A program made the position numbers and the translations under genes. Of a stretch of 64,000 nucleotides of DNA, positions 1 to 64,000 are shown one piece after another. This DNA comes from Bombella favorum (lineage in GTDB: Bacteria > Pseudomonadota > Alphaproteobacteria > Acetobacterales > Acetobacteraceae): positions 124,001-188,000 of the forward strand of contig NZ_NWUS01000002.1 in NCBI RefSeq assembly GCF_014048475.1. The letters run 5' to 3'. Each line of letters opens with the position of its first letter. Within the stretch, counting starts at the first letter, position 1. The notes below the pieces were generated by a model. It did not search any database. It was given only the letters and a program-made list of their open reading frames with translations, and was not told the origin of the DNA.

Positions 1-36
1 GCCTAGTCAATGCGGTAGAGTACGAAGCAATAGAAT

Positions 37-59
37 AAGGTTCGCTTTTCCTGAACCTT
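37..59. other. Inverted repeat upstream of minD
   Basis: AAGGTTC (37-43) and GAACCTT (53-59) form a perfect 7-bp stem with a 9-nt loop, about 60 bases before minD. It is not followed by a T-run. It could be a weak terminator of the gene before the window or a structure in the minD leader. The first bases of the window probably belong to the end of the preceding gene (minC would be expected), but no reading frame there is long enough to show this. Confidence 0.3.
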
Positions 60-119
60 GACAGTCTGTAACAGTGTTAACAAAGGCTTACGGGCCACTA
101 CGGGAAAGCTGAAGAGTCC

Positions 120-935
120 ATGGCAAAGATCGTCGTTGTTACATCCGGCAAGGGGGGGGTTGGTAAGACAACCACAACAGCCGCCCTTGGGGCCGCTCTG
201 GCAAGAAGTGGGCAAAATGTGGCGGTGGTCGACTTCGATGTCGGGCTGCGTAATCTGGACCTCATCATGGGGGTGGAACGCCGCGTCGTGTTCGACCTCA
301 TCAATGTTATTCAGGGTGAAGCCACACTCAATCAGGCTCTGATCCGTGATAAACGCTGCGAGACCCTGTCTATTCTGCCAGCCTCCCAGACCCGCGATAA
401 AGATGCCCTAACAAGCGAGGGCGTAGAGCGGGTGATGAACGAACTGCGGGAACGTTTCGACTGGATCCTCTGTGACAGTCCTGCCGGGATTGAACGCGGC
501 GCCCGTCTGGCCATGCACCACGCCGACCATGCCGTGATTGTCACCAACCCTGAAGTCAGCTCCGTGCGCGATTCAGACCGTATCATCGGTATGCTCGACA
601 GCCAGACAGCCCGTGCGCAAAAGGGTGAGACGGTGGAAAAACACCTGCTCGTAACACGCTACGACCCGAGCCGCGCCTCCCGTGGGGAAATGCTGAGTGT
701 TGAGGATGTCGTCGGTATTCTCTCCCTTCCCCTGCTTGGCATCGTGCCCGAGAGTGAGGACGTCCTCAAGGCATCCAACGTTGGTGCCCCTGTCACTTTT
801 GCCTCACCGGAAAGTGCTCCCGCCCTTGCTTATTTCGAGGCTGTGGACCGGCTGGAAGGCAAAGACGTCCCCGTCACAATTCCGACAGAGAAACGTGGTC
901 TGTTCGACCGCATCTTCAAAAAGAGGGGCTCATGA
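120..935 (+). CDS. minD: Septum site-determining ATPase MinD
   Basis: MinD is the membrane-binding ATPase of the Min system, which keeps FtsZ rings away from the cell poles by oscillating with MinC and MinE. The 271-residue protein has the usual length. The deviant Walker A motif KGGVGKT lies at residues 11-17, and the C-terminus carries a short amphipathic, basic segment ([12 protein letters not shown]), the typical MinD membrane-targeting sequence. The ATG at 120 has purine-rich sequence (GAAGAG) just before it. The stop overlaps the minE start by 4 nt (ATGA), so the two genes are translationally coupled. minC presumably lies just before the window. The family assignment is clear. Confidence 0.97.
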
Positions 936-1240
936 GTTTTCTGGACAGCTTTTTTTCCCGGAAACGCTCCGAGGCAAGCAGCAATGTGGCGCGGGACCGA
1001 CTACAAATTCTTCTAGCGCACGAGCGTCAGGCTCAGGAGGGGGGCGATTCCACCCTCCTGCGCACTCTCCATGCCGAAATCCTTGAGGTTCTCGCACGTC
1101 ATGTCTCCATTGATGAAGACAATGTGCAGATCAAGATGGATCGAGGCCAGAAATGTTCCAAGCTGGAAATCGACATTCAGGTGCCCCAGAGTGGCCTGAG
1201 GGCGCAGGTATCCACCGTGACACCTAATGAGGACCTCTGA
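932..1240 (+). CDS. minE: Cell division topological specificity factor MinE
   Basis: MinE stimulates MinD ATPase activity and drives the pole-to-pole oscillation. The 102-residue protein begins with the expected membrane/MinD-binding segment ([10 protein letters not shown]) and continues with the MinE dimerisation domain. The ATG lies inside the end of minD (ATGA overlap) and is preceded by AAGAGGGG at 921-928, a good ribosome binding site. The protein is slightly longer than the E. coli protein (88 residues), with extra C-terminal residues. It is the last gene of the min operon here. Confidence 0.96.
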
Positions 1241-1618
1241 AACAGCTTTAATCCACACTTAGCCGGAGACCCTGAGCGGGGCCCTTCCCCGCCGTTGTCC
1301 TCGGCCATGACAGACTATCGCTAAGCACTCGTCATAGTTCCTGATTTGTGCCCTGCCCGCCTGTAGTAGACAGAATGTCGGGTTAAGTAATTTTTAACTA
1401 TTAATTATAGTTTATTTTGTGTTCTGAACAACACACAATTGTGTCTTTCATGCTGCGGTTTGTTCATAACACCCTTTATTCCATAGCCAGGACAGAAGCC
1501 GTTCTATATCAGGTCAACACTTAGTTTTTTTCTATTTTCACTATTTGAGATGGTTCTTGCTCAGAATCCCCTACTCTGCACGCAGAATTATGATCTCATC
1601 TGCTGGAAAGTTGTCCCG
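1241..1618. other. Intergenic region between minE and a TonB receptor, with palindromes
   Basis: No gene is visible. A 6-bp GC-rich hairpin (GCGGGG 1276-1281, CCCCGC 1287-1292) lies 35 bases after minE and may weakly terminate it, but has no T-run. The right half is AT-rich and holds three inverted repeats: GTTAA/TTAAC (1382-1386, 1394-1398), TGTTC-T-GAACA (1420-1430) and ACACAATTGTGT (1433-1444, a perfect palindrome). They are candidate operator sites for the downstream receptor gene. I see no Fur box here. Confidence 0.45.
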
Positions 1619-4141
1619 ATGCGTTCCCTGCTTCTTTCGCGCCGTTTCGCTTCCCTGCCCTCCCTGCTTGGAATCGGGCTGGGCTGCATCCCCATTCTGC
1701 CGCTTCAGGCTAATGCCGCAGATAGGGACCCAACTATTGAGCAGCCACACACCTCCCATAAAAAGACCCCTTCATCAAGGAAGGTCACCAAAAAGCAGGC
1801 TGCCGCACCGCTCCTGCAACGACATGTTCAGCAGGTGCAGGGTGGCACGGAAACCCTCATCGTCACCGGTACACGAGAGATTGGGAAAAAGGCCCGTGAT
1901 TCCATTGCTCCCGTTGATGTTGTCTCCAGCAAACAGCTCACCAACACTGGGCAGCCAACCCTGCGCGATGCCATGCAGCTCCTGCTGCCTTCCCTTACCG
2001 TTCCCACAGGTGGGTTTGATGCAGGGGCTCTGACTGATTCCATCAGCCTACGGGGGCTAAGTTCCAATGAGACGCTAATCCTCGTAAACGGGCACAGGCG
2101 GCACACCACGGCCAACATCTACGCCGATACTGGCCCGCAGCAAGGCACCACCCCTACCGACATCGATATGATCCCCCTCTCCGCTATCGACCATATCGAA
2201 GTGCTGAGAGACGGTGCCTCTGCCCAATATGGGTCAGACGCTATTGCAGGCGTGGTAAACATCATCCTCAAAAAACAGGATCATGGCCTGACGATACGCT
2301 CCAACAGCGGCATTACCAGTGATGGCGATGGCTACCAGCAAGGTCTCTTCATTGATGGCGGGGCCGCGTTTGCGCAAGACCGTGGTTTCATCCATGTCAG
2401 CGGTGATCTCGTCCATCAGGATCACAGTTTCCGCTCCGCACCAGATAGCCGGACTGGAACAACCATCAACAAAATCCTAAGCCAACCAGAGCAGACCCGT
2501 GAATCCGTGGCCATCAATGCAGGCTACGACATTACCAACACGCTCCAGCTTTACAGCACGGCTACCTATGCCCACCGCCATGCGGAAGCCTTCCAGAATT
2601 ATCGTCTGCCCTCTTCCCTCTCCAGCACACCCGGTTATGCCGCCATTTACCCTGACGGCTACTCCCCCCTTCAGACGCTGGAAGAGAATGATTTTGAAAT
2701 CACAGCGGGGCTAAAAGGCCGCCTTGCAGGCTGGCATTGGGACCTTTCCAGCACCTACGGGCGAGATTTCGACAATATCGGCCTGAAGAATGACGCCAAC
2801 AAAGCCCTGCCTGCCTCTGCTCTTCAGACAACCTATAAAAGGGTGCAGGGCTTTAATGACACGCAATGGAATAATGAGCTGAACCTGAACCGGAAGCTCT
2901 ATCTCCCCTTCTGGCCCCATAGCATCAACCTCGCCGGGGGGGCAGGCTACCGTTATGAAGCATATTCCATCGCCGAAGGCTCCAGTGCCAGTACATACGG
3001 CGGCGGGACAAGCCTAGCCCTTGCTGGCACAAGCCCCCGGAGTGCAGGCAATTCAAACCGTGATGTAGTTTCCGGCTATATTGATATCGCTACCCATCTA
3101 ACAAAAAACTGGCAGCTAGACATGGCCGGGCGGTATGAACATTACACAGATGTCGGCAATACCCAGACTGGCAAGATTTCCACACGCTATGATGTATCAA
3201 AACGTCTGGCCTTCCGGGCAACCTTTAGCAATGGCTTCCATGCCCCCACTCTGGCACAGGAGCATTATTCAGCCCTGACCCTCTCCCCGACAGTTGCCCG
3301 TGGGCTTGTAGCGGCCACATCCCCCGGCGCCCTTGCCAGTGGTGCCCAGCGTCTGAAACCGGAGCAGAGCACGAACGTAGAAGGCGGCATCATTGCCGAG
3401 CCCTTCAAAGGGCTGCATGTCACGACTGACTTTTACCAAATCGACCTCCGGGGGCGCATCCTGCCCGGAAACAATATCTACGGCGTGGAAGCCGCCAATG
3501 TTCTGGCAGCCAATGGCATTACGGACCTGCCCGCCAACATCAATAATAACAACCTGTCCACCCAGTGGTTTGCCAATGTGGCCAATACCCGCACGCAGGG
3601 CATGGACATGACCATCACCTACACCACCAAGTTCCGCCACGCTGGACATATCGACTGGGATGCCGCCCTCAATCTCAACCGTACGAGGTTGCGCCATCAG
3701 GCCGTTCGTAGCGATGGCACACCGGTTCTCAATGCGCCAAGCCGAGCCTACATCACCACGGCCTATCCCCGCAGCAAGATCATCTTTGGTGGCACATGGG
3801 TATCACCGGCCCATCGCTGGGCCGTAGCCCTGCATGAAATCCGGTACGGGCAGACAACGTCCGCTCTTACTTATTATAAGAACAACAACACCTCGACCGC
3901 CTCCACCACCAACTATCTCCAGTTCCATAACAAGCCGAAATGGACAACCAATCTTTCAGTGACTTACAAAATCACCAAAGTGTGGAGTACGACACTGGGC
4001 GGAAATAACATCTTCGCAGCATTCCCCAGCAAGGTGCCCCGTGGGAACCGCTATCTGGGGGCACCCAAATATTACATGAGTACCTCCCAGCTCGGCATTA
4101 ATGGTGGCTATTACTATCTGGATGTGTCAGCCCGCTTCTAA
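1619..4141 (+). CDS. TonB-dependent outer-membrane receptor
   Basis: This is an energised outer-membrane transporter with an N-terminal plug in a 22-strand barrel. The substrate is unknown. I chose the ATG at 1619 because it follows GGAAAG (1605-1610) with good spacing and gives a clean signal peptide ending ANA at about residue 33. Earlier in-frame starts would put a non-signal leader in front. A TonB-box-like ETLIVTG is at about residues 78-84. The plug holds SLRGLSSNETLILVNGHRR and VLRDGASAQYGSDAIAGVVNI, typical of the plug domain. The 840-residue protein ends in phenylalanine, as outer-membrane barrels do. It is a different subfamily from the three siderophore receptors that follow and has no visible Fur box, so a non-iron substrate is possible. 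Confidence 0.9.
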   Translation: MRSLLLSRRFASLPSLLGIGLGCIPILPLQANAADRDPTIEQPHTSHKKTPSSRKVTKKQAAAPLLQRHVQQVQGGTETLIVTGTREIGKKARDSIAPVDVVSSKQLTNTGQPTLRDAMQLLLPSLTVPTGGFDAGALTDSISLRGLSSNETLILVNGHRRHTTANIYADTGPQQGTTPTDIDMIPLSAIDHIEVLRDGASAQYGSDAIAGVVNIILKKQDHGLTIRSNSGITSDGDGYQQGLFIDGGAAFAQDRGFIHVSGDLVHQDHSFRSAPDSRTGTTINKILSQPEQTRESVAINAGYDITNTLQLYSTATYAHRHAEAFQNYRLPSSLSSTPGYAAIYPDGYSPLQTLEENDFEITAGLKGRLAGWHWDLSSTYGRDFDNIGLKNDANKALPASALQTTYKRVQGFNDTQWNNELNLNRKLYLPFWPHSINLAGGAGYRYEAYSIAEGSSASTYGGGTSLALAGTSPRSAGNSNRDVVSGYIDIATHLTKNWQLDMAGRYEHYTDVGNTQTGKISTRYDVSKRLAFRATFSNGFHAPTLAQEHYSALTLSPTVARGLVAATSPGALASGAQRLKPEQSTNVEGGIIAEPFKGLHVTTDFYQIDLRGRILPGNNIYGVEAANVLAANGITDLPANINNNNLSTQWFANVANTRTQGMDMTITYTTKFRHAGHIDWDAALNLNRTRLRHQAVRSDGTPVLNAPSRAYITTAYPRSKIIFGGTWVSPAHRWAVALHEIRYGQTTSALTYYKNNNTSTASTTNYLQFHNKPKWTTNLSVTYKITKVWSTTLGGNNIFAAFPSKVPRGNRYLGAPKYYMSTSQLGINGGYYYLDVSARF

Positions 4142-4156
4142 GAAACGGGCCAGACC

Positions 4157-4840
4157 TCACATCTCGGCCCATGTCCGCAGCAGGTTGTGATAAACATTAG
4201 TCAAACGCAGTACTTCTGCATCCTTGGGGCCATGGCTCTGGGTCAGGGCCATGATGCTCTGGTCCAGGTCAAACAGGATGGACCGATGTTCCTGCGACCG
4301 GATGACGGACTGCGCCCAGAAGAAAGAGCCCCAGCGGCTGCCCCGTGTCACGGGGGTGACCGTATGCAGGGCCGTGGTGGGATAGACAATCATGTCCCCC
4401 GCAGGCAAGCGCACACGCTTTTCTTCTGATGGCCCATGAAGGACCAGCTCGCCCCCGTCATATTCATCAAGATCAGAAATAAAAAGCGTACTGGACACAT
4501 CCGTACGGATGCGATGCCCTGTACCGGGAATAGGCCGCAGGGCGTTGTCGACATGCGCCCCGAAATTCATCCCCACATCATAACGATTGAAGAGTGGCGG
4601 CACGAGGCGGAGCGGTAAAACGGCACTGTTATAAAGCGGGTTCGTCCCCAACTTACGCAGCACAAAGGTGGAGAGTTCCTTCCCTAGTGGGCTGTCTGGA
4701 GCGATCTGAAGATTATTCTTCACACTGCCAGACTGTGCCCCGGCCGTCCCCCTGCCATCAACCCACTCTCCCGCTGCCAGACGGGACCGCAGATCGGCCA
4801 GTTCTTCTGCCGTGAGAACACCCGGAATATGCAACATCAT
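4157..4840 (-). CDS. piuC: PKHD-type Fe(II)/2-oxoglutarate-dependent hydroxylase, PiuC/YbiX type
   Basis: This is a member of the non-haem Fe(II)/2-oxoglutarate oxygenases, 227 residues from the chosen start. The iron ligands of the double-stranded beta-helix are visible as H96-x-D98 (AHVDN) and H159 (ALHTVTP), with R166 positioned to bind 2-oxoglutarate. The start at 4840 gives the usual MMLHIPGVL beginning and has AAAGG 9 nt upstream; a 13-residue longer frame lacks support. Homologues typically sit beside catecholate siderophore receptor genes (fiu-ybiX in E. coli; piuA-piuC in Pseudomonas), exactly as here, where it lies downstream of three Fiu-like genes on the same strand. The true substrate of the family is not settled; a role in iron uptake is inferred from this linkage. 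Confidence 0.9.
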   Translation of the reverse strand: MMLHIPGVLTAEELADLRSRLAAGEWVDGRGTAGAQSGSVKNNLQIAPDSPLGKELSTFVLRKLGTNPLYNSAVLPLRLVPPLFNRYDVGMNFGAHVDNALRPIPGTGHRIRTDVSSTLFISDLDEYDGGELVLHGPSEEKRVRLPAGDMIVYPTTALHTVTPVTRGSRWGSFFWAQSVIRSQEHRSILFDLDQSIMALTQSHGPKDAEVLRLTNVYHNLLRTWAEM

Positions 4841-4986
4841 GAGATCATGCCTTTCAGGCAGGCCCGGCGGCACCGCCACTTACAGGAAAAGGAGCAGACG
4901 GGGCCGCCTGCTCCATGTGAAACCTTCACACCATCGTCCAGAGCTTTCAAGACCGGACATACAGAAGGCATGGCCGGCCCCGCCCC

Positions 4987-7365
4987 TCAGTAATCCATGG
5001 TCAGACGACCAAGGAACGTCCGCCCCGGTGCCGGTGTGGCATAGCCCGTGAAAAGACTATTGTAATTCAAGCGGTTCGCCAGATTGTACCCGTTGAGGGA
5101 CACCTGCCAGTGCCGCCCAAAATGATGGGTGATGACGGAGTCAAAATCCACATTAGCGGGCACCTTGGCCGTGTTGTCGTTATTCAGATACACACCCTGA
5201 CGCCACGTCAGACCACCGCCGATAGTGAAGTTCCACGGCGTACCGGGAAAGGCCTCATAAGCAGACCAGAGCGTCGCCTGATTGTGCGGTACATACTGAA
5301 TCTGGTTACGCATCCGCCCGCCACCGTTGGAAGACGTTTTCGGATCATACAGCGCATAGGTGGCTGTGATATTCCAGCCCGGCAGGATCATCCCGCCAAG
5401 GGAAAGCTCCATCCCCTGGTTACGCTGCTGGGCACCCGTGTTGATGGTAGAGTTAGAAACCGGGTCGGTCGTCAGGGCATTGCTCTTGTCCAGACGGAAG
5501 AGCGAGATGGTCGCCCCCAGACGGTCATGAAGCAAGCTGAACTTGCTACCCACTTCATACAGACGAGCACGCTGCGGGCGTGTATCCACAGTTCCTTGTG
5601 CCCCCGGACGGACTGGTATGGCCCCGCTGGTCACATACATACCCGTCGGTGTGGTAGAACTGGCATAGGTGAAATAAACCGTCTGCCATTTTGTCGGGGT
5701 CAGCACGAGGCTAGCCGTGGGATTAAAGGTATTGGTCGTCTGTGGGAAACTCCTATCCGGATTATTCGGCAGGTTAGACAGGCCATACGCCCGGTAATTG
5801 CTCTGCCAGCGGTCCCAGCGGAACCCACCTTTAATAGACGCCCATTTCGTCAACCAGATCTGATCATACAGGAAGATACCTGTATCAAACCCATACCCCC
5901 GGCTGTTCGGCTTTTTACCGATACCCGCAATATTCGGCATAGAATCCGCTTTGGCTGAAACACGACGGACCATAGCATCTGGCACATTATACGGGTCCGG
6001 GTTCAGCATGTTCGCCGTTGGGACTGCCTTAGTAAGAGACACACCCTGATACGTATCCTGCTGACGGGAATCATGGACATATTCCATATCAAACCCAGTC
6101 ACGACCTGATGCCGCAAGAAACCCGTATTGAAGTCAGCCTGCAAGGAAGCAACATCCTGAAAGGACCAGCTATTCTGCTTATAGGGCAGCGGCACACTTC
6201 CGTTAGTATTGCGCGTGATCACACCAGCACCGTAATTGCCACTATTCAGCGCATTAACGCATTTCGTACCGCACTGAACCTTGGAGGCCTCAAAGTCACG
6301 GCTATACTCACCAAAGCGCAAGTCGTTATGGAATGTCAGGTGGTCATTGAAGATGTGCTTTAACCGCAGCGTCTCCATCGTATCATCGGTATGGTTGTGG
6401 TCCTGCTGCTTGCCATACCAGTTCTGGCGGGGCACACCATATTCCGAGATCGGCCGCCCATAAGCGGAACCACGGGCCTTGATCACCGGCATACCGTAAT
6501 CGGGCACGCTATTATCCGTCTCATGCATGACCTGAAGTACGACGGTCGTCTTCGTCCCCAGCCCAAAAGCGATGGAGGGGGCAATACCCCAGCGATGATC
6601 CCAGACATGGTCTCGCCCGACTACATCATTAGACGCACCCAGCCCCTCCAAACGGAAAGCCGTTGTATCGTTGATGCGCTTATTTACATCCACCGTGCCA
6701 CGGAAATAATTCGCAGACCCACCGCTGAAATCCACATTATAGTGGTCATTAACAGTTGGCGTCTTCGTGACGACATTGATGGCACCGCCTGTCGTCCCAT
6801 TACCAAAAACCTGTGAGGACGGCCCCTTGATAACGTTGACCGAATCATAATTGAAGCTATCACGAGAATAGACGCCAAAGTCCCGCAAGCCATCTTCATA
6901 GATGTCATTCTGTGCCGGGAATCCACGGATGAGGAACTGATCCCCATTCAAACCGCCAGCCCCTTCCCCAACGGACGCCGTAATGCCGGGGACATTGCGC
7001 AAGGCTTCATCCAGCGACTTGACGTTCTGCTGCTTGATGAGTTCACGGGGTACCACATCAATCGTCTGCGGCGTGTGCATGACATCCTGCGGCAGACGCC
7101 CCATGTCGTTGCTGGCATGCATCGTATTGAATGGATGGCCGATAACATGGATGCGCTCCACATGCGTAGCCTGAACACCAGTCTGTGTTGGTGCCTGGGC
7201 TGCTGCCTTAGATGCCGGTGCCCCAGCGTTATGCGTCTCCTCTGCTGTAGCCGAGCCAGCCTGATGTGGGGCTGTTGTATCAGCGGCATATGCGCCCCCA
7301 GCGACACCCCCCAGTGTCAGAACAGCCGAAGCCGGCTTGAGGCATTGATGGATAAAACGGCTCAT
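4987..7365 (-). CDS. fiu: TonB-dependent catecholate siderophore receptor, Fiu-like, copy 1
   Basis: Outer-membrane ferric-siderophore receptor. The 792-residue product starts MSRFI with a signal peptide ending AYA (about residue 27). It has a plug domain with FLIRGFPAQNDIYEDGLRD and NVIKGPSSQVFGNGTTGGAINVV, and a barrel ending in tyrosine. The ATG at 7365 follows GGAG with 9-nt spacing, and the same MSRFI start is kept in all three paralogues; the longer frame begins with GTG. A near-perfect Fur box lies 59 bp upstream. It is the first of three tandem paralogues; most of its first third is almost identical in nucleotide sequence to copy 2, while surface-loop regions differ, suggesting different siderophores. 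The gene symbol marks family only. Confidence 0.9.
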   Translation of the reverse strand: MSRFIHQCLKPASAVLTLGGVAGGAYAADTTAPHQAGSATAEETHNAGAPASKAAAQAPTQTGVQATHVERIHVIGHPFNTMHASNDMGRLPQDVMHTPQTIDVVPRELIKQQNVKSLDEALRNVPGITASVGEGAGGLNGDQFLIRGFPAQNDIYEDGLRDFGVYSRDSFNYDSVNVIKGPSSQVFGNGTTGGAINVVTKTPTVNDHYNVDFSGGSANYFRGTVDVNKRINDTTAFRLEGLGASNDVVGRDHVWDHRWGIAPSIAFGLGTKTTVVLQVMHETDNSVPDYGMPVIKARGSAYGRPISEYGVPRQNWYGKQQDHNHTDDTMETLRLKHIFNDHLTFHNDLRFGEYSRDFEASKVQCGTKCVNALNSGNYGAGVITRNTNGSVPLPYKQNSWSFQDVASLQADFNTGFLRHQVVTGFDMEYVHDSRQQDTYQGVSLTKAVPTANMLNPDPYNVPDAMVRRVSAKADSMPNIAGIGKKPNSRGYGFDTGIFLYDQIWLTKWASIKGGFRWDRWQSNYRAYGLSNLPNNPDRSFPQTTNTFNPTASLVLTPTKWQTVYFTYASSTTPTGMYVTSGAIPVRPGAQGTVDTRPQRARLYEVGSKFSLLHDRLGATISLFRLDKSNALTTDPVSNSTINTGAQQRNQGMELSLGGMILPGWNITATYALYDPKTSSNGGGRMRNQIQYVPHNQATLWSAYEAFPGTPWNFTIGGGLTWRQGVYLNNDNTAKVPANVDFDSVITHHFGRHWQVSLNGYNLANRLNYNSLFTGYATPAPGRTFLGRLTMDY
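6781..7179 (-). repeat. Near-identical 399-nt block, copy A (pairs with 9516-9914)
   Basis: Aligned without gaps to 9516-9914, I count 8 differences in 399 nt. The adjoining 60 nt (6721-6780 against 9456-9515) already show 9 differences, and the signal-peptide-to-linker region on the other side is unrelated at most positions. The block codes for the TonB-box region and most of the plug domain. Sharp edges of identity suggest recent gene conversion between receptor copies 1 and 2 or strong constraint on this part. Confidence 0.85.
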
Positions 7366-7423
7366 ATCAAGGTGCTCCACAGCAGAGTAATACGATCTCC
7401 AAAAAGAGGAAGACCCTGATAGA

Positions 7424-7438
7424 TGATAATTATTCTCA
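7424..7438 (-). promoter_or_regulatory. Fur box upstream of receptor copy 1
   Basis: TGATAATTATTCTCA matches the 7-1-7 Fur consensus (TGATAAT-n-ATTATCA) at 13 of 14 positions. It sits 59 bp upstream of the start at 7365. Fur with Fe(II) would repress the gene in iron-rich conditions. Confidence 0.75.
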
Positions 7439-7659
7439 ATTTCAAACCTTAAACGCTCTTTCTAAACGCTTCGTAATGATATTGTGTCTTAATTGCCACA
7501 ATCCCCCTATCCCCATAAAAATGGCTTTTTTCTCCTATTTTTCTGCAAAACCCTGCTCACAAAAAAGGTAAGAATCTATCTATTTTGTAGAAATGATAGG
7601 ATATACCGAACAAAGAGATAAAGTTATTCTGCCCCCATCTCTCTGACGGCAGGTGCCTC

Positions 7660-7690
7660 TCAGGCCAGATGCAAAAGGCATCCGGCCTGA
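7660..7690 (-). terminator. Hairpin after receptor copy 2
   Basis: TCAGGCCAGATGC (7660-7672) pairs with GCATCCGGCCTGA (7678-7690), with one mismatch in 13 bp and a 5-nt loop. It begins 10 bases after the stop of copy 2. On the minus strand the T-run precedes the hairpin instead of following it, so it is not a classic Rho-independent terminator; it may protect the mRNA 3' end. Confidence 0.45.
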
Positions 7691-7700
7691 AAAAACATAC

Positions 7701-10085
7701 TCAGTAATCCATCGTCAGGCGGCCAAGGAACGTCCGCCCCGGTGCCGGCGTGGAATAACCACTAAATAGCGTATTGTAATTCAGACGGTTCGCCAGATTA
7801 TACCCGTTGAGGGATACCAGCCAGTGCCGCCCAAAATGATGGGAAATGACAGTGTCGAAATCCACATTAGCGGGCACCTTGGCCGTGTTGTCGTTATTCA
7901 GATACACACCCTGACGCCACGTCAGACCACCGCCGATAGTGAAGTTCCACGGCTTGCCGGGGAAGGCCTCATAAGCAGACCAAAGCGTCGCCTGATTATG
8001 CGGCACATACTGAATCTGATTATACTTCGCTCCACCATTATTACTGGATGTTTTGGGGTCATACAGGGCATAGGTTGCCGTGATATTCCAACCCGGCAGG
8101 ATTAGCCCTCCCAGAGAAAGCTCCATCCCCTGGTTACGCTGCTGGGCACCCGTATTGATGGTAGCATTAGAAACCGGATCAGTCGTCAGGGCATTGTCTT
8201 TATCCAGGCGGAAGAGCGAGATGGTCGCCCCCAGACGGTCATGCAGGAAGCTGAACTTGCTTCCCACCTCATAGAGGCGAGCATGCTGTGGCCGGTTATC
8301 CACCGACCCGCCATTCTTACCCGGCCGCACCGGCACAGCCCCACTGGTGACGTACATACCGGTTGGTGTCGTAGAGCTGGCGTAGGTGAAATAGATTGTC
8401 TGCCATGTCGTTGGCGTCAGCACGAGGCTCGCCGTGGGGTTGAAAGTATTTTTCGTCTGCGGGAAACGGCGGTCATCATTGGGTACAGGGCGGTTCTTTT
8501 CGTTTGGCGTCATGGCTGGCCCGCCGGTTATGGTGTAGCCACTCTGCCAACGATCCCAACGGAACCCACCTTTGATAGACGCCCATTTCGTCAGCCAAAT
8601 CTGATCATACAGGAAGATACCTGTATCAAAACCATAGCCATGGTTATCCGGCTTTCTACCCAGCCCGGCAATATACGGCATGTTCTTGATATTCTCTCCC
8701 CCCGGGACGCGCCTCGCCTGCGCATCCGTCACCTCATATGGGTTGGGGTGGAGTAGATTAGCCGCCGGGATAGCCTCGGCATAAACATCCTGATGACGGG
8801 AATCATGGACATATTCCATATCAAACCCAGTCACGACCTGATGTCGCAAGAAACCGGTCTTAAAGTCAGCCTGCAAAGAGGCAACATCCTGGAAGGACCA
8901 GCTATTCTGCTTATAGGGCAAGGGCACGCTATTGCCCGGCGTCGTACGATTTACCAACCCCTTGGCAAAATTACCGCCATTGATGGCATCAATACACCCT
9001 GCCCTACACACAACCTTAGAAGCCTCAAAATTGCGGCTATACTCACCGAAACGCAAGTCGTTATGGAATGTCAGATGGTCATTGAAGATGTGCTTTAACC
9101 GCAGCGTCTCCATCGTATCATCGGTATGGTTGTGGTCCTGCTGCTTGCCAAAGAAGTTGTGACGGGGCACGCCATATTCAGACAATGGCCGCCCATAGGC
9201 TGACCATTTTGTCTTGATGACAGGCATACCAAAGTCAGGCACGCTGTTGTCGGTCTGATGCGTGACCTGCAAAACAACGGTTGTCTTCGTTCCCAGCCCA
9301 AAGGCGATGGAAGGGGCGATACCCCAACGATGATCCCAGACATGGTCCCGCCCAACCACATTGTTGGAGGCTCCCAATCCTTCCAAACGGAAAGCGGTTT
9401 TGTCGTTGATGCGCTTATTTACATCCACCGTGCCACGGAAATAATCCGCAGACCCACCGCTGAAATCCACATTATAATGATCGGTGAGTGTCGGCGTCTT
9501 CGTCACGACATTGATGGCGCCGCCTGTCGTCCCATTACCGAAAACCTGTGAGGACGGCCCCTTGATAACGTTGACCGAATCATAATTGAAGCTATCACGA
9601 GCGTAGACACCAAAGTCCCGCAAGCCATCTTCATAGATGTCATTCTGTGCCGGGAATCCACGGATGAGGAACTGATCCCCATTCAAACCGCCAGCCCCTT
9701 CCCCAACGGACGCCGTAATGCCGGGGACATTGCGCAAGGCTTCATCCAGCGATTTGACGTTCTGCTGCTTGATGAGTTCACGGGGTACCACATCAATCGT
9801 CTGTGGCGTGTGCATGACATCCTGCGGCAGACGCCCCATATCGTTGCTGGCATGCATCGTATTGAATGGATGGCCGATAACATGGATGCGCTCCACATGC
9901 GTAGCCTGAACACCCTGTGTCTGTGCATCACCGCTGGGTTGCGCCGAGTGGTCTGTTCTCTGCCCTGTGGCGGGCATGGTCTCTTCCTGCGGGGAAGCGG
10001 ACGCTGCGCAGGCCCCGCCTGCCACACTCCCCAAGGTGAGCACCGCTGAAACTGGTCGGAGACACTGATGAATAAATCGACTCAT
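7701..10085 (-). CDS. fiu: TonB-dependent catecholate siderophore receptor, Fiu-like, copy 2
   Basis: This 794-residue paralogue of the neighbouring receptor has the same MSRFI signal peptide, the same TonB-box/plug region (GHPFNTMHASNDMG, FLIRGFPAQNDIYEDGLRD) and a barrel ending in tyrosine. The ATG at 10085 has AGAG 8 nt upstream and matches the start of the other copies; the longer frame adds 19 residues with no signal-like character. It differs from copy 1 mainly in the linker after the signal peptide and in barrel loops, for instance around its two loop cysteines (VVCRAGCIDA). Unlike copies 1 and 3, I find no convincing Fur box in the 300 bp upstream, so it may be regulated differently or read through from copy 3. 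Confidence 0.9.
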   Translation of the reverse strand: MSRFIHQCLRPVSAVLTLGSVAGGACAASASPQEETMPATGQRTDHSAQPSGDAQTQGVQATHVERIHVIGHPFNTMHASNDMGRLPQDVMHTPQTIDVVPRELIKQQNVKSLDEALRNVPGITASVGEGAGGLNGDQFLIRGFPAQNDIYEDGLRDFGVYARDSFNYDSVNVIKGPSSQVFGNGTTGGAINVVTKTPTLTDHYNVDFSGGSADYFRGTVDVNKRINDKTAFRLEGLGASNNVVGRDHVWDHRWGIAPSIAFGLGTKTTVVLQVTHQTDNSVPDFGMPVIKTKWSAYGRPLSEYGVPRHNFFGKQQDHNHTDDTMETLRLKHIFNDHLTFHNDLRFGEYSRNFEASKVVCRAGCIDAINGGNFAKGLVNRTTPGNSVPLPYKQNSWSFQDVASLQADFKTGFLRHQVVTGFDMEYVHDSRHQDVYAEAIPAANLLHPNPYEVTDAQARRVPGGENIKNMPYIAGLGRKPDNHGYGFDTGIFLYDQIWLTKWASIKGGFRWDRWQSGYTITGGPAMTPNEKNRPVPNDDRRFPQTKNTFNPTASLVLTPTTWQTIYFTYASSTTPTGMYVTSGAVPVRPGKNGGSVDNRPQHARLYEVGSKFSFLHDRLGATISLFRLDKDNALTTDPVSNATINTGAQQRNQGMELSLGGLILPGWNITATYALYDPKTSSNNGGAKYNQIQYVPHNQATLWSAYEAFPGKPWNFTIGGGLTWRQGVYLNNDNTAKVPANVDFDTVISHHFGRHWLVSLNGYNLANRLNYNTLFSGYSTPAPGRTFLGRLTMDY
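9516..9914 (-). repeat. Near-identical 399-nt block, copy B (pairs with 6781-7179)
   Basis: Partner of the block in receptor copy 1, with 8 differences in 399 aligned nt. The equivalent part of copy 3 (around 12180-12590) is clearly more diverged, so copies 1 and 2 share the recent exchange. Confidence 0.85.
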
Positions 10086-10394
10086 GGAACAATCTCTGTC
10101 TGAAAGGGGGTCACGCACGTCCTGAAAGGACAGCTGCTCCATAAATGCGAATAAGTCTTAATTTTAACTTTAAGAGATTCTTTCACCGGCACAGAGGGAC
10201 AGTAACTGTGTTAAAAACGACACGTTTATTTTAAAAAGTTATTTACTATCTATAGAATGGCAGTTCGTAATCGGTATAGCCAGTTAGACCTTTAGGGTGA
10301 CAATCCCCTCCTCTCACGACATCCCCATAAAAAAACTGCGCCCCTCTGATCAAAGAAGGGCGCAGCCAGAACATCGTCTGTCGTGATGGTCCGT
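10086..10394. other. Intergenic region between receptor copies 2 and 3
   Basis: 309 bp without a gene. The middle is AT-rich and probably contains the promoter of copy 2, but I see no 7-1-7 Fur-like inverted repeat. The terminator of copy 3 occupies 10329-10365. Confidence 0.45.
10329..10365 (-). terminator. Rho-independent terminator of receptor copy 3
   Basis: On the minus strand CTGCGCCC (10365-10358) pairs with GGGCGCAG (10343-10336), followed by a run of T (10335-10329). It lies 30 bases after the stop of copy 3. It should limit read-through into copy 2. Confidence 0.85.
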
Positions 10395-12755
10395 TCAGTA
10401 ATCCATGCTCAACCGCCCGAGGAAGGCACGCCCCGGTGCTGGTGTTACCCGGTTTGTAAAGAGCGAGTTATAATTGAGGCGATTGGAAAGATTGTACGCA
10501 TTCAGCGAGACAACCCAATGCCGGTTGATACGGTGCGAAATATAGGAATCAAACTCCACATTCGCCGGTACCTTAGCCGTATTGGCAAGATCCAAATACA
10601 CACCCTGACGCCACGTCAGCCCACCACCAATGGTGAAGTTCCACAGCTTGCCGGGGAAGGCCTCATAAGCAGACCAAATAGTCGCCTGATTATGCGGCAC
10701 GTACTGGATGTTCCGCCCACGATTAGCACCAGACATGACCCGAGGATCATACAAAGCGTAAGTAGCTGTCACGTTCCAGCCCGGCAGGATCACACCACCA
10801 AGGGACAGCTCCAGCCCCTGATTACGCTCCTTCACACCTGTGGCAAGTATCTGCCCAGCAACTGGATCGGCCGTCAGAGCATTATTCTTATCCAACCGGA
10901 AGAGCGAAATCGTAGCACCAAGGCGGTCATGCAGCAGACTCATCTTGGAACCAACTTCATAAAGCTGGGAGCGTTCAGGCTGGCTAGCGACCTGACCATT
11001 TACAGGGCGGATTGGCAGGGCGCCGTTTGTCACATACATACCCATCGGGGTCGTGGAGCTAGCATAGGTAAAGTAGAAGGTCTGCCAGCTATTAGGGGTG
11101 ATCAGCAGGCTAGCCGTTGGATTGATAACACCTGTCGTATCACGATAATCCAGAGCTGCAGAAGGGGCCTTCCCCAGCGGGCCACGTTGAGCTGCACTTT
11201 CCTGCCCGTCTGCGCCCCATGTCTCATACCTGGTCTGCCAACGATCCCAACGCAGCCCACCTTTGGCAGACAGCCACTTCGTGAACCATACCTGGTCGTA
11301 CAGGAACAGCCCCGTATCAAAACCATAGCCGTGGGAATCAGGCCGCCCAAGACTATAGTTGGTGTTCTTCCAGCAATTTCCAGAATCAGCACGGCATGTT
11401 GAATAAGCGTAATCATCACGCTTCGGATGATAGGTGTTCTGCCACGGGATGGCCCGGTGCGCTCCGACAGCATCATAGGCATATTGCCGCCGAGAATCCT
11501 GCACATACTCTATATCGAACCCTGTCACGAGCTGATGCCGCAGGAACCCCGTATTAAAATCCGCCTGCAAGGAGGCAACATCTTGGAAAGACCAGCTCGA
11601 CTGTTTGTACGGCATCGGCCCACCATTAAGGCCGATACCAGCCGCCGGATTAACCTTCTTATAGCCCGGGTTATAAATCTGCATTTCCGAGCATGAAGCA
11701 TTGGCACACTGCGGTGTAGAAGCCGCAAAGTCACGGCTGTACTCTCCGAAGCGGAGGTCATTATGGAATGTGAAATGCCGGTTGAAGACATGCTTCAGCC
11801 GTAACGTCTCCATTGTGTCATCACTGTTATCGTGATCTTGCGATTTGCCATAAACATTGTTCCGGGACACGCCGAAAGACGATTTCTCCGTGATCGGATG
11901 GCCTTTGACAACCGGCACACCATAATCTGGCACATTGCGGGATGTCTGATGCATGACCTGAAGAACAACGGTTGTTTTGGTGCCGATACCAAAAGAGATA
12001 GACGGCGCAATACCCCAACGATGGGAATGGACATAGTCCCGCCCCACAACCTCATTGGAGTTCGCCATCCCCTCCAGACGGAAGGCTGATGTATCCCCGA
12101 TACGTTTATTTACATCCACGACACCACGATAGAAATTGCCTGACCCACCGCTAAAGTCAGCCCCATAATGGTCACGCAATGTCGGAGTTTTGGTGATGAT
12201 ATTGATGGCACCGCCCGTTGTGCCATTCCCGAAGACCTCCGATGAGGGCCCCTTAATGACATTGACGGAATCCTGAAAGAAGCTGTCGCGAGTATAAACA
12301 CCAAAATCCCGCAAACCATCTTCATAAATATCGTTCTGTGCAGGGAAACCACGGATGAGGAACTGATCGCCACTCATCCCGCCAGCCCCCTCCCCAACCG
12401 AGGAGGTAATACCGGGAACATTCTTCAGGGCTTCATCAAGAGACTTCGCATTCTGCTGTCTGATCAGCTCCCGCGGCACGACATCAATCGTCTGTGCCGT
12501 ATGCATGACATCCTGTGGCATACGGCCCATATCGTTACTGGCATGCATCGTATTGAACGGATGACCAATAACATGAATCTGTTCAACGCCCTTGGCCTGA
12601 AGGCCCTTTCCTTCATCCGTATCCTCGGCAGGTGCCGTTGTATCCTGAGTGACATTTACCGCAGCCCCCGGCTCTGCATGAGCCCCTCCAACGACACTAC
12701 CTAATGTCAGAGCAGCTGATAATGGCTTAAGACCACTACGAATAAAACGACTCAT
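10395..12755 (-). CDS. fiu: TonB-dependent catecholate siderophore receptor, Fiu-like, copy 3
   Basis: The 786-residue receptor has the MSRFI signal peptide, a shorter acidic linker, the conserved TonB-box/plug region (GHPFNTMHASNDMG, FLIRGFPAQNDIYEDGLRD) and a barrel ending in tyrosine. It is the most diverged of the three copies. Its barrel has a cysteine-bearing loop (TPQCANASC) in the same place as loop cysteines of copies 1 and 2. The ATG at 12755 is preceded by GTGGGG; the longer frame starts with GTG and adds three residues. A near-perfect Fur box is 41 bp upstream and a strong terminator follows, so it is probably its own iron-controlled unit. Confidence 0.9.
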   Translation of the reverse strand: MSRFIRSGLKPLSAALTLGSVVGGAHAEPGAAVNVTQDTTAPAEDTDEGKGLQAKGVEQIHVIGHPFNTMHASNDMGRMPQDVMHTAQTIDVVPRELIRQQNAKSLDEALKNVPGITSSVGEGAGGMSGDQFLIRGFPAQNDIYEDGLRDFGVYTRDSFFQDSVNVIKGPSSEVFGNGTTGGAINIITKTPTLRDHYGADFSGGSGNFYRGVVDVNKRIGDTSAFRLEGMANSNEVVGRDYVHSHRWGIAPSISFGIGTKTTVVLQVMHQTSRNVPDYGVPVVKGHPITEKSSFGVSRNNVYGKSQDHDNSDDTMETLRLKHVFNRHFTFHNDLRFGEYSRDFAASTPQCANASCSEMQIYNPGYKKVNPAAGIGLNGGPMPYKQSSWSFQDVASLQADFNTGFLRHQLVTGFDIEYVQDSRRQYAYDAVGAHRAIPWQNTYHPKRDDYAYSTCRADSGNCWKNTNYSLGRPDSHGYGFDTGLFLYDQVWFTKWLSAKGGLRWDRWQTRYETWGADGQESAAQRGPLGKAPSAALDYRDTTGVINPTASLLITPNSWQTFYFTYASSTTPMGMYVTNGALPIRPVNGQVASQPERSQLYEVGSKMSLLHDRLGATISLFRLDKNNALTADPVAGQILATGVKERNQGLELSLGGVILPGWNVTATYALYDPRVMSGANRGRNIQYVPHNQATIWSAYEAFPGKLWNFTIGGGLTWRQGVYLDLANTAKVPANVEFDSYISHRINRHWVVSLNAYNLSNRLNYNSLFTNRVTPAPGRAFLGRLSMDY

Positions 12756-12795
12756 AAACCCCACCCAAGAAAGATATTGTTGGGGTTCATCTAAA

Positions 12796-12810
12796 TGATA
12801 ATCATTTTCA
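12796..12810 (-). promoter_or_regulatory. Fur box upstream of receptor copy 3
   Basis: TGATAATCATTTTCA matches the 7-1-7 Fur consensus at 13 of 14 positions and lies 41 bp before the start at 12755. The following bases (TTATAT) extend the AT-rich operator region. Iron repression of copy 3 is strongly suggested. Confidence 0.8.
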
Positions 12811-12978
12811 TTATATACTAAAGTTTAATTTAAAACCCCTGAGAGCGTACCGCTCCTCTCACTAGAAACAGCTACAACCCCCCATTTTCTGCCATATTGA
12901 GAAAAGGGAATAAGCGGATAAATCAATTAATCCGATGTAATGATATGGCTCCTCTTATGAAGAACCATAGCTCTATTC

Positions 12979-13983
12979 CTACTCGAACGCACGAGGATAG
13001 CATAGCCTGACCAAATGGCGGCGGCAGAGCAAATCATCAGGCGTACCACTCTGCTTGCAGGCTAGTTCCAGCTCTTGCGTTGCTTGTGCTGCCTGAGACA
13101 ACGCCACCAACGACCACCGCCTCATCCCTGCCAGAAACGCATCTTTACGGCGAAAGAAAACGGGCGGCTTCAACATACCCATCGCCTCCTGACGAGACTG
13201 CCCATTCTGCACCAGTAGGAAAGCTTGCTGAAACCGCTCCAACACGGACATTGTCACACGGGTAAAGGCTACAGAGGTGGCACCATCTCCCATAGCCCGC
13301 TCAAAAGCCCGATCCGCCTCCAGCCGATTTCCTGCCAAGGCAGCATAAATAGCATCATCCAACGAAGCTTGCCCGGAATCCCCTACACAAGCCTGCACAT
13401 CCTCTACACTCAAGGTGCCACCAGGCTCGCCATACAGGCGTAATTTCTCGACTTCACTGCGGACCAATGCCCGGTCATTACCCAGATGCCCCAGCAACCA
13501 GGCCATACCGTCCCGATCCATACGGATTCTATCTTCTGCCAGAAGATCCACCACCGTACGGGAAAGAGAACGCCCCTCTTCCGGATAACAGCCAATGGAG
13601 GCCACATTTTTTGCTTTTTCTGCAAACTGCCGCAATTTGGACCGGGCACCAAGCCCCTGCCCCTCCAGAACAATCAACGTATCACTCTCATGCTCCAGAA
13701 CGGCCTTTAGTGTGCCCAGAATGCCATCCTGTGCTCCTCGCAGCCAGACAACACGCCGCCCACCTGTCAAAGAAAGGGCAAGAGCCTCTTCCCCCAACCT
13801 GTCCTGTTCTTCCTCTTCTAGGCGGGCCAGCCGGAATGGGTCATCCAGATCATCCAAAACGGTCTGAACAGCCTCTTTCGCCCGCTCACGGATCAGCCCG
13901 CCGTCATCCCCATGAAGAAGAATCACACGCCAACTGCCAGCTTTCTCCAGTGTCTGTCTGACAGCCTGCGCCGTGATCTTCAC
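12979..13983 (-). CDS. holA: DNA polymerase III subunit delta
   Basis: HolA is the delta subunit of the clamp loader, which opens the beta sliding clamp during replication. The 334-residue length is normal. The N-terminal part has the family pattern (VILLHGDDGGLIRERA) and the middle part the GRRVVWLRG segment of the AAA-like domain, although delta does not itself hydrolyse ATP. Translation starts at a GTG that overlaps the lptE stop (GTGA), so it is coupled to lptE. The order leuS-lptE-holA is common in alphaproteobacteria and supports all three assignments. Confidence 0.93.
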   Translation of the reverse strand: MKITAQAVRQTLEKAGSWRVILLHGDDGGLIRERAKEAVQTVLDDLDDPFRLARLEEEEQDRLGEEALALSLTGGRRVVWLRGAQDGILGTLKAVLEHESDTLIVLEGQGLGARSKLRQFAEKAKNVASIGCYPEEGRSLSRTVVDLLAEDRIRMDRDGMAWLLGHLGNDRALVRSEVEKLRLYGEPGGTLSVEDVQACVGDSGQASLDDAIYAALAGNRLEADRAFERAMGDGATSVAFTRVTMSVLERFQQAFLLVQNGQSRQEAMGMLKPPVFFRRKDAFLAGMRRWSLVALSQAAQATQELELACKQSGTPDDLLCRRHLVRLCYPRAFE

Positions 13984-14726
13984 AGACCGTTATCCTCTTC
14001 CTCCTCCAGATTCCGGCTGTCCTCACCGGTCCGTGTGGAGGCGTTGTTATTGCTACGGCCTGTTGCATTAGCCGGGAAACCATCAACACCAAGATAGCGC
14101 AGGTCTGTCCGCTGGGTTCCGGGCAAACGATCCAGATACGGGTCCCGCCCCGGACGGATGGATTTCTCCGCTCCTAACGACTGATGCGACCGGAACCACA
14201 CAGCAACCTGCATAGTGATATCATGCGCCAGATTTTCGCCAATCCGCTTATAAAGCGTCTCGTTATTTAGCGTCTCGGCGAAATACTGCTCGATATTCAT
14301 GTTGTAGCCATCCAACGTCCGAGCATAACCCTGCGCCAGCACAGTATTCGCATCCCCAACACGATAGAGACGCCAATCTGCCCAACCAACACCACGGGTA
14401 TGACCGGATGTATTGTCCTGATGGATATCAACCGATTCAAGCGAAGCCGTAGCACTCACCTGCAAAATGTAACCCTCTGGGCGTTCCGGCCCATCGCCTG
14501 CCATTTCTTTCTGCAAGCCAAGGCGTAGCTCCTGACCGAAACGGGTCGGAATATTTGCTACGTAAACATCCTTCAGCTGATTACTGACGGCTTCATTCTT
14601 CTGTCCCGCCTGCTTGCCATAAAGAGGCTGGAAGCCACACGCTCCCAGACTGGCAAGCCCGGCCCCTGCCATCAAGACGCCGAGGCTCCAGCGGACCATC
14701 TTCCTCATCTGGGAGATATTGCTCAT
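13980..14726 (-). CDS. lptE: LPS-assembly lipoprotein LptE
   Basis: LptE is the outer-membrane lipoprotein that plugs the LptD barrel and helps insert lipopolysaccharide into the outer leaflet. The 248-residue product has a lipoprotein signal with the lipobox LGAC, Cys30 from the chosen start, followed by the family signature GFQPLYG. I chose the ATG at 14726 because GAGAGG lies just upstream; a GTG at 14738 and an ATG at 14708 are alternatives. The C-terminus is acidic and asparagine-rich and probably disordered. It sits between leuS and holA with tight spacing. Confidence 0.9.
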   Translation of the reverse strand: MSNISQMRKMVRWSLGVLMAGAGLASLGACGFQPLYGKQAGQKNEAVSNQLKDVYVANIPTRFGQELRLGLQKEMAGDGPERPEGYILQVSATASLESVDIHQDNTSGHTRGVGWADWRLYRVGDANTVLAQGYARTLDGYNMNIEQYFAETLNNETLYKRIGENLAHDITMQVAVWFRSHQSLGAEKSIRPGRDPYLDRLPGTQRTDLRYLGVDGFPANATGRSNNNASTRTGEDSRNLEEEEDNGL

Positions 14727-14740
14727 CCAGCCTCTCACAC

Positions 14741-17356
14741 TCAGCCTGCCACCACGAAATTGACGATCCGGTTCGGCACGTGAATCTCCTTGACGATCCG
14801 CTTGCCCTCCAGTGCCTTCGCCACATTCGGCTCCACTCTGGCCTGCGCCAATACGGCATCCTTCGCTTCATCTGGTGCGCATGTGATGGTGCCACGCAGC
14901 TTGCCAAGAACCTGCACAGCAATGGTCACTTTCTTGACAGCCAACAGACTTTCATCCGCTTCCGGCCAGCTCCGTTCCACCACCATCGGGCCTTCCGGCT
15001 CCAGAAGTAGCATCAGCTCTTCTGCCAGATGCGGCATCATGGGGGAGATCAGCATGGCAAGCACATAAGCAGCCTCACGGCGGGCAGCAGGCAGACCGTC
15101 TCCGTCCTTACCCTCCGCGTCACCCAGTGCAGAAGACAGCTCGTGCAGGCGGGCTACAGCCACATTCGGCGTGAAACCTTCTAGCGCCTCCGTCACGGCA
15201 GCAATCGTCCGGTGCGTTACCTGGCGCAGCTCTTCCCCGGCGGCACCGTGAGCCGCATCGGCCTTATCCTTTGCCGCCACAGCCTGAACCTGCCGGTACA
15301 AACGCTGCATGAAACGCCCAGAAGCCGCCACGCCTGCCGCCGTCCATTCCATGTCACGCTCTGGCGGGCTGTCGGACAGCACGAACCAGCGGGCCGTATC
15401 AGCCCCATAACGCTCGATGATCTCTACCGGGGACACCGTGTTCCGCTTGGATTTGGACATCTTCTCCGAGCGTCCAACCGTAACGGGATTGCCATTATCC
15501 TTACGAACAACCGCATCACCACGATGCTCAACCTCTTCCGGATAGAGCCACTGGCTCCCATCACGGTAGCTCTCATGCGTGACCATACCCTGCGTGAAGA
15601 GGCCAGCAAATGGCTCGCTCACATCCAGATGGCCGGTCTTTTTCATCGCACGAGTAAAGAAGCGGGCATAAAGCAGGTGCAGGATGGCATGTTCAATACC
15701 ACCGATATACTGATCCACAGCCAGCCAGCCATCAGCGGCTTTACGGTCGGTCGGTGTTGCTGCCTTGGGCGCTGTGAAACGAGCGAAGTACCATGAACTA
15801 TCCACGAACGTATCGCAGGTATCCGTCTCGCGCCGTGCTGCTTCACCACATTTCGGGCAGGAAACATGCTTCCATGTCGGATGATGGTCCAGCGGATTGC
15901 CTGGCGTGTCAAAGCTGACATCCTCCGGCAGCGTCACCGGCAGCTGATCTTCCGGTACGGGAACAGCCCCACAGGAGTCGCAATAAATGATGGGGATCGG
16001 GCACCCCCAATAACGCTGACGGGAGATACCCCAGTCACGCAGACGCCAGTTGGTCACCCCCTGGCCAACACCAAGCGCCTCCACCCGCTCAATAGCGGCT
16101 CGGATGGCCTCTTTCGTACTCTTCCCGCTCAGAAAACCAGAATTATAGAGCGTTGCCTCACCCGTGACGGCCTTCTTGCCCACTGTGAAGCTGGCTTCTT
16201 CCTCCCCTGCAGGCAACAGGACGGAAGGAACATCCAAACCATATTTACGGGCGAAGTCCAGATCACGCTGATCCCCACAAGGGCAGCCGAACACAGCACC
16301 CGTGCCATATTCTGTCAGAACGAAATTGGCGATCCAGACCGGAGCCGTTTGCTCCGGGTTCAACGGATTCACCACACGCAGGCCTGTGTCGAAGCCGCGC
16401 TTCTCCATCGTGCTCAACGCTTCTTCGGACGTACCGACACGCTGGCATTCTTCAACGAAGCTCTGCGCTTGCGGGTTACTCGCTGCAATCTTGCGAGCTA
16501 ACGGATGATCCGCTGCAATACCGATGAAGCTCAGACCGAATAGCGTGTCAGGCCGTGTTGTGAAGACCTCAATAGAATCCCCGTCCACATCATAACCCTG
16601 CGGTGGGTTATGCAGGCTGAAACGAACTTTCGCCCCTTCGGACCGGCCAATCCAGCGTTCCTGCATAGTGCGGACACGCTCCGGCCATTTATCCAGTTCC
16701 TTCAACCCCTCCAGAAGGGGCTCAGCAAAGTCGGTGATCTTCAAGAACCACTGGGAGAGTGTCTTCTTCTCCACCAGCGCACCAGACCGCCAACCTCGTC
16801 CATCCACGACCTGCTCATTAGCAAGCACAGTCTGGTCCACAGGGTCCCAGTTAACGGATGAATCACGCCGTTCCACCAGTCCAGCAGCCAACATATCGAG
16901 AAACAGCTTCTGCTGCTGGCCGTAATAGTCCGGCAGGCAGGTTGCGATCTCACGCTTCCAGTCCAGAGAGAAACCAAGCCGCTGGAGCGTACCACGCATA
17001 GTATCAATGTTCTGGAGGGTCCACTTACCCGGGTGCACGCCCCGTTCCCGTGCGGCATTTTCTGCAGGCAGGCCGAAGGCGTCCCAGCCCATCGGGTGCA
17101 TCACGGCATAACCACGAGCACGCCTATAGCGGGCGACAACGTCACCCAGCGTGTAGTTGCGCACATGCCCTACATGCAACTGCCCCGACGGATAGGGGAA
17201 CATTTCTAGAACATAATATTTCGGCTTATCGGCCGGGGGAACATCCGGTACGTGGAAAATGTCGGCTTCCGCCCACCGAGCCTGCCAGTGAGGCTCACGG
17301 GCATGAAAGTCGAAATTGGAAGACTCAGAAATGTTATTGGCTGTCATGTCACTCAT
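14741..17356 (-). CDS. leuS: Leucyl-tRNA synthetase
   Basis: LeuRS charges tRNA-Leu with leucine. The 871-residue protein is a normal bacterial LeuRS. The class I HIGH signature appears as HVGH at residues 61-64 ([10 protein letters not shown]) and KMSKS at 632-636, with the CP1 editing domain between them. A CxxC pair (CDSCG; CPKCG) in the middle suggests a zinc-binding insertion. An ATG at 17347 is an alternative start. It is followed 14 nt later by lptE and preceded by the DUF3576 lipoprotein gene 9 nt upstream. Confidence 0.97.
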
Positions 17357-17365
17357 TGGATTATC

Positions 17366-17905
17366 TTATTTCCCACCGCCATTCTCGGCCCGCAGCTGAC
17401 GTGCCCGCTCCAGAATACGGGCTGTGATGTCCGCTGCTGTATTGGGGGCTGCGGGTGTATCTTCCCACTCTCCCCCATTAATGCGTGTCTGACGGAAGAC
17501 GCTCAGCCGGATAGCATCCGAACGCAAGCGGCGGTCCAATACGTAGGCAGCAATCTTGAAGCGTTCATCCTGCGCACCCGGGGGCTGGTACCAGTCTGTC
17601 AGGATGACACCCCCCTGTGCATCGGCAGAGGCCATCGGCATGAAGGAAAGCGTATCAATCGCCCCACGCCAGAGATAAGCATTCACCCCACCACGGAGCT
17701 GATCATCACCACCCTGTGCGCCACGGTCCACGCCCAGAAGATGGTTACGAGGCAGTGTCAGCGACGACGGATCGCGCGGCTTTCCACCGCAGCCAGCCAG
17801 CCCGCCAACAGTCATCACCGCCAAGAGCGACAGTACCATAGGACGGCGTAGACCGTACCAGAGGACAGAAGAACGGGATACTGGGCGTGATGATGAAAGG
17901 AACAT
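17366..17905 (-). CDS. DUF3576 domain lipoprotein
   Basis: This is a predicted outer-membrane-directed lipoprotein with the DUF3576 fold, common beside leuS in alphaproteobacteria; its role is unknown. From the ATG at 17905 the 179-residue product has a hydrophobic stretch ending in the lipobox LAGC, Cys39. That start has GCAGG 7 nt upstream. A longer frame from 17959 and a shorter one from 17839 lack ribosome binding sites. The conserved core includes NAYLWRGAIDTLSFMP and VLDRRLRSDAIRLSVFRQ. It is the first gene of the leuS-lptE-holA group, so a link to envelope assembly is plausible but unproven. Confidence 0.85.
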   Translation of the reverse strand: MFLSSSRPVSRSSVLWYGLRRPMVLSLLAVMTVGGLAGCGGKPRDPSSLTLPRNHLLGVDRGAQGGDDQLRGGVNAYLWRGAIDTLSFMPMASADAQGGVILTDWYQPPGAQDERFKIAAYVLDRRLRSDAIRLSVFRQTRINGGEWEDTPAAPNTAADITARILERARQLRAENGGGK

Positions 17906-18085
17906 GGGCAAACCTGCAAAGGCCGTGCCAGGGCCGGTCTTGAACAAGGCTTCCAGCATGGCAGGGGTGGAAGCGTCGACTGTCAGAACAATCCCTTCTT
18001 ATCGTGTTCCCCCTCATAGGCCAAGGGACATGGTACGGTGACAGGCTTGCGAAAGTGTAAAAAAAACGCTAGCTAGATGCTGCGT

Positions 18086-18401
18086 GTCCACGTAGCTCAG
18101 CAGGATAGAGCACAGGATTCCTAATCGCAATTGGGCACCGGGATGGCAAACCACCCGGTGAATTCGCTCAAAGTCGGGGAACGCTAACGCCGTTTTGGCC
18201 AAGCCAATCCCGAGCCAAGCCTACCCTATTAGTGGGCAGGAAGGTGTAGAGACTGTACGGGCGACACCGTGGCGGGCAGATGCCTGTGGTGAAGAGACAG
18301 TCCAGACCACGAACGGCCCTTCTACCAAAAAGGAGCCGGCGGTGAAAACCGAAGTGGTATGAATCCTGGGGTCGAGGGTTCGAATCCCCCCGTGGACACC
18401 A
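18086..18401 (+). tRNA. tRNA-Arg(CCU), interrupted by a group I intron
   Basis: Exons 18086-18122 and 18362-18401 join to a 77-nt tRNA. Acceptor stem GTCCACG pairs with CGTGGAC; D-stem GCTC/GAGC; anticodon stem CAGGA/TCCTG around the 7-nt loop TTCCTAA, giving anticodon CCU; T-loop TTCGAAT; CCA is encoded. The T-stem has one A-C mismatch (GAGGG against CCCCC), which is unusual but tolerable. CCU reads the AGG arginine codon. The gene cannot fold as a tRNA until the intron after the third anticodon base is removed. Confidence 0.93.
18123..18361 (+). ncRNA. Self-splicing group I intron in tRNA-Arg(CCU)
   Basis: The intron is 239 nt and has no ORF. P1 is clear: exon CCU plus intron AAU pair with AUUGGG across a CGCA loop, with the required U-G wobble at the 5' splice site. 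The last intron base is G (18361). P2 is CACCGGG (18136-18142) with CCCGGTG (18154-18160). The R element (GTGTAGAGACTGTACGG from 18244) and S element (GAAGAGACAGTC 18291-18302) form P7 through GACTGT/ACAGTC. A GAAA-capped hairpin CGGT/ACCG (18340-18351) is near the 3' end. Introns at this tRNA are known from Agrobacterium and some other alphaproteobacteria; this one is consistent with that small subgroup. Confidence 0.93.
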
Positions 18402-18472
18402 CGCCAAACACCAATAGGATAGACTAGGATGACAGCCGGAGCAGACCCTCTCCTGCCCGCAAGGAAACCCGC

Positions 18473-19036
18473 ATGACCCAACGAGATACTGAGGCCCTGC
18501 GGGCTTTTCAGGAATGGTTTCTTTCCATATCCGGCCCCGGCCTGACACACATTCCCCTCCACCAGCCGACCGCCCACAAAGACGGTATGATTGCCATCAC
18601 TCTCTATCGGCGTAACGGCTATCAGGCGGAACTCTGCTACATTCCACAGGGTCGGAAGTATAGCTTTGCCTTTCCTGAGGAAAAGTCCGCCATCATGGCT
18701 TTCCTTGGTGGCTCGTTTGACTGTGATACATCTACAGTACCTAATTTTATTGAATCACATGGGCGTGATCTTGTACCAGATCGGCTCCTGGAACATCGAG
18801 GAACCGACCCCCATAAACCACGACTGGAACAGGCACACCCATCGCTGAAGCTGGCAGAGGAACTACGCACCATAGACCTTACAAACGGCAGTGCAGCCCG
18901 TGTTGTCTTCTTTTCCCCCCAAGGGAATGGTGTTGTTTTGGTCTGTAGTTTTTATGAAGACGACACCGACCCTAGCAGTGTGAACTATCTCCAAATGTTA
19001 TCTGAGGGATATAGCGATTCCTCTGGAGATTCTTAA
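18473..19036 (+). CDS. Uncharacterised protein, 187 residues
   Basis: I do not recognise this protein. The ATG at 18473 follows a good AAGGA. The product is soluble, with no signal peptide or membrane segment, and is mildly acidic. It looks like two parts: residues 1-95 with a beta-rich pattern (IAITLYRRNGYQAELCYIP, YSFAFPEEKSAIMAFLGGSF) and residues 120-180 (ARVVFFSPQGNGVVLVCSFYED). It lies between the intron-bearing tRNA-Arg and the giant Hint protein, 62 bp before the latter on the same strand, so the two may be co-transcribed. Function is open. Confidence 0.7.
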   Translation: MTQRDTEALRAFQEWFLSISGPGLTHIPLHQPTAHKDGMIAITLYRRNGYQAELCYIPQGRKYSFAFPEEKSAIMAFLGGSFDCDTSTVPNFIESHGRDLVPDRLLEHRGTDPHKPRLEQAHPSLKLAEELRTIDLTNGSAARVVFFSPQGNGVVLVCSFYEDDTDPSSVNYLQMLSEGYSDSSGDS

Positions 19037-19098
19037 AACGTTCATTTATATTTGCTTAATCTTGCCTGCCACAGCATAGCCGAAGGATTCCCTGCGTC

Positions 19099-22000
19099 AT
19101 GGCCAATTTCTACACTTACGACCCCAGTTACGATAACCTTTTCGCCATTGATAAAGACAGCGCTCCTAGCGGATGGCGTAAGGTTCTCAGAGGTAACACA
19201 GTCCACGATAATGATACGTCTGGCAATTATGTCAGTGGCACCGGCCCCTTAACAGGTAAGAACAGCCTTCTTTATTCATATAATGGCCTTTCACAGAACG
19301 GGATTGCCGTTGATGGTGGCTCCATAGCTATTATTGGGTCGAACGGCCTAATGACAGGTGCCACGGCACTTTATAATGCCTCTATTGAAGCTCTGGGTGG
19401 TGGCGTCATCTCCCGTGGGATTGTCGGCTCATCAGGGGCCATCTTTGCTGGCGGTGTGACCGGTGCCGGTGCTAACGGAAAGTACGTTAGTGCGGGTGGT
19501 ACTGCGTTAGACCCCGTTGTCGGCTCCGGTGGGTATGCGCTTGCTGGCGGTGGTGCGGCCGACTTCGTCGTTAAAGGCTATACGGTGAATGGGTCCGGTG
19601 GTCTGATCAGCGGCGGGACGTTCAACCCGGGCAGCCTTTTCGGGATTGGTAACGGGGGAGTAGGTAGCGGCGGAACGCTCTTCGGTAGTCAGGCCGTTTT
19701 CTCCGGTGGGACCTCCAAAGATCAGCTATTTGCCCATAGCCGGGGTATCCAGCTGGTCCTCAGTAAGGGTTTGTCTTCCAACGCTACCATATTGGGTGGT
19801 ACGCTTCTCAACTCTGGCGGAACCACCGCCGGTGCTACCATCAACAGTGGTGGGACAATTCAGGTCACCGGTGGAACGTACTTCAGCTGGCTTAACGCTA
19901 ACTACGCCCTGCAATACGGTAGCTATGGTTTCGGCTCCTCTTATGACGATGTCGTTACATCCGGTGCGACTGAGATCGTCGGTCGTGATGGGACCGTAAC
20001 GCGCTCCGTCCTCTCAAAAGGGGCGCAGGGAACGGTTCTTTATGGCGGGACAAGCGTGGCCCCCAACATCACCGGTGGTACAGAGACTGTTAGTTCCGGC
20101 GGGACGCTCCTCAATGGGGCTGTCAGAAATGGTGGTTCTGCCCTTGTTGCCTCGGGTGGCTACATTTCTGGCCTGAGTGCCAGCCAGGGCTATGCTGAAA
20201 TTAAATCCGGTGGCGTTGGGTCTGATTTTGTCGCCAACAATGGCGGTACCATCCAGGTCGATAACGGCGGTAGCGCCAGTCACCTCGTTGTAAGTAACGG
20301 CGGTACCCTGACACTCCTCTCCGGCGGGACCATCAGAAACGGTGCTACCATCATCACCAATGCGACTGACCGCACCGTCTTCCCGGGCGGGGCATCGGTA
20401 GACTATATCGTGGCCAGTGGTGGTACATCGGTTATCACGTCCGGTGCTACAATTGGTGGCAACGCTGTCTATGCTGTTGGTAGTGGTACGGCTCTTGTTT
20501 CCGGCTCGGGTGCTGCCGTTGGTACTGCTATGGCCGGCTCTGGGTCGGACCCCAATAACGCTTCCGCCACCGGCGGTGCTGTTGTTATCGGCAACGGGGG
20601 TGTTGTCTCCTCCGCAACAGCCCAGGTGAATGGTGCCGTTGTCCTCGGCTCTGGAGGGGCGATCGCTAACGGGCTCTCCATCGTTGGCGGTACGGGCAGC
20701 CTCATGTCCGGTGGCTTGATCAACAACAGTATACCGCTACAGGTCTCTGCTGGCACTGCGACGGTTGCACAGGGGTCCTGGTATGGCGCCCCAACAACCA
20801 CATCGGCTGTTGGTGGGTCCCTGTTTGTTGATTCCGGCTACAGCTTCAAGGAAATTGATGTTGGCAGCAATGGGACAGCCACCATTAATGGCGCCGATGT
20901 CTTCACCATAAACGTTGCCCCTAGTGCTGTTGACAACATTCGCGGCACAGGAACAATCCAGTACCTTTACGCCTCGAACGGGACGAATAACATCTCCAGT
21001 CAGGCTATCGTAGGTACCCTCAACGGAACGGGCGGAACGAACGACGTCTCCAGTGGGGCCTACGTCGTTAACCTCAATGCGACCGGCGGAACGAATACTA
21101 TTTACGCCGCAGGCACCGTTGGGACTTTGACAGCCTCGGGTGCGACGAACACCATCTCCGGTAGGGGTGTCATCGGTGACCTCAACGCAACGGGCGGGAC
21201 GAACAATCTTACCAGCGGGGCTATCCTCAACCTCAACGCTACGAATGCAACGAACCTTATTTCCGCTGGGGCGTTCCTCTACACCTTCAACGCAATCGGT
21301 GGCGTAAATAGCGTCAGTTCTGGTGCTCGCATTACCACCATGCTCAGTGCCAGCCAGGGCGCGTCTCTCGCCATTGCCAGCGGTGCTGTAGTACCGAATG
21401 TCACGCTTAATGGCGTCAATACGGACATCCCTCAGGGTGGTGCAGGCGTTAAGGTCCTTTCTGCTGTCAATGGGGCAACGAGCATCATCAACTCCGGTGC
21501 TCAGCTCAACAGCGTGTACCTCTCATCCGGTCAGGCCACTGTCGCCTCTGGTGCGTTCATTAGCCGCCTGACCATCATGAGCGGGGCTTCCGGTATTCTG
21601 AACTCCGGGGCATCTGTCCAGCACATCGACGTTGCTAAGGGCGGATGGGTCAGCGGGGCACGCATTGCCAATGGTGGCGAGCTGACTGTGTCCTCTGGCG
21701 GTACGGCTGTGCAGACCCTCGTCACGTACGATGCGGGTTCTGGCCAGCATGTTTCCAGCAGCCCCAACACCATGGTTCAGTCCGGCGGTACCCTGTCCGG
21801 CGCTACAATTATCGGTGCCACAAGTAGTGCTGGAACAAACAACCTGGGCGGCCTGCTGAACATTGATTCTGGTGCTGTACTCGTCAACACCTCCATGGGC
21901 TACAACGCCCGTATCCGTGTTGCTGGGCTGAAATACAGCAATTCCGGCAGTGTTAGCCTCAAACAGGGTATCCTGACGGTTTCCGAGAACGGCCAGACTT

Positions 22001-23127
22001 GGCAGATGAACCTGACAGGTAACTACGCTGACAACGGGTTCATCATCAATGATGACGGAAACGGCAATACCGTTATTGTCTATCAGAAGTGCTTCCTTGC
22101 TGGCAGCATGATCCGCACCCCCAAGGGGGAGAAAGCTGTGGAGCGGCTGCGTAAGGGCGAGCAGATCTGCGTTTTTAAAGACGGGAAAGAAGACGTTCGC
22201 GAGATTACGGCCGTCATCCAGCGTCGTGCCCGTGTTAACACGTCCCAGCCTGAGGATATGGCCGGTTGGTCCGTCATCGTGGCGAAGGATGCCTTTGGCG
22301 CAGGTCTGCCCAATAAGGACCTTTCTGTCACGCCGGAACATTGCTTCTACTTCGAAGGACGCTTCGTTCCTGCCCGTATGCTCGTCAACGGCACATCAAT
22401 CCGCTACGATCACAGCCAGGTAGAGTATGACTACTACCATGTGCAGACGGCGCCTCATTCTGTCATCTGGGCCAATGATGTTTTGACAGAAAGCTGGTTG
22501 GATACAGACGAGGAAGAACTCTACAAGCCAGACGGTTCCTCGGAAGACATCCTGAGCTTGGCAGAGCGTCAGCGGCTTAACTGGGACGAACATGCTGCAG
22601 CACCGCTGGATGTTTCGCAGGCCTTCGTGAAACCACTTCACGAGACCTTCGCTGCACGGGCGGCTGAACTGGGCATCACAAAGGTCGAAACGGCTGCTGA
22701 TACCTCCCATGATGGCATGACAGCGGACCCTGCCCCCTATATCCGGCTGGAAGATGGGCGGACTATTCGCCCGCAGCGGCATGAAGCAGGCCGTTATCTC
22801 TTCTCGCTGCCTGCTCATGCACGGCGTGTCATGCTTGGCTCTCGGACGTTCCGTCCTTCCGAAAATATCGGGCCACATATGGATGACCGCCGTGAGCTCG
22901 GTATGCTGGTTGGTCAGGTCTCTGTCTGGGCTGGAAGCCATGAACATGTCATTACCCGCCATCTGACAGAACGGCACCTGAAGGGCTGGGATGTTATCGA
23001 GGCCGGGCCGCACCGCTGGACGCAGGGAGAAGCAGAACTTCTTCTGCATGATGCTCCGTCCGCTAATGTTGGCCAGAACATGCTCAGCATCGAAGTACAG
23101 GCCGGCGGTCCTTACCGGCAGGCTTAA
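19099..23127 (+). CDS. Giant glycine/serine/threonine repeat protein with C-terminal Hint domain
   Basis: This 1342-residue protein has no signal peptide at its N-terminus (MANFYTYDPSYDNLF). Residues about 60-600 are AIDA-like beta-solenoid repeats rich in SGGT/NGGT. Residues about 614-745 hold a different repeat of roughly 21 residues built around LNATGGTN and ISSGA. More solenoid follows to about residue 990. A Hint domain begins at Cys998 (CFLAGSMIRT) with the TPEHCFYFEGRFVPA block and HSVIWANDVLTESWLD, as in the Hint_2 family. The last 110 residues contain DDRRELGML, a segment often found after such domains. There is no autotransporter barrel. Hint domains cleave or splice proteins, so self-processing of the solenoid is plausible. 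Surface adhesin or matrix roles are inference. Confidence 0.85.
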   Translation: MANFYTYDPSYDNLFAIDKDSAPSGWRKVLRGNTVHDNDTSGNYVSGTGPLTGKNSLLYSYNGLSQNGIAVDGGSIAIIGSNGLMTGATALYNASIEALGGGVISRGIVGSSGAIFAGGVTGAGANGKYVSAGGTALDPVVGSGGYALAGGGAADFVVKGYTVNGSGGLISGGTFNPGSLFGIGNGGVGSGGTLFGSQAVFSGGTSKDQLFAHSRGIQLVLSKGLSSNATILGGTLLNSGGTTAGATINSGGTIQVTGGTYFSWLNANYALQYGSYGFGSSYDDVVTSGATEIVGRDGTVTRSVLSKGAQGTVLYGGTSVAPNITGGTETVSSGGTLLNGAVRNGGSALVASGGYISGLSASQGYAEIKSGGVGSDFVANNGGTIQVDNGGSASHLVVSNGGTLTLLSGGTIRNGATIITNATDRTVFPGGASVDYIVASGGTSVITSGATIGGNAVYAVGSGTALVSGSGAAVGTAMAGSGSDPNNASATGGAVVIGNGGVVSSATAQVNGAVVLGSGGAIANGLSIVGGTGSLMSGGLINNSIPLQVSAGTATVAQGSWYGAPTTTSAVGGSLFVDSGYSFKEIDVGSNGTATINGADVFTINVAPSAVDNIRGTGTIQYLYASNGTNNISSQAIVGTLNGTGGTNDVSSGAYVVNLNATGGTNTIYAAGTVGTLTASGATNTISGRGVIGDLNATGGTNNLTSGAILNLNATNATNLISAGAFLYTFNAIGGVNSVSSGARITTMLSASQGASLAIASGAVVPNVTLNGVNTDIPQGGAGVKVLSAVNGATSIINSGAQLNSVYLSSGQATVASGAFISRLTIMSGASGILNSGASVQHIDVAKGGWVSGARIANGGELTVSSGGTAVQTLVTYDAGSGQHVSSSPNTMVQSGGTLSGATIIGATSSAGTNNLGGLLNIDSGAVLVNTSMGYNARIRVAGLKYSNSGSVSLKQGILTVSENGQTWQMNLTGNYADNGFIINDDGNGNTVIVYQKCFLAGSMIRTPKGEKAVERLRKGEQICVFKDGKEDVREITAVIQRRARVNTSQPEDMAGWSVIVAKDAFGAGLPNKDLSVTPEHCFYFEGRFVPARMLVNGTSIRYDHSQVEYDYYHVQTAPHSVIWANDVLTESWLDTDEEELYKPDGSSEDILSLAERQRLNWDEHAAAPLDVSQAFVKPLHETFAARAAELGITKVETAADTSHDGMTADPAPYIRLEDGRTIRPQRHEAGRYLFSLPAHARRVMLGSRTFRPSENIGPHMDDRRELGMLVGQVSVWAGSHEHVITRHLTERHLKGWDVIEAGPHRWTQGEAELLLHDAPSANVGQNMLSIEVQAGGPYRQA

Positions 23128-23136
23128 AACCTGCTA

Positions 23137-23164
23137 CCCAAGGGAATAGAACTGTTCCCTTGGG
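23137..23164 (+). terminator. Hairpin after the Hint protein gene
   Basis: CCCAAGGGAA (23137-23146) and TTCCCTTGGG (23155-23164) form a perfect 10-bp stem with an 8-nt loop, 10 bases after the stop. No T-run follows, so termination strength is uncertain. Confidence 0.55.
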
Positions 23165-23220
23165 GGCTGAAACGTCATAGGCTGTTTCATCACTTCCCAA
23201 TGCAGGACTGATGGCAGCCC

Positions 23221-24201
23221 ATGACGACAGCCCTTTTCCTGACAATTATAGAAGCCATCCTGCCCATATTGGTCACACTTGGGTTAGGCTATCTGGCTGC
23301 ATGGCGTAGGGACTTCGACTCCCATCAGGCTGGTGTTCTCATCCGGCTTGTCATGCTCTATGCCCTACCCTTGGCTCTTCTAGCCTCTATCCTCAGCACA
23401 CCACGGGAACGGGTTCTCTCAGCAGGGCCGTTAGCAGGCCTCATCCTCATGGCCATGCTCGGCGTCTATAGTGTTCTCTTCGCTATTTTGCGCTGGGGGC
23501 TAGGACGCAAACAAGGTGAAGCCGCTCTAATCACCATGACCGTAACGGGCCCGTCTGTTCCTTTTATTGGGATTCCTGTTCTTGGGCAGCTCTTTGGCCC
23601 GACCAGTGCCGTACCTATCTCTGTGGCATCTCTCGTCATGAATCTGTGTCAGATCCCTCTGACACTCATCCTGATGAACCATGACCAACAACGCCGGCAA
23701 CGTCAGGATGATGAAGCACAATCCACATGGCAAACCACATTGCGGGAGCTAGGTGGCCACCTCCTCCACTCCTGCAAAGAGCCTGTTGTCTGGGTACCTA
23801 TGCTGGCCTTTCTAATGGTGCTGGCTAATATCCACCTCCCGTTGCCACTCAAAAGCTCCCTCCAGCTTTTGGGTCATGCCACAGGGGGAACAGCGCTGTT
23901 CGCCTCTGGTGTGGTCCTCTGTGCCCGGCAGGTTCGGTTCAGCCTACCTGTGGGCCTCATGGTGCTGGGTAGGAACATTCTCATCCCGCTTGGCGTCTGT
24001 GCGCTCGCTTTCCTGTGGCATCTCCCCTCCCTCGCCATGCAACAAGGGGTCCTCGCCATGGCTATGCCCAGTGCTGCCATGAATGTCATTCTCGCCATGC
24101 GCTATCACATGATGGAGCGTGAAATCGCCTCGGTCCTTTTTTTCGGTACAATTAGCTCCATATTGACTCTGGCATTCTTCATCTGGCTGACAAACGCATG
24201 A
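23221..24201 (+). CDS. AEC family transporter (auxin efflux carrier/malate permease-like)
   Basis: This 326-residue membrane protein has about ten hydrophobic segments and the AEC fold: an N-terminal block (ILPILVTLGLGYLAAWRRDF), a central hydrophilic loop with charged residues at about residues 155-185, and a C-terminal block. AEC members carry organic acids such as malate or, in some cases, other small molecules; the substrate cannot be read from the sequence. The stop overlaps the start of the next gene by 4 nt, linking it to a tyrosine phosphatase, a pairing without obvious functional logic. Confidence 0.85.
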   Translation: MTTALFLTIIEAILPILVTLGLGYLAAWRRDFDSHQAGVLIRLVMLYALPLALLASILSTPRERVLSAGPLAGLILMAMLGVYSVLFAILRWGLGRKQGEAALITMTVTGPSVPFIGIPVLGQLFGPTSAVPISVASLVMNLCQIPLTLILMNHDQQRRQRQDDEAQSTWQTTLRELGGHLLHSCKEPVVWVPMLAFLMVLANIHLPLPLKSSLQLLGHATGGTALFASGVVLCARQVRFSLPVGLMVLGRNILIPLGVCALAFLWHLPSLAMQQGVLAMAMPSAAMNVILAMRYHMMEREIASVLFFGTISSILTLAFFIWLTNA

Positions 24202-24689
24202 CACACTCTTCCTCCTTCCCTTCTTTCCTTTTTGTCTGCACTGGCAATATTTGCCGTTCGCCCCTGGCCGAACTCGCCATGCGACGGGAGGCTGAACAAC
24301 GTGGCCTGACGGTTGATATTGATTCCGCCGGGACAGGAAACTGGCATGAAGGTGACCGACCAGACCCGCGCGCCCGTGCCACAGCACGGCGCCATGGTCT
24401 GGATGGTAATCCCTTACGGGCTCGCCAAGTCAGGACTATGGACTTTGATAGATTCGACCATATCATTGCCCTAGACAAATCCCACCTTGCTGCCCTGAAA
24501 AAGCTTCAACCCTCTGGCAGCAAGGCTCATGTCAGCCTTCTGTTGGACCATGTCCCCGGCCAGCAAGGACGGGATGTTATAGACCCCTATTATGGCTCTG
24601 AAGATGGTTTTGAAACCACATGGCGGGATGTCGAGGCAGGGTGTAAAGCCTTAGCCGCCCGTTATCTGGATACACCATCCTCCCGCTAA
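24198..24689 (+). CDS. Low-molecular-weight protein-tyrosine phosphatase
   Basis: This 163-residue member of the low-molecular-weight PTP family removes phosphate from tyrosine. The CX5R loop is VCTGNICRS, nucleophile Cys14 and Arg20, and the general-acid aspartate is in DPYYG near residue 132. In bacteria such enzymes often act with tyrosine kinases in exopolysaccharide control, but no kinase or polysaccharide genes are nearby. The ATG overlaps the AEC transporter stop (ATGA). Confidence 0.93.
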   Translation: MTHSSSFPSFLFVCTGNICRSPLAELAMRREAEQRGLTVDIDSAGTGNWHEGDRPDPRARATARRHGLDGNPLRARQVRTMDFDRFDHIIALDKSHLAALKKLQPSGSKAHVSLLLDHVPGQQGRDVIDPYYGSEDGFETTWRDVEAGCKALAARYLDTPSSR

Positions 24690-24747
24690 GCGATAGCCGG
24701 GCCCTGCCTAGTACCGGCCATCTCCTTACTTTCTGAAAGTATGCATC

Positions 24748-25695
24748 ATGACTGCATCATCTTGGACAAAACAGCACCTGCTTCTGCTGGAACCTCTTCC
24801 AGAACCCACCTTGGCATCACTGGCAGAATATTTCATCATTCATCCTTTCACCAATATGGATGATCTAGCAAAGATTGCGCCGGATATTCGGGCCATCGCT
24901 ACGGGAGGCTCCTACGGCGTAGCACCCGAGGTCATGGCTGCTCTGCCACATCTGGAGATTATTGCCGTCAACGGGGTTGGGCTGGACAAGATCGACCTTA
25001 CAGGAGCCCAGAAACGACATATCCGGGTTACCGTTACCACAGACATTTCCACCAACGATGTCGCCGACATGGCCATGCTCCTCCTGCTGGCCCTGAAGCG
25101 TAATCTCAAAACTAATGAACAGTTCCTGCTTGATGGCAACTGGGCGGCCGGGAAACTGCCCCCTCTGGCCCATTCTCTCAATGGCCGGAAGCTGGGCATT
25201 GCTGGTTTTGGCCGCATCGGTCAGGCCGTTGCACGGCGGGCGCAAGCCAGCAATATGGAGGTTGCTTATTTTAACCCCCATCCTCGTGAAGGTAGCACCC
25301 TGACATTCGAACCCAGCCTCAAAGCGTTGGCGGCTTGGGCGGATATCCTCGTCATCACGCTTCCTGCCACCGCAGCGACAAAAAATATCGTCAATGCTGA
25401 CATATTGGCAGCACTCGGCAAAAATGGTGTGCTGATCAACACAGCCCGAGGCAGTGTTATTGATGAAGAGGCCCTGCTGACAGCCCTAAAGAGCAAAAGC
25501 ATCGCCGGGGCCGGGCTTGATGTCTTCCAGAACGAACCGACAATCAATCCGGCTTTCCTGACGCTGGATAATGTCGTTCTCCAACCGCATCAGGCTTCCG
25601 CCACAATCGAGACACGGCTAGCTATGGGGCAGAATATCATCGACAATCTGCTAGCCTATTTCAGTGGAAAGCCTCTACTCACACCGGCCTGCTGA
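24748..25695 (+). CDS. D-isomer-specific 2-hydroxyacid dehydrogenase
   Basis: This NAD(P)H-dependent reductase of 2-oxoacids is probably of the glyoxylate/hydroxypyruvate type. The 315-residue protein has the Rossmann motif GFGRIG at residues 153-158 and the catalytic set Arg234 (TARGSV), Glu263 (NEP) and His281 (QPHQAS). The catalytic-domain pattern GGSYGVAPEVM is close to GhrB-like proteins. Exact substrate preference cannot be decided from sequence; 2-ketogluconate reductases in acetic acid bacteria belong to the same family. It is followed by a large inverted repeat and a convergent gene. Confidence 0.9.
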   Translation: MTASSWTKQHLLLLEPLPEPTLASLAEYFIIHPFTNMDDLAKIAPDIRAIATGGSYGVAPEVMAALPHLEIIAVNGVGLDKIDLTGAQKRHIRVTVTTDISTNDVADMAMLLLLALKRNLKTNEQFLLDGNWAAGKLPPLAHSLNGRKLGIAGFGRIGQAVARRAQASNMEVAYFNPHPREGSTLTFEPSLKALAAWADILVITLPATAATKNIVNADILAALGKNGVLINTARGSVIDEEALLTALKSKSIAGAGLDVFQNEPTINPAFLTLDNVVLQPHQASATIETRLAMGQNIIDNLLAYFSGKPLLTPAC

Positions 25696-25713
25696 TTGGC
25701 CCTCCAAATGCAT

Positions 25714-25754
25714 GACAGCCCGGAGTACCGCATCAAAAGGTACTCCGGGCTGTC
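25714..25754. terminator. Perfect 16-bp inverted repeat between convergent genes
   Basis: GACAGCCCGGAGTACC (25714-25729) and GGTACTCCGGGCTGTC (25739-25754) pair perfectly around a 9-nt loop. It lies between the ends of two convergent genes and should stop transcripts from both sides, though neither flank has a T-run. Confidence 0.65.
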
Positions 25755-25783
25755 TATCGCCTAGTCTGCCAAAGCAGAGATGA

Positions 25784-26260
25784 TCAGAACCATTCCTTAC
25801 GGTTCTTAACATACGTCAAATAAAAAGCCTCATCGGATTTTGTCATGTAAATAATGCCTTCAATAAAGGCAATAGCAGCGATGATGAGGCTCGGGAGACC
25901 CAAAAGGATAATCCCGAACACCGTCACCAACAGCATGATAATACCGGCACGGTTGTAACCCAGATAAAATTTGTGAACACCCAACCCGCCACAAAAAAGG
26001 GCCAACAGCCCAGCGATCATTTTGGATTTACCACCAATCTCCTCAAAGACGTTCCCCAATCCCCCTTGCCGGGTTTCTGGAACTACAAAGATAGACTGAG
26101 CCTCACCATCCTGCACTTCAAAATCAACTGCAGTGCCGTTACGCAGCAAGGCAACTTCAGACCCGAAGCTGCTCCCCTTGAAAGAATAACGTTTACCGTC
26201 ACCCCCGCTGATAATACCCTCGCCCTGCTTCACATCGTAATTCAGAATGGTCCCACGCAT
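25784..26260 (-). CDS. TM2 domain protein with N-terminal cold-shock-like domain
   Basis: The 158-residue membrane protein has an N-terminal beta-rich part, residues 1-65, resembling the OB/cold-shock fold (GEGIISGGDGKRYSFKGSSF), then a TM2 domain: KSKMIAGLLALFCGGLGVHKFYLG, a short turn with the family's HKFYLGY motif, and a second helix (GIIMLLVTVFGIILLGLPSLI). A third hydrophobic stretch follows. The N-terminal part has YSF and VDFEVQD, which fit a small nucleic-acid or ligand-binding barrel. Start ATG has GGAGA upstream. Function is unknown; coupling of an OB-like domain to TM2 recurs in bacteria. Confidence 0.85.
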   Translation of the reverse strand: MRGTILNYDVKQGEGIISGGDGKRYSFKGSSFGSEVALLRNGTAVDFEVQDGEAQSIFVVPETRQGGLGNVFEEIGGKSKMIAGLLALFCGGLGVHKFYLGYNRAGIIMLLVTVFGIILLGLPSLIIAAIAFIEGIIYMTKSDEAFYLTYVKNRKEWF

Positions 26261-26382
26261 CTCGTCTCTCCATCTCCATTAAGAAACCAGAGAGTAAAGG
26301 AGAACTGGCCAGACACAAAGCAACATTTCTGTCAGACATCATCGGACAGACATAAATTGCATTAATCTGTAACGTATACGCT

Positions 26383-27141
26383 CTATTCGGCAAACTGTTC
26401 CGCAATAATCCGTTCGGACAGGCTATGGTCAGGGTCGAATAGAAGCGTTACTTTCTTTTCATTATCCAACCGGACAACCACTTCATCCACATCACGAATC
26501 TCCTCCGGCCCTGCAACAGCCGAAGCGGGACGCTTCTCTGTGTCAGATAGGGTAAAACGGACTGTCACCCCTGCAGGTAAGAGGGCACCCCGCCAATGCC
26601 GAGGATGAAAGGGAGAAATGGGTGTCAGAGACAATAGCTCCGCCCCCAAAGGAATAATTGGCCCATGAGCTGAACGATTATACGCTGTCGAACCTGCGGG
26701 GGTCGACAAAATGATGCCATCACATGTCAGGCGGGGCATCCGCATCCGGCCATCAATCTCAATGCCAATATGGACCGTCTGACGGGTTTCCCGATACAGG
26801 AACACGTCATTAAAGCCTATACCCTCATGAATCTCCCCAGAGTTGGTCCGTGCCCACATATGCAACGGGGCGATTTCCGTATGCTGAGCATAGGCCAGAC
26901 GCTGCGGAAGATGATCTTCTTCCGGGCAGTTCATAAGGAACCCGATCGTCCCGTAATTCATACCGAAAACGGGAACATCACTACCGCAGATATGCAGCAA
27001 TGTCTCCAGCATGAAGCCATCCCCGCCTAGGCACACCAGCACCTCGGCCTGCTCCAGCGGAACATTACCGTACCGCCCGGTAAAGCGCTTCAACGCCTCC
27101 TGTGCAGCCTCAGTGGGAGCAGCAACGAAAGCTATATTCAT
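26383..27141 (-). CDS. nadK: NAD kinase
   Basis: NadK makes NADP from NAD with ATP or polyphosphate. The 252-residue protein is of the short alphaproteobacterial type. It carries the family motif GGDG at residues 39-42 and CDGIILSTPAGSTAYNRSAHGP, which forms part of the NAD site. It lies 8 bp after a small secreted protein gene and downstream of purH, all reading leftward. NADPH supply matters in acetic acid bacteria that rely on pentose phosphate and Entner-Doudoroff flux. Confidence 0.94.
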   Translation of the reverse strand: MNIAFVAAPTEAAQEALKRFTGRYGNVPLEQAEVLVCLGGDGFMLETLLHICGSDVPVFGMNYGTIGFLMNCPEEDHLPQRLAYAQHTEIAPLHMWARTNSGEIHEGIGFNDVFLYRETRQTVHIGIEIDGRMRMPRLTCDGIILSTPAGSTAYNRSAHGPIIPLGAELLSLTPISPFHPRHWRGALLPAGVTVRFTLSDTEKRPASAVAGPEEIRDVDEVVVRLDNEKKVTLLFDPDHSLSERIIAEQFAE

Positions 27142-27149
27142 ACGCCGCC

Positions 27150-27536
27150 TCAGGGAGCCTCACTTCCCTGGTGCTGGATTACATCATAAGCCGCTGAACC
27201 GGGATACGCCCCCTTGCGAACATCCAGCACCGAAGGACAAACCAGCCTATCTTTATCATAGAGGGCCAGCACCCAGATTTTCCGCCCATCCAGACTGAGC
27301 AGCCCATGCACTTTCACGTCATTGGACAGACGAACGAAAGGCAATAGGGACTCCGGCATGACGACATCCCGCCCATCAGAGAGCAGAACGCCATCACCCG
27401 TGATCCGACTGACCGTGCCGGTAAAGACCGGCACCGGCTTTACGTCATACTGGCAGTCCGCCGCATGGGAGGCCACAGGGAACAGGCCAGCCAGCCCGGC
27501 TATCAGTACGGAAAGAGCAGAAAATCGGGTGATCAT
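27150..27536 (-). CDS. Small secreted protein of unknown function
   Basis: The 128-residue product has a clear signal peptide (hydrophobic SVLIAGLAGLFPVASHA, cleaved before ADCQYD), so it acts in the periplasm or outside. Two cysteines remain in the mature part (DCQYD and LVCPSVL), which could form a disulphide. I place the start at the ATG at 27536 because GAGG lies 6 nt upstream; the ATG at 27539 is adjacent, and a TTG further up would overlap purH. It is wedged between purH and nadK. I recognise no family. Confidence 0.7.
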   Translation of the reverse strand: MITRFSALSVLIAGLAGLFPVASHAADCQYDVKPVPVFTGTVSRITGDGVLLSDGRDVVMPESLLPFVRLSNDVKVHGLLSLDGRKIWVLALYDKDRLVCPSVLDVRKGAYPGSAAYDVIQHQGSEAP

Positions 27537-27544
27537 CATAAACC

Positions 27545-29134
27545 TCAATGTCTGAAGTGGCGCATCCCCGTAAAGACCATAGCAATACCCGCAGCATCCG
27601 CAGCGTCAATCACTTCCTGATCCCGGATGGACCCACCGGGCTGAATAACAGCCGTTGCCCCTGCAGCGACCACGCTCTCCAACCCATCGGCAAAGGGGAA
27701 GAAGGCATCAGAGGCAGCAACGGACCCCTTGGTCAAAGCCTCAGACTCCCCAGCTGCATGAGCAGCATCTTCGCTCTTGCGGGCGGCAATCCGCGCACTA
27801 TCCACACGAGACATCTGCCCGGCACCGATGCCCACCGTAGCCTGATTCTTCACATAGATCACGGCGTTCGATTTCACATGTTTGGCAACACGGAAGGAGA
27901 ACAGAAGGTCTGCCATTTCCTGCACTGTCGGCTTACGCTTCGTCACAACCTTCAGCATATCTTCCGTGACATGCCCGTTATCCCGGCTCTGGGCAAGGAA
28001 CCCGCCAGAAACGGAGCGGAAAGACAGGCCCGGTGCCCGAGCATCCGGTACGCCGCCCGTCAACAGCAGACGCAGATTCTTCTTTTTGGCCAGAATAGCC
28101 TTTGCCCCTTCATCAGCATCAGGAGCCACGATCACCTCGGTGAAGATCGCACTGATCTGCTCAGCCGTGGCCTCATCCAGCTTACGGTTCAGAGCCACAA
28201 TACCACCAAAGGCAGAAACCGGGTCACAGCGCAGAGCAGCCTTCCATGCCTCCACCAGCGTAGCCGCAGAAGCCACACCGCACGGATTGGCATGCTTGAC
28301 GATCACCACGGTCGGCTCATCAAACTCAGCCACAGCCTCAAAGGCAGCATCCGTATCATTAAGGTTGTTATAGCTCAGGGCCTTACCCTGAATCTGCTTT
28401 GCCGTCGCCAAGCCGGGCCGTGTGCTGCCATCCCGATAGAAAGCCGCTGCCTGATGGGGGTTCTCACCATAACGCAGCAGCTCGTCACGCTGGCCGGACA
28501 GTGTCAGAACGGGCGGCAGAGCAACCTTGCCTTCTTCCCCATCCTTCTGGGTAAACCAAGCGGAGATCATCCCATCATAAGCTGCCGTATGCGTGTAGGC
28601 AGCAGCAGCCCATTCCCGGCGTTCTGCCAATGTCGTGCCCCCCTGCGCCAGAGCCGCAAGGAAACCCGCATACTGGGCAGGGCTTGTCAGAATAGCAACA
28701 GACGCAAAATTCTTAGCAGCCGCCCGCACCATGGCCGGACCACCAATATCAATATTCTCGACACACTGTTCAGCATCCGCACCGGAAGCCACAGTAGCCG
28801 CAAAGGGGTAGAGATTGACGCAGACCAGATCGATCGGCGCAATGCCATGTTCCTGCATCTGCGCCTTATGCTCTGCCTTGTCCCGCCGGCCAAGGATACC
28901 ACCATGAATCCAGGGCACCAATGTCTTGACCCGACCATCCAGAATCTCGGGGAAGCCTGTATGCTCGGAGACTTCCTTTACCGGCAGGCCGGCTTCACGC
29001 AGCGTACGGGCAGAGCCACCTGTGGAAAGGATTTCAACATTCTGGGCCACAAGGGCACGAGCCAGATCAACCAGCCCTGTCTTGTCGGAAACGGACAGAA
29101 GGGCACGACGGGGAGAAAAGCGTGTATCAGTCAT
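27545..29134 (-). CDS. purH: Bifunctional AICAR formyltransferase/IMP cyclohydrolase
   Basis: PurH performs the last two steps of IMP synthesis. The 529-residue protein has the N-terminal MGS-like IMP cyclohydrolase domain ([35 protein letters not shown]) and the C-terminal formyltransferase domain with the KHANPCG catalytic segment at about residue 280. Its length and domain order match the family. The start codon is the ATG at 29134. The gene is followed directly by a small secreted protein gene and nadK. Confidence 0.97.
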
Positions 29135-29221
29135 GTTTGTGGCATATCCCCGGCCTTCCCGCTGTGCAAGACAGATTCATGTAAACAGACCGCAAAAAGC
29201 CACTTTCTCACCATCTATGCC

Positions 29222-30754
29222 TTATCGGGCCGCTTTCTCTTCCTTTTCAGCCTTAGCATCAGCCGCCATGCGCTGTTCGGTGGCGGCCAGCACAGGCTGC
29301 CACCCTCCGCCCAAGGCACGATACAGACTAACAGCAGCCAGGGTTGTTTCCATCCGCAGATCCGCCAACGTTACCTGACTAGAAAGCAGCATGGATTCCG
29401 CCCTATCCACCTCCAGAAAGGGTACAGCTCCATCCGCATATTGCAGGCGGGCGGCGTTATAGGCCTTACGATTCTGCTGCACTAACTCCGTGACATGCTG
29501 ATAACGGAGCTGAATCTGGGCTAGCCGCGTGATGGCATCATCCACATCCCGCCATGCATTCAGGACTGTCTGACGATACGCCAGAGCAGCTTCCTGCTGC
29601 TCTGCTTTCTTCAAGGCCAATGTACCCCGCAGGCGTCCACCTTCAAAGATCGGTACATTCACAGTCGGGCCGAGGGTGAAATATTTGGCCGCAGGCATGA
29701 AGAAATCGCCCGCCGAGAGGCTCTGCGTCCCTAGATTGCCCGCTAAGTTGATATCTGGATAAAATGCCGCCTTTGCAGCACCAACTTCAGCCGTGGCCGC
29801 ATGGAGACGGGCATCCGCCACCATAATATCCGGCCTCCGCTGCGCCAGACTAGAAGGCACATCCACCCCCACCGAAACAGGTACGTCTAGCTGGGGCCGC
29901 ACTGGCATCAGCTCTTCCTCCAGCGCACGAGGTGGGAGGTCTAGCATGACACTCATCGTATTAATCAGGGCAGCCTGCATGTCTCGCAAGGGAGGCAGGG
30001 CACTGTCTGTCTGCTCTACCTGACCACGAGCCTGTGCAACCTCTAGATCGTTCGCTGCGCCTTCCTTCTGACGGGCCAGAACGAGGGCCAGATCATGCCG
30101 CACAAGGGCCTGATGCCGCTCTGTCAGGCCTATCTGCGCCTGAACCGCCCGCAGGCGTAGATAGGCCTCCACGAAATCAGCAAGACGGGCCAGCGCAATA
30201 CCCTGAGCATAAGCCTGCTGCTCCTCCACATGGGCCTTTCCGGCCTCCACAAGGCGGCGAATACGGCCAAAAACGTCCAGATCCCACGAGACAGAACCAA
30301 TATTGGCATATTGCTCATATTGCAGATTAGAACCCGGTGCGGGCTCAGCAAGTGTCAGAAAACCTTTCCGGCTCTGCTGTGTCCATGTGTAAGACCCGGC
30401 CCAGTTCAGGCTTGGCACACCCTCTGCAGCCACAACCTTCAGCTGCCCACGGGCCTGAAGAACACGGGTGGCCGCCTGTCGGATATCCAGATTCTCGCGT
30501 GAGAGCCGTTCAATCAACCGGTTCAGAACCGGGTCATGCCATTGCTGCCACCAGCTAACATCCACCGTAGCGGGGCTTGTAAAACCACGGCTCCGCTTCT
30601 CCCGTGCATCTGCCGCCTTCTGCCACGCCGCAGGCTGATCAGCCTCCTTCGGAGTGTGATAGTCCGGCCCCATCCGCACACAGCCACCAAGAGCTAGCAG
30701 AACTAGCCCCACCGTTCCCTTCCAATACCGGACCGACAGACCCTTCATACTCAT
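29222..30754 (-). CDS. Outer-membrane efflux lipoprotein, NodT/OprM type
   Basis: This is the outer-membrane channel of a tripartite efflux pump. The 510-residue protein starts with a lipoprotein signal, lipobox LGGC, Cys25, followed by the family's MGPDYHTP. Two homologous halves of OEP coiled-coil and barrel strands follow (RPDIMVADARLHAATAEVGAAKAAFYPDINL is the typical second-half pattern). The ATG overlaps the stop of the membrane-fusion gene (ATGA). Together with the two genes before it, it makes a complete pump in the order MFS, HlyD, NodT. Confidence 0.93.
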   Translation of the reverse strand: MSMKGLSVRYWKGTVGLVLLALGGCVRMGPDYHTPKEADQPAAWQKAADAREKRSRGFTSPATVDVSWWQQWHDPVLNRLIERLSRENLDIRQAATRVLQARGQLKVVAAEGVPSLNWAGSYTWTQQSRKGFLTLAEPAPGSNLQYEQYANIGSVSWDLDVFGRIRRLVEAGKAHVEEQQAYAQGIALARLADFVEAYLRLRAVQAQIGLTERHQALVRHDLALVLARQKEGAANDLEVAQARGQVEQTDSALPPLRDMQAALINTMSVMLDLPPRALEEELMPVRPQLDVPVSVGVDVPSSLAQRRPDIMVADARLHAATAEVGAAKAAFYPDINLAGNLGTQSLSAGDFFMPAAKYFTLGPTVNVPIFEGGRLRGTLALKKAEQQEAALAYRQTVLNAWRDVDDAITRLAQIQLRYQHVTELVQQNRKAYNAARLQYADGAVPFLEVDRAESMLLSSQVTLADLRMETTLAAVSLYRALGGGWQPVLAATEQRMAADAKAEKEEKAAR

Positions 30755-31971
30755 TTATCCGTCACCGCCCGGTCTGTCCGTGTCTGCGCCCTAACCACAG
30801 AACTCAGCCCCGTCTCCACGGTCGTCTCAACAGAGAAACCCATCCGCAGCAGACGGGCTAGGGGCTGCCCCGGCACCAGCGTGATCTTGACGGGTAAGCG
30901 TTGAACAATCTTAGTAAAATTGCCCGTAGCATTCTCCGGTGCCAAAGGCGCAAAGGCCGCACCAGAGGCCGGTGGCACGCTATCTACAACACCATCAAGG
31001 TCGATATCATAGGCATCCACATGGATACGGGCCTTCTGGCCGGGGCGCATGTTCTGGAGGGCAAGCTCCCGGTAATTCGCCTCAATCCAGAGCTGATCCA
31101 TCGGCACGAGGACCATTAAAGCCGCCCCATCGGGCACATAATTGCCACTTTGGACGGTACGTTCCCCGACCATGCCATCAAAAGGGGCACGGATGGCCGT
31201 ATAAGACAGGTTCAACTCGGCCTGGTGCACCCGTGCCCGATCAACATCCACCTGACGGCGGCTTGAATCCTGCCGAGCTTCCAACACACGAAGCTGTGCC
31301 TCGGCAGCATCTCTTTGAGCTTCCGCCGCCTGAAGAGAGGCTGTCAAATCATCCAGACTGGCACGGGTCCGCTCGCCCTCCTCCCGGCTTCCTGCACCAT
31401 TGAGAGCCAAATGGGCATAGCGATTAGCATTCTGTTTGGCAAAAAGAAGCTGAGCGGAAAGCTGAGCCACCCGAGCCTTTGCTTCAGCAATAATAGCAGG
31501 CTGACGGGCCACGCTGGCGGCGGCATCCATCACGAGAGCACGATCATGCGCTTCTACCGCCCGGGCTTGATCCAAAGTCGTCTGATAATCACGCGGGTCA
31601 AGCTGCACCAGAACATCCCCAGCATGGACGGTTTGGTTATCATCCACAGCAACAGACATGACCTGACCGGGCACACGTGGCGCAATGACGCTGTAATGTG
31701 CTGTCACATAGGCATCGTTCGTCCAGACCCGTGCGGCGGGAATAAAAACGATGGCCAACACACTAACAACGAAAGCAAAAATAATTCCCCCGGCCAGCAG
31801 GAAGGGCCAGCGTCGCCGCCTTTCTCTGGCCAGTGCATCTCCATCAGCCGGAACATCCTTTGTGACACTAGCCTGCGGACGAGCATCCCCGGCCCTTTTG
31901 TCTGCTTTCTGTGTCATCCCTGTTTCTCCCGCTTTGTTATAGCCTGCATCCTGCGCCTGCTTTTCCCTCAT
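30751..31971 (-). CDS. HlyD/EmrA-type periplasmic adaptor of an efflux pump
   Basis: This membrane fusion protein links the MFS pump in the inner membrane to the outer-membrane channel. The 406 residues comprise a charged N-terminal tail, one membrane segment at about residues 55-75 (PFLLAGGIIFAFVVSVLAIVF), a lipoyl/barrel-sandwich part (VIAPRVPGQVMSVAVDDNQTV), a long coiled coil, and a barrel (RAPFDGMVGERTVQSGNYV). The architecture is EmrA-like. The start overlaps the MFS gene stop by 4 nt (ATGA); an ATG at 31917 is an alternative. Confidence 0.93.
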   Translation of the reverse strand: MREKQAQDAGYNKAGETGMTQKADKRAGDARPQASVTKDVPADGDALARERRRRWPFLLAGGIIFAFVVSVLAIVFIPAARVWTNDAYVTAHYSVIAPRVPGQVMSVAVDDNQTVHAGDVLVQLDPRDYQTTLDQARAVEAHDRALVMDAAASVARQPAIIAEAKARVAQLSAQLLFAKQNANRYAHLALNGAGSREEGERTRASLDDLTASLQAAEAQRDAAEAQLRVLEARQDSSRRQVDVDRARVHQAELNLSYTAIRAPFDGMVGERTVQSGNYVPDGAALMVLVPMDQLWIEANYRELALQNMRPGQKARIHVDAYDIDLDGVVDSVPPASGAAFAPLAPENATGNFTKIVQRLPVKITLVPGQPLARLLRMGFSVETTVETGLSSVVRAQTRTDRAVTDK

Positions 31972-33587
31972 GTCCTGATGGTCTCCTTATAATGAGCCAC
32001 CGGGTGATCAGGAGATTTCGTTGCTCCACGAGGCGCAAAAACAACCCACGGCGGGTAGGTCCGCACCGGGACGAGCAGAATGAAGACCATCAGCACTGCT
32101 AGCAGAGCCGCCAAAACGCAGAACAAGTCCGACAGGGTCAACACGGCTGCCTGATGGTGAAACTGCTCTTTGAGGTAACTCATGCTGCCCCGAAAGCGAG
32201 GGCGTCCATCCGGCAAAAGCGGGGTTGGACTCTGGATAAGCGGACTACTGCCCTGCACCAAGGCATAACGATACTGCCCCAGATGATCCGCCAACCTATC
32301 TGAATGAAGGCCACCCCGCCACCGGCCCACCAGCTCCATCAACCATGTGCCACCAACCATCATGAAGGCCCGAGGCATATTCACCAGAGCCACAGCAAAA
32401 GGGGATTCTTCTGCCACCACGGCATTAGTGGACATCAGCAGCAGGGAGGATAGCACCATCACCCCGCCAATACCCTGAAGAAACTGCCAGATGTAAAATT
32501 CCGGTCGCTGCCACACGGAGGTAACCAGTGAATCCCCACAACAGGCGATGAACATGCACAGCATGCCGAAAAACCCGACAATCCGGCAATCCACATCCCG
32601 CCGGTTGAGCAGATAGCCCACCAGCGGGGCTATGGCGATCTCCACAGCGGCAACTTCCAGCGTGACGAGATAGCTTTGCTCGGGCCGGTATCCCACAACC
32701 TTTGTAAGGAACTGCAACGGCACAGCGGACGCCGAGAGGGACACCACCACGAACAGGCTGATCCCCCCAACCCCGTAAATATAATTATTCCGGCTGAGAA
32801 GCTGAAACCGGAAAAACGGCAAAGGATGCGTCCATTCATTCCAGATCAACAGTGGGACAGCTGCCAGCCCGATAGCCCCCAATACGCAGACCAACGGGGA
32901 ATTAAACCAATCCAGCCAGTCCCCAAGGGAAAGAACGGTCGTCAAACACCAAGCTGCTACAGCGAAGAACAGCAGGCCATACCCATTAAAAATCTGAAGC
33001 CGGTGATGCTGTGGCTCCATGATGGGCATACCATACCAGATGAGCAACCCTGCCAAGGCCCCCAGCGGAATGGCCTGAAGGAAGATAAACTGCCAGCTGA
33101 GCAGGTCTGTCCACAATCCAGCAAGCATTGTCCCAAGATAAGGGAAACATGTGGAAACCAGCGTATAGGCCACTAGCCCATAAGCCCGCAGATTAAAGGG
33201 TAATATCTTAAGGATAGAGAACATCAGCAGTGGGATGGCAAAACCACCGGCCAACCCCTGCATACTCCGCAGAATGTAAAGCAAAAGCGGCGTCTGACAG
33301 AACGCCATAGGTACAATACTGCATACAGCCAATGTCAGCACAAAGAAGGCCCAGCGTCGCAAGCTAAAGGTTATGGCCATCCACGGGGAAAGCCCAGCTC
33401 CGATAACCTGTGCCGATGTATAGAGACTGACAAACCAGCGAGATGGGTCGTGACTGAGCCCCATACCGCCCATGATGTCATTAAGGCCCTGCGCCGATAC
33501 CTGTTCGTTCAGTGTCGTCATGATAGCTGTCAGCAGAACGCCTGACAGGCCGATAATTGACGTCATATGGGCACGAACAGTTTGCAA
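31968..33587 (-). CDS. DHA2-family MFS drug transporter, EmrB-like
   Basis: This 14-helix proton-driven exporter is the inner-membrane part of the efflux pump. The 539-residue protein has about 14 hydrophobic segments and begins with the membrane-inserting AHMTSIIGLSGVLLTAIMTTLN. I keep a TTG start at 33587 because a strong ribosome binding site (AGGAG) lies 6-7 nt upstream; the ATG at 33566 is the alternative. No transcription regulator is adjacent, so control must come from elsewhere. Likely substrates (drugs, organic acids, detergents) cannot be inferred. Confidence 0.9.
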   Translation of the reverse strand: MQTVRAHMTSIIGLSGVLLTAIMTTLNEQVSAQGLNDIMGGMGLSHDPSRWFVSLYTSAQVIGAGLSPWMAITFSLRRWAFFVLTLAVCSIVPMAFCQTPLLLYILRSMQGLAGGFAIPLLMFSILKILPFNLRAYGLVAYTLVSTCFPYLGTMLAGLWTDLLSWQFIFLQAIPLGALAGLLIWYGMPIMEPQHHRLQIFNGYGLLFFAVAAWCLTTVLSLGDWLDWFNSPLVCVLGAIGLAAVPLLIWNEWTHPLPFFRFQLLSRNNYIYGVGGISLFVVVSLSASAVPLQFLTKVVGYRPEQSYLVTLEVAAVEIAIAPLVGYLLNRRDVDCRIVGFFGMLCMFIACCGDSLVTSVWQRPEFYIWQFLQGIGGVMVLSSLLLMSTNAVVAEESPFAVALVNMPRAFMMVGGTWLMELVGRWRGGLHSDRLADHLGQYRYALVQGSSPLIQSPTPLLPDGRPRFRGSMSYLKEQFHHQAAVLTLSDLFCVLAALLAVLMVFILLVPVRTYPPWVVFAPRGATKSPDHPVAHYKETIRT

Positions 33588-33735
33588 CAGTGTCTCCTGA
33601 CTGAATGGTCAGGACTGTATCAGGGAACTGAAACGGGTTTAACCACAAGATCACATTTTCATGATTATTCGACCAGTCTGTTACATAGATGCAACAAGCC
33701 CATTCTTTCACCCATATTGCCCCAGATAACCGCTT

Positions 33736-33776
33736 AAAAAAAATAGCGGGGCATACAGCCACACTGCATGCCCCGC
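33736..33776 (-). terminator. Rho-independent terminator of edd-eda
   Basis: On the minus strand GCGGGGCAT and ATGCCCCGC (33746-33754 and 33768-33776) form a stem of at least 9 bp, followed by TATTTTTTTT (33745-33736). It lies 50 bases after the eda stop. A second perfect hairpin, GATGGGAAGG/CCTTCCCATC (33786-33810), sits between eda and this terminator. Confidence 0.9.
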
Positions 33777-33826
33777 CATCTTCGAGATGGGAAGGTAAAA
33801 CCTTCCCATCACATCAAACGCCCGTC

Positions 33827-34447
33827 TTAGCGCAGGCCCAGAGCCTTCGTACGCTTGGCAACTTCCTCAGGGGAAGCATCGCCAGCCGTCAGCCAGGAAC
33901 CGCCGACACAGCCAACAGTCGGCAGAGCCAGCCAGTCCTTGTAGGTGGCTTCGGTGATGCCACCTGTCGGACAGAAGCGCACGCCAAGGTTACCGAACAC
34001 GGCAGACAGCCCCTTAAGAGCCGGGATGCCGCCATTCGTCATGGCCGGGAAGAACTTGAAGCGACGCAGCCCCAGGTCCAGACCCATCATGATATCGCTA
34101 GCATTGGCTGTACCGGGCAGGAAAGGAACGTCACGCTCCAGCGCACCCTTAGCCAGAGCCGGCGTAATGCCGGGGCTAACGATGAACTTTGCGCCGGCCT
34201 TCATGGCCTTGTCCATCTGTTCGGTGTTCAGCACCGTACCGGCACCGACCAGCGCACCCTCCACTTTGGACATCTCAGAGATGACATCCAGAGCAGCCGG
34301 TGTACGCAGTGTCACTTCCAGAGTGGAGATACCACCAGCGACCAGAGCCTCGGCGATCGGACGGGCCTTAGCCACATCCTCAACAACCAGAACAGGCATA
34401 ATCGGGCTGCGGTCCATCACCGCATCCAGTCTCTCGATGTAGCTCAT
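33827..34447 (-). CDS. eda: 2-keto-3-deoxy-6-phosphogluconate aldolase
   Basis: Eda splits KDPG into pyruvate and glyceraldehyde 3-phosphate, the second step of the Entner-Doudoroff pathway. The 206-residue class I aldolase has the Schiff-base lysine in RRFKFFPA (about residue 130) and the catalytic glutamate in TLEVTLRT. The C-terminal part (FCPTGGITEATYKDWLALPTVGCVGGSWL) holds the phosphate-binding loop. The start has a good AGGAA/GAGG upstream and overlaps the edd stop by 4 nt, so both enzymes are made together. The terminator at 33736-33776 ends the operon. Confidence 0.96.
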   Translation of the reverse strand: MSYIERLDAVMDRSPIMPVLVVEDVAKARPIAEALVAGGISTLEVTLRTPAALDVISEMSKVEGALVGAGTVLNTEQMDKAMKAGAKFIVSPGITPALAKGALERDVPFLPGTANASDIMMGLDLGLRRFKFFPAMTNGGIPALKGLSAVFGNLGVRFCPTGGITEATYKDWLALPTVGCVGGSWLTAGDASPEEVAKRTKALGLR

Positions 34448-36312
34448 ACCTCGGTTCCTTTCTCAACATCATCACCGATTTCTTCAAGTTCACGATCCAT
34501 CATGAACAACATCGGTGAAGCACCCTCCTCAGCGGACGGAGCCGCCTCACGCATGAGGGCGAAAAGTTCACGCCCCGTACCGGCTGTTGCACGGTGCGGC
34601 TTGGTCGGCGTGCGGGCTGCCCATTCTTTTTCATCCACCAGAGCTTCCAGCTTACCGGTGCGGGCACAGACACGGATGACATCGCCATCACGCACCTTGG
34701 CAAGCGGACCGCCCACCTGTGCTTCCGGCCCCACATGCACCACCGCCGGGACCTTACCGCTGGCACCGGAGAGACGGCCATCTGTCACCAGTGCGATCTT
34801 GAAGCCCTGATCCAGCTCAACACCGAGGGACGGGATCAGATTGTGCAGCTCTGGCATCCCATTGCCACGAGGGCCCTGGCCGATAACGATAACCACAACG
34901 TCACGATGCAGCTCGCCAGCCTTCTGGGCCTCCTTCACAGCGGTCTGGGACTGGAAGACACGAGCCGGTGCTTCGATAGTCAACAGATTATCTGCCACAG
35001 CGCTGGATTTGTACACGCCACGGCCCAGATTGCCCTGAAGCAGCTGGATACCACCGACCGGATGGAACGGCTCTTTTGCACCACGCAGGATTTCCAGATC
35101 GCTGGACGGCTTGGCAGGGGTATAAACGACGTTCTTGTCGTTACCCATCAGGGCACGCTTAGCGTAGTCATCCAGACCGTTCTCAGAGATGGTCGGTGCA
35201 TCACGATGCAGCAGACCAGCGCTGGACAGCTCGGAGATGACTGTCGGCAGGCCACCAACTTCGTTGAACTTGTTCACATCGGACGGACCGCTCGGATAGA
35301 CCTTGCAGAGTGTCGGCACAACAGCGGACAGCTCGGCAAAGTCTTCCCAGTTCACGATGATACCGGCGGCACGGGCCACAGCCGGAATGTGAATGGTGTG
35401 GTTTGTGGACCCACCTGTTGCCATCAGACCAACGATCGCATTGACGATGGCCTTCTCATTGACAACCTCAGCCATCGGGCGAGGATTTTTACCCTTATTG
35501 CTGATCTCGACCAGACGATGCACACTAGCACGTGTCATAGCCTGACGCAGCGGGGTATCAACCGGGATGAAGGAAGAATCCGGCATCATCAGCCCAAGGA
35601 ATTCTGCCATCATCTGGTTAGTATTAGCTGTACCGTAGAAGGTACAGGTCCCTTCGCTGTGATAAGAGGCCATTTCGGCCTTCATCAGCTCATCTTTGCC
35701 AATCTTGCCCTGCACATAGAGCTGACGGACACGGACCTTCTCCTTATTCGGCAGGCCGGATGTCATCGGGCCAGACGGGATCAACATACCCGGCAGGTGA
35801 CCAAAGCGCAGCGCACCCATCAGCAGGCCCGGTACGATCTTATCGCAGATACCAAGCAGGGCGACACCGTCATACATGGCATGGCTAAGGCCAACAGCCG
35901 TGGACTGGGCGATCACATCACGAGAGAACAGGGAAAGATCCATCCCTTCCTGCCCCTGCGTGACACCATCACACATGGCCGGAGCCCCACCAGCGACCTG
36001 AGCCGTGGCACCAACCTCGCGTGCAAAGACCTTCATCTGCTCTGGATAACGGCCATAAGGCTCGTGTGCAGAGAGCATATCGTTATAGGTCGTAATAATC
36101 CCCAGATTGGGACGCTGCTCAAACACCAGCTCCTGCTTATCGGCAGCGCTGGAGGCAGCAACGGCGTGAGCCAGATTGCCACAGGTCAGCCGGGACCTAT
36201 CTGCACCTTTTTCACGATTACGCTCCATAAGAGTGAGGTAACGACGGCGGGACGTCTTGGACCGCTCAATAATTCTGGACGTTACACTCTCAACAACGGA
36301 ATTCAGAGACAT
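34444..36312 (-). CDS. edd: Phosphogluconate dehydratase
   Basis: Edd dehydrates 6-phosphogluconate to KDPG, the first Entner-Doudoroff step. The 622-residue protein has the three cysteines of the iron-sulfur cluster in the expected segments: APAMCDGVTQGQEGM, LLGICDKIVPG, and the upstream LTCGNLAHA. The ATG at 36312 (MSLNSVVESVTSRIIERS) is the usual family start; the longer frame adds 21 residues with no family character. In acetic acid bacteria this pathway handles gluconate formed from glucose, since phosphofructokinase is generally missing there. Confidence 0.95.
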   Translation of the reverse strand: MSLNSVVESVTSRIIERSKTSRRRYLTLMERNREKGADRSRLTCGNLAHAVAASSAADKQELVFEQRPNLGIITTYNDMLSAHEPYGRYPEQMKVFAREVGATAQVAGGAPAMCDGVTQGQEGMDLSLFSRDVIAQSTAVGLSHAMYDGVALLGICDKIVPGLLMGALRFGHLPGMLIPSGPMTSGLPNKEKVRVRQLYVQGKIGKDELMKAEMASYHSEGTCTFYGTANTNQMMAEFLGLMMPDSSFIPVDTPLRQAMTRASVHRLVEISNKGKNPRPMAEVVNEKAIVNAIVGLMATGGSTNHTIHIPAVARAAGIIVNWEDFAELSAVVPTLCKVYPSGPSDVNKFNEVGGLPTVISELSSAGLLHRDAPTISENGLDDYAKRALMGNDKNVVYTPAKPSSDLEILRGAKEPFHPVGGIQLLQGNLGRGVYKSSAVADNLLTIEAPARVFQSQTAVKEAQKAGELHRDVVVIVIGQGPRGNGMPELHNLIPSLGVELDQGFKIALVTDGRLSGASGKVPAVVHVGPEAQVGGPLAKVRDGDVIRVCARTGKLEALVDEKEWAARTPTKPHRATAGTGRELFALMREAAPSAEEGASPMLFMMDRELEEIGDDVEKGTEV

Positions 36313-36641
36313 TGAAGCACTCGCTGTTCGGCTGGACACCCCACAGACAGACGGATAATTCCCCCTGAGAGACACGGCATCATATTATCATCCGCTCGCT
36401 TTCCATTTCTAACAGGGAAAGCATGCACTGCCTTTTGTAAGGAAAGACGCCTCCACGGGCAAGCGGGCCACCTATGCACATCTTAGCCATCACCATCTCA
36501 CCCATGGCAGGGGGCCACCATAAAAAACCTTAATTTTTGAGAGTTTCCCAAGAAAAAACCCAGCTGAAGCCTCATGCTGCCATGCATGAAACTCCAGTCT
36601 GGGCTTTGTGAAACGAACCCCTCAACATGGCTGAACGGAAC
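36313..36641. other. Intergenic region between slt and edd
   Basis: 329 bp without a gene. The part next to edd (36313-36540) should carry the edd promoter; I cannot point to clear -35 and -10 boxes. The terminator of the lytic transglycosylase occupies 36553-36603. Confidence 0.45.
36553..36603 (-). terminator. Rho-independent terminator of the lytic transglycosylase gene
   Basis: On the minus strand CCCAG (36603-36599) and CTGGG (36563-36559) close a hairpin with an inner stem TCATGC/GCATGA, followed by six T (36558-36553). It lies 39 bases after the stop. Confidence 0.8.
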
Positions 36642-38585
36642 TCAGCTGGGCGAGTCACGCCCCTGCTCCTCCTCCTGGAAGCTCGGCCACTGCCCATCCG
36701 CCAGAGAAACAAGAGAAGGTGTAGCAACATGGAGGCGGCGGCCATACACCCAGTCATTCGTCAGGACATTGCGGACATATTGCCGTGTTTCCGCACTCGG
36801 CAGACACTCAATAAACATCAGAGGGTCCTGAAGGTCCTTCTGCCCGCTTTCCCACCGGATGATTGCCTGCGGCCCCGCATTGTAGGACGCCAGAACCTTC
36901 AACAATGAAGCTCCATCGCTCTGCTCACTCTGGGCAAGGCTGCGGGCCAGATAGAGCATGTAAAGCTGGCCAACCTCCAGATTATAACCCGGCTCTCTCA
37001 AACGCTGCTGCATGGCCTGATTAAAATCATCGCTGGAGGCTGCTGCCACTGTCTGCGGTAGATGGTACTGCTCACTCACGAAGCTGGCCGTCGTCGGTCG
37101 TACCTGCATCATTCCATAAGCCCCAGCGGCGGATGATGCAGCAGCATCAAAATTAGATTCCATCCGAGCCACCGCATAAACCAGAGCCGAAGAGAGGCGG
37201 AAGCCATGATGTGGATGGAGGTCCGGCAATGGCCCCAGAACATCCTTAAAGCCTTTATGATCCAGCTTGGCTAACGCCTGCTGCATCTGGTCGGCCAAGG
37301 CACGCATCCCCGCCTTCCTGACAACAAGCTGGAGAGAATGTGCCCGGACAGGGTCCATCAGCGCATCCTGCCACATCTGCCGGGCCAGCATTTCGGCCCG
37401 CCCCTGCTCCCCGATCTGAATCAGTGCGAAAAGGTGCGCCCCCTCGCCCATGGCGGCAACAACGTTAATATCAACTTCACTCAGGGTCGCTTGCTTGACC
37501 CCTGCCCGCCCAATTGTGGAAAGAACGCCAGATACAGCAGTCGCAGCCTGCGACTTATCCGAATGGAGCAGACGCCCCGCCAGCAGGCCGTAAAAACTCT
37601 CGCTCTGCACGGAGGCCCGACGCAACCATGTCTGGTATAAGGCCTCGTTACCGTGCCGCTCTGCTACACGCCCGGCCCAGAAAGACGCTGCTGCCTGTAT
37701 GTCACCATCCGTTTGCTCGGCATTCGCAGCAGTCTCAAACAGGCTATAGGCGGCATCAAGCTGCCCCTCCCGCCAGGCCGCCAGACCAGCCGCATAGGCA
37801 GGAAGACCAACCCGATGCTCCCCTTTCTCCAATCCGGCAGACCCGACACGCAGTGCCGTCCGTGTATCCCCCTGACTGAGAGCCTGCATAGCAATCTCAC
37901 CATGCAGCTGCGCCGCATAAGCGGAGGACATACCCGGAACAGTGCGTAGCTGAACAAGTGCGTTATGGACACCCTTCTCGCCTGAGGATGCTTTGTCCAT
38001 CAGATCACGTTCCAGCAATCCGTTGCGTGTCAGCGTCTGAGAAAAAGGTACAACCCGGTCGGAGTGCTGGATATCAGCAACATCCCAGTACCCGGAGGAG
38101 AAAGTCATATTGGGGGCAGATACCCCTTTGCGAAGCTCTTCCAGCTTCTGCCTCAGCAACGGCGCATCAGGAAGAGCGGGATAACGGTGAAGCCAATCTG
38201 TAAGCTGAGCCTCGGACGGGTGAAAATATATACTCAGATAACATTCTGCCAGATAATCCGGCAAAAGGAGCTGCCCTGCCGGGCTATTCGTTTCCGAACC
38301 GTGGGCAAGCTCCCCAATCCGAGCGATATCCCCGGCACGGACTGCTGCAAAGAGCGCCTTATAGTGTCTGGCTACAGGAGCCGACAACGGATGTGGCAGG
38401 GAACCCCCCGCTACGGAAGAAGGTGGTGCATCGTGGCCCTCACCGTCTGGATGCTCCGGCACATGGGACGGAAAAGGAAGAGCCTGCCCCTGCGCCGGAA
38501 AAACAGTGTTTCCCGCCAGAATGGCAGCACCGAGAACGGCACCACGCCACACTGCGGGAGACCCACATGGCAATATCCATCGCAT
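36642..38585 (-). CDS. slt: Soluble lytic transglycosylase, Slt70-like
   Basis: This periplasmic enzyme cleaves peptidoglycan with formation of 1,6-anhydromuramic acid. The 647-residue protein has an N-terminal signal region (VLGAAILAGNTVFPAQGQA), a long alpha-helical superhelix of about 400 residues as in Slt70, and a C-terminal SLT domain: catalytic Glu476 in ARMESNFDAAASSAAGAYGMMQ, then PTTASFV and YNAGP. The start is the ATG at 38585. Its terminator lies at 36553-36603. Confidence 0.93.
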   Translation of the reverse strand: MRWILPCGSPAVWRGAVLGAAILAGNTVFPAQGQALPFPSHVPEHPDGEGHDAPPSSVAGGSLPHPLSAPVARHYKALFAAVRAGDIARIGELAHGSETNSPAGQLLLPDYLAECYLSIYFHPSEAQLTDWLHRYPALPDAPLLRQKLEELRKGVSAPNMTFSSGYWDVADIQHSDRVVPFSQTLTRNGLLERDLMDKASSGEKGVHNALVQLRTVPGMSSAYAAQLHGEIAMQALSQGDTRTALRVGSAGLEKGEHRVGLPAYAAGLAAWREGQLDAAYSLFETAANAEQTDGDIQAAASFWAGRVAERHGNEALYQTWLRRASVQSESFYGLLAGRLLHSDKSQAATAVSGVLSTIGRAGVKQATLSEVDINVVAAMGEGAHLFALIQIGEQGRAEMLARQMWQDALMDPVRAHSLQLVVRKAGMRALADQMQQALAKLDHKGFKDVLGPLPDLHPHHGFRLSSALVYAVARMESNFDAAASSAAGAYGMMQVRPTTASFVSEQYHLPQTVAAASSDDFNQAMQQRLREPGYNLEVGQLYMLYLARSLAQSEQSDGASLLKVLASYNAGPQAIIRWESGQKDLQDPLMFIECLPSAETRQYVRNVLTNDWVYGRRLHVATPSLVSLADGQWPSFQEEEQGRDSPS

Positions 38586-38831
38586 AATGCTGGGGGGAGT
38601 AACCCGGTTTTACGTTTCTGACAACCCTTGATGTTCAGGCAAATAATTCCAGCGTGCCTTTTACAGTAACCGCTCCCTAGTGAAGAATCCAGAATATTCT
38701 TTTGATTTTACACGCTGTTAGCCTTTTTTTTACACTCAACCACCAACGGGATTAAAAAACCGTCAATTTTATCTCCGCCGTATCTCTCGTACCCTCTTTC
38801 CAGAGTCTTTTACTAGGCACGACTCGGTAAT

Positions 38832-39638
38832 TCACCCCTCCTCTGTAGACAGCGTCTCTCCCAAAAGAAGCATATCCCCCCACAGTGCCTTCCGCCGGCC
38901 AACATTCTCACCCAACTGAGCCGGGTGCCAAAGAGGTAGGAGAGGAACAGGCCCCTCCAGCCCTGGGATATGCGCCTCATGCCAACGACCACGCAGTTGG
39001 CTTAGGCGGGACGTTTTCTGCAACAGCATGAAGGCAGACGTACTGCCCATCGTGACGATCCGCCTAGGCCGGGCCAGAGCAACCGCCTTGTGCAGGATAG
39101 GCAGGCAGGCTTCCACATCGCGTTGTGAAACACTCTGCCCTCCCGGTGGCCGCCACGGAATGGCAGGTGCCATAGAAAGCTGCGCCCTCTCTAACCCCAC
39201 GGACGACAGAATTTTGTCCAGCAGAGCCCCGACAGGCCCGGCAAACAAAGTCCCGTACCGGTCCTCGTCTTCATTTGGAACATCCCCAACCAGCAAGAGA
39301 GGCGCATCCTGTACAATGACCGGTGCTAGATGATGCTTTGCTGTCCGCATCAAACTGACCCCGGGAAGTTGCTGACTAGCCTTCATCAGGGCAGGCGCAT
39401 CCTGAGCACCAGCAATCTCCGCCAGCACCTCTTCCAGCCCTTTTACGATACGCCGGGGCGTGACAGGTCGCTGTACGGGAGATACAGGCGAACGAGCAAG
39501 GCCCCGCCTAAGCTGGACAGGGCTTTCGTCCCAAACATCCCACGGCATATCTTCCATGAGGCCATCAATCCCCCATTCCTGATGCAGGCGAAGGGCAGCG
39601 AGGGCGTCCTGAGTGGAACAGGCTGGGAAAGATGCCAT
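38832..39638 (-). CDS. Uracil-DNA glycosylase-superfamily protein, lacking iron-sulfur ligands
   Basis: The 268-residue protein resembles family 4 uracil-DNA glycosylases: motif 1 GDVPNEDEDRYG at 118-129, WRPPGG at 162-167, the CLPIL segment at 178-182, and the C-terminal motif LWHPA around His238. The N-terminal 60 residues are of low complexity and unrelated. Family 4 enzymes bind a 4Fe-4S cluster through four cysteines. Here only Cys178 of the set is kept, so the cluster is probably absent. The catalytic loop is also altered (GDVPN where GEAPG is usual). Activity on uracil is therefore uncertain; a relaxed or different base specificity is possible. Confidence 0.8.
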   Translation of the reverse strand: MASFPACSTQDALAALRLHQEWGIDGLMEDMPWDVWDESPVQLRRGLARSPVSPVQRPVTPRRIVKGLEEVLAEIAGAQDAPALMKASQQLPGVSLMRTAKHHLAPVIVQDAPLLLVGDVPNEDEDRYGTLFAGPVGALLDKILSSVGLERAQLSMAPAIPWRPPGGQSVSQRDVEACLPILHKAVALARPRRIVTMGSTSAFMLLQKTSRLSQLRGRWHEAHIPGLEGPVPLLPLWHPAQLGENVGRRKALWGDMLLLGETLSTEEG

Positions 39639-39821
39639 AATGAACAGGGACTCTTCTCTAACGGTTCCAAGGGAAAAGAGACGGCTACCGCCCCCTCATG
39701 GTCTTTAACCTCCCAATTTGTTACATAGCCTTATCAGAAATGAACACCCCTCCCCGGACACGACGACAGGACAGACCAGTCCTCCCAGCCTGTCCGCCTC
39801 TTTCTGCAAGGATGTCCTGCC

Positions 39822-40718
39822 ATGGCGCTGCATCAGGATATGGCTCACGCCAAGATCAATCTGTACCTTCACGTCACCGGTCGCCGTGAAGATGGATACC
39901 ACCTGCTGGACAGTCTGGCAGTCTTCGCTGGAGCGGGCGATCGCCTTTCCCTTTCCCCCGCCACACAGGGCCACGAGGAACATCTTACGTTGCAAGGCCC
40001 TTTCTCGGAGGGGCTGGAGGCCAATAGTGACAATCTCGCCCTGAAGGCCGCCCGAGGCCTCCGTCAGGCTCAGGAAGCTACCGGGAACACATTCCCAGCC
40101 GCTTCTCTATTGCTAGAAAAACACCTTCCCATTGCTTCCGGCATTGGGGGAGGGTCTGCCGATGCTGCCTGTGCTCTGCGGCTCCTAACCCGTTTCTGGC
40201 ATCTACCGCCAGAAATGGCCCTCCGTGTCGCTCCTACTCTTGGGGCGGATGTTCCGGTCTGTCTGGCACAAAAAGCCACACGCATGGAGGGCATTGGCGA
40301 AATCCTGACAGCAGCCCCACCTCTGCCTACAATGGGTATGATACTGGTCAACCCGGGTGTTAGCGTCTCAACACCCAGCATTTTCAAACGGCTGGCAGCA
40401 ACGGGCGGCATCAAAACCCGTGGACCGCTTAGCCTCCCCAAAGAAGGCTGGCCCACGCTGGATGCTCTCATCACCTTTCTGAAACAAACCGACAATGACC
40501 TCCAGCCCCACGCCATTGCTCAGGAGCCTGTTATAGCCACAGTTCTGGAGCATCTGGCGGCCCTGCCGGGTGTGCGATTCAGCCGTATGAGCGGTTCTGG
40601 CGCAACCTGTTTTGCTCTGTTCGATAGTGCAGACTGTGCCCTTAAGGCTGCGGAACACCTTGCAGAACAGCACACCGCCCGGACATGGTGGCACTGGGCT
40701 GGCCCTGTCCTACCCTGA
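39822..40718 (+). CDS. ispE: 4-diphosphocytidyl-2-C-methyl-D-erythritol kinase
   Basis: IspE phosphorylates CDP-methylerythritol in the MEP route to isoprenoids (quinones, hopanoids, undecaprenyl phosphate). The 298-residue GHMP kinase starts with AHAKINLYLHVTGRREDGYH, has the ATP loop PIASGIGGGSADAA at about residues 106-119, the LGADVPVCL aspartate and the C-terminal MSGSGATCFALF motif. ATG at 39822 follows AAGGA with 9-nt spacing; an ATG at 39840 is also possible. The gene is divergent from the DNA-glycosylase-like gene. Confidence 0.96.
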   Translation: MALHQDMAHAKINLYLHVTGRREDGYHLLDSLAVFAGAGDRLSLSPATQGHEEHLTLQGPFSEGLEANSDNLALKAARGLRQAQEATGNTFPAASLLLEKHLPIASGIGGGSADAACALRLLTRFWHLPPEMALRVAPTLGADVPVCLAQKATRMEGIGEILTAAPPLPTMGMILVNPGVSVSTPSIFKRLAATGGIKTRGPLSLPKEGWPTLDALITFLKQTDNDLQPHAIAQEPVIATVLEHLAALPGVRFSRMSGSGATCFALFDSADCALKAAEHLAEQHTARTWWHWAGPVLP

Positions 40719-40742
40719 CCTCACCTGCACTTACCACCACAA

Positions 40743-40776
40743 TAAAAAAGGCCCGCTACAGAAGCGGGCCTTCTCT
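40743..40776. terminator. Bidirectional terminator between ispE and a small secreted protein gene
   Basis: GGCCCGCT (40750-40757) pairs with AGCGGGCC (40763-40770), extended by A/T pairs, with A-run on the left and TTCTCT on the right. It serves convergent genes on both strands. Confidence 0.9.
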
Positions 40777-40805
40777 ATAATAAGACTAAAGAACCAGAGA
40801 ACAGC

Positions 40806-41282
40806 TTACTGCGCCGTTCCCTTCAGGCGGGCATTACATTCGGAATAATAACCGCCGCCCTTCTGAATCCATTTCAGGCTACCATTCCGCCCGCTGCTCT
40901 TGTTGGCATTATACTGTGCCAGACATGTCTTCATGCGGGCCTTGCCCGGTGTAAGGGAGGCGAACTCTGGCGCAACTCGAGCTGGGAAAAGAGCAGCACC
41001 ACTAGCAACCGGAGCAACAGCAGGGGCGGCAGCTGGTTTGCTGGCTCCAACCGGTGCAGGCTGAGCCGGGGCTATACCGCCATTTTTAGCACAATATCCC
41101 AACTTGAAATCAGCATATTTCTGTCCGCCCAACGCATTAGCCTTTTTGGCTTCGTCAAAAGCCTGACGGCAGGCTGTTGCGGACATTTTCCCCGCCGGGG
41201 CCGAGGCCGGAACCGCAAAGGCACCCTGCGCACCCAATACAGAACATACCACCACAGGCAGGCACAGACGTAGAAGCTTCAT
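40806..41282 (-). CDS. Small secreted protein with two cysteine modules
   Basis: I do not recognise a named family with certainty; PsiF-like repeats are a remote resemblance. From the ATG at 41282 (good AGAAGGGG upstream) the product is 158 residues with a signal peptide cleaved after AFA (about residue 23). The mature part has two similar modules, each with a pair of cysteines and a tyrosine/lysine-rich centre: TACRQAF...KLGYCAKNG and KTCLAQYN...YYSECNARL. They are separated by an alanine/proline linker. Each module ends near a conserved glycine, and the modules may form disulphide-bonded units. The protein is basic and periplasmic or extracellular. Confidence 0.7.
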   Translation of the reverse strand: MKLLRLCLPVVVCSVLGAQGAFAVPASAPAGKMSATACRQAFDEAKKANALGGQKYADFKLGYCAKNGGIAPAQPAPVGASKPAAAPAVAPVASGAALFPARVAPEFASLTPGKARMKTCLAQYNANKSSGRNGSLKWIQKGGGYYSECNARLKGTAQ

Positions 41283-41403
41283 AGACGTACCCCTTCTCAT
41301 TGTTCGTGATCAGGCTGAATGCCGGACACCAAAAATAGACGATTCCAGCCTTATAGGGCTGCTCTGCCTCCGACAAGAGGCAAAACATCCCCTCAAGCTC
41401 GCC

Positions 41404-42674
41404 TTAGTTCAACCGTTCCCCATGCTGGGTCAGATCAAGACCCATCTGCTCTTCTTCAGAAGAGACACGCATCCCGATCAGCCGGTCCACAACCCAGAAG
41501 ATAAGTGCTGTCAACAAAACAGACCAAATGATCGTCACACCAACGGCCTCAACCTGCCGGAGCAGCTGGCTCCATCCGCCGCTCACACCAGCCGGATTAG
41601 AGGCCGTAGCTGAAAGCGGCCCGTAGGCGAACACACCTGTAAGGAGGGCACCAACAATCCCCCCCACACCATGCACACCAAAAGCATCAAGGCTATCATC
41701 GTAACCCAGCTTATTCTTCAACACCGCTGCGCTGTAGAAGCAGATTCCTCCAGCAACCAGCCCGATGACCAATGCCCCACCGGGCAACACAAAACCGGCA
41801 GCCGGGGTTACGGCCACAAGACCCGCCACCGCACCGGAGACAATACCCAGTGCCGTTGGCTTGCCATGCCGCCACCATTCCACAAGCATCCAGCCGACAC
41901 CACCGCCAGCCGCAGCGACTTGTGTTGTCAACATGGCCATACCTGCACGGCCATTGGCACCCAGTGCCGACCCGGCATTGAAGCCAAACCAACCCACCCA
42001 GAGCAGAGCCGCCCCGATGATGGCATAGGCCAGATTATGCGGGGACATATCATCACGCTTCAGGCCATAACGACGACCGATCATGATGGCGCACACAAGA
42101 CCGGCCACACCGGAATTGATATGCACGACCGTTCCACCGGCAAAATCCACAGCACCAAGACCAGCGACCCACCCCAGAGGACTCCACACCCAATGGGCAA
42201 TGGGAGAATAAACCAGCAGGGACCAAAGGATTGTGAATACGCAAAGTGCCGAGAAGCGGATACGCCCCGCAAAAGCACCTGTCAGCAGGGCAGGCGTGAT
42301 AATGGCAAAGGTCATCTGATACATTAGATAGACACTTTCCGGGATGGTCATGGGAGTCTCAGCCGAGGTGCCAGCCCCCAGCGTAAACGCTCCGTCCGCT
42401 CCCTGATGGATATGGTCCGCAATCCCACACAGGAAGAAACGAGACATATCCCCGATCCATGCCGTGCCCGTCGTAAACGCCAGACTATAGCCCAGCACGA
42501 TCCAGACAATACTAACAATACAGCATATGCCGAAAGACTGGATCATGGTGGAAAGCACGTTCTTCCGCCGCACCATACCGGCATAGAACAACGCAAGACC
42601 GGGAATGGTCATCAACAGTACCAGAGCCGTGCTGACCAGCATCCACGAGGTATCACCTGTATCAATCGCGTGCA

Positions 42675-42675
<1 letters not shown>
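41404..42675 (-). CDS. amtB: Ammonium transporter AmtB
   Basis: AmtB conducts ammonium/ammonia across the inner membrane. The 423-residue protein has eleven predicted helices, the NTLF-like beginning (WMLVSTALVLLMTIPGLALFYAGMVRRKN), and the twin pore histidines in VHINSGVAG and FGVHGVGG. There is no cleavable signal; the first segment is short. The start codon touches the stop of glnK (TGATG), so the two genes form the standard glnK-amtB operon: GlnK closes the channel when nitrogen is plentiful. Confidence 0.95.
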
Positions 42676-44424
<1,749 letters not shown>

Positions 44425-44434
44425 GACAACCGCT

Positions 44435-45241
44435 ATGGCCAATTTTCTCGACAGGTTTCCACAATCCTCATCAGAGCCCGGATTTCTGGAAGAGTTCTGG
44501 GTCAATATGCGGGCACAGGCTTGCTGCTGTTCCGATGCGCTGATTCAAGGTCTTTTTGCCGTCAATATCTGCAATCATGCAGATTTTGCTTCGGCACTGG
44601 CCTCCCTGATCAGTGCCAAGCTCGCCGATCGTGCCATGACGGAGCCAGCCCTAATACACCTGATCGCCTCCATATTGGAGGCCAGCCCCGACATCATCCG
44701 TTCCGCTGCTTCGGACATCGTGGCAACCCTCCAAAGGGACCCGGCTTGCCCGGACCTTGCCACTCCCTTTCTATTCTTTAAGGGCTTTCATGCCCTGCAA
44801 TCCTACCGCATCGCCCATCATCTTTGGCAGGCGGGGCGCAGGCCATTGGCTTATCACTTCCAGAGCCGTGTGAATGAGAAATTCGGGATCGACATACACC
44901 CGGCGGCCCGGATCGGCCAGCGCATCACCATTGACCACGGGACAGGCATCGTCATTGGGGAGACTACGATCATCGAGGATGACGTATCACTCTTTCAGGG
45001 TGTTACGCTTGGCGGAACTGGCAAGAACAGTGGGCAACGCCATCCCATCATTCGTCAGGGCTGCATGATTGGTGCCGGTGCCAAAATACTGGGCCATCTA
45101 GAAATTGGTGCCCATGCCCGTGTCGGGGCTGCTTCGGTCGTATTGGGTAACGTACCGCCTCATTCTACCGCTGTCGGCAACCCGGCCCGCATCGTCCGTT
45201 TTGGCGATATGGATCAGGACTTCACAAACTACCAGATATAA
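44435..45241 (+). CDS. cysE: Serine O-acetyltransferase
   Basis: CysE makes O-acetylserine, the precursor of cysteine. The 268-residue protein has the N-terminal helical domain and a left-handed beta-helix from about residue 150 (FGIDIHPAARIGQRITIDHGTGIVIGETTIIEDDV), with the active-site DHGTGIVIGE. The C-terminal segment ends NYQI; many CysE proteins end in isoleucine, which is needed for complex formation with O-acetylserine sulfhydrylase. It follows the UbiH gene closely (10 bp) and may be co-transcribed. Confidence 0.95.
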   Translation: MANFLDRFPQSSSEPGFLEEFWVNMRAQACCCSDALIQGLFAVNICNHADFASALASLISAKLADRAMTEPALIHLIASILEASPDIIRSAASDIVATLQRDPACPDLATPFLFFKGFHALQSYRIAHHLWQAGRRPLAYHFQSRVNEKFGIDIHPAARIGQRITIDHGTGIVIGETTIIEDDVSLFQGVTLGGTGKNSGQRHPIIRQGCMIGAGAKILGHLEIGAHARVGAASVVLGNVPPHSTAVGNPARIVRFGDMDQDFTNYQI

Positions 45242-45414
45242 CCAACCGCCCCTACTTATCCCCAGTTCAGGGGACAGGTTGGGGCATCATCCTGTGTGCC
45301 AGAGCGGGAGAAATGTGGATAAAATCCACTATCTCTTGGGAGTCCGCTAAATCCGGCTGTTGATGACTTATTCTAGTCTGGGTGGCCCTTCCCATCCGTT
45401 GCACAGCCCCTATG

Positions 45415-45458
45415 AAAAGGGCCGGACCCGCGCTTATGCACCAGTCCGGCCCCTTCTC
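45415..45458 (-). terminator. Rho-independent-type terminator of the mutarotase gene
   Basis: GGGCCGGAC (45419-45427) pairs with GTCCGGCCC (45444-45452). On the minus strand it is followed by four T. It lies 34 bases after the mutarotase stop. The neighbouring region 45242-45414 has no gene. Confidence 0.75.
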
Positions 45459-45485
45459 AACCAGAGGCGTTACAAGCCCTAGCTC

Positions 45486-46655
45486 TTACTGATGAGAGAA
45501 ATGGAAGCTCATTCCATAATCATATGTCTGGCCCGGCTTCAGCTCGATGCTCGGGAAACTCGGCATGTTCGGGCTGTTCGGGTAGAATTCCGGCTCGAAG
45601 GCCAGAGCATCCCACTTGTTGTACGGACGACCTGACGGCCCCTGATAGTTGCCGTACAGATGGTTAGCAGAATAGAACTGCATCCCCGGCATGTTGGTGG
45701 CTACGTCCATCACACGGCCGGAGCGGGGATCCGTCACACGAGCAACGACACGCTCCGTATTACCCGGCTGGGACGGACCGATCAGCACCATGCACTTATC
45801 ATAGCCGCCCTGGGGCACCATCTGCGGGTCACGACTCAGCAGGCCTTCACCCACGGCATGGGGCTGACGGAAATCAAACGGCGTTCCATCAACAGAAGCC
45901 AGCTCACCCGTCGGGATGGAGTGATCGTCTGTCCGCAGGAAACGGTCAGCATAAATCTGCACCACTTCCGGGGCGATGGTCCCTGACCCCTCACCATTGA
46001 GGTTCCAGTAGTTATGCGTGGACAGGTTAACAACGGTTGGGGCCTTCGTGACCTCCGCATTGAACTTCAGGCTCAACGTATCATTACCGCTTAGACGGTA
46101 AGTGACCTGGGTCTTCAGCTCACCGGGGAAGCCCTGATCACCATCGGGGCTAACCAGCTTCAACACGACATAGGCCCCCTGAGAATCTACGCCCTTGCGC
46201 ACGATCTTCCAGAGCTTACGGTCGAAACTATCGATGCCACCATGCAGGGTATTTGGCCCTTCATTGACATTCGTATGGTACTTCTCACCTTCCAGAGTGA
46301 AAGTACCACCGGCAATGCGGTTGGCGACACGTCCCAGAACGGCACCGAAGTGCGGGTCGGAGTTATGATTTTCATACCCGGCAAGGTTCGGGAAACCCAG
46401 AGCAATATTATCCAGACGACCATTACGATCCGGCACATCCACTTCGTGAATAATCGCCCCATAAGTCAGCACGACAACCTTCACACCATGATCATTAGTC
46501 AGGGTGACAGCCTTCACCTTCTGGCCAGTAGAAAGACGGCCCCAACTCTTCGCCTGGACCGTTGGTGCCGCGGAAGCCATGCCAGACAGGGCCACACTAG
46601 CAACCAAGGCACTGGCAGAGAGAAGCCAACTACGACTCTTTAGAAAACGGGACAT
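45486..46655 (-). CDS. Periplasmic galactose mutarotase (aldose 1-epimerase)
   Basis: This enzyme interconverts alpha and beta anomers of aldoses. The 389-residue protein has a cleavable signal peptide (LLSASALVASVALSGMASA, about residue 29), so it works in the periplasm. The GALM fold motifs are present: NTLHGGIDSFDRKLW, the catalytic histidine in STHNYWNLNG and the catalytic glutamate in LAFEPEFYP. The ATG at 46655 has GAGAG upstream; ATG at 46667 is less well placed. A periplasmic mutarotase fits a bacterium that oxidises sugars with membrane-bound dehydrogenases, which are anomer-specific; this link is inference. Confidence 0.93.
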   Translation of the reverse strand: MSRFLKSRSWLLSASALVASVALSGMASAAPTVQAKSWGRLSTGQKVKAVTLTNDHGVKVVVLTYGAIIHEVDVPDRNGRLDNIALGFPNLAGYENHNSDPHFGAVLGRVANRIAGGTFTLEGEKYHTNVNEGPNTLHGGIDSFDRKLWKIVRKGVDSQGAYVVLKLVSPDGDQGFPGELKTQVTYRLSGNDTLSLKFNAEVTKAPTVVNLSTHNYWNLNGEGSGTIAPEVVQIYADRFLRTDDHSIPTGELASVDGTPFDFRQPHAVGEGLLSRDPQMVPQGGYDKCMVLIGPSQPGNTERVVARVTDPRSGRVMDVATNMPGMQFYSANHLYGNYQGPSGRPYNKWDALAFEPEFYPNSPNMPSFPSIELKPGQTYDYGMSFHFSHQ

Positions 46656-46995
46656 AAAATCTCTCATAACCTTATGAAAATACATAACCCATCAGCGTGA
46701 GATGGATAGAAAACCCGTTTCCCGCCGGGGTTGACTTTCATCAGAAACCCCAACGATGCAAAAATGCAATACTTCTTTTCCTTAATATTCCTGAATATCC
46801 GAAAGGGGTAGGCAGCATGAGGTAAGTGCCATATGCTTGCAGGGTGTCAGTCTTTCGATTTGACACATGCAGAATCAAAATTGTGTGTTACGGCCCGTTC
46901 CCGTTTAGGCTCGCCATTGTCTTCCCTTATGGATGGCCATGGCAACGCCCCCCATAGCCGGGCCTTGAGAAAGAAGAAACAGGAGCGGCAACAGC
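46656..46995. other. Divergent intergenic region between mutarotase and mlaA
   Basis: 340 bp without a gene. A hairpin GGGGTT/AACCCC (46727-46732 and 46746-46751) lies near the mutarotase side. A TTGACA at 46860-46865 could be a -35 box for mlaA, but no good -10 box follows at the right distance. Confidence 0.35.
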
Positions 46996-47793
46996 ATGGC
47001 GTGCACAGGCAGCACAGAACGGCATCATCGGGGCAAACTCCCTGTACTTTCCGCATTGGTCGGCTGCCTGGCTCTGCTGTCCCTTAGCGGGTGCGGCTCC
47101 CTCCATGCCAAACCACCAACCGACCCGGACGATCTGGCGGACTATAAGGCCGTCAACGATCCTTACGAGCCGTTCAACCGCAAAATGTTCAACCTGAACA
47201 TGTGGGTCTATCACAAGGCCCTGCGGCCAGTAGGCCACTTCTGGAAGAACAATATCCCCCAGCCCATCCGCACATCTGTAGCTACACTGAATGAAACATG
47301 GCGCCAGCCAGCCGTGTTCTTCTCCGATGTAGGGGCAGGCCGCCCACGGCGGGCCGGTGATTCCTTCATGCGGTTCCTGCTGAACATGACAACAGCCGGT
47401 TTCTATGACGTAGCCCAGCATCTCGGCTACAAACAGCATGAGACCGACCCCGGCATGGTGATGGCCCTCTGGGGCATCAAGTCTGGGCCTTATATCTTCC
47501 TGCCCGGCTTGGGGCCCACCAATTTCCGTGACGCCGCAGGCTATGCCATCGGGCAGGGCCTGACACCCATCAATTATGTTCCAAGAGGATATGGTCTCAT
47601 TAGCTTCAATTGGGGCTATAATATTCTCGGTACCTTCAATACCTTTGCAGATAGTACAGACCAACTAGACCAACTAGAACACCAAAGCCTCGACCCTTAC
47701 GCCTTCATGCGGAGTGCATGGCAGCAGCAACGTCAGAGCCAGATAGACGCCCTTAAGGCTGACCACCGCGCCACTACCCCTGACTGGTACTGA
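46996..47793 (+). CDS. mlaA: MlaA-type phospholipid-removal lipoprotein
   Basis: MlaA (VacJ) takes mislocalised phospholipids from the outer leaflet of the outer membrane and passes them to MlaC. The 265-residue protein has a lipoprotein signal with Cys33 (LSGC), and the family core NDPYEPFNRKMFNLNMWVYHKALRP, FLLNMTTAGFYDVA and GPYIFLPGLGPTNFRDA. The start follows AGGAG with 10-nt spacing. mlaC follows 48 bp later; mlaFED are not in the window. Confidence 0.93.
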   Translation: MACTGSTERHHRGKLPVLSALVGCLALLSLSGCGSLHAKPPTDPDDLADYKAVNDPYEPFNRKMFNLNMWVYHKALRPVGHFWKNNIPQPIRTSVATLNETWRQPAVFFSDVGAGRPRRAGDSFMRFLLNMTTAGFYDVAQHLGYKQHETDPGMVMALWGIKSGPYIFLPGLGPTNFRDAAGYAIGQGLTPINYVPRGYGLISFNWGYNILGTFNTFADSTDQLDQLEHQSLDPYAFMRSAWQQQRQSQIDALKADHRATTPDWY

Positions 47794-47841
47794 CCATTCC
47801 ATCCTCCCCGAGGATAGCCTTTATTGGAAGGATCCCTATAT

Positions 47842-48447
47842 ATGATGCTCCGTCAGCTTACACGCCGCACCATTCTGGGAGCTGCCAGCCTGTTCGCTCT
47901 CGTCCCTACGCTAGCCTTTGCCGCACCCTCCGGCGATGAGGCCAAGGCATTCGTCAACGACTTTGGCGGGAAACTGGTCAATGTTCTCAATAGTGACGGC
48001 TCCCTAGAGAAGAAGCGCGAGGTCCTTCTGCCACTTCTGCTTGCCAATGTGGATGTGCAGGGAATCGGCCGCTACTGCCTTGGCCGTTTCTGGCGGGTCG
48101 CTACGCCAGAGCAGCAGAAGCTTTATCTTGAACTGTTTCAGGATGTCCTGCTGAATGCTGTCATGGCCCGTGTGGGAGAATACCAGAACATTTCCATCCG
48201 TCTGGTAGATACTGTGCCCTCACCAGCTGGCCAGAAAGTAACCCTTGAAATTTCCCGCCCCCATCAGCCATCCATCATGATGACGGCAGTCATTGATGGC
48301 GAGCCACCCAAAGTCGTAGACCTGTACGGGGAAGGTGCCAGCATGCGCCTGACGCAGCGCAGTGATTATACGACCTATCTCACCCGTCATGGTGGACAGG
48401 TGCAGACGCTCATCATGGCTCTCAAGCACCAGCTGGGTCGTGACTGA
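47842..48447 (+). CDS. mlaC: MlaC-type periplasmic phospholipid carrier
   Basis: MlaC shuttles phospholipids between MlaA and the inner-membrane MlaFEDB complex. The 201-residue protein has a signal peptide (ILGAASLFALVPTLAFA) and the family pattern FGGKLVNVLN, VDVQGIGRYCLGRFWR, and LFQDVLLNAVMARV. GGAAGG lies 10 nt before the ATG at 47842. Its location immediately after mlaA supports the function. A good terminator follows. Confidence 0.9.
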   Translation: MMLRQLTRRTILGAASLFALVPTLAFAAPSGDEAKAFVNDFGGKLVNVLNSDGSLEKKREVLLPLLLANVDVQGIGRYCLGRFWRVATPEQQKLYLELFQDVLLNAVMARVGEYQNISIRLVDTVPSPAGQKVTLEISRPHQPSIMMTAVIDGEPPKVVDLYGEGASMRLTQRSDYTTYLTRHGGQVQTLIMALKHQLGRD

Positions 48448-48477
48448 GCACATCCGTGCGACGAATCAACCAGTGGA

Positions 48478-48505
48478 AGGGGGGCTCCGGCCCCCTTTTC
48501 TCTTT
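48478..48505 (+). terminator. Rho-independent terminator of mlaA-mlaC
   Basis: GGGGGC (48480-48485) pairs with GCCCCC (48490-48495) around a TCCG tetraloop, followed by TTTTCTCTTT. It ends the mla pair 32 bases after mlaC. Confidence 0.9.
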
Positions 48506-48565
48506 AGCTGAATGGAGCCCTACCTTTCAGCTGCTACCCCACACTCCCCACGACCATCGCCCTGA

Positions 48566-49630
48566 ATGACTGACGATCTCGCACTTTTTGACTTCACCCT
48601 CCCCCGGGATCATATCGCCACAGAGCCTGCCCGCCCTCGTGATATGGCGCAGCTCCTGCATGTTATCCCACCCACCCTTGCCGGAACCGATGAGGCATCC
48701 CTCGCCCTCCATCGCATCCGCAACCTGCCTGATCTGCTAAAAGAAGGCGATCTGCTCATAGCCAACGATACAGAGGTTATACGGGCCAAGATGGAAGCCC
48801 GACGGGGTGAAGCAAAAATCGGTATCACGCTGGATCGCATCCTGCCAGAAGGCCAATGGCACGCCCTAGCTCGCAATGCCCGCAAGCTCCGCCCCGGCGA
48901 TCAGCTCCGCTTCGAGGACGACCCCGTCACCGCCGACGTGCTAACCAACGAAGGCGATGGTGCCGTCACCATCCGTTTCTCGGTAGAAGGTGATGAGTTC
49001 GATGCGTTTCTAGAGCGTCGGGCTGCTCTAGCCCTGCCGCCCTATATTGCTCGCCCTCACGGCCCAACCGAGGCGGACAATAGCGATTACCGCACTATTT
49101 TTTCCCGCTTCCGTGGGGCAGTGGCTGCTCCAACAGCGGGACTGCACTTTACAGAAGACCTGCTGAAGGCTCTGGCCGCCAAAGGGATCAGCAAACAGAC
49201 CCTGACCCTGCATGTCGGGGCGGGCACGTTCCTGCCCGTACGCAGCACCATTGCCGAACATAAAATGCATGCGGAATGGGGACATATTGACAAAGAAACG
49301 GCCTGCCTCATCAACGAGACCCGTGCCAATGGGGGACGTGTCGTTGCCGTGGGAACGACCAGCCTGCGCCTTCTGGAAAGTGCCGCTGACGAACAGGGGA
49401 TCGTCCATCCATGGACGGGCGAAACCTCCATCTTCATCAAACCCGGCTATCGCTTCCGGGCCGTAGATGCGTTGCTAACCAACTTCCATCTGCCCCGTTC
49501 TACGCTTTTTATGCTGGTTTGCGCTTTTGCCGGTACACAGACCATGCGCCATGCCTATCATCACGCCATCGCCGAGGGGCTGCGCTTCTATTCCTACGGC
49601 GATGCCTGCCTTCTGGAACGTGCCCCATGA
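48566..49630 (+). CDS. queA: S-adenosylmethionine:tRNA ribosyltransferase-isomerase
   Basis: QueA converts the 7-aminomethyl-7-deazaguanine in tRNA to epoxyqueuosine using the ribosyl part of SAM. The 354-residue protein has the family start ([24 protein letters not shown]), the [14 protein letters not shown]-like segment ([18 protein letters not shown]), [12 protein letters not shown] and the [14 protein letters not shown] motif. The stop overlaps the tgt start by 4 nt (ATGA), so the two successive queuosine enzymes are coupled. Confidence 0.96.
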
Positions 49631-50820
49631 CGACTGAATCCATCCGCCCTACCCTAACCCCGTCCGACCATATGCACTGGCAGAAAGACGCCCAATGCGG
49701 GCAAGCACGTGCTGGCTGGCTGCATACCCGCCACGGCAGTGTGCCGACACCGACCTTCATGCCGGTTGGTACTGTCGGGACCGTCAAAGGGATTACGATG
49801 GATAATGTCCGGGCTACCGGGGCTGGCATCGTGCTGGGCAATACTTATCATCTCATGCTGCGCCCAACGGCTGAACGTGTCCAACGTCTCGGCGGGCTGC
49901 ACCGCATGATGGACTGGCCCGGCCCCATCCTGACGGATTCTGGCGGATTTCAGGTCATGTCTCTGGGGCCATTGCGGAAGATGGATGAGGATGGTGTCAC
50001 CTTCCGTTCCCACATTGATGGCAGCTCCCACCGGCTCACGCCTGAAAGCTCAACGGACATCCAATACAAGCTGGATGCCACCATCACCATGGCTTTTGAT
50101 GAATGTCCTGCCCTCCCCGCTACAAAGGATGCTCTGGAAGCCTCCATGGAACGCTCCATGCGATGGGCTGCCCGTTCCCGTGAGGCCTTTATCGCCCGCC
50201 CTGGTTATGGGCAATTCGGCATCGTGCAGGGCGGCACAGAACAAGACCTGCGGGAACGCTCCGCCCTTGCCCTGCGTAAGATCGGCTTTGAAGGCTATGC
50301 CATCGGCGGGCTGGCCGTGGGCGAAGGGCAGGAACTGATGTTCTCCACGCTGGATTACACCACCCCCATGCTGCCCGAGGACCAGCCCCGTTATCTGATG
50401 GGCGTTGGCACGCCGGATGACCTGCTGGGTGCCGTCATGCGGGGCTGTGACATGTTCGACTGTGTCATGCCCTCCCGTGCCGGCCGTACTGCCCGCGCCT
50501 ATACGGAGCGGGGCACGCTCAATCTCCGCAATGCCCGCTTTGCCGAGGATACCCGCCCCATCTCCCCCGAGGATGACAGCCCCATGGCAGGCCGGTACAG
50601 CCGAGCCTATCTGCACCATCTCTTCCGGGCTAATGAAATGCTGGGGCCGATGCTCCTGACCCTCCATAATCTTGCTTATTACCAGCGGCTCATGCGCCAG
50701 ATACGAGCCGCCATCGTGGCTGGAACGCTGGAACAGACTGCCGCCGAACTCCGCCAAAACTGGGCCAAAGGCGACTGGAGTGAAGATGAATGGCCCATGC
50801 CCCGCTATCAGCAGGGCTAA
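49627..50820 (+). CDS. tgt: tRNA-guanine transglycosylase without the usual zinc cysteines
   Basis: Tgt exchanges guanine-34 for preQ1 in tRNAs with GUN anticodons. The 397-residue product starts at the ATG overlapping queA (a longer frame upstream lies inside queA). Asp104 (TDSGGFQ) and the nucleophile Asp278 (FDCVMPSR) are present. Tgt normally holds a structural zinc through C-x-C-x2-C plus a histidine. At the matching place the sequence reads PEDDSPMAG (316 D, 318 S, 321 A), so all three cysteines are replaced, while His347 (TLHN) remains. Fold and catalytic parts are otherwise normal. The protein must be stabilised without zinc or the enzyme is impaired. Confidence 0.93.
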
Positions 50821-51128
50821 ATATTTCCCCCTAATGAGTGGCCAGTTCTCGCACGACTGGACTGGCCACCTGATAAGCTGCCCCGGTAGGGGCACAAAGC
50901 CCGGTAGATTTTCCCCATGTACGGCATTGGCCAGCATGATGACCGGGCCCCTCATTCAGGGGCATATCTAACCTGCAACGCCAGTGCCTGATCTACCTAC
51001 GTCACGAAGAAAAATCGTAAAAATAACCGCAAAAAAGCACAAGAAATTCATGGTCTATAAAGACGGAATACGCCGGAATTACAAGAAAATCCCTTTCCAT
51101 CTATAGTACCAACTGCCACACTTCCTAG
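50821..51128. other. Intergenic region after tgt with three hairpins
   Basis: 308 bp without a gene. Three stems follow each other: GTGGCCAGT/ACTGGCCAC (50838-50846, 50861-50869, perfect 9 bp), TGCCCC/GGGGCA around GGTA (50879-50884, 50889-50894), and GCCCCT/AGGGGC (50947-50952, 50958-50963). None has a T-run. The first may terminate queA-tgt. The remaining part, 50980-51128, is AT-rich and probably holds the promoter of the next gene. Confidence 0.5.
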
Positions 51129-51416
51129 ATGAACGAAAACTCGCCCCCTCCCCAGCTTCAGAAACGTAGCCTCAGCCTATATGGGCATAGGACATCCATC
51201 GCACTGGAACCCGAATTCTGGCAGGTAGTGGAAAGCATGGCCCGTTCCCAGAATCTCGCCCTTGCTGCCTTCATAGCCCGGCTGGACCGGCACCGCCCCC
51301 CAGAACAAACTCTAGCTTCACTGCTCCGCCTTACTGCGCTGCGCTTTGCCCTTCGTCAGCCTCCCACCAGCGCAAAAGGCCACGATATTCCTGTTCCGCC
51401 TCTCCCATCCCCATGA
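51129..51416 (+). CDS. Ribbon-helix-helix domain protein
   Basis: The 95-residue protein resembles the RHH_4 family. The N-terminal part reads KRSLSLYGHRTSIALEPEFW, a beta strand with small and aromatic residues typical of the ribbon, followed by two helices (QVVESMARSQNLALAAFIARLD and TLASLLRLTALRFALRQ). The C-terminus is proline-rich. Family members are widespread in alphaproteobacteria and are expected to bind DNA, though targets are unknown. It lies 36 bp before the DjlA-like gene, perhaps in one transcript. Confidence 0.85.
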   Translation: MNENSPPPQLQKRSLSLYGHRTSIALEPEFWQVVESMARSQNLALAAFIARLDRHRPPEQTLASLLRLTALRFALRQPPTSAKGHDIPVPPLPSP

Positions 51417-51452
51417 TAGAGTTTTGGACCATGTGAACAGGGAGAGGCGATA

Positions 51453-52286
51453 ATGGCTTTCTGGGGTAAGATGTTTGGTGGCATTGCCGGATTTGCCGCA
51501 GGTGGGCCCATTGGCGGCATTCTAGGAGCCGTCTTAGGGCACATGAGCGATACGGACAGACTCCTCACCCCACTTTCTGGCACATGGGGGGACCGTTTCC
51601 CTGCACGGGGGCAGCCAGACCCACATAATGCCGCCTTCTTCACCGCAGCCAAGCTCTCCGCCCTCATGGGCAAGACAGATCAGCTTTACGGGTTGGGTGT
51701 TGTCACGCTCTCAGCAAAACTGGCTCGCATTGATGGCCCCGTAAACCGGGCAGAGATTGATGCCTTCAAAGGGGCTTTCCGCTTTCCTGAAGAGAACCAA
51801 AAAGAAGTTGGGCTGCTCTTTGACAAAGCCCGAAACAGAACAGACGATTTCGAGCTGTACGCACGGGAACTAGGCCGTGCTTTTGCCGACAAGCCAGAAC
51901 CGCTGGAAACGCTACTTAGTGTTCTTTTCCGTATCGCCAAGGCAGACCTACCCGCTGGTGCGCCTCTGCATCCTGCAGAAATGGATTATCTCCTCCGCAC
52001 ACACAGGGCTTTCGGCCTCTCAAAACGAGCTTGGGAACGAGCTGAAGAAGGGCAGTCCCGGGCTGCCTCCACCTCTTCCGCAGCAGAATGTTATCGCATT
52101 CTGGGGATCAGTGCGACAGCGAGTGACGGCGAGGTCAGAGCCCGCTGGCGCATATTGATCCGTGAGTATCACCCCGACCGTCTCGCCCAGCGGCCTATGA
52201 GCGATGCTCAGCGTCAAGCAGCGCAGGAACGTGTAGCGCGCATTAATGCCGCATGGGACCAGATAAAACGGGACCGTGGCCTGTAA
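51453..52286 (+). CDS. djlA: DjlA-like co-chaperone (TerB and J domains)
   Basis: A DnaK co-chaperone. The 277-residue protein starts with a hydrophobic glycine-rich segment (IAGFAAGGPIGGILGAVLG) that can enter the membrane, followed by a TerB-like helical domain at about residues 60-190 and a C-terminal J domain with the HPD motif (REYHPDRL). GGGAGAGG precedes the ATG. This order matches DjlA, which stimulates DnaK at the inner membrane. It is convergent with the DegP-type protease gene. Confidence 0.9.
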   Translation: MAFWGKMFGGIAGFAAGGPIGGILGAVLGHMSDTDRLLTPLSGTWGDRFPARGQPDPHNAAFFTAAKLSALMGKTDQLYGLGVVTLSAKLARIDGPVNRAEIDAFKGAFRFPEENQKEVGLLFDKARNRTDDFELYARELGRAFADKPEPLETLLSVLFRIAKADLPAGAPLHPAEMDYLLRTHRAFGLSKRAWERAEEGQSRAASTSSAAECYRILGISATASDGEVRARWRILIREYHPDRLAQRPMSDAQRQAAQERVARINAAWDQIKRDRGL

Positions 52287-52301
52287 AGCAGGCCCTTCCC
52301 C

Positions 52302-53930
52302 TTAGGGCTGGGGCTGTCCCCCCAACGGTACAGCCACCCAACGCAACCCCTCACCATCCTGCACGAGCAACAGAATATCCGCCTTCTTCAGCTCACGAGC
52401 ACGGTCCAGCGCAGCCTGTAGGGCCTCTGGCGTATTGACCTCCTGCTGCCCGACCTGAAGAATCAGATTCCCTTCCGCCAGCCCACGGCTAGCAGCGGGG
52501 CTAGCGTCATAAACCCGCATCACCAACACGCCACGTTGGCTATCCGTCAGACCGTACTGTGTGCGTGCTGTCTGGTCGACTACACCCAGCTTCACACCGA
52601 GTTCCCGCAGGGTTTTTACCGGATGCTCAGGCGGATGCGTATCGGACGGAAGAGGGTCTTTCTCCTCGGGATTCCGGCCCAGCGTTAGGTCCAGCTTCTG
52701 ATACGCCCCCCGCCGCCAAAGCATGAAATGTACCGTCTCACCCGGCTGATACCCCGCTACAAGCCGCGGTAAGGTCTGACCTGTCACAGGCTGGCCATTC
52801 AGAGTGGTCAAGATATCGCCAACCTGCAACCCCGCCTTCTGGGCAGGCCCTCCCTTGTCGATTTCTGCCACAATGGCCCCTGTGCCCCGCTCCTTGCCCG
52901 CATCAACCTTATGGAAATCCAGGTCTTCTGCCATGCTCCGAGTAACATCCTGATAGCGTACCCCCAGCCAACCCCGCCGGACATAACCAGTCTGCCGTAG
53001 CTGGTTAATGATGCCTCGTGCATCATCAGAAGGAATAGCAAAACCAATCCCGATAGAATCCCCGCCAGAGCCACCATAGATCAGCGTATTGATCCCAATA
53101 ACCTCACCTTTGAGATTAAAAAGTGGCCCGCCTGAGTTCCCATGATTGATAGCCGCATCCGTTTGAATGAAGTCATCATACAAACCGTGCTCCACATTAC
53201 GCTTGCGGGATGAGATGATGCCTGCCGTCACCGTGCCACTCAGCCCGAACGGATTACCAATGGCCAACACCCAATCACCAATGCGGGCCTCATCACTATG
53301 CCCCAGAGGAACAGAAGGCAAAGGCCGATCCGCCTTCACCTGCAGCACGGCTAGATCCTCCTTACTGTCCCGGCCGACAATCCGGGCTGGATATTCTGTC
53401 CCATCCGACAGGGTTACGCTCACCTGCTGGGCATTATCGATAACGTGATTATTCGTCACCACCACACCGGAAGGGTCGATGATGAAGCCAGACCCCAATG
53501 CCTGCACCTGTCGGGCTGGCTTGCCATCCCCATGACGGCGATGGAGATAATCATGAAAGAACTTCTCCAGTGGCGATCCCGGAGGGAAAGGCGATGATTG
53601 CGGACCAGACGGCGTACTGCCATCCGGGCCTTCCGGCTGGTGATCATCAGGATGGATCACACTAGAGACGGAAATATTAACCACCGCTGGCAAGAGCCTA
53701 TCCACCAACGCCGCAAAACCGGGCATCATGGCCGCCTCATGCGCTGCACGAGCGGTTGCACCGCTCCCTTGCTGCATCTCTTCCACCGGCAAGGTCGGCT
53801 CAGGCTCGGCGGCTTGCGCCCAAGCTCCAGCAGTATTCCCCAGAACACCAGATACGACAGCGCAGGACAGCCAGCGGGCTACCCTCTTGCGGGAGGAAAA
53901 CGGAAGACAGGAAGACATGAATCGGATCAT
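52302..53930 (-). CDS. degP: DegP/HtrA-type periplasmic serine protease
   Basis: This Do-family protease and chaperone removes misfolded envelope proteins. From the ATG at 53930 it has 542 residues: a signal peptide ending AWA/QA, a trypsin-like domain with His162 (TNNHVI), Asp192 (KEDLAVLQV) and Ser266 (GNSGGPLFN), and two PDZ domains (GWLGVRYQDVTRSMAEDL and the second near the C-terminus). A linker rich in proline, glycine and serine follows the signal peptide. The longer frame from 54011 lacks a ribosome binding site, and the ATG at 53918 is an alternative. Confidence 0.94.
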   Translation of the reverse strand: MIRFMSSCLPFSSRKRVARWLSCAVVSGVLGNTAGAWAQAAEPEPTLPVEEMQQGSGATARAAHEAAMMPGFAALVDRLLPAVVNISVSSVIHPDDHQPEGPDGSTPSGPQSSPFPPGSPLEKFFHDYLHRRHGDGKPARQVQALGSGFIIDPSGVVVTNNHVIDNAQQVSVTLSDGTEYPARIVGRDSKEDLAVLQVKADRPLPSVPLGHSDEARIGDWVLAIGNPFGLSGTVTAGIISSRKRNVEHGLYDDFIQTDAAINHGNSGGPLFNLKGEVIGINTLIYGGSGGDSIGIGFAIPSDDARGIINQLRQTGYVRRGWLGVRYQDVTRSMAEDLDFHKVDAGKERGTGAIVAEIDKGGPAQKAGLQVGDILTTLNGQPVTGQTLPRLVAGYQPGETVHFMLWRRGAYQKLDLTLGRNPEEKDPLPSDTHPPEHPVKTLRELGVKLGVVDQTARTQYGLTDSQRGVLVMRVYDASPAASRGLAEGNLILQVGQQEVNTPEALQAALDRARELKKADILLLVQDGEGLRWVAVPLGGQPQP

Positions 53931-54031
53931 GCTGTAAAATCTACTCCACGGCAGAGCGGACGTCATCCTTCCAGCCGATAAGTTTATGTTTTTTTGCCTC
54001 ACAAAGGGCATCGCATGAGAGGTCTTGCCCC

Positions 54032-55150
54032 ATGACAGCTACCGACATGTCTTCCCTGAAAGACCTCATCTCCGAATTTCTCACAACGGAAGGGCCCTCA
54101 ACCCCAACCAGTATAGAGGCCCTCACATTAGAGAATGGCCATCTCCACCTCATTCTGCGGACTACCGCAGACGGTGCAGCCTTTCTTCATAAAGCTCAAA
54201 CCGCATTGGAAGAGAGGCTCAAGCAGCATCCTTCTGTCAACAGCCTGACCCTATCCTTGACCGCCCATCGCCCTACTACGGCTACGCCCCGCAAGGCTAG
54301 CGCAGAGGGCGGACATCGTCCTCTGGCCTTAGGGAAGCGACCAACAGGCCGCTCGGCCCCACCGGAGGCCTGCCTGCCAAACGTTCGGGCCGTCATTGCC
54401 GTAGCCTCTGGTAAAGGTGGTGTGGGAAAATCCACTACTGCCGTTAATCTGGCATGCAGTTTAGCCCGCCTAGGCCTAAAAACTGGCCTACTGGATGCAG
54501 ACATCTACGGTCCTTCCCTGCCCCATATGCTGGGGGAGGACCAAAAGCCCACTGTAGAGGATGGCAAATTACGCCCACTGGAACGCTGGGGCCTGGAGAG
54601 CATGTCCATCGGTTATCTGGTAGACAAAGAACAGGCGATGATCTGGCGTGGCCCAATGGTCATGGGGGCCCTGACCCAGCTCATGAGTGATGTCTCGTGG
54701 GGGGCTTTGGATGTGCTCGTGGTCGATCTGCCACCCGGCACCGGCGATGCACAATTGACCCTGACCCGCAAACTTTCAGACAAATTGCAGGCTGGTGGTG
54801 CTGTCATTGTCTCCACCCCGCAGGATATTGCCCTTCTGGATGCCCGCAGGGGTGTAACGCTATTTGAAAAAACAGATACACCTATTCTGGGACTAATTGA
54901 AAATATGTCCTACTTCTGCTGCCCACACTGCCAAGAAAGAACCGATCTATTCGGGCATGGTGGGGCACGAAAAGAAGCAGAAAAACTCAATATTCCTTTC
55001 CTAGGTGAGATCCCTCTTCTACGGGACATAAGATGCAGTGCGGATGAAGGCACGCCTCTTGTCCTGCGAGAGCCAGAGCATCAAGCATCTCAAGCCTATA
55101 GGGCTATAGCCCTTGCCCTGAAGGACAGGCTATTCCCTTCCCAAGGCTAA
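54032..55150 (+). CDS. mrp: Mrp/ApbC iron-sulfur cluster carrier ATPase
   Basis: This P-loop ATPase carries and transfers 4Fe-4S clusters. The 372-residue protein has an N-terminal domain of the DUF59/MIP18 type (about residues 1-85), the deviant Walker A GKGGVGKS at residues 127-134, and the C-terminal CxxC (FCCPHCQERTDLFG) that binds the cluster. A variable linker, residues 88-115, is basic. The start is divergent from degP with about 100 bp between them. Confidence 0.95.
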   Translation: MTATDMSSLKDLISEFLTTEGPSTPTSIEALTLENGHLHLILRTTADGAAFLHKAQTALEERLKQHPSVNSLTLSLTAHRPTTATPRKASAEGGHRPLALGKRPTGRSAPPEACLPNVRAVIAVASGKGGVGKSTTAVNLACSLARLGLKTGLLDADIYGPSLPHMLGEDQKPTVEDGKLRPLERWGLESMSIGYLVDKEQAMIWRGPMVMGALTQLMSDVSWGALDVLVVDLPPGTGDAQLTLTRKLSDKLQAGGAVIVSTPQDIALLDARRGVTLFEKTDTPILGLIENMSYFCCPHCQERTDLFGHGGARKEAEKLNIPFLGEIPLLRDIRCSADEGTPLVLREPEHQASQAYRAIALALKDRLFPSQG

Positions 55151-55197
55151 CCCTCCAGAGACGTCCTATCCTCTTCTGATTGAGCACTGAAAAAACC

Positions 55198-55410
55198 ATG
55201 TTCCGTTTCTCTCTTTCACACGCTCTTCTCCCGACCGGGCTCGCCGTCCTGTCTCTGCTCAGCGTAAGTGCCTGCACCAGAGCCGACCAGACTGTCAGCC
55301 ATCGTGGCCTTTCGTCTGATGGGTATGGCTTCGTGCAGGATGGTCCTGTTCTGGCACCCCCGGAACATCTCATGCAGCACCAGGCACCTGCCGTCCCCAC
55401 AGACCGTTAA
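55198..55410 (+). CDS. Small predicted lipoprotein
   Basis: The 70-residue product has a hydrophobic N-terminal segment (ALLPTGLAVLSLLSVSAC), with a lipobox-like VSAC at its end, so the mature peptide would begin at Cys23 and be about 48 residues. The rest is polar (TRADQTVSHRGLSSDG). The ATG at 55198 has no strong ribosome binding site and a TTG at 55180 is an alternative. No family is recognised. Confidence 0.55.
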   Translation: MFRFSLSHALLPTGLAVLSLLSVSACTRADQTVSHRGLSSDGYGFVQDGPVLAPPEHLMQHQAPAVPTDR

Positions 55411-55532
55411 TGTTACAGGGCGCGTGTTCGCTCATTTTCTATCCCTGCTTGGGCTAATGCCGGGATTTTTTTCTCTATTTTATGATTTTCCACTTGATTC
55501 CTAAGAGAAAAGATGAGATGTACGCCCCCGTC

Positions 55533-55607
55533 GCCGGATTAGCACAGTGGTAGTGCAGCGGTTTTGTAAACCGAAGGCCGGGAGTTCGAATCTCTCATCC
55601 GGCACCA
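55533..55607 (+). tRNA. tRNA-Thr(UGU)
   Basis: A 75-nt tRNA with encoded CCA. Acceptor GCCGGAT/ATCCGGC, D-stem GCAC/GTGC, anticodon loop TTTGTAA (anticodon UGU), T-arm GGGAG-TTCGAAT-CTCTC. The outermost anticodon-stem pair is G-A, a minor irregularity. It reads ACA and related threonine codons. Confidence 0.95.
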
Positions 55608-56092
55608 CAGTTTCCCCTGAAAATATGCCGTTTTCGAGCGTTTCAGAATGGGCGCATAAGGCAGTAAATCCGGCGGATTCGACGCGATAGGCCGGCACAA
55701 AACCCGGCGCACTTCGAATCGGGCTCTACTGGAGTCGCTTGGTAAGCCATCCCGTATTCATCTCGGTCATTTTCGTCAGGTTATGCACCGACTTCGGGTC
55801 GCATCGTGTATCGGTGCTCCCACACACCATGCCTTAATCGGCTACGACGTACAGCTACAATACCCAATCGCTCACAAGCAGTGCTGCGTCTGGAACCGTA
55901 ATTAAAATACGGTCGCTCTCGTCATATCATCTAGCCTTTATGCTCACGACAGCATCTCCTGAGTCGCCATAAAAATAATGGTTCTCCATTTCCAAATTGC
56001 CGTCACTCCCCCCTGCTTTCCTTCCCTCGGTAGAATAAGTTAGAAGCGGCATAATTTCATTACCCTCCCATAACAGAGGCATCCCCTACCTT
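55608..56092. other. 485-bp region without genes, downstream of tRNA-Thr
   Basis: No start with a convincing ribosome binding site is present. An inverted repeat AATCC-GGC-GGATT lies near 55666-55678. A 60-codon stretch without a stop (ends about 55905) resembles no family I know. Its position directly 3' of a tRNA gene would fit a decayed integrated element, but no copy of the tRNA end was found. Confidence 0.35.
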
Positions 56093-56584
56093 ATGAAAAA
56101 CACACTGCCCGGCTTCCTCAGGCTTTCCCGTCTGTTCGACATGTTCGAGGGAGCGGCCATGCTGATCCTGTCTGTCTGTATTACGCTGGTAGCGTGCCTT
56201 GGGCTGTTGCATGTCGTGGTGGCAGTAGCAAGGCTGATCATCCATGCTGGCCTCAATCCGACAGAGCCAGCTGTCCTTCAGGAAATCTTCGGCCTCTTCT
56301 TCACTGTTCTAATTGCGCTGGAGTTCCGCCATTCCATTCTCGTTCTCCCCGGCTCTGAATCGCAGGGGATGATCCGTATGCGCTCTGTTCTTCTCATCGG
56401 CATGATGGCCGCTGTGCGCAAATTCATCGTGCTAGACCTGAATGGCGTGAATGTCAGTGAGCTTCTGGCTCTTTCAGCCGCTGTTCTATCCCTCTCCGCT
56501 GCTTACTGGCTTGTCCGTGGTAAAGCCATGGCCCGTACGGACCCTTCTGCTGTTCCCCAGCAGACATCATCACCCAAGCAATAA
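56093..56584 (+). CDS. psiE: PsiE-family membrane protein
   Basis: PsiE is a small inner-membrane protein first known from the phosphate-starvation response of E. coli; its function is unknown. The 163-residue protein has four hydrophobic segments (LILSVCITLVACLGLLHVVVAV, IFGLFFTVLIALEF, SVLLIGMMAAVRKFIV, LLALSAAVLSLSAAYWLV) with the family's EFRHSI and RKFIVLD motifs. The polar C-terminus is short. The gene is convergent with oprB, separated by a terminator. Confidence 0.88.
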   Translation: MKNTLPGFLRLSRLFDMFEGAAMLILSVCITLVACLGLLHVVVAVARLIIHAGLNPTEPAVLQEIFGLFFTVLIALEFRHSILVLPGSESQGMIRMRSVLLIGMMAAVRKFIVLDLNGVNVSELLALSAAVLSLSAAYWLVRGKAMARTDPSAVPQQTSSPKQ

Positions 56585-56593
56585 CCACCTTAC

Positions 56594-56632
56594 AAAAAAC
56601 CCCCTTTCCAGCCGCAGCGCTGGAAAGGGGGG
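56594..56632 (-). terminator. Rho-independent terminator of oprB
   Basis: On the minus strand CCCCCTTTCCAG (56631-56620) pairs with CTGGAAAGGGGG (56611-56600) and six T follow (56599-56594). The 12-bp perfect stem is strong. It lies 48 bases after the oprB stop, and 10 bases after the convergent psiE stop, so it may act on both. Confidence 0.93.
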
Positions 56633-56679
56633 CAAGAAGGCCCGGCTCCCTCATCAGGAGCCGCAGGCTGTATTCAACA

Positions 56680-58470
56680 TCAGAACAACTGAATGTGCGA
56701 CTTGAAACCGAGCATGGCCGCATCCTTCAGAACCCGCTGCATACCCGGGTTGAAGAAGTACTGGAAGTCCGGCGCGAAGGTCACACCCCGCATGACATGG
56801 ATGCGGTAAGTCACTTCAAATGTGCCGCCCCAACGCTGCTCACCATAAGACCCCCACATGAGCGGTGCACCGCCACTCTGGTAATAGGCACTACCTGCGG
56901 CTGGGACCATACCATGTGCGATCTGGAACCGCTGAGCATCACGAGTGTAACGGCTGGAGCCTGTGTAGGAGAAGGAAACACCCACCGTATCCAGCGGGCG
57001 AGCCGCCCAGAAACCCGTATCAACCAGCCCGAAAGCATAAAGCTTTCCACGCATGGCCGTATCAGCCTTATTCCAATAGGCATCAAAGAAGGCAACAAGA
57101 CCACCTTCAAGCGTATCAGCCGTCTTGTTCTTCATGATCATTTGATCCGCTAGGAACCACAGACCCCAATTGAAGTTACGGCGAATACCTGTACCCGGTA
57201 CCTCATCACCAACCCCCTGACAGGTCGGGCAATTGGGAACGGTCATCCGAGTCCGCCACGCATTACGGCGGTTCGGTGGGTTATACACGCCTAGATAATG
57301 ATCTGATGTATCTGGGGCAAAACCAAATTTATAATGCCCCGGCAGCTTCGCCTTGCCGAATTCGGGCTCCCACCCAATTTCAATTGGGGTCAGCACACCA
57401 CTGATATTGGCGCCATTAAATTTGAAACCCGTACGGTTTTCCTGCACCCCATAGATGCCTCGTTCGGGGAAATAGATACCAACCTGAATATAGGTGCTGT
57501 CTGTGGGACGCCCACGAACACGGGCCCCCCAGCTCGTCCCTGGGTAAGATGACCGTGTGTATGTATCTGTCACCGCCTTGGGATTTCCGCAGAAGGCATT
57601 GTTCATGAAGTTACAGTAGATCGGGCTATTAGCGAAGTCCGTATTGGTGGACATACGGCCTGCAGCAATATTCAGCCGCCCCCCCCAAAGGGTTTCCTCA
57701 CCATAGAAATGGATAAGGTGGAACGCCACATTACCACCACCACCATAGATTTCCTGGCTGGGGTTCACATTATCGCCAAACATCCTGCTGGCCGGAATAC
57801 CGTAACGACCAACACCAATGATATGGGTCTGAAACCCACGGATCCCGGCTAATTTGTTCCAGTCAATATCATTTTCAAGACTGTACTGCCCAGCATTGGA
57901 AGACCCCTGCCTTAGCCCCAGCCCTTTTGTAGGGGAGGTAATAGCACCAGCAAATTCGTTGGTATTATCCAACATGAAGGCCACGCCACGCTCACGCAGC
58001 CATTCATTCCAATGCATTTTTTGCAGGATGGCCTCCGGCCGAGGGAGCGGCGGACCATCATTATTGAGCGGATCCCCCTCATGCAGAGGAATGTTCACAC
58101 GCTCTAGCAGTTCTCGTCCGTTCTCACCAAACACACCGAACTCTTGGTCCGGATAATTGGAGTAAGGACGCCGCCGCAAGCCCATGTGGTGGATATAGGC
58201 CGCAGCGGCCTTCTCCGCATTTACCATCTCTGGCTTCTTAACCACGGAAGGCTGGGATACTGGCCGACCATCCCGTGCGAAAGCAGCCTGCTTCCCCGGT
58301 GCTGTCTCTGTCCGCTTCACAACAGAAGGCGTCTGCATAGCATGGGATAATGCACCCTGTGCCGAATAGAGCAGAGGCTGACCACCCCTGCCATTATCTG
58401 CTGCCCATGCAGATGCAACCCCCAAACATACGACGGCCGCTGCTGAAAAACAGGAAGAACCTGCTCTCAT
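56680..58470 (-). CDS. oprB: Carbohydrate-selective porin, OprB family
   Basis: This outer-membrane porin is used for uptake of glucose and other sugars. The 596-residue product from the ATG at 58470 has a signal peptide (SAAAVVCLGVASAWA) and a barrel part from about residue 130 (FMLDNTNEFAGAITSPTKGLG...) ending in phenylalanine. Between them is an N-terminal extension of about 100 residues with two PSVVK repeats (TPSVVKRTE, QPSVVKKPE), longer than in Pseudomonas OprB. The frame extends to 58572 but the leader there is not signal-like. It has a strong terminator and stands alone. Confidence 0.9.
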   Translation of the reverse strand: MRAGSSCFSAAAVVCLGVASAWAADNGRGGQPLLYSAQGALSHAMQTPSVVKRTETAPGKQAAFARDGRPVSQPSVVKKPEMVNAEKAAAAYIHHMGLRRRPYSNYPDQEFGVFGENGRELLERVNIPLHEGDPLNNDGPPLPRPEAILQKMHWNEWLRERGVAFMLDNTNEFAGAITSPTKGLGLRQGSSNAGQYSLENDIDWNKLAGIRGFQTHIIGVGRYGIPASRMFGDNVNPSQEIYGGGGNVAFHLIHFYGEETLWGGRLNIAAGRMSTNTDFANSPIYCNFMNNAFCGNPKAVTDTYTRSSYPGTSWGARVRGRPTDSTYIQVGIYFPERGIYGVQENRTGFKFNGANISGVLTPIEIGWEPEFGKAKLPGHYKFGFAPDTSDHYLGVYNPPNRRNAWRTRMTVPNCPTCQGVGDEVPGTGIRRNFNWGLWFLADQMIMKNKTADTLEGGLVAFFDAYWNKADTAMRGKLYAFGLVDTGFWAARPLDTVGVSFSYTGSSRYTRDAQRFQIAHGMVPAAGSAYYQSGGAPLMWGSYGEQRWGGTFEVTYRIHVMRGVTFAPDFQYFFNPGMQRVLKDAAMLGFKSHIQLF

Positions 58471-58626
58471 AAATACTTTTTTCTCAAAAAGACGCAGAAT
58501 AGCCAGCATGGAAGACGCTGCCATATTCCTAATTCTCCCCAATAACCAACCCAGACTACCACAAAAGCGCATTACAAAGCGGTGTGAACTGCCTTCTATA
58601 AGGAAAATCTGACAAAAAAAAGTGAT

Positions 58627-59466
58627 TTACACGGGTCGTTCGCTTTGAAAAAAATCAAGTGACTTATTAAGCACATCACGGCATAGCCTTTCGGGGCTGA
58701 CAGCCGTCTGGAGGATATCCTCCTCCGAGCAACAAGCGAGCATTCTGGCCACCCGGTCCATCATGCCGGGATATAGCCTCATAAAAGCTTCCACCAGACA
58801 TGTTCCGGATACAACGGCAGTGCCGTTATAAGCTCTGGACCCTAGCTTCAGCACTGCTAGATTCTCCATGAGAATCCCGGAGATCGCCAAACGCATCTTC
58901 TGCAATGCCCTACGAGAGAGAACATCCATACCATAAAGCCAGGTCACCAGAATATTTGTCAGAATACCTAATGAAAGCACTTTGACATCCTGCTTTGTCA
59001 GCTCATAAAAACCACTACTGGCATGGCCGGGCAATGTATCAACAAACCATGCAGCGAGGTCAAAGCAAGCAGAGAGACGACCAATATTCACAGCTTCATT
59101 GAAAGAGCAATGCTGAAACATATCAACTGGGATAAAGGAAATAACAATTTCATCCACCTCCCGTATCAATGGTGGATGATGACGCAGAATTGAGTCATAA
59201 ATACTATTGTTGCCGCTACCATCATTCAGCCCGATAAGGCACCGTTTCTCATGCCCCGGCCTCCCCGTGCCGGGGAAGGGCCACGGCCCTTGCAAAAGGA
59301 CAGGAAGCATCTGCACCCCCATGCCCACAAGCCCAGCTGATTCGTGATATCCCGCCAGAAAACGATCCGCTGGCTTCTCAATACGGCCCTGCGGCTGGAA
59401 AACAGCACCATACGCAGTTTTAGTGATGACACCAATCAGATCCGTTCTCTGTTCTCTGCCTGCCAT
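58627..59466 (-). CDS. Uncharacterised protein at the end of the che operon
   Basis: I recognise no family. The 279-residue protein starts at the ATG at 59466 with GGAGG 6 nt upstream. It has no signal peptide; a stretch at about residues 170-185 (SLGILTNILVTWLYGMDVL) is weakly hydrophobic. Cysteines are spread (FNHCS-like, TCLVEAF, ACCSEEDILQ). It lies about 95 bp after a small gene that ends the recognisable che operon, on the same strand, so it may belong to the same unit. Confidence 0.65.
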   Translation of the reverse strand: MAGREQRTDLIGVITKTAYGAVFQPQGRIEKPADRFLAGYHESAGLVGMGVQMLPVLLQGPWPFPGTGRPGHEKRCLIGLNDGSGNNSIYDSILRHHPPLIREVDEIVISFIPVDMFQHCSFNEAVNIGRLSACFDLAAWFVDTLPGHASSGFYELTKQDVKVLSLGILTNILVTWLYGMDVLSRRALQKMRLAISGILMENLAVLKLGSRAYNGTAVVSGTCLVEAFMRLYPGMMDRVARMLACCSEEDILQTAVSPERLCRDVLNKSLDFFQSERPV

Positions 59467-59562
59467 CACCTGCCTCCAGATACTCCAGGGCGATCAGCCA
59501 CAACCATGCAGTGCCACCACGGATAACCTTGCTCTACCCGTCACATAGAGCATAGGTTGGGG

Positions 59563-59949
59563 TCAAAACAATGTAAAATTACCCCTATCTTCCTGCTTGG
59601 CCACTATCTGACCATGCTGCAGCATGTCCCTTATCTGGGAGAGCCTTACACCATCAAGAACAACTCCCATGCCATAACATGGATTTCCAGCCCCTGGAGC
59701 AGCCTGTTCCACCTGCTCCAGCACGGTACGGACAGCCTCAACCTCCTGTGTTAGGGCATCAAGACTCTGGAGCCGTTCCATCTGGCCGTGGTCTAGCTGC
59801 CCTGTTCCGACATAATCCGAGACAACGGCCTGAACATCGGCCAGCCGACTACAGACATCATCCAGAATGGCCCCCAGCCTCTCCATCAGCACGGAAGTCC
59901 TTATGGTATCTGCCCCTCCGACAGGCTGGGCTCCTGTTTCCTTGGACAT
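59563..59949 (-). CDS. Uncharacterised small coiled-coil protein in the che operon
   Basis: The 128-residue product from the ATG at 59949 is largely helical: two predicted coiled-coil stretches (SVLMERLGAILDDVCSRLADVQAVV and MERLQSLDALTQEVEAVRTVLEQ) and a C-terminal segment LDGVRLSQIRDMLQ. The C-terminal pattern recalls small proteins seen beside chemotaxis genes in alphaproteobacteria, but I cannot name it. It could be an adaptor or phosphatase-like regulator. The gene follows cheD directly; a frame start at 60003 would overlap it. Confidence 0.7.
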   Translation of the reverse strand: MSKETGAQPVGGADTIRTSVLMERLGAILDDVCSRLADVQAVVSDYVGTGQLDHGQMERLQSLDALTQEVEAVRTVLEQVEQAAPGAGNPCYGMGVVLDGVRLSQIRDMLQHGQIVAKQEDRGNFTLF

Positions 59950-59996
59950 TATCTTTCTTTCTCCATACCAGTGCCTCCGGCTTGTAAAACCAGACC

Positions 59997-60458
59997 TCAG
60001 CACAGGTTTTGCAAGACTTTCCCTGTTGTCGGCCAGAAACGGATACGCCGTACCTGACTACCACCAAAGCTGTAGGACACGCAGCGGATATCTTCCTTCC
60101 GGAAATAATCCAGAAGGAAACCGACATTCTCCTGCCCAACATCGCTTGCGATGGACAGCACAGCGGCCCCGCCAAAAGCCTTGCATTGCAGACGCTCTCG
60201 CCCACCCCCTGCTTTTATGATCCCGGCCTCCAGTGCTTTCATAGCGTTGATCCCATACAGATAAGCTGCTGAATCCATGCTTCCTAGGCAGTCCTCCCCC
60301 GGCAGGAGAAAATGGTTCATTCCCCCAACACCTGCCTGAAGATCATACATGCAGACCGAAATGCACGACCCCAGCAACGTGCCGAACACCACGCTGGGAT
60401 CGTCCGAAATGGCGATCTCCCCCTGAATAACAGTCGTGATCTTCAGCGTTTCCGTCAC
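59997..60458 (-). CDS. cheD: Chemoreceptor glutamine deamidase CheD
   Basis: CheD deamidates glutamines in chemoreceptors, tuning their signalling. The 153-residue protein has the catalytic Cys32 in FGTLLGSCISVC and His49 in GGMNHFLLP, with the family's GGAAVLSIASDVG. It begins at a GTG that overlaps the cheY stop (GTGA), so they are coupled. It is placed after cheY in a leftward operon. Confidence 0.93.
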   Translation of the reverse strand: MTETLKITTVIQGEIAISDDPSVVFGTLLGSCISVCMYDLQAGVGGMNHFLLPGEDCLGSMDSAAYLYGINAMKALEAGIIKAGGGRERLQCKAFGGAAVLSIASDVGQENVGFLLDYFRKEDIRCVSYSFGGSQVRRIRFWPTTGKVLQNLC

Positions 60459-60844
60459 CTGATGGGCCCGAAAACTTTCTCTAGGGTTTCCTTCAGCTTG
60501 GCGACCGTATACGGCTTAGCCAGAAAGTTATTAACTCCAGCGGCTACGGCCTTCTGCACAAGCCCAGCATTGGCCTCACCTGTAAGGATGATGAACGCCA
60601 GTTTGGCTGTCTTCGGGTTGGAGCGCACAGCCTCCAACAAGGCTAGGCCATCCATTCCCGGCATATTGAAATCGGAAATCACCAGATGAATAGGATTGGT
60701 TTCTAGATAATCCAGGGCCTCTTTCCCATCCTTGCGTTGCACGACTCCCTTAAAGCCAAGAGCCGCCATATGGCTGGCAAGAACCTGCCGAATGGAAGCC
60801 TGATCATCTACAATTAAAGCTCGAATCTGAGATGCGGACGGCAT
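60455..60844 (-). CDS. cheY: Chemotaxis response regulator CheY
   Basis: The 129-residue single receiver domain controls the flagellar motor. Asp13/Asp14 (IVDDQ), phosphorylation site Asp58 (VISDFNMPG), Thr88 (ILTGE) and Lys110 (FLAKPYT) form the standard set. The order cheB-cheY-cheD indicates the main chemotaxis operon. Gene overlap with cheD is 4 nt. Confidence 0.95.
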   Translation of the reverse strand: MPSASQIRALIVDDQASIRQVLASHMAALGFKGVVQRKDGKEALDYLETNPIHLVISDFNMPGMDGLALLEAVRSNPKTAKLAFIILTGEANAGLVQKAVAAGVNNFLAKPYTVAKLKETLEKVFGPIR

Positions 60845-60924
60845 TTATGAACCTTTCTGCCTTCTGATAATCACTCGTCAGGATCGCCTGACATAAAGAG
60901 CGCCATATCGGGCACTCCTGTCTT

Positions 60925-61971
60925 CTAATGCATGCCCATAGCAAGACCGGGGATCTCCATCAGGGATCCCACCTTCTCTACGGCGCCCAGCTCAGCAGCG
61001 ACACGGGGCATGCCATACACAACGGAGGAAGCCCTGTCCTGCCCGATGGTCCGGGCCCCAGCCTGCCGCATGGCCAGCAGCCCTTCGGCTCCATCCCGCC
61101 CCATTCCCGTCAGGATAATGCCCAGCGAGGTACTGCCTGCCGTCTGGGCGATGGAATGGAAGAGCCTATCCACCGAGGGCCGATGCCCACCAACAGGCTC
61201 TCCCGCTCGCAATTTTGTGAAGAGCCGCGGCGCGTGGCCCTCCAAAACAAGATGCGTCTCTCCACCGGGAGCGATGCGGACCATACCGGGGGCCAGCATT
61301 TCCCCATCCTGCGCCTCGGCAACAGAAAGCTGAGGGATGAGGCTATCCAACCGTGCAGCAAAGCTGGATGTGTAAAGTGATGGCATATGCTGGCAAATAA
61401 CGATGGGTGGGCTGTTAGCCGGGAAATCCTTGATCACCTCTTCCACCGCTTCCACCCCGCCAGTGGAGGAGCCAATGCCCACTACATCGAACGATGTACG
61501 CCATGTAGCGGCAGCACTTCCCGTGAGGGGTGCCATCCGCACCGGCCGTCCCCCCGCTGGAACAACCTGCCGCAGGCCGGGCTGGTACCGGGCAGCCTCC
61601 AACACGATCTGCCCCAAACCGGCAAAAGCCTCCCCTGCCCCGCCCTGTTTTGGGAAACATTCAAAAGCCCCCATCTGAAGGGCCGTAATGGCCGTATTGG
61701 CCCCCCGTGTGGTCATGCTGGACACCATCACCACCGGGATCGGTCGCAGCCGCATGATCTTCTCCAGAAATTGAAGTCCATTCATGCCCGGCATTTCAAT
61801 ATCCAGCGTAATGACATCCGGCTGGTCAGCAATGATGAGATCCCGTGCCTCGATTGGGTTCGAAGCCATGCCAATAACATCAATCTCGGGATATTTGAGA
61901 AAAGAGCGTTTGATTAGCTCTCTAGCGGTTCTTGAATCATCCACTACAAGAACCTTGACCCGTTCTTTCAT
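60925..61971 (-). CDS. cheB: Protein-glutamate methylesterase CheB
   Basis: CheB removes methyl groups from chemoreceptors (adaptation) after phosphorylation by CheA. The 348-residue protein has an N-terminal receiver (LVVDDSRTARELI, Asp57 in TLDIEMPGMNG) and a C-terminal methylesterase domain with the catalytic serine in GIGSSTGGVEAV, histidine in CQHMPSLYTSSFAARLD and aspartate in GMGRDGAEG. The gene starts at 61971, 4 nt after cheR. Confidence 0.96.
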   Translation of the reverse strand: MKERVKVLVVDDSRTARELIKRSFLKYPEIDVIGMASNPIEARDLIIADQPDVITLDIEMPGMNGLQFLEKIMRLRPIPVVMVSSMTTRGANTAITALQMGAFECFPKQGGAGEAFAGLGQIVLEAARYQPGLRQVVPAGGRPVRMAPLTGSAAATWRTSFDVVGIGSSTGGVEAVEEVIKDFPANSPPIVICQHMPSLYTSSFAARLDSLIPQLSVAEAQDGEMLAPGMVRIAPGGETHLVLEGHAPRLFTKLRAGEPVGGHRPSVDRLFHSIAQTAGSTSLGIILTGMGRDGAEGLLAMRQAGARTIGQDRASSVVYGMPRVAAELGAVEKVGSLMEIPGLAMGMH

Positions 61972-61975
61972 GGCC

Positions 61976-62818
61976 TCAACCCTTTTTCATGTAGATTGTC
62001 GGTGCCACAGCCTCAAGGTGACAGTCCCTAACGCAGTCCACCCGCTCGGAATGACCAACATAGAGAAACCCACCCGGCACCAGCCGGTCCGCAAGCCTTT
62101 TCCAGAGAGCATTACGGGTTTCGTCATCAAAATAGATCACGACATTCCGGCAGAAGATGACGTCAAACTGGCCCTTGAAAGGCCATTCCCGGTTAAGATT
62201 GAGCGGCCGGAACGTAACAAGACGCCGTATCTCCCGCGCCATGCTAACCTGCTCCATCTCCACAGGTTCCATATAGGCATCCTGCCAGCGTTGGGGCACA
62301 CTTCGGACCTCCTCTGCGGGGTACTGGCCGATGCGCCCCGTCTCCACCACAGCGTGATTGATGTCCGTAGCTAAAATCTTCAGGTCCATTCGCAAGGCAT
62401 CCGGCAGCTCCGCCATAACGGACATTGCCATGCTCCATGGTTCCTGCCCGGTCGAGCAGGCCGCCGACCAAAGCCGCCCACGCCCCCCGGCACGCAGTTT
62501 TTCTCCCAGCTGCGGCAGGACATGCTCTTCCAGATGCTCAAAATGGCTTTTCTCCCGGAAGAATTGCGTCACATTGGTTGTCAGAACACAGATGAGCTCC
62601 TTTAGCTCTTCCTGTCCCTCCCGCCCGCTGACATAATCCAGATAATCACGAAAGGAAGCCCGCCCAGTCGCACGGATACGCCGGGACACACGGGAGAAAA
62701 CAAGGCTGCGCTTGGAGATGGGCAGATTAATTCCCGCTTCCCTCCGGGCGATGTCCTGCACCCGCCGGAAATCGACCTCCGAATAGGAAAAGCCGCCCTG
62801 TGGCTCCATAGTCGTCAT
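61976..62818 (-). CDS. cheR: Chemotaxis protein methyltransferase CheR
   Basis: CheR methylates receptor glutamates with SAM. The 280-residue protein has the N-terminal helical domain (YLDYVSGREGQEELKELI) followed by the SAM-binding domain: LTTNVTQFFREKSHFEHL, the SAM loop LWSAACSTGQEPWSMAM, and FDVIFCRNVVIYFD. The start is the ATG at 62818; one at 62809 is also possible. It lies 10 nt after cheW. Confidence 0.96.
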   Translation of the reverse strand: MTTMEPQGGFSYSEVDFRRVQDIARREAGINLPISKRSLVFSRVSRRIRATGRASFRDYLDYVSGREGQEELKELICVLTTNVTQFFREKSHFEHLEEHVLPQLGEKLRAGGRGRLWSAACSTGQEPWSMAMSVMAELPDALRMDLKILATDINHAVVETGRIGQYPAEEVRSVPQRWQDAYMEPVEMEQVSMAREIRRLVTFRPLNLNREWPFKGQFDVIFCRNVVIYFDDETRNALWKRLADRLVPGGFLYVGHSERVDCVRDCHLEAVAPTIYMKKG

Positions 62819-62828
62819 CGGCCTGCCC

Positions 62829-63356
62829 TCACCCTGCTGCCGTGCTGACAGCCTGATCCCCCAGCAGACGGCTCAGGACAGTATCCAACCGCAAGATGCG
62901 GATGACATACTCCCCTATACTGACAAGGCCGCTTAGCTCCGCCGCACCACCATCAACAGAAATGGGCTGAATTTCATCCAGAGCAATCTCCGTAATGCCG
63001 ATGACACTATCCACCAGCAACCCGCATGTGGCACGGCTCGCACCATCCTCTATGATGATAACCACACGCCGCTCATTATCAGCCTGCGGGGCTGTGCCAA
63101 GATAATTGGCAAGATTGACAACCGTAACAATATTACCACGGATATTGATGGCTCCCTCCACATAAGCAGGGCAATGCGGCAGATAGGTCGGGTCCTCAAA
63201 CTCCCTGATCTCTTTGATGCTCAGGATAGGAATGCAATATCGCTGCTCCCCCACCGTGAAAATGATCATCTGCTCCCGCCCTCCTGAGGATACGGGGGAG
63301 ACTCCGTTCACCTGTCCGTCCGTCTGTTTCTTTTCTTCCAGAGACATAAGATCCAT
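62829..63356 (-). CDS. cheW: Chemotaxis adaptor CheW
   Basis: CheW couples chemoreceptors to CheA. The 175-residue protein has a short polar N-terminus and one CheW domain (IIFTVGEQRYCIPILSIKEIRE, AINIRGNIVTVVNLANYLG, CGLLVDSVIGITEIAL). Spacing to cheA upstream is 23 nt. A second ATG three codons into the frame is possible. Confidence 0.95.
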   Translation of the reverse strand: MDLMSLEEKKQTDGQVNGVSPVSSGGREQMIIFTVGEQRYCIPILSIKEIREFEDPTYLPHCPAYVEGAINIRGNIVTVVNLANYLGTAPQADNERRVVIIIEDGASRATCGLLVDSVIGITEIALDEIQPISVDGGAAELSGLVSIGEYVIRILRLDTVLSRLLGDQAVSTAAG

Positions 63357-63379
63357 GACTTTCTTTTCTAACCCGCCCG

Positions 63380-64000
63380 TTACGCTGCCCGCTCTGCGAT
63401 GGCTTCCAGCGCGCGGGTATCTACACGTTTCGTTGCAGAAACAATAAGCGTTGACACATCAAGAATGAGCGACACGCTACCATCCCCAAGAATGGTGGCA
63501 GCCGACACGCCCTTGATCTGGCGGTAATTCTTCTCGATGCTCTTGATGACGACCTGAGCTTGATCCCGGACACCATCCACAACCAATGCCGCACGGGCCC
63601 CTGCCTCATTCTCCACAACGAGAACGATCATCTGCCCTTCTTCCCCGGCACGGCCCATATGGTGAGGCTCTTCCTGCGTGCCGTTCTCCTCAGGGAGGGT
63701 TAGCTCATCTCCCAGATAGATCAACGGGATACACCGCCCCCTTACGGAAACGACATGGCTACCATCAGGGATGGTGTACACATCTTTCTTCATCTGCACC
63801 GTAACCAGCTCCACAACAGATGAAACCGGCACAACCATGGTAGAGCCACGGCACTCAATGAGCATTCCATCCAGCACGGCCAATGTCAGCGGCAGGCTAA
63901 GGGTGAAAAGTGTCCCTTTACCTGGCGTGCTCTGGATGTTCACACGCCCACCAAGATTCTGAATGGCCTGTTTGACCACATCCATCCCCACACCACGACC
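63380..64000 (-). CDS. cheA: Chemotaxis histidine kinase CheA, C-terminal part
   Basis: Only the end of the gene is in the window: the reading frame is open through the right edge (GRGVGMDVVKQAIQNLGGRV at its beginning, the last part of the HATPase domain, G2 box). The rest is the CheW-like regulatory domain P5 (LTLAVLDGMLIECRGSTMVVPVSSVVELV, IPLIYLGDELTLP, ALVVDGVRDQAQVVIKS). The stop is at 63380. CheA autophosphorylates and passes phosphate to CheY and CheB. Confidence 0.95.
   Translation of the reverse strand, partial: GRGVGMDVVKQAIQNLGGRVNIQSTPGKGTLFTLSLPLTLAVLDGMLIECRGSTMVVPVSSVVELVTVQMKKDVYTIPDGSHVVSVRGRCIPLIYLGDELTLPEENGTQEEPHHMGRAGEEGQMIVLVVENEAGARAALVVDGVRDQAQVVIKSIEKNYRQIKGVSAATILGDGSVSLILDVSTLIVSATKRVDTRALEAIAERAA

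Follow-up and report, generated by a model that had tools for sequence, protein, structure and literature searches.

Small group I introns of subgroup IC3 are known in bacterial tRNA genes such as the Agrobacterium tRNA-Arg(CCU) and Azoarcus tRNA-Ile genes. The intron that we describe here, from a 64,000-nucleotide stretch of the genome of Bombella favorum, an acetic acid bacterium associated with bees (the window), resembles these introns in its position in the anticodon loop, its size (theirs being ~200-250 nt), its L2 and L9 tetraloop hairpins, and the lack of both P5abc and an endonuclease. When likened to them by description, it differs in having an L2 loop of CAAA rather than GAAA and in a changed P8 receptor. 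Bacterial tRNA group I introns have been reviewed generally (PMC3984707), and this kind of intron is already known in the Acetobacteraceae: according to a footnote to Table 1 of the 2015 Asaia bogorensis genome paper, a group I intron-like sequence interrupts one tRNA(Arg) in Asaia, Acetobacter, Gluconobacter, Komagataeibacter and Gluconacetobacter (PMC4596401). These genera share with Bombella the family, the tRNA and the kind of insert, and a homologous intron was also present in the Asaia genome that we examined. However, the footnote deals with neither boundaries nor structure nor inheritance, and Bombella lies outside its table. We found no report on the Bombella intron in the open-licence literature.

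To define the gene, we ran ARAGORN in intron mode, which placed a tRNA-Arg(CCU) gene at 18086-18401 on the plus strand, interrupted by a 239-nt intron at 18123-18361 (output (cct)i(38,239)). The 5' exon (18086-18122), whose last bases are the anticodon CCT, and the 3' exon (18362-18401), which includes an encoded CCA, join into a 77-nt tRNA-Arg(CCU) with all stems complete, so that the insert sits immediately 3' of the anticodon. These boundaries agree base for base with an initial annotation made from the sequence alone, which had held that the exons yield a good 77-nt tRNA only without 18123-18361 and that the intron directly follows the last anticodon base. Its warning that standard tRNA finders may miss the gene also proved correct: it escaped both ARAGORN in default mode and the Rfam tRNA model when used at its gathering threshold, which shows why this tRNA can be absent from the default annotation of many acetic acid bacteria.

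The initial annotation had called the insert a group I intron and proposed an Rfam/Infernal search. In this search, the group I intron model RF00028 matched 18110-18320 with an E value of 7.8e-7 in 701 bases, though its 33.8 bits fall below the Rfam gathering score of 50, a threshold that is a curation choice and no structural feature. Across the 1.97-Mb genome this intron was the sole significant match (E 5.1e-7), the next having an E value of 1.42. The identification was further borne out by the structure, which covaries over 64 relatives.

The helices from P2 to P9.2 follow one another in the standard group I order on the plus strand. P1 (18120-18135) is formed by 18120-18125, i.e., CCU and, across the splice site, AAU, with 18130-18135 (AUUGGG), and its U.G pair at the 5' splice site and two C-G pairs were found in 64 of 64 aligned introns. 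By direct reading, the AUU of this guide (18130-18132) can also pair with the AAU of the 3' exon (18362-18364) as P10, and the guide therefore aligns both exons. The P2 hairpin (18136-18160; CACCGGG/CCCGGTG) carries the L2 loop at 18147-18150; 99.1% of its cells were paired in the alignment and five of its seven pairs showed changes on both sides. The 5' strand of P3 (18164-18169) pairs with 18259-18264 and includes three pairs with two-sided changes, and the segment 18174-18213 holds an invariant P4 (18174-18179/18208-18213) together with P5 and P5a, both of which covary. P6 and P6a occupy 18214-18245, with all six P6a pairs changed on both sides. P7 is formed by GACTGT (18251-18256) and ACAGTC (18297-18302); its first five pairs are invariant, and G18251 is expected by homology to be the G of the guanosine site. 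P8 (18265-18291) bears an altered tetraloop receptor (CCGUGG..UGUGG), as recognized by receptor comparison, and its distal register (helix 12) fits Bombella only, being paired in 38.9% of cells across the whole 64-row alignment. P9 (18306-18310/18354-18358), P9.1 and a GAAA-capped P9.2 (18340-18351) lie within 18306-18358, with P9.2 paired in 100% of cells and covarying at all four pairs, and the terminal guanosine (omega G) at 18361 was G in 100 of 100 relatives. Thus, each element that had been named at the outset was located here: a P1 with U-G at the splice site (then given no coordinates), a P7 built from the R and S elements, a P2 hairpin, a GAAA-capped hairpin and a final G.

Conservation of the fold was assessed with 64 relatives aligned with fixed ends, using 500 shuffles and slid registers as controls and five measures. 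The 69-pair structure, including the P3/P7 pseudoknot, was paired in 91.5% of cells, versus 81.5% in shuffled and 31-43% in slid alignments. Both sides had changed in 499 cells as compared with 158 in the shuffles, and 36 pairs showed such two-sided change. On each of the five measures the observed alignment exceeded all 500 shuffles, and it likewise exceeded every slid register. Among the core helices, P3, P4, P6 and the P8 stem were paired in 100% of cells and P7 in 90%. The guide sequence A[T/C]TGGG was present in 100 of 100 introns (ATTGGG in 83, ACTGGG in 17). Intron length ranged from 213 to 297 nt across all 100 relatives parsed, which leaves no room for a homing endonuclease; in the 239-nt Bombella intron none was found, and the overlapping minus-strand ORFs had no Pfam match.

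The one peculiarity of the Bombella intron concerns the putative L2-P8 contact. No GNRA-type L2 was seen in the genus Bombella, where the loop was CAAA in 11 of 11 genomes, as opposed to GAAA in every other intron that was parsed. At the third P8 receptor position, the 64-row alignment shows U (CCU) in all GAAA introns and G or A in the CAAA introns. The latter form one clade, and these changes therefore represent one event or one event series rather than an independent correlation. The sequences suggest that the contact was lost or replaced in Bombella. Docking of L2 into P8 is known from Azoarcus. Tentatively, and with less than even confidence, we suggest that an ancestral contact between a GAAA L2 and an 11-nt-type P8 receptor was dismantled in two steps and then gave way to a different contact or to reliance on a host protein. 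In this scheme, the first step would have been a receptor change, to the UUGG/UGUGG-like form of Saccharibacter and Gluconobacter with GAAA kept, and the second a change of L2 to CAAA and of the receptor's U to G or A. The altered contact could entail weaker folding or a need for protein, and it offers a ready test of tetraloop-receptor evolution.

To determine whether the split gene is the only source of this tRNA, we classified the remaining 51 tRNA matches in the genome, a set that lacks the rRNA-operon tRNAs; tRNA-Ile(GAU) and tRNA-Ala(UGC) were absent, presumably residing in rRNA operons at contig ends. No second CCT anticodon was found among the 52 tRNA genes of the assembly, a list that is nearly, but not fully, closed. 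A second intact tRNA-Arg(CCU), which the initial annotation had named as evidence against its reading, was thus not among them, and its statement that functional tRNA depends on splicing holds for this tRNA, the split gene being the sole tRNA-Arg(CCU) found. The other arginine tRNAs present were tRNA-Arg(UCU), tRNA-Arg(CCG) and two copies of tRNA-Arg(ACG). AGG, the codon to which tRNA-Arg(CCU) is dedicated, is rare, with 8 occurrences among the 3516 codons of seven nearby ORFs. It might also be read by tRNA-Arg(UCU), so that the cell itself need not depend on splicing.

The LeuRS encoded next to the gene shares 95% identity with its Bombella apis MRM1 counterpart, and the same intron was present at the identical site in each of the 11 genomes sampled from the genus. 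The intron model matched 194 of 396 Acetobacteraceae genomes. At least in several genomes, the weaker matches (~1e-40 to 1e-50) are probably introns of other tRNAs, since the genomes concerned also have an uninterrupted tRNA-Arg(CCU). When 150 genomes were compared, by our own count of the rows listed 68 had an uninterrupted tRNA-Arg(CCU) gene and none of these had a model match better than 1e-60, i.e., the intron and the uninterrupted gene were mutually exclusive. Roughly half of the sampled Acetobacteraceae have a homologous intron at the same site, and most others have the uninterrupted gene. Both states occurred within one genus in several cases, at least in genera g4, g17, g21, g36, g68 and g76 (genus codes). 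The expectation that this intron would add a lineage was not upheld, because the intron occurs in about half of the sampled family members and figures in the PMC4596401 footnote, so that nothing is added at family level. The initial annotation had also described introns at this tRNA as sporadic in alphaproteobacteria; in the Bombella-Commensalibacter part of the family the intron is instead constant and inherited. With several genera that have both states, the family offers a deep natural series that may show how an endonuclease-free selfish RNA persists, is precisely lost or moves with its tRNA gene.

To distinguish inheritance from movement, a comparison that had been proposed with the first description of the locus, intron and LeuRS trees were compared for 13 named or window taxa. 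Eight of the 10 splits were common to both trees, including those that unite Bombella, Bombella with Saccharibacter, and both with Gluconobacter, and this congruence indicates that the intron was inherited in Bombella. Transfer of the intron into Bombella was considered and rejected on the same grounds. In a tree of 97 introns, the genus Bombella was recovered as a single clade with an SH-aLRT of 98, and the acetic acid bacteria made up a starred group of 55 rows. Relative to leuS, the split tRNA is on the upstream side in Bombella, Saccharibacter and Gluconobacter and on the downstream side in Acetobacter, Komagataeibacter, Gluconacetobacter and Commensalibacter; the gene switched sides of leuS with the intron retained.

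Two genomes of a family outside the Acetobacteraceae (family f45; L235 and L237) have introns that are nested among those of the Acetobacteraceae and sit in exons of the same kind, and transfer thus does occur elsewhere, with the same exons and introns. Furthermore, the anticodon stem was CAGGA/TCCTG in 102 of 102 intron-bearing genes examined in the family, and either CAGGA or CCAGA, in similar numbers, in uninterrupted genes. We infer either that the split gene moves as one unit or that gain and loss are accompanied by exon replacement. No similar sequence was found in phages, and viral contigs had no match for the neighbouring DUF3576 gene.

With high confidence, we favor as the best explanation for the whole an inherited self-splicing group I intron that yields the only tRNA-Arg(CCU). 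The gene structure with its exact boundaries, the conserved covarying fold, the sole copy and the inheritance in this part of the family are the observations on which this explanation is built. By analogy with the known group I mechanism, we infer catalysis, guanosine dependence and splicing in the cell; the insert almost certainly cuts itself out. The tRNA-Arg(CCU) gene would be transcribed together with a self-splicing intron of the small tRNA type; guanosine bound in P7 would attack after the U of the anticodon CCU, held in place by the U.G pair of P1; and the freed 5' exon would in turn attack just 3' of G18361, so that CCU is ligated to AAU with both exon ends held by the guide AUUGGG. 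The product would be the sole tRNA-Arg(CCU) of the cell. The intron, which encodes no protein, is unable to home by itself and descends from an ancestor that Bombella shares with other acetic acid bacteria.

Alternatively, the intron might be degenerate, and either be spliced only with host proteins or reside in a pseudogene while tRNA-Arg(UCU) reads AGG. The altered L2 loop and P8 receptor, the presence of tRNA-Arg(UCU) and the rarity of AGG would all fit such decay, but the core helices are all intact, the tRNA stems are perfect, and the presence of the intron in every Bombella-genus genome is difficult to reconcile with a dead insert, which would decay; we therefore regard this as very unlikely. 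Even less probable is a recent horizontal arrival of the split tRNA gene in Bombella, because intron and LeuRS phylogenies agree for Bombella, Saccharibacter, Gluconobacter and other named genera, although the example of family f45 demonstrates that transfer does happen elsewhere. The single-sequence fold z-score of the intron region was just -3.3, a value that by itself might leave room for chance folding of intergenic DNA flanked by two tRNA-like halves. However, this idea is refuted by the covariation in 64 relatives, and the exact joining of the exons and the model match in nearly half of the family genomes (194/396) likewise oppose it, which leaves it with a negligible probability.

Two ORFs lie downstream of the split gene. 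A 187-aa ORF (18473-19036) directly after the tRNA had no match in Pfam and PDB searches, and a repetitive, Gly/Ser-rich ORF of 1342 aa (19099-23127), just downstream of the tRNA, has a C-terminal Hint domain (PF13403) and looks like a large surface protein.

In a plasmid search, the Bombella split tRNA gene matched about 1,280 resistance plasmids, on which a complete tRNA-Leu(UAA) is interrupted by a group I intron of this same kind, 213 nt in length, e.g. pCTX-M3 (NC_004464.2) at 5926-6224. This gene lies between a tmrB-like gene adjoining aac(3)-IId and small ORFs adjoining ISCfr1, and it was found in 635 of 5,426 complete E. coli genomes. Among the matches listed, none was annotated there except for one hypothetical protein in Acinetobacter. 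The plasmid intron matches the intron model with 175-179 bits and is ~75% identical to that of Bombella over the core, but it interrupts a different tRNA at a different insertion site. Among the chromosomes sampled, those nearest to it are alphaproteobacterial, with 86% identity along the entire gene; in these nearest genomes the neighbouring tmrB-like gene was absent, and an AAC(3) with 58% identity was present in one of six. We found no paper on this split tRNA-Leu(UAA), a weak argument for its novelty. The gene would provide a naturally occurring group I intron in a substantial fraction of the E. coli isolates with complete genomes.

Finally, the intron model matched 48 of 386 Alphaproteobacteria genomes, in tRNA-Leu(UAA), tRNA-Arg(CCU) and probably other tRNAs, and ARAGORN often misnamed the split tRNA in these matches. 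One contig (G607:C76) had two matches, at 1892-2082 and 2327-2598, ~250 bases apart, which might be either twin introns or a pair of consecutive split tRNAs.
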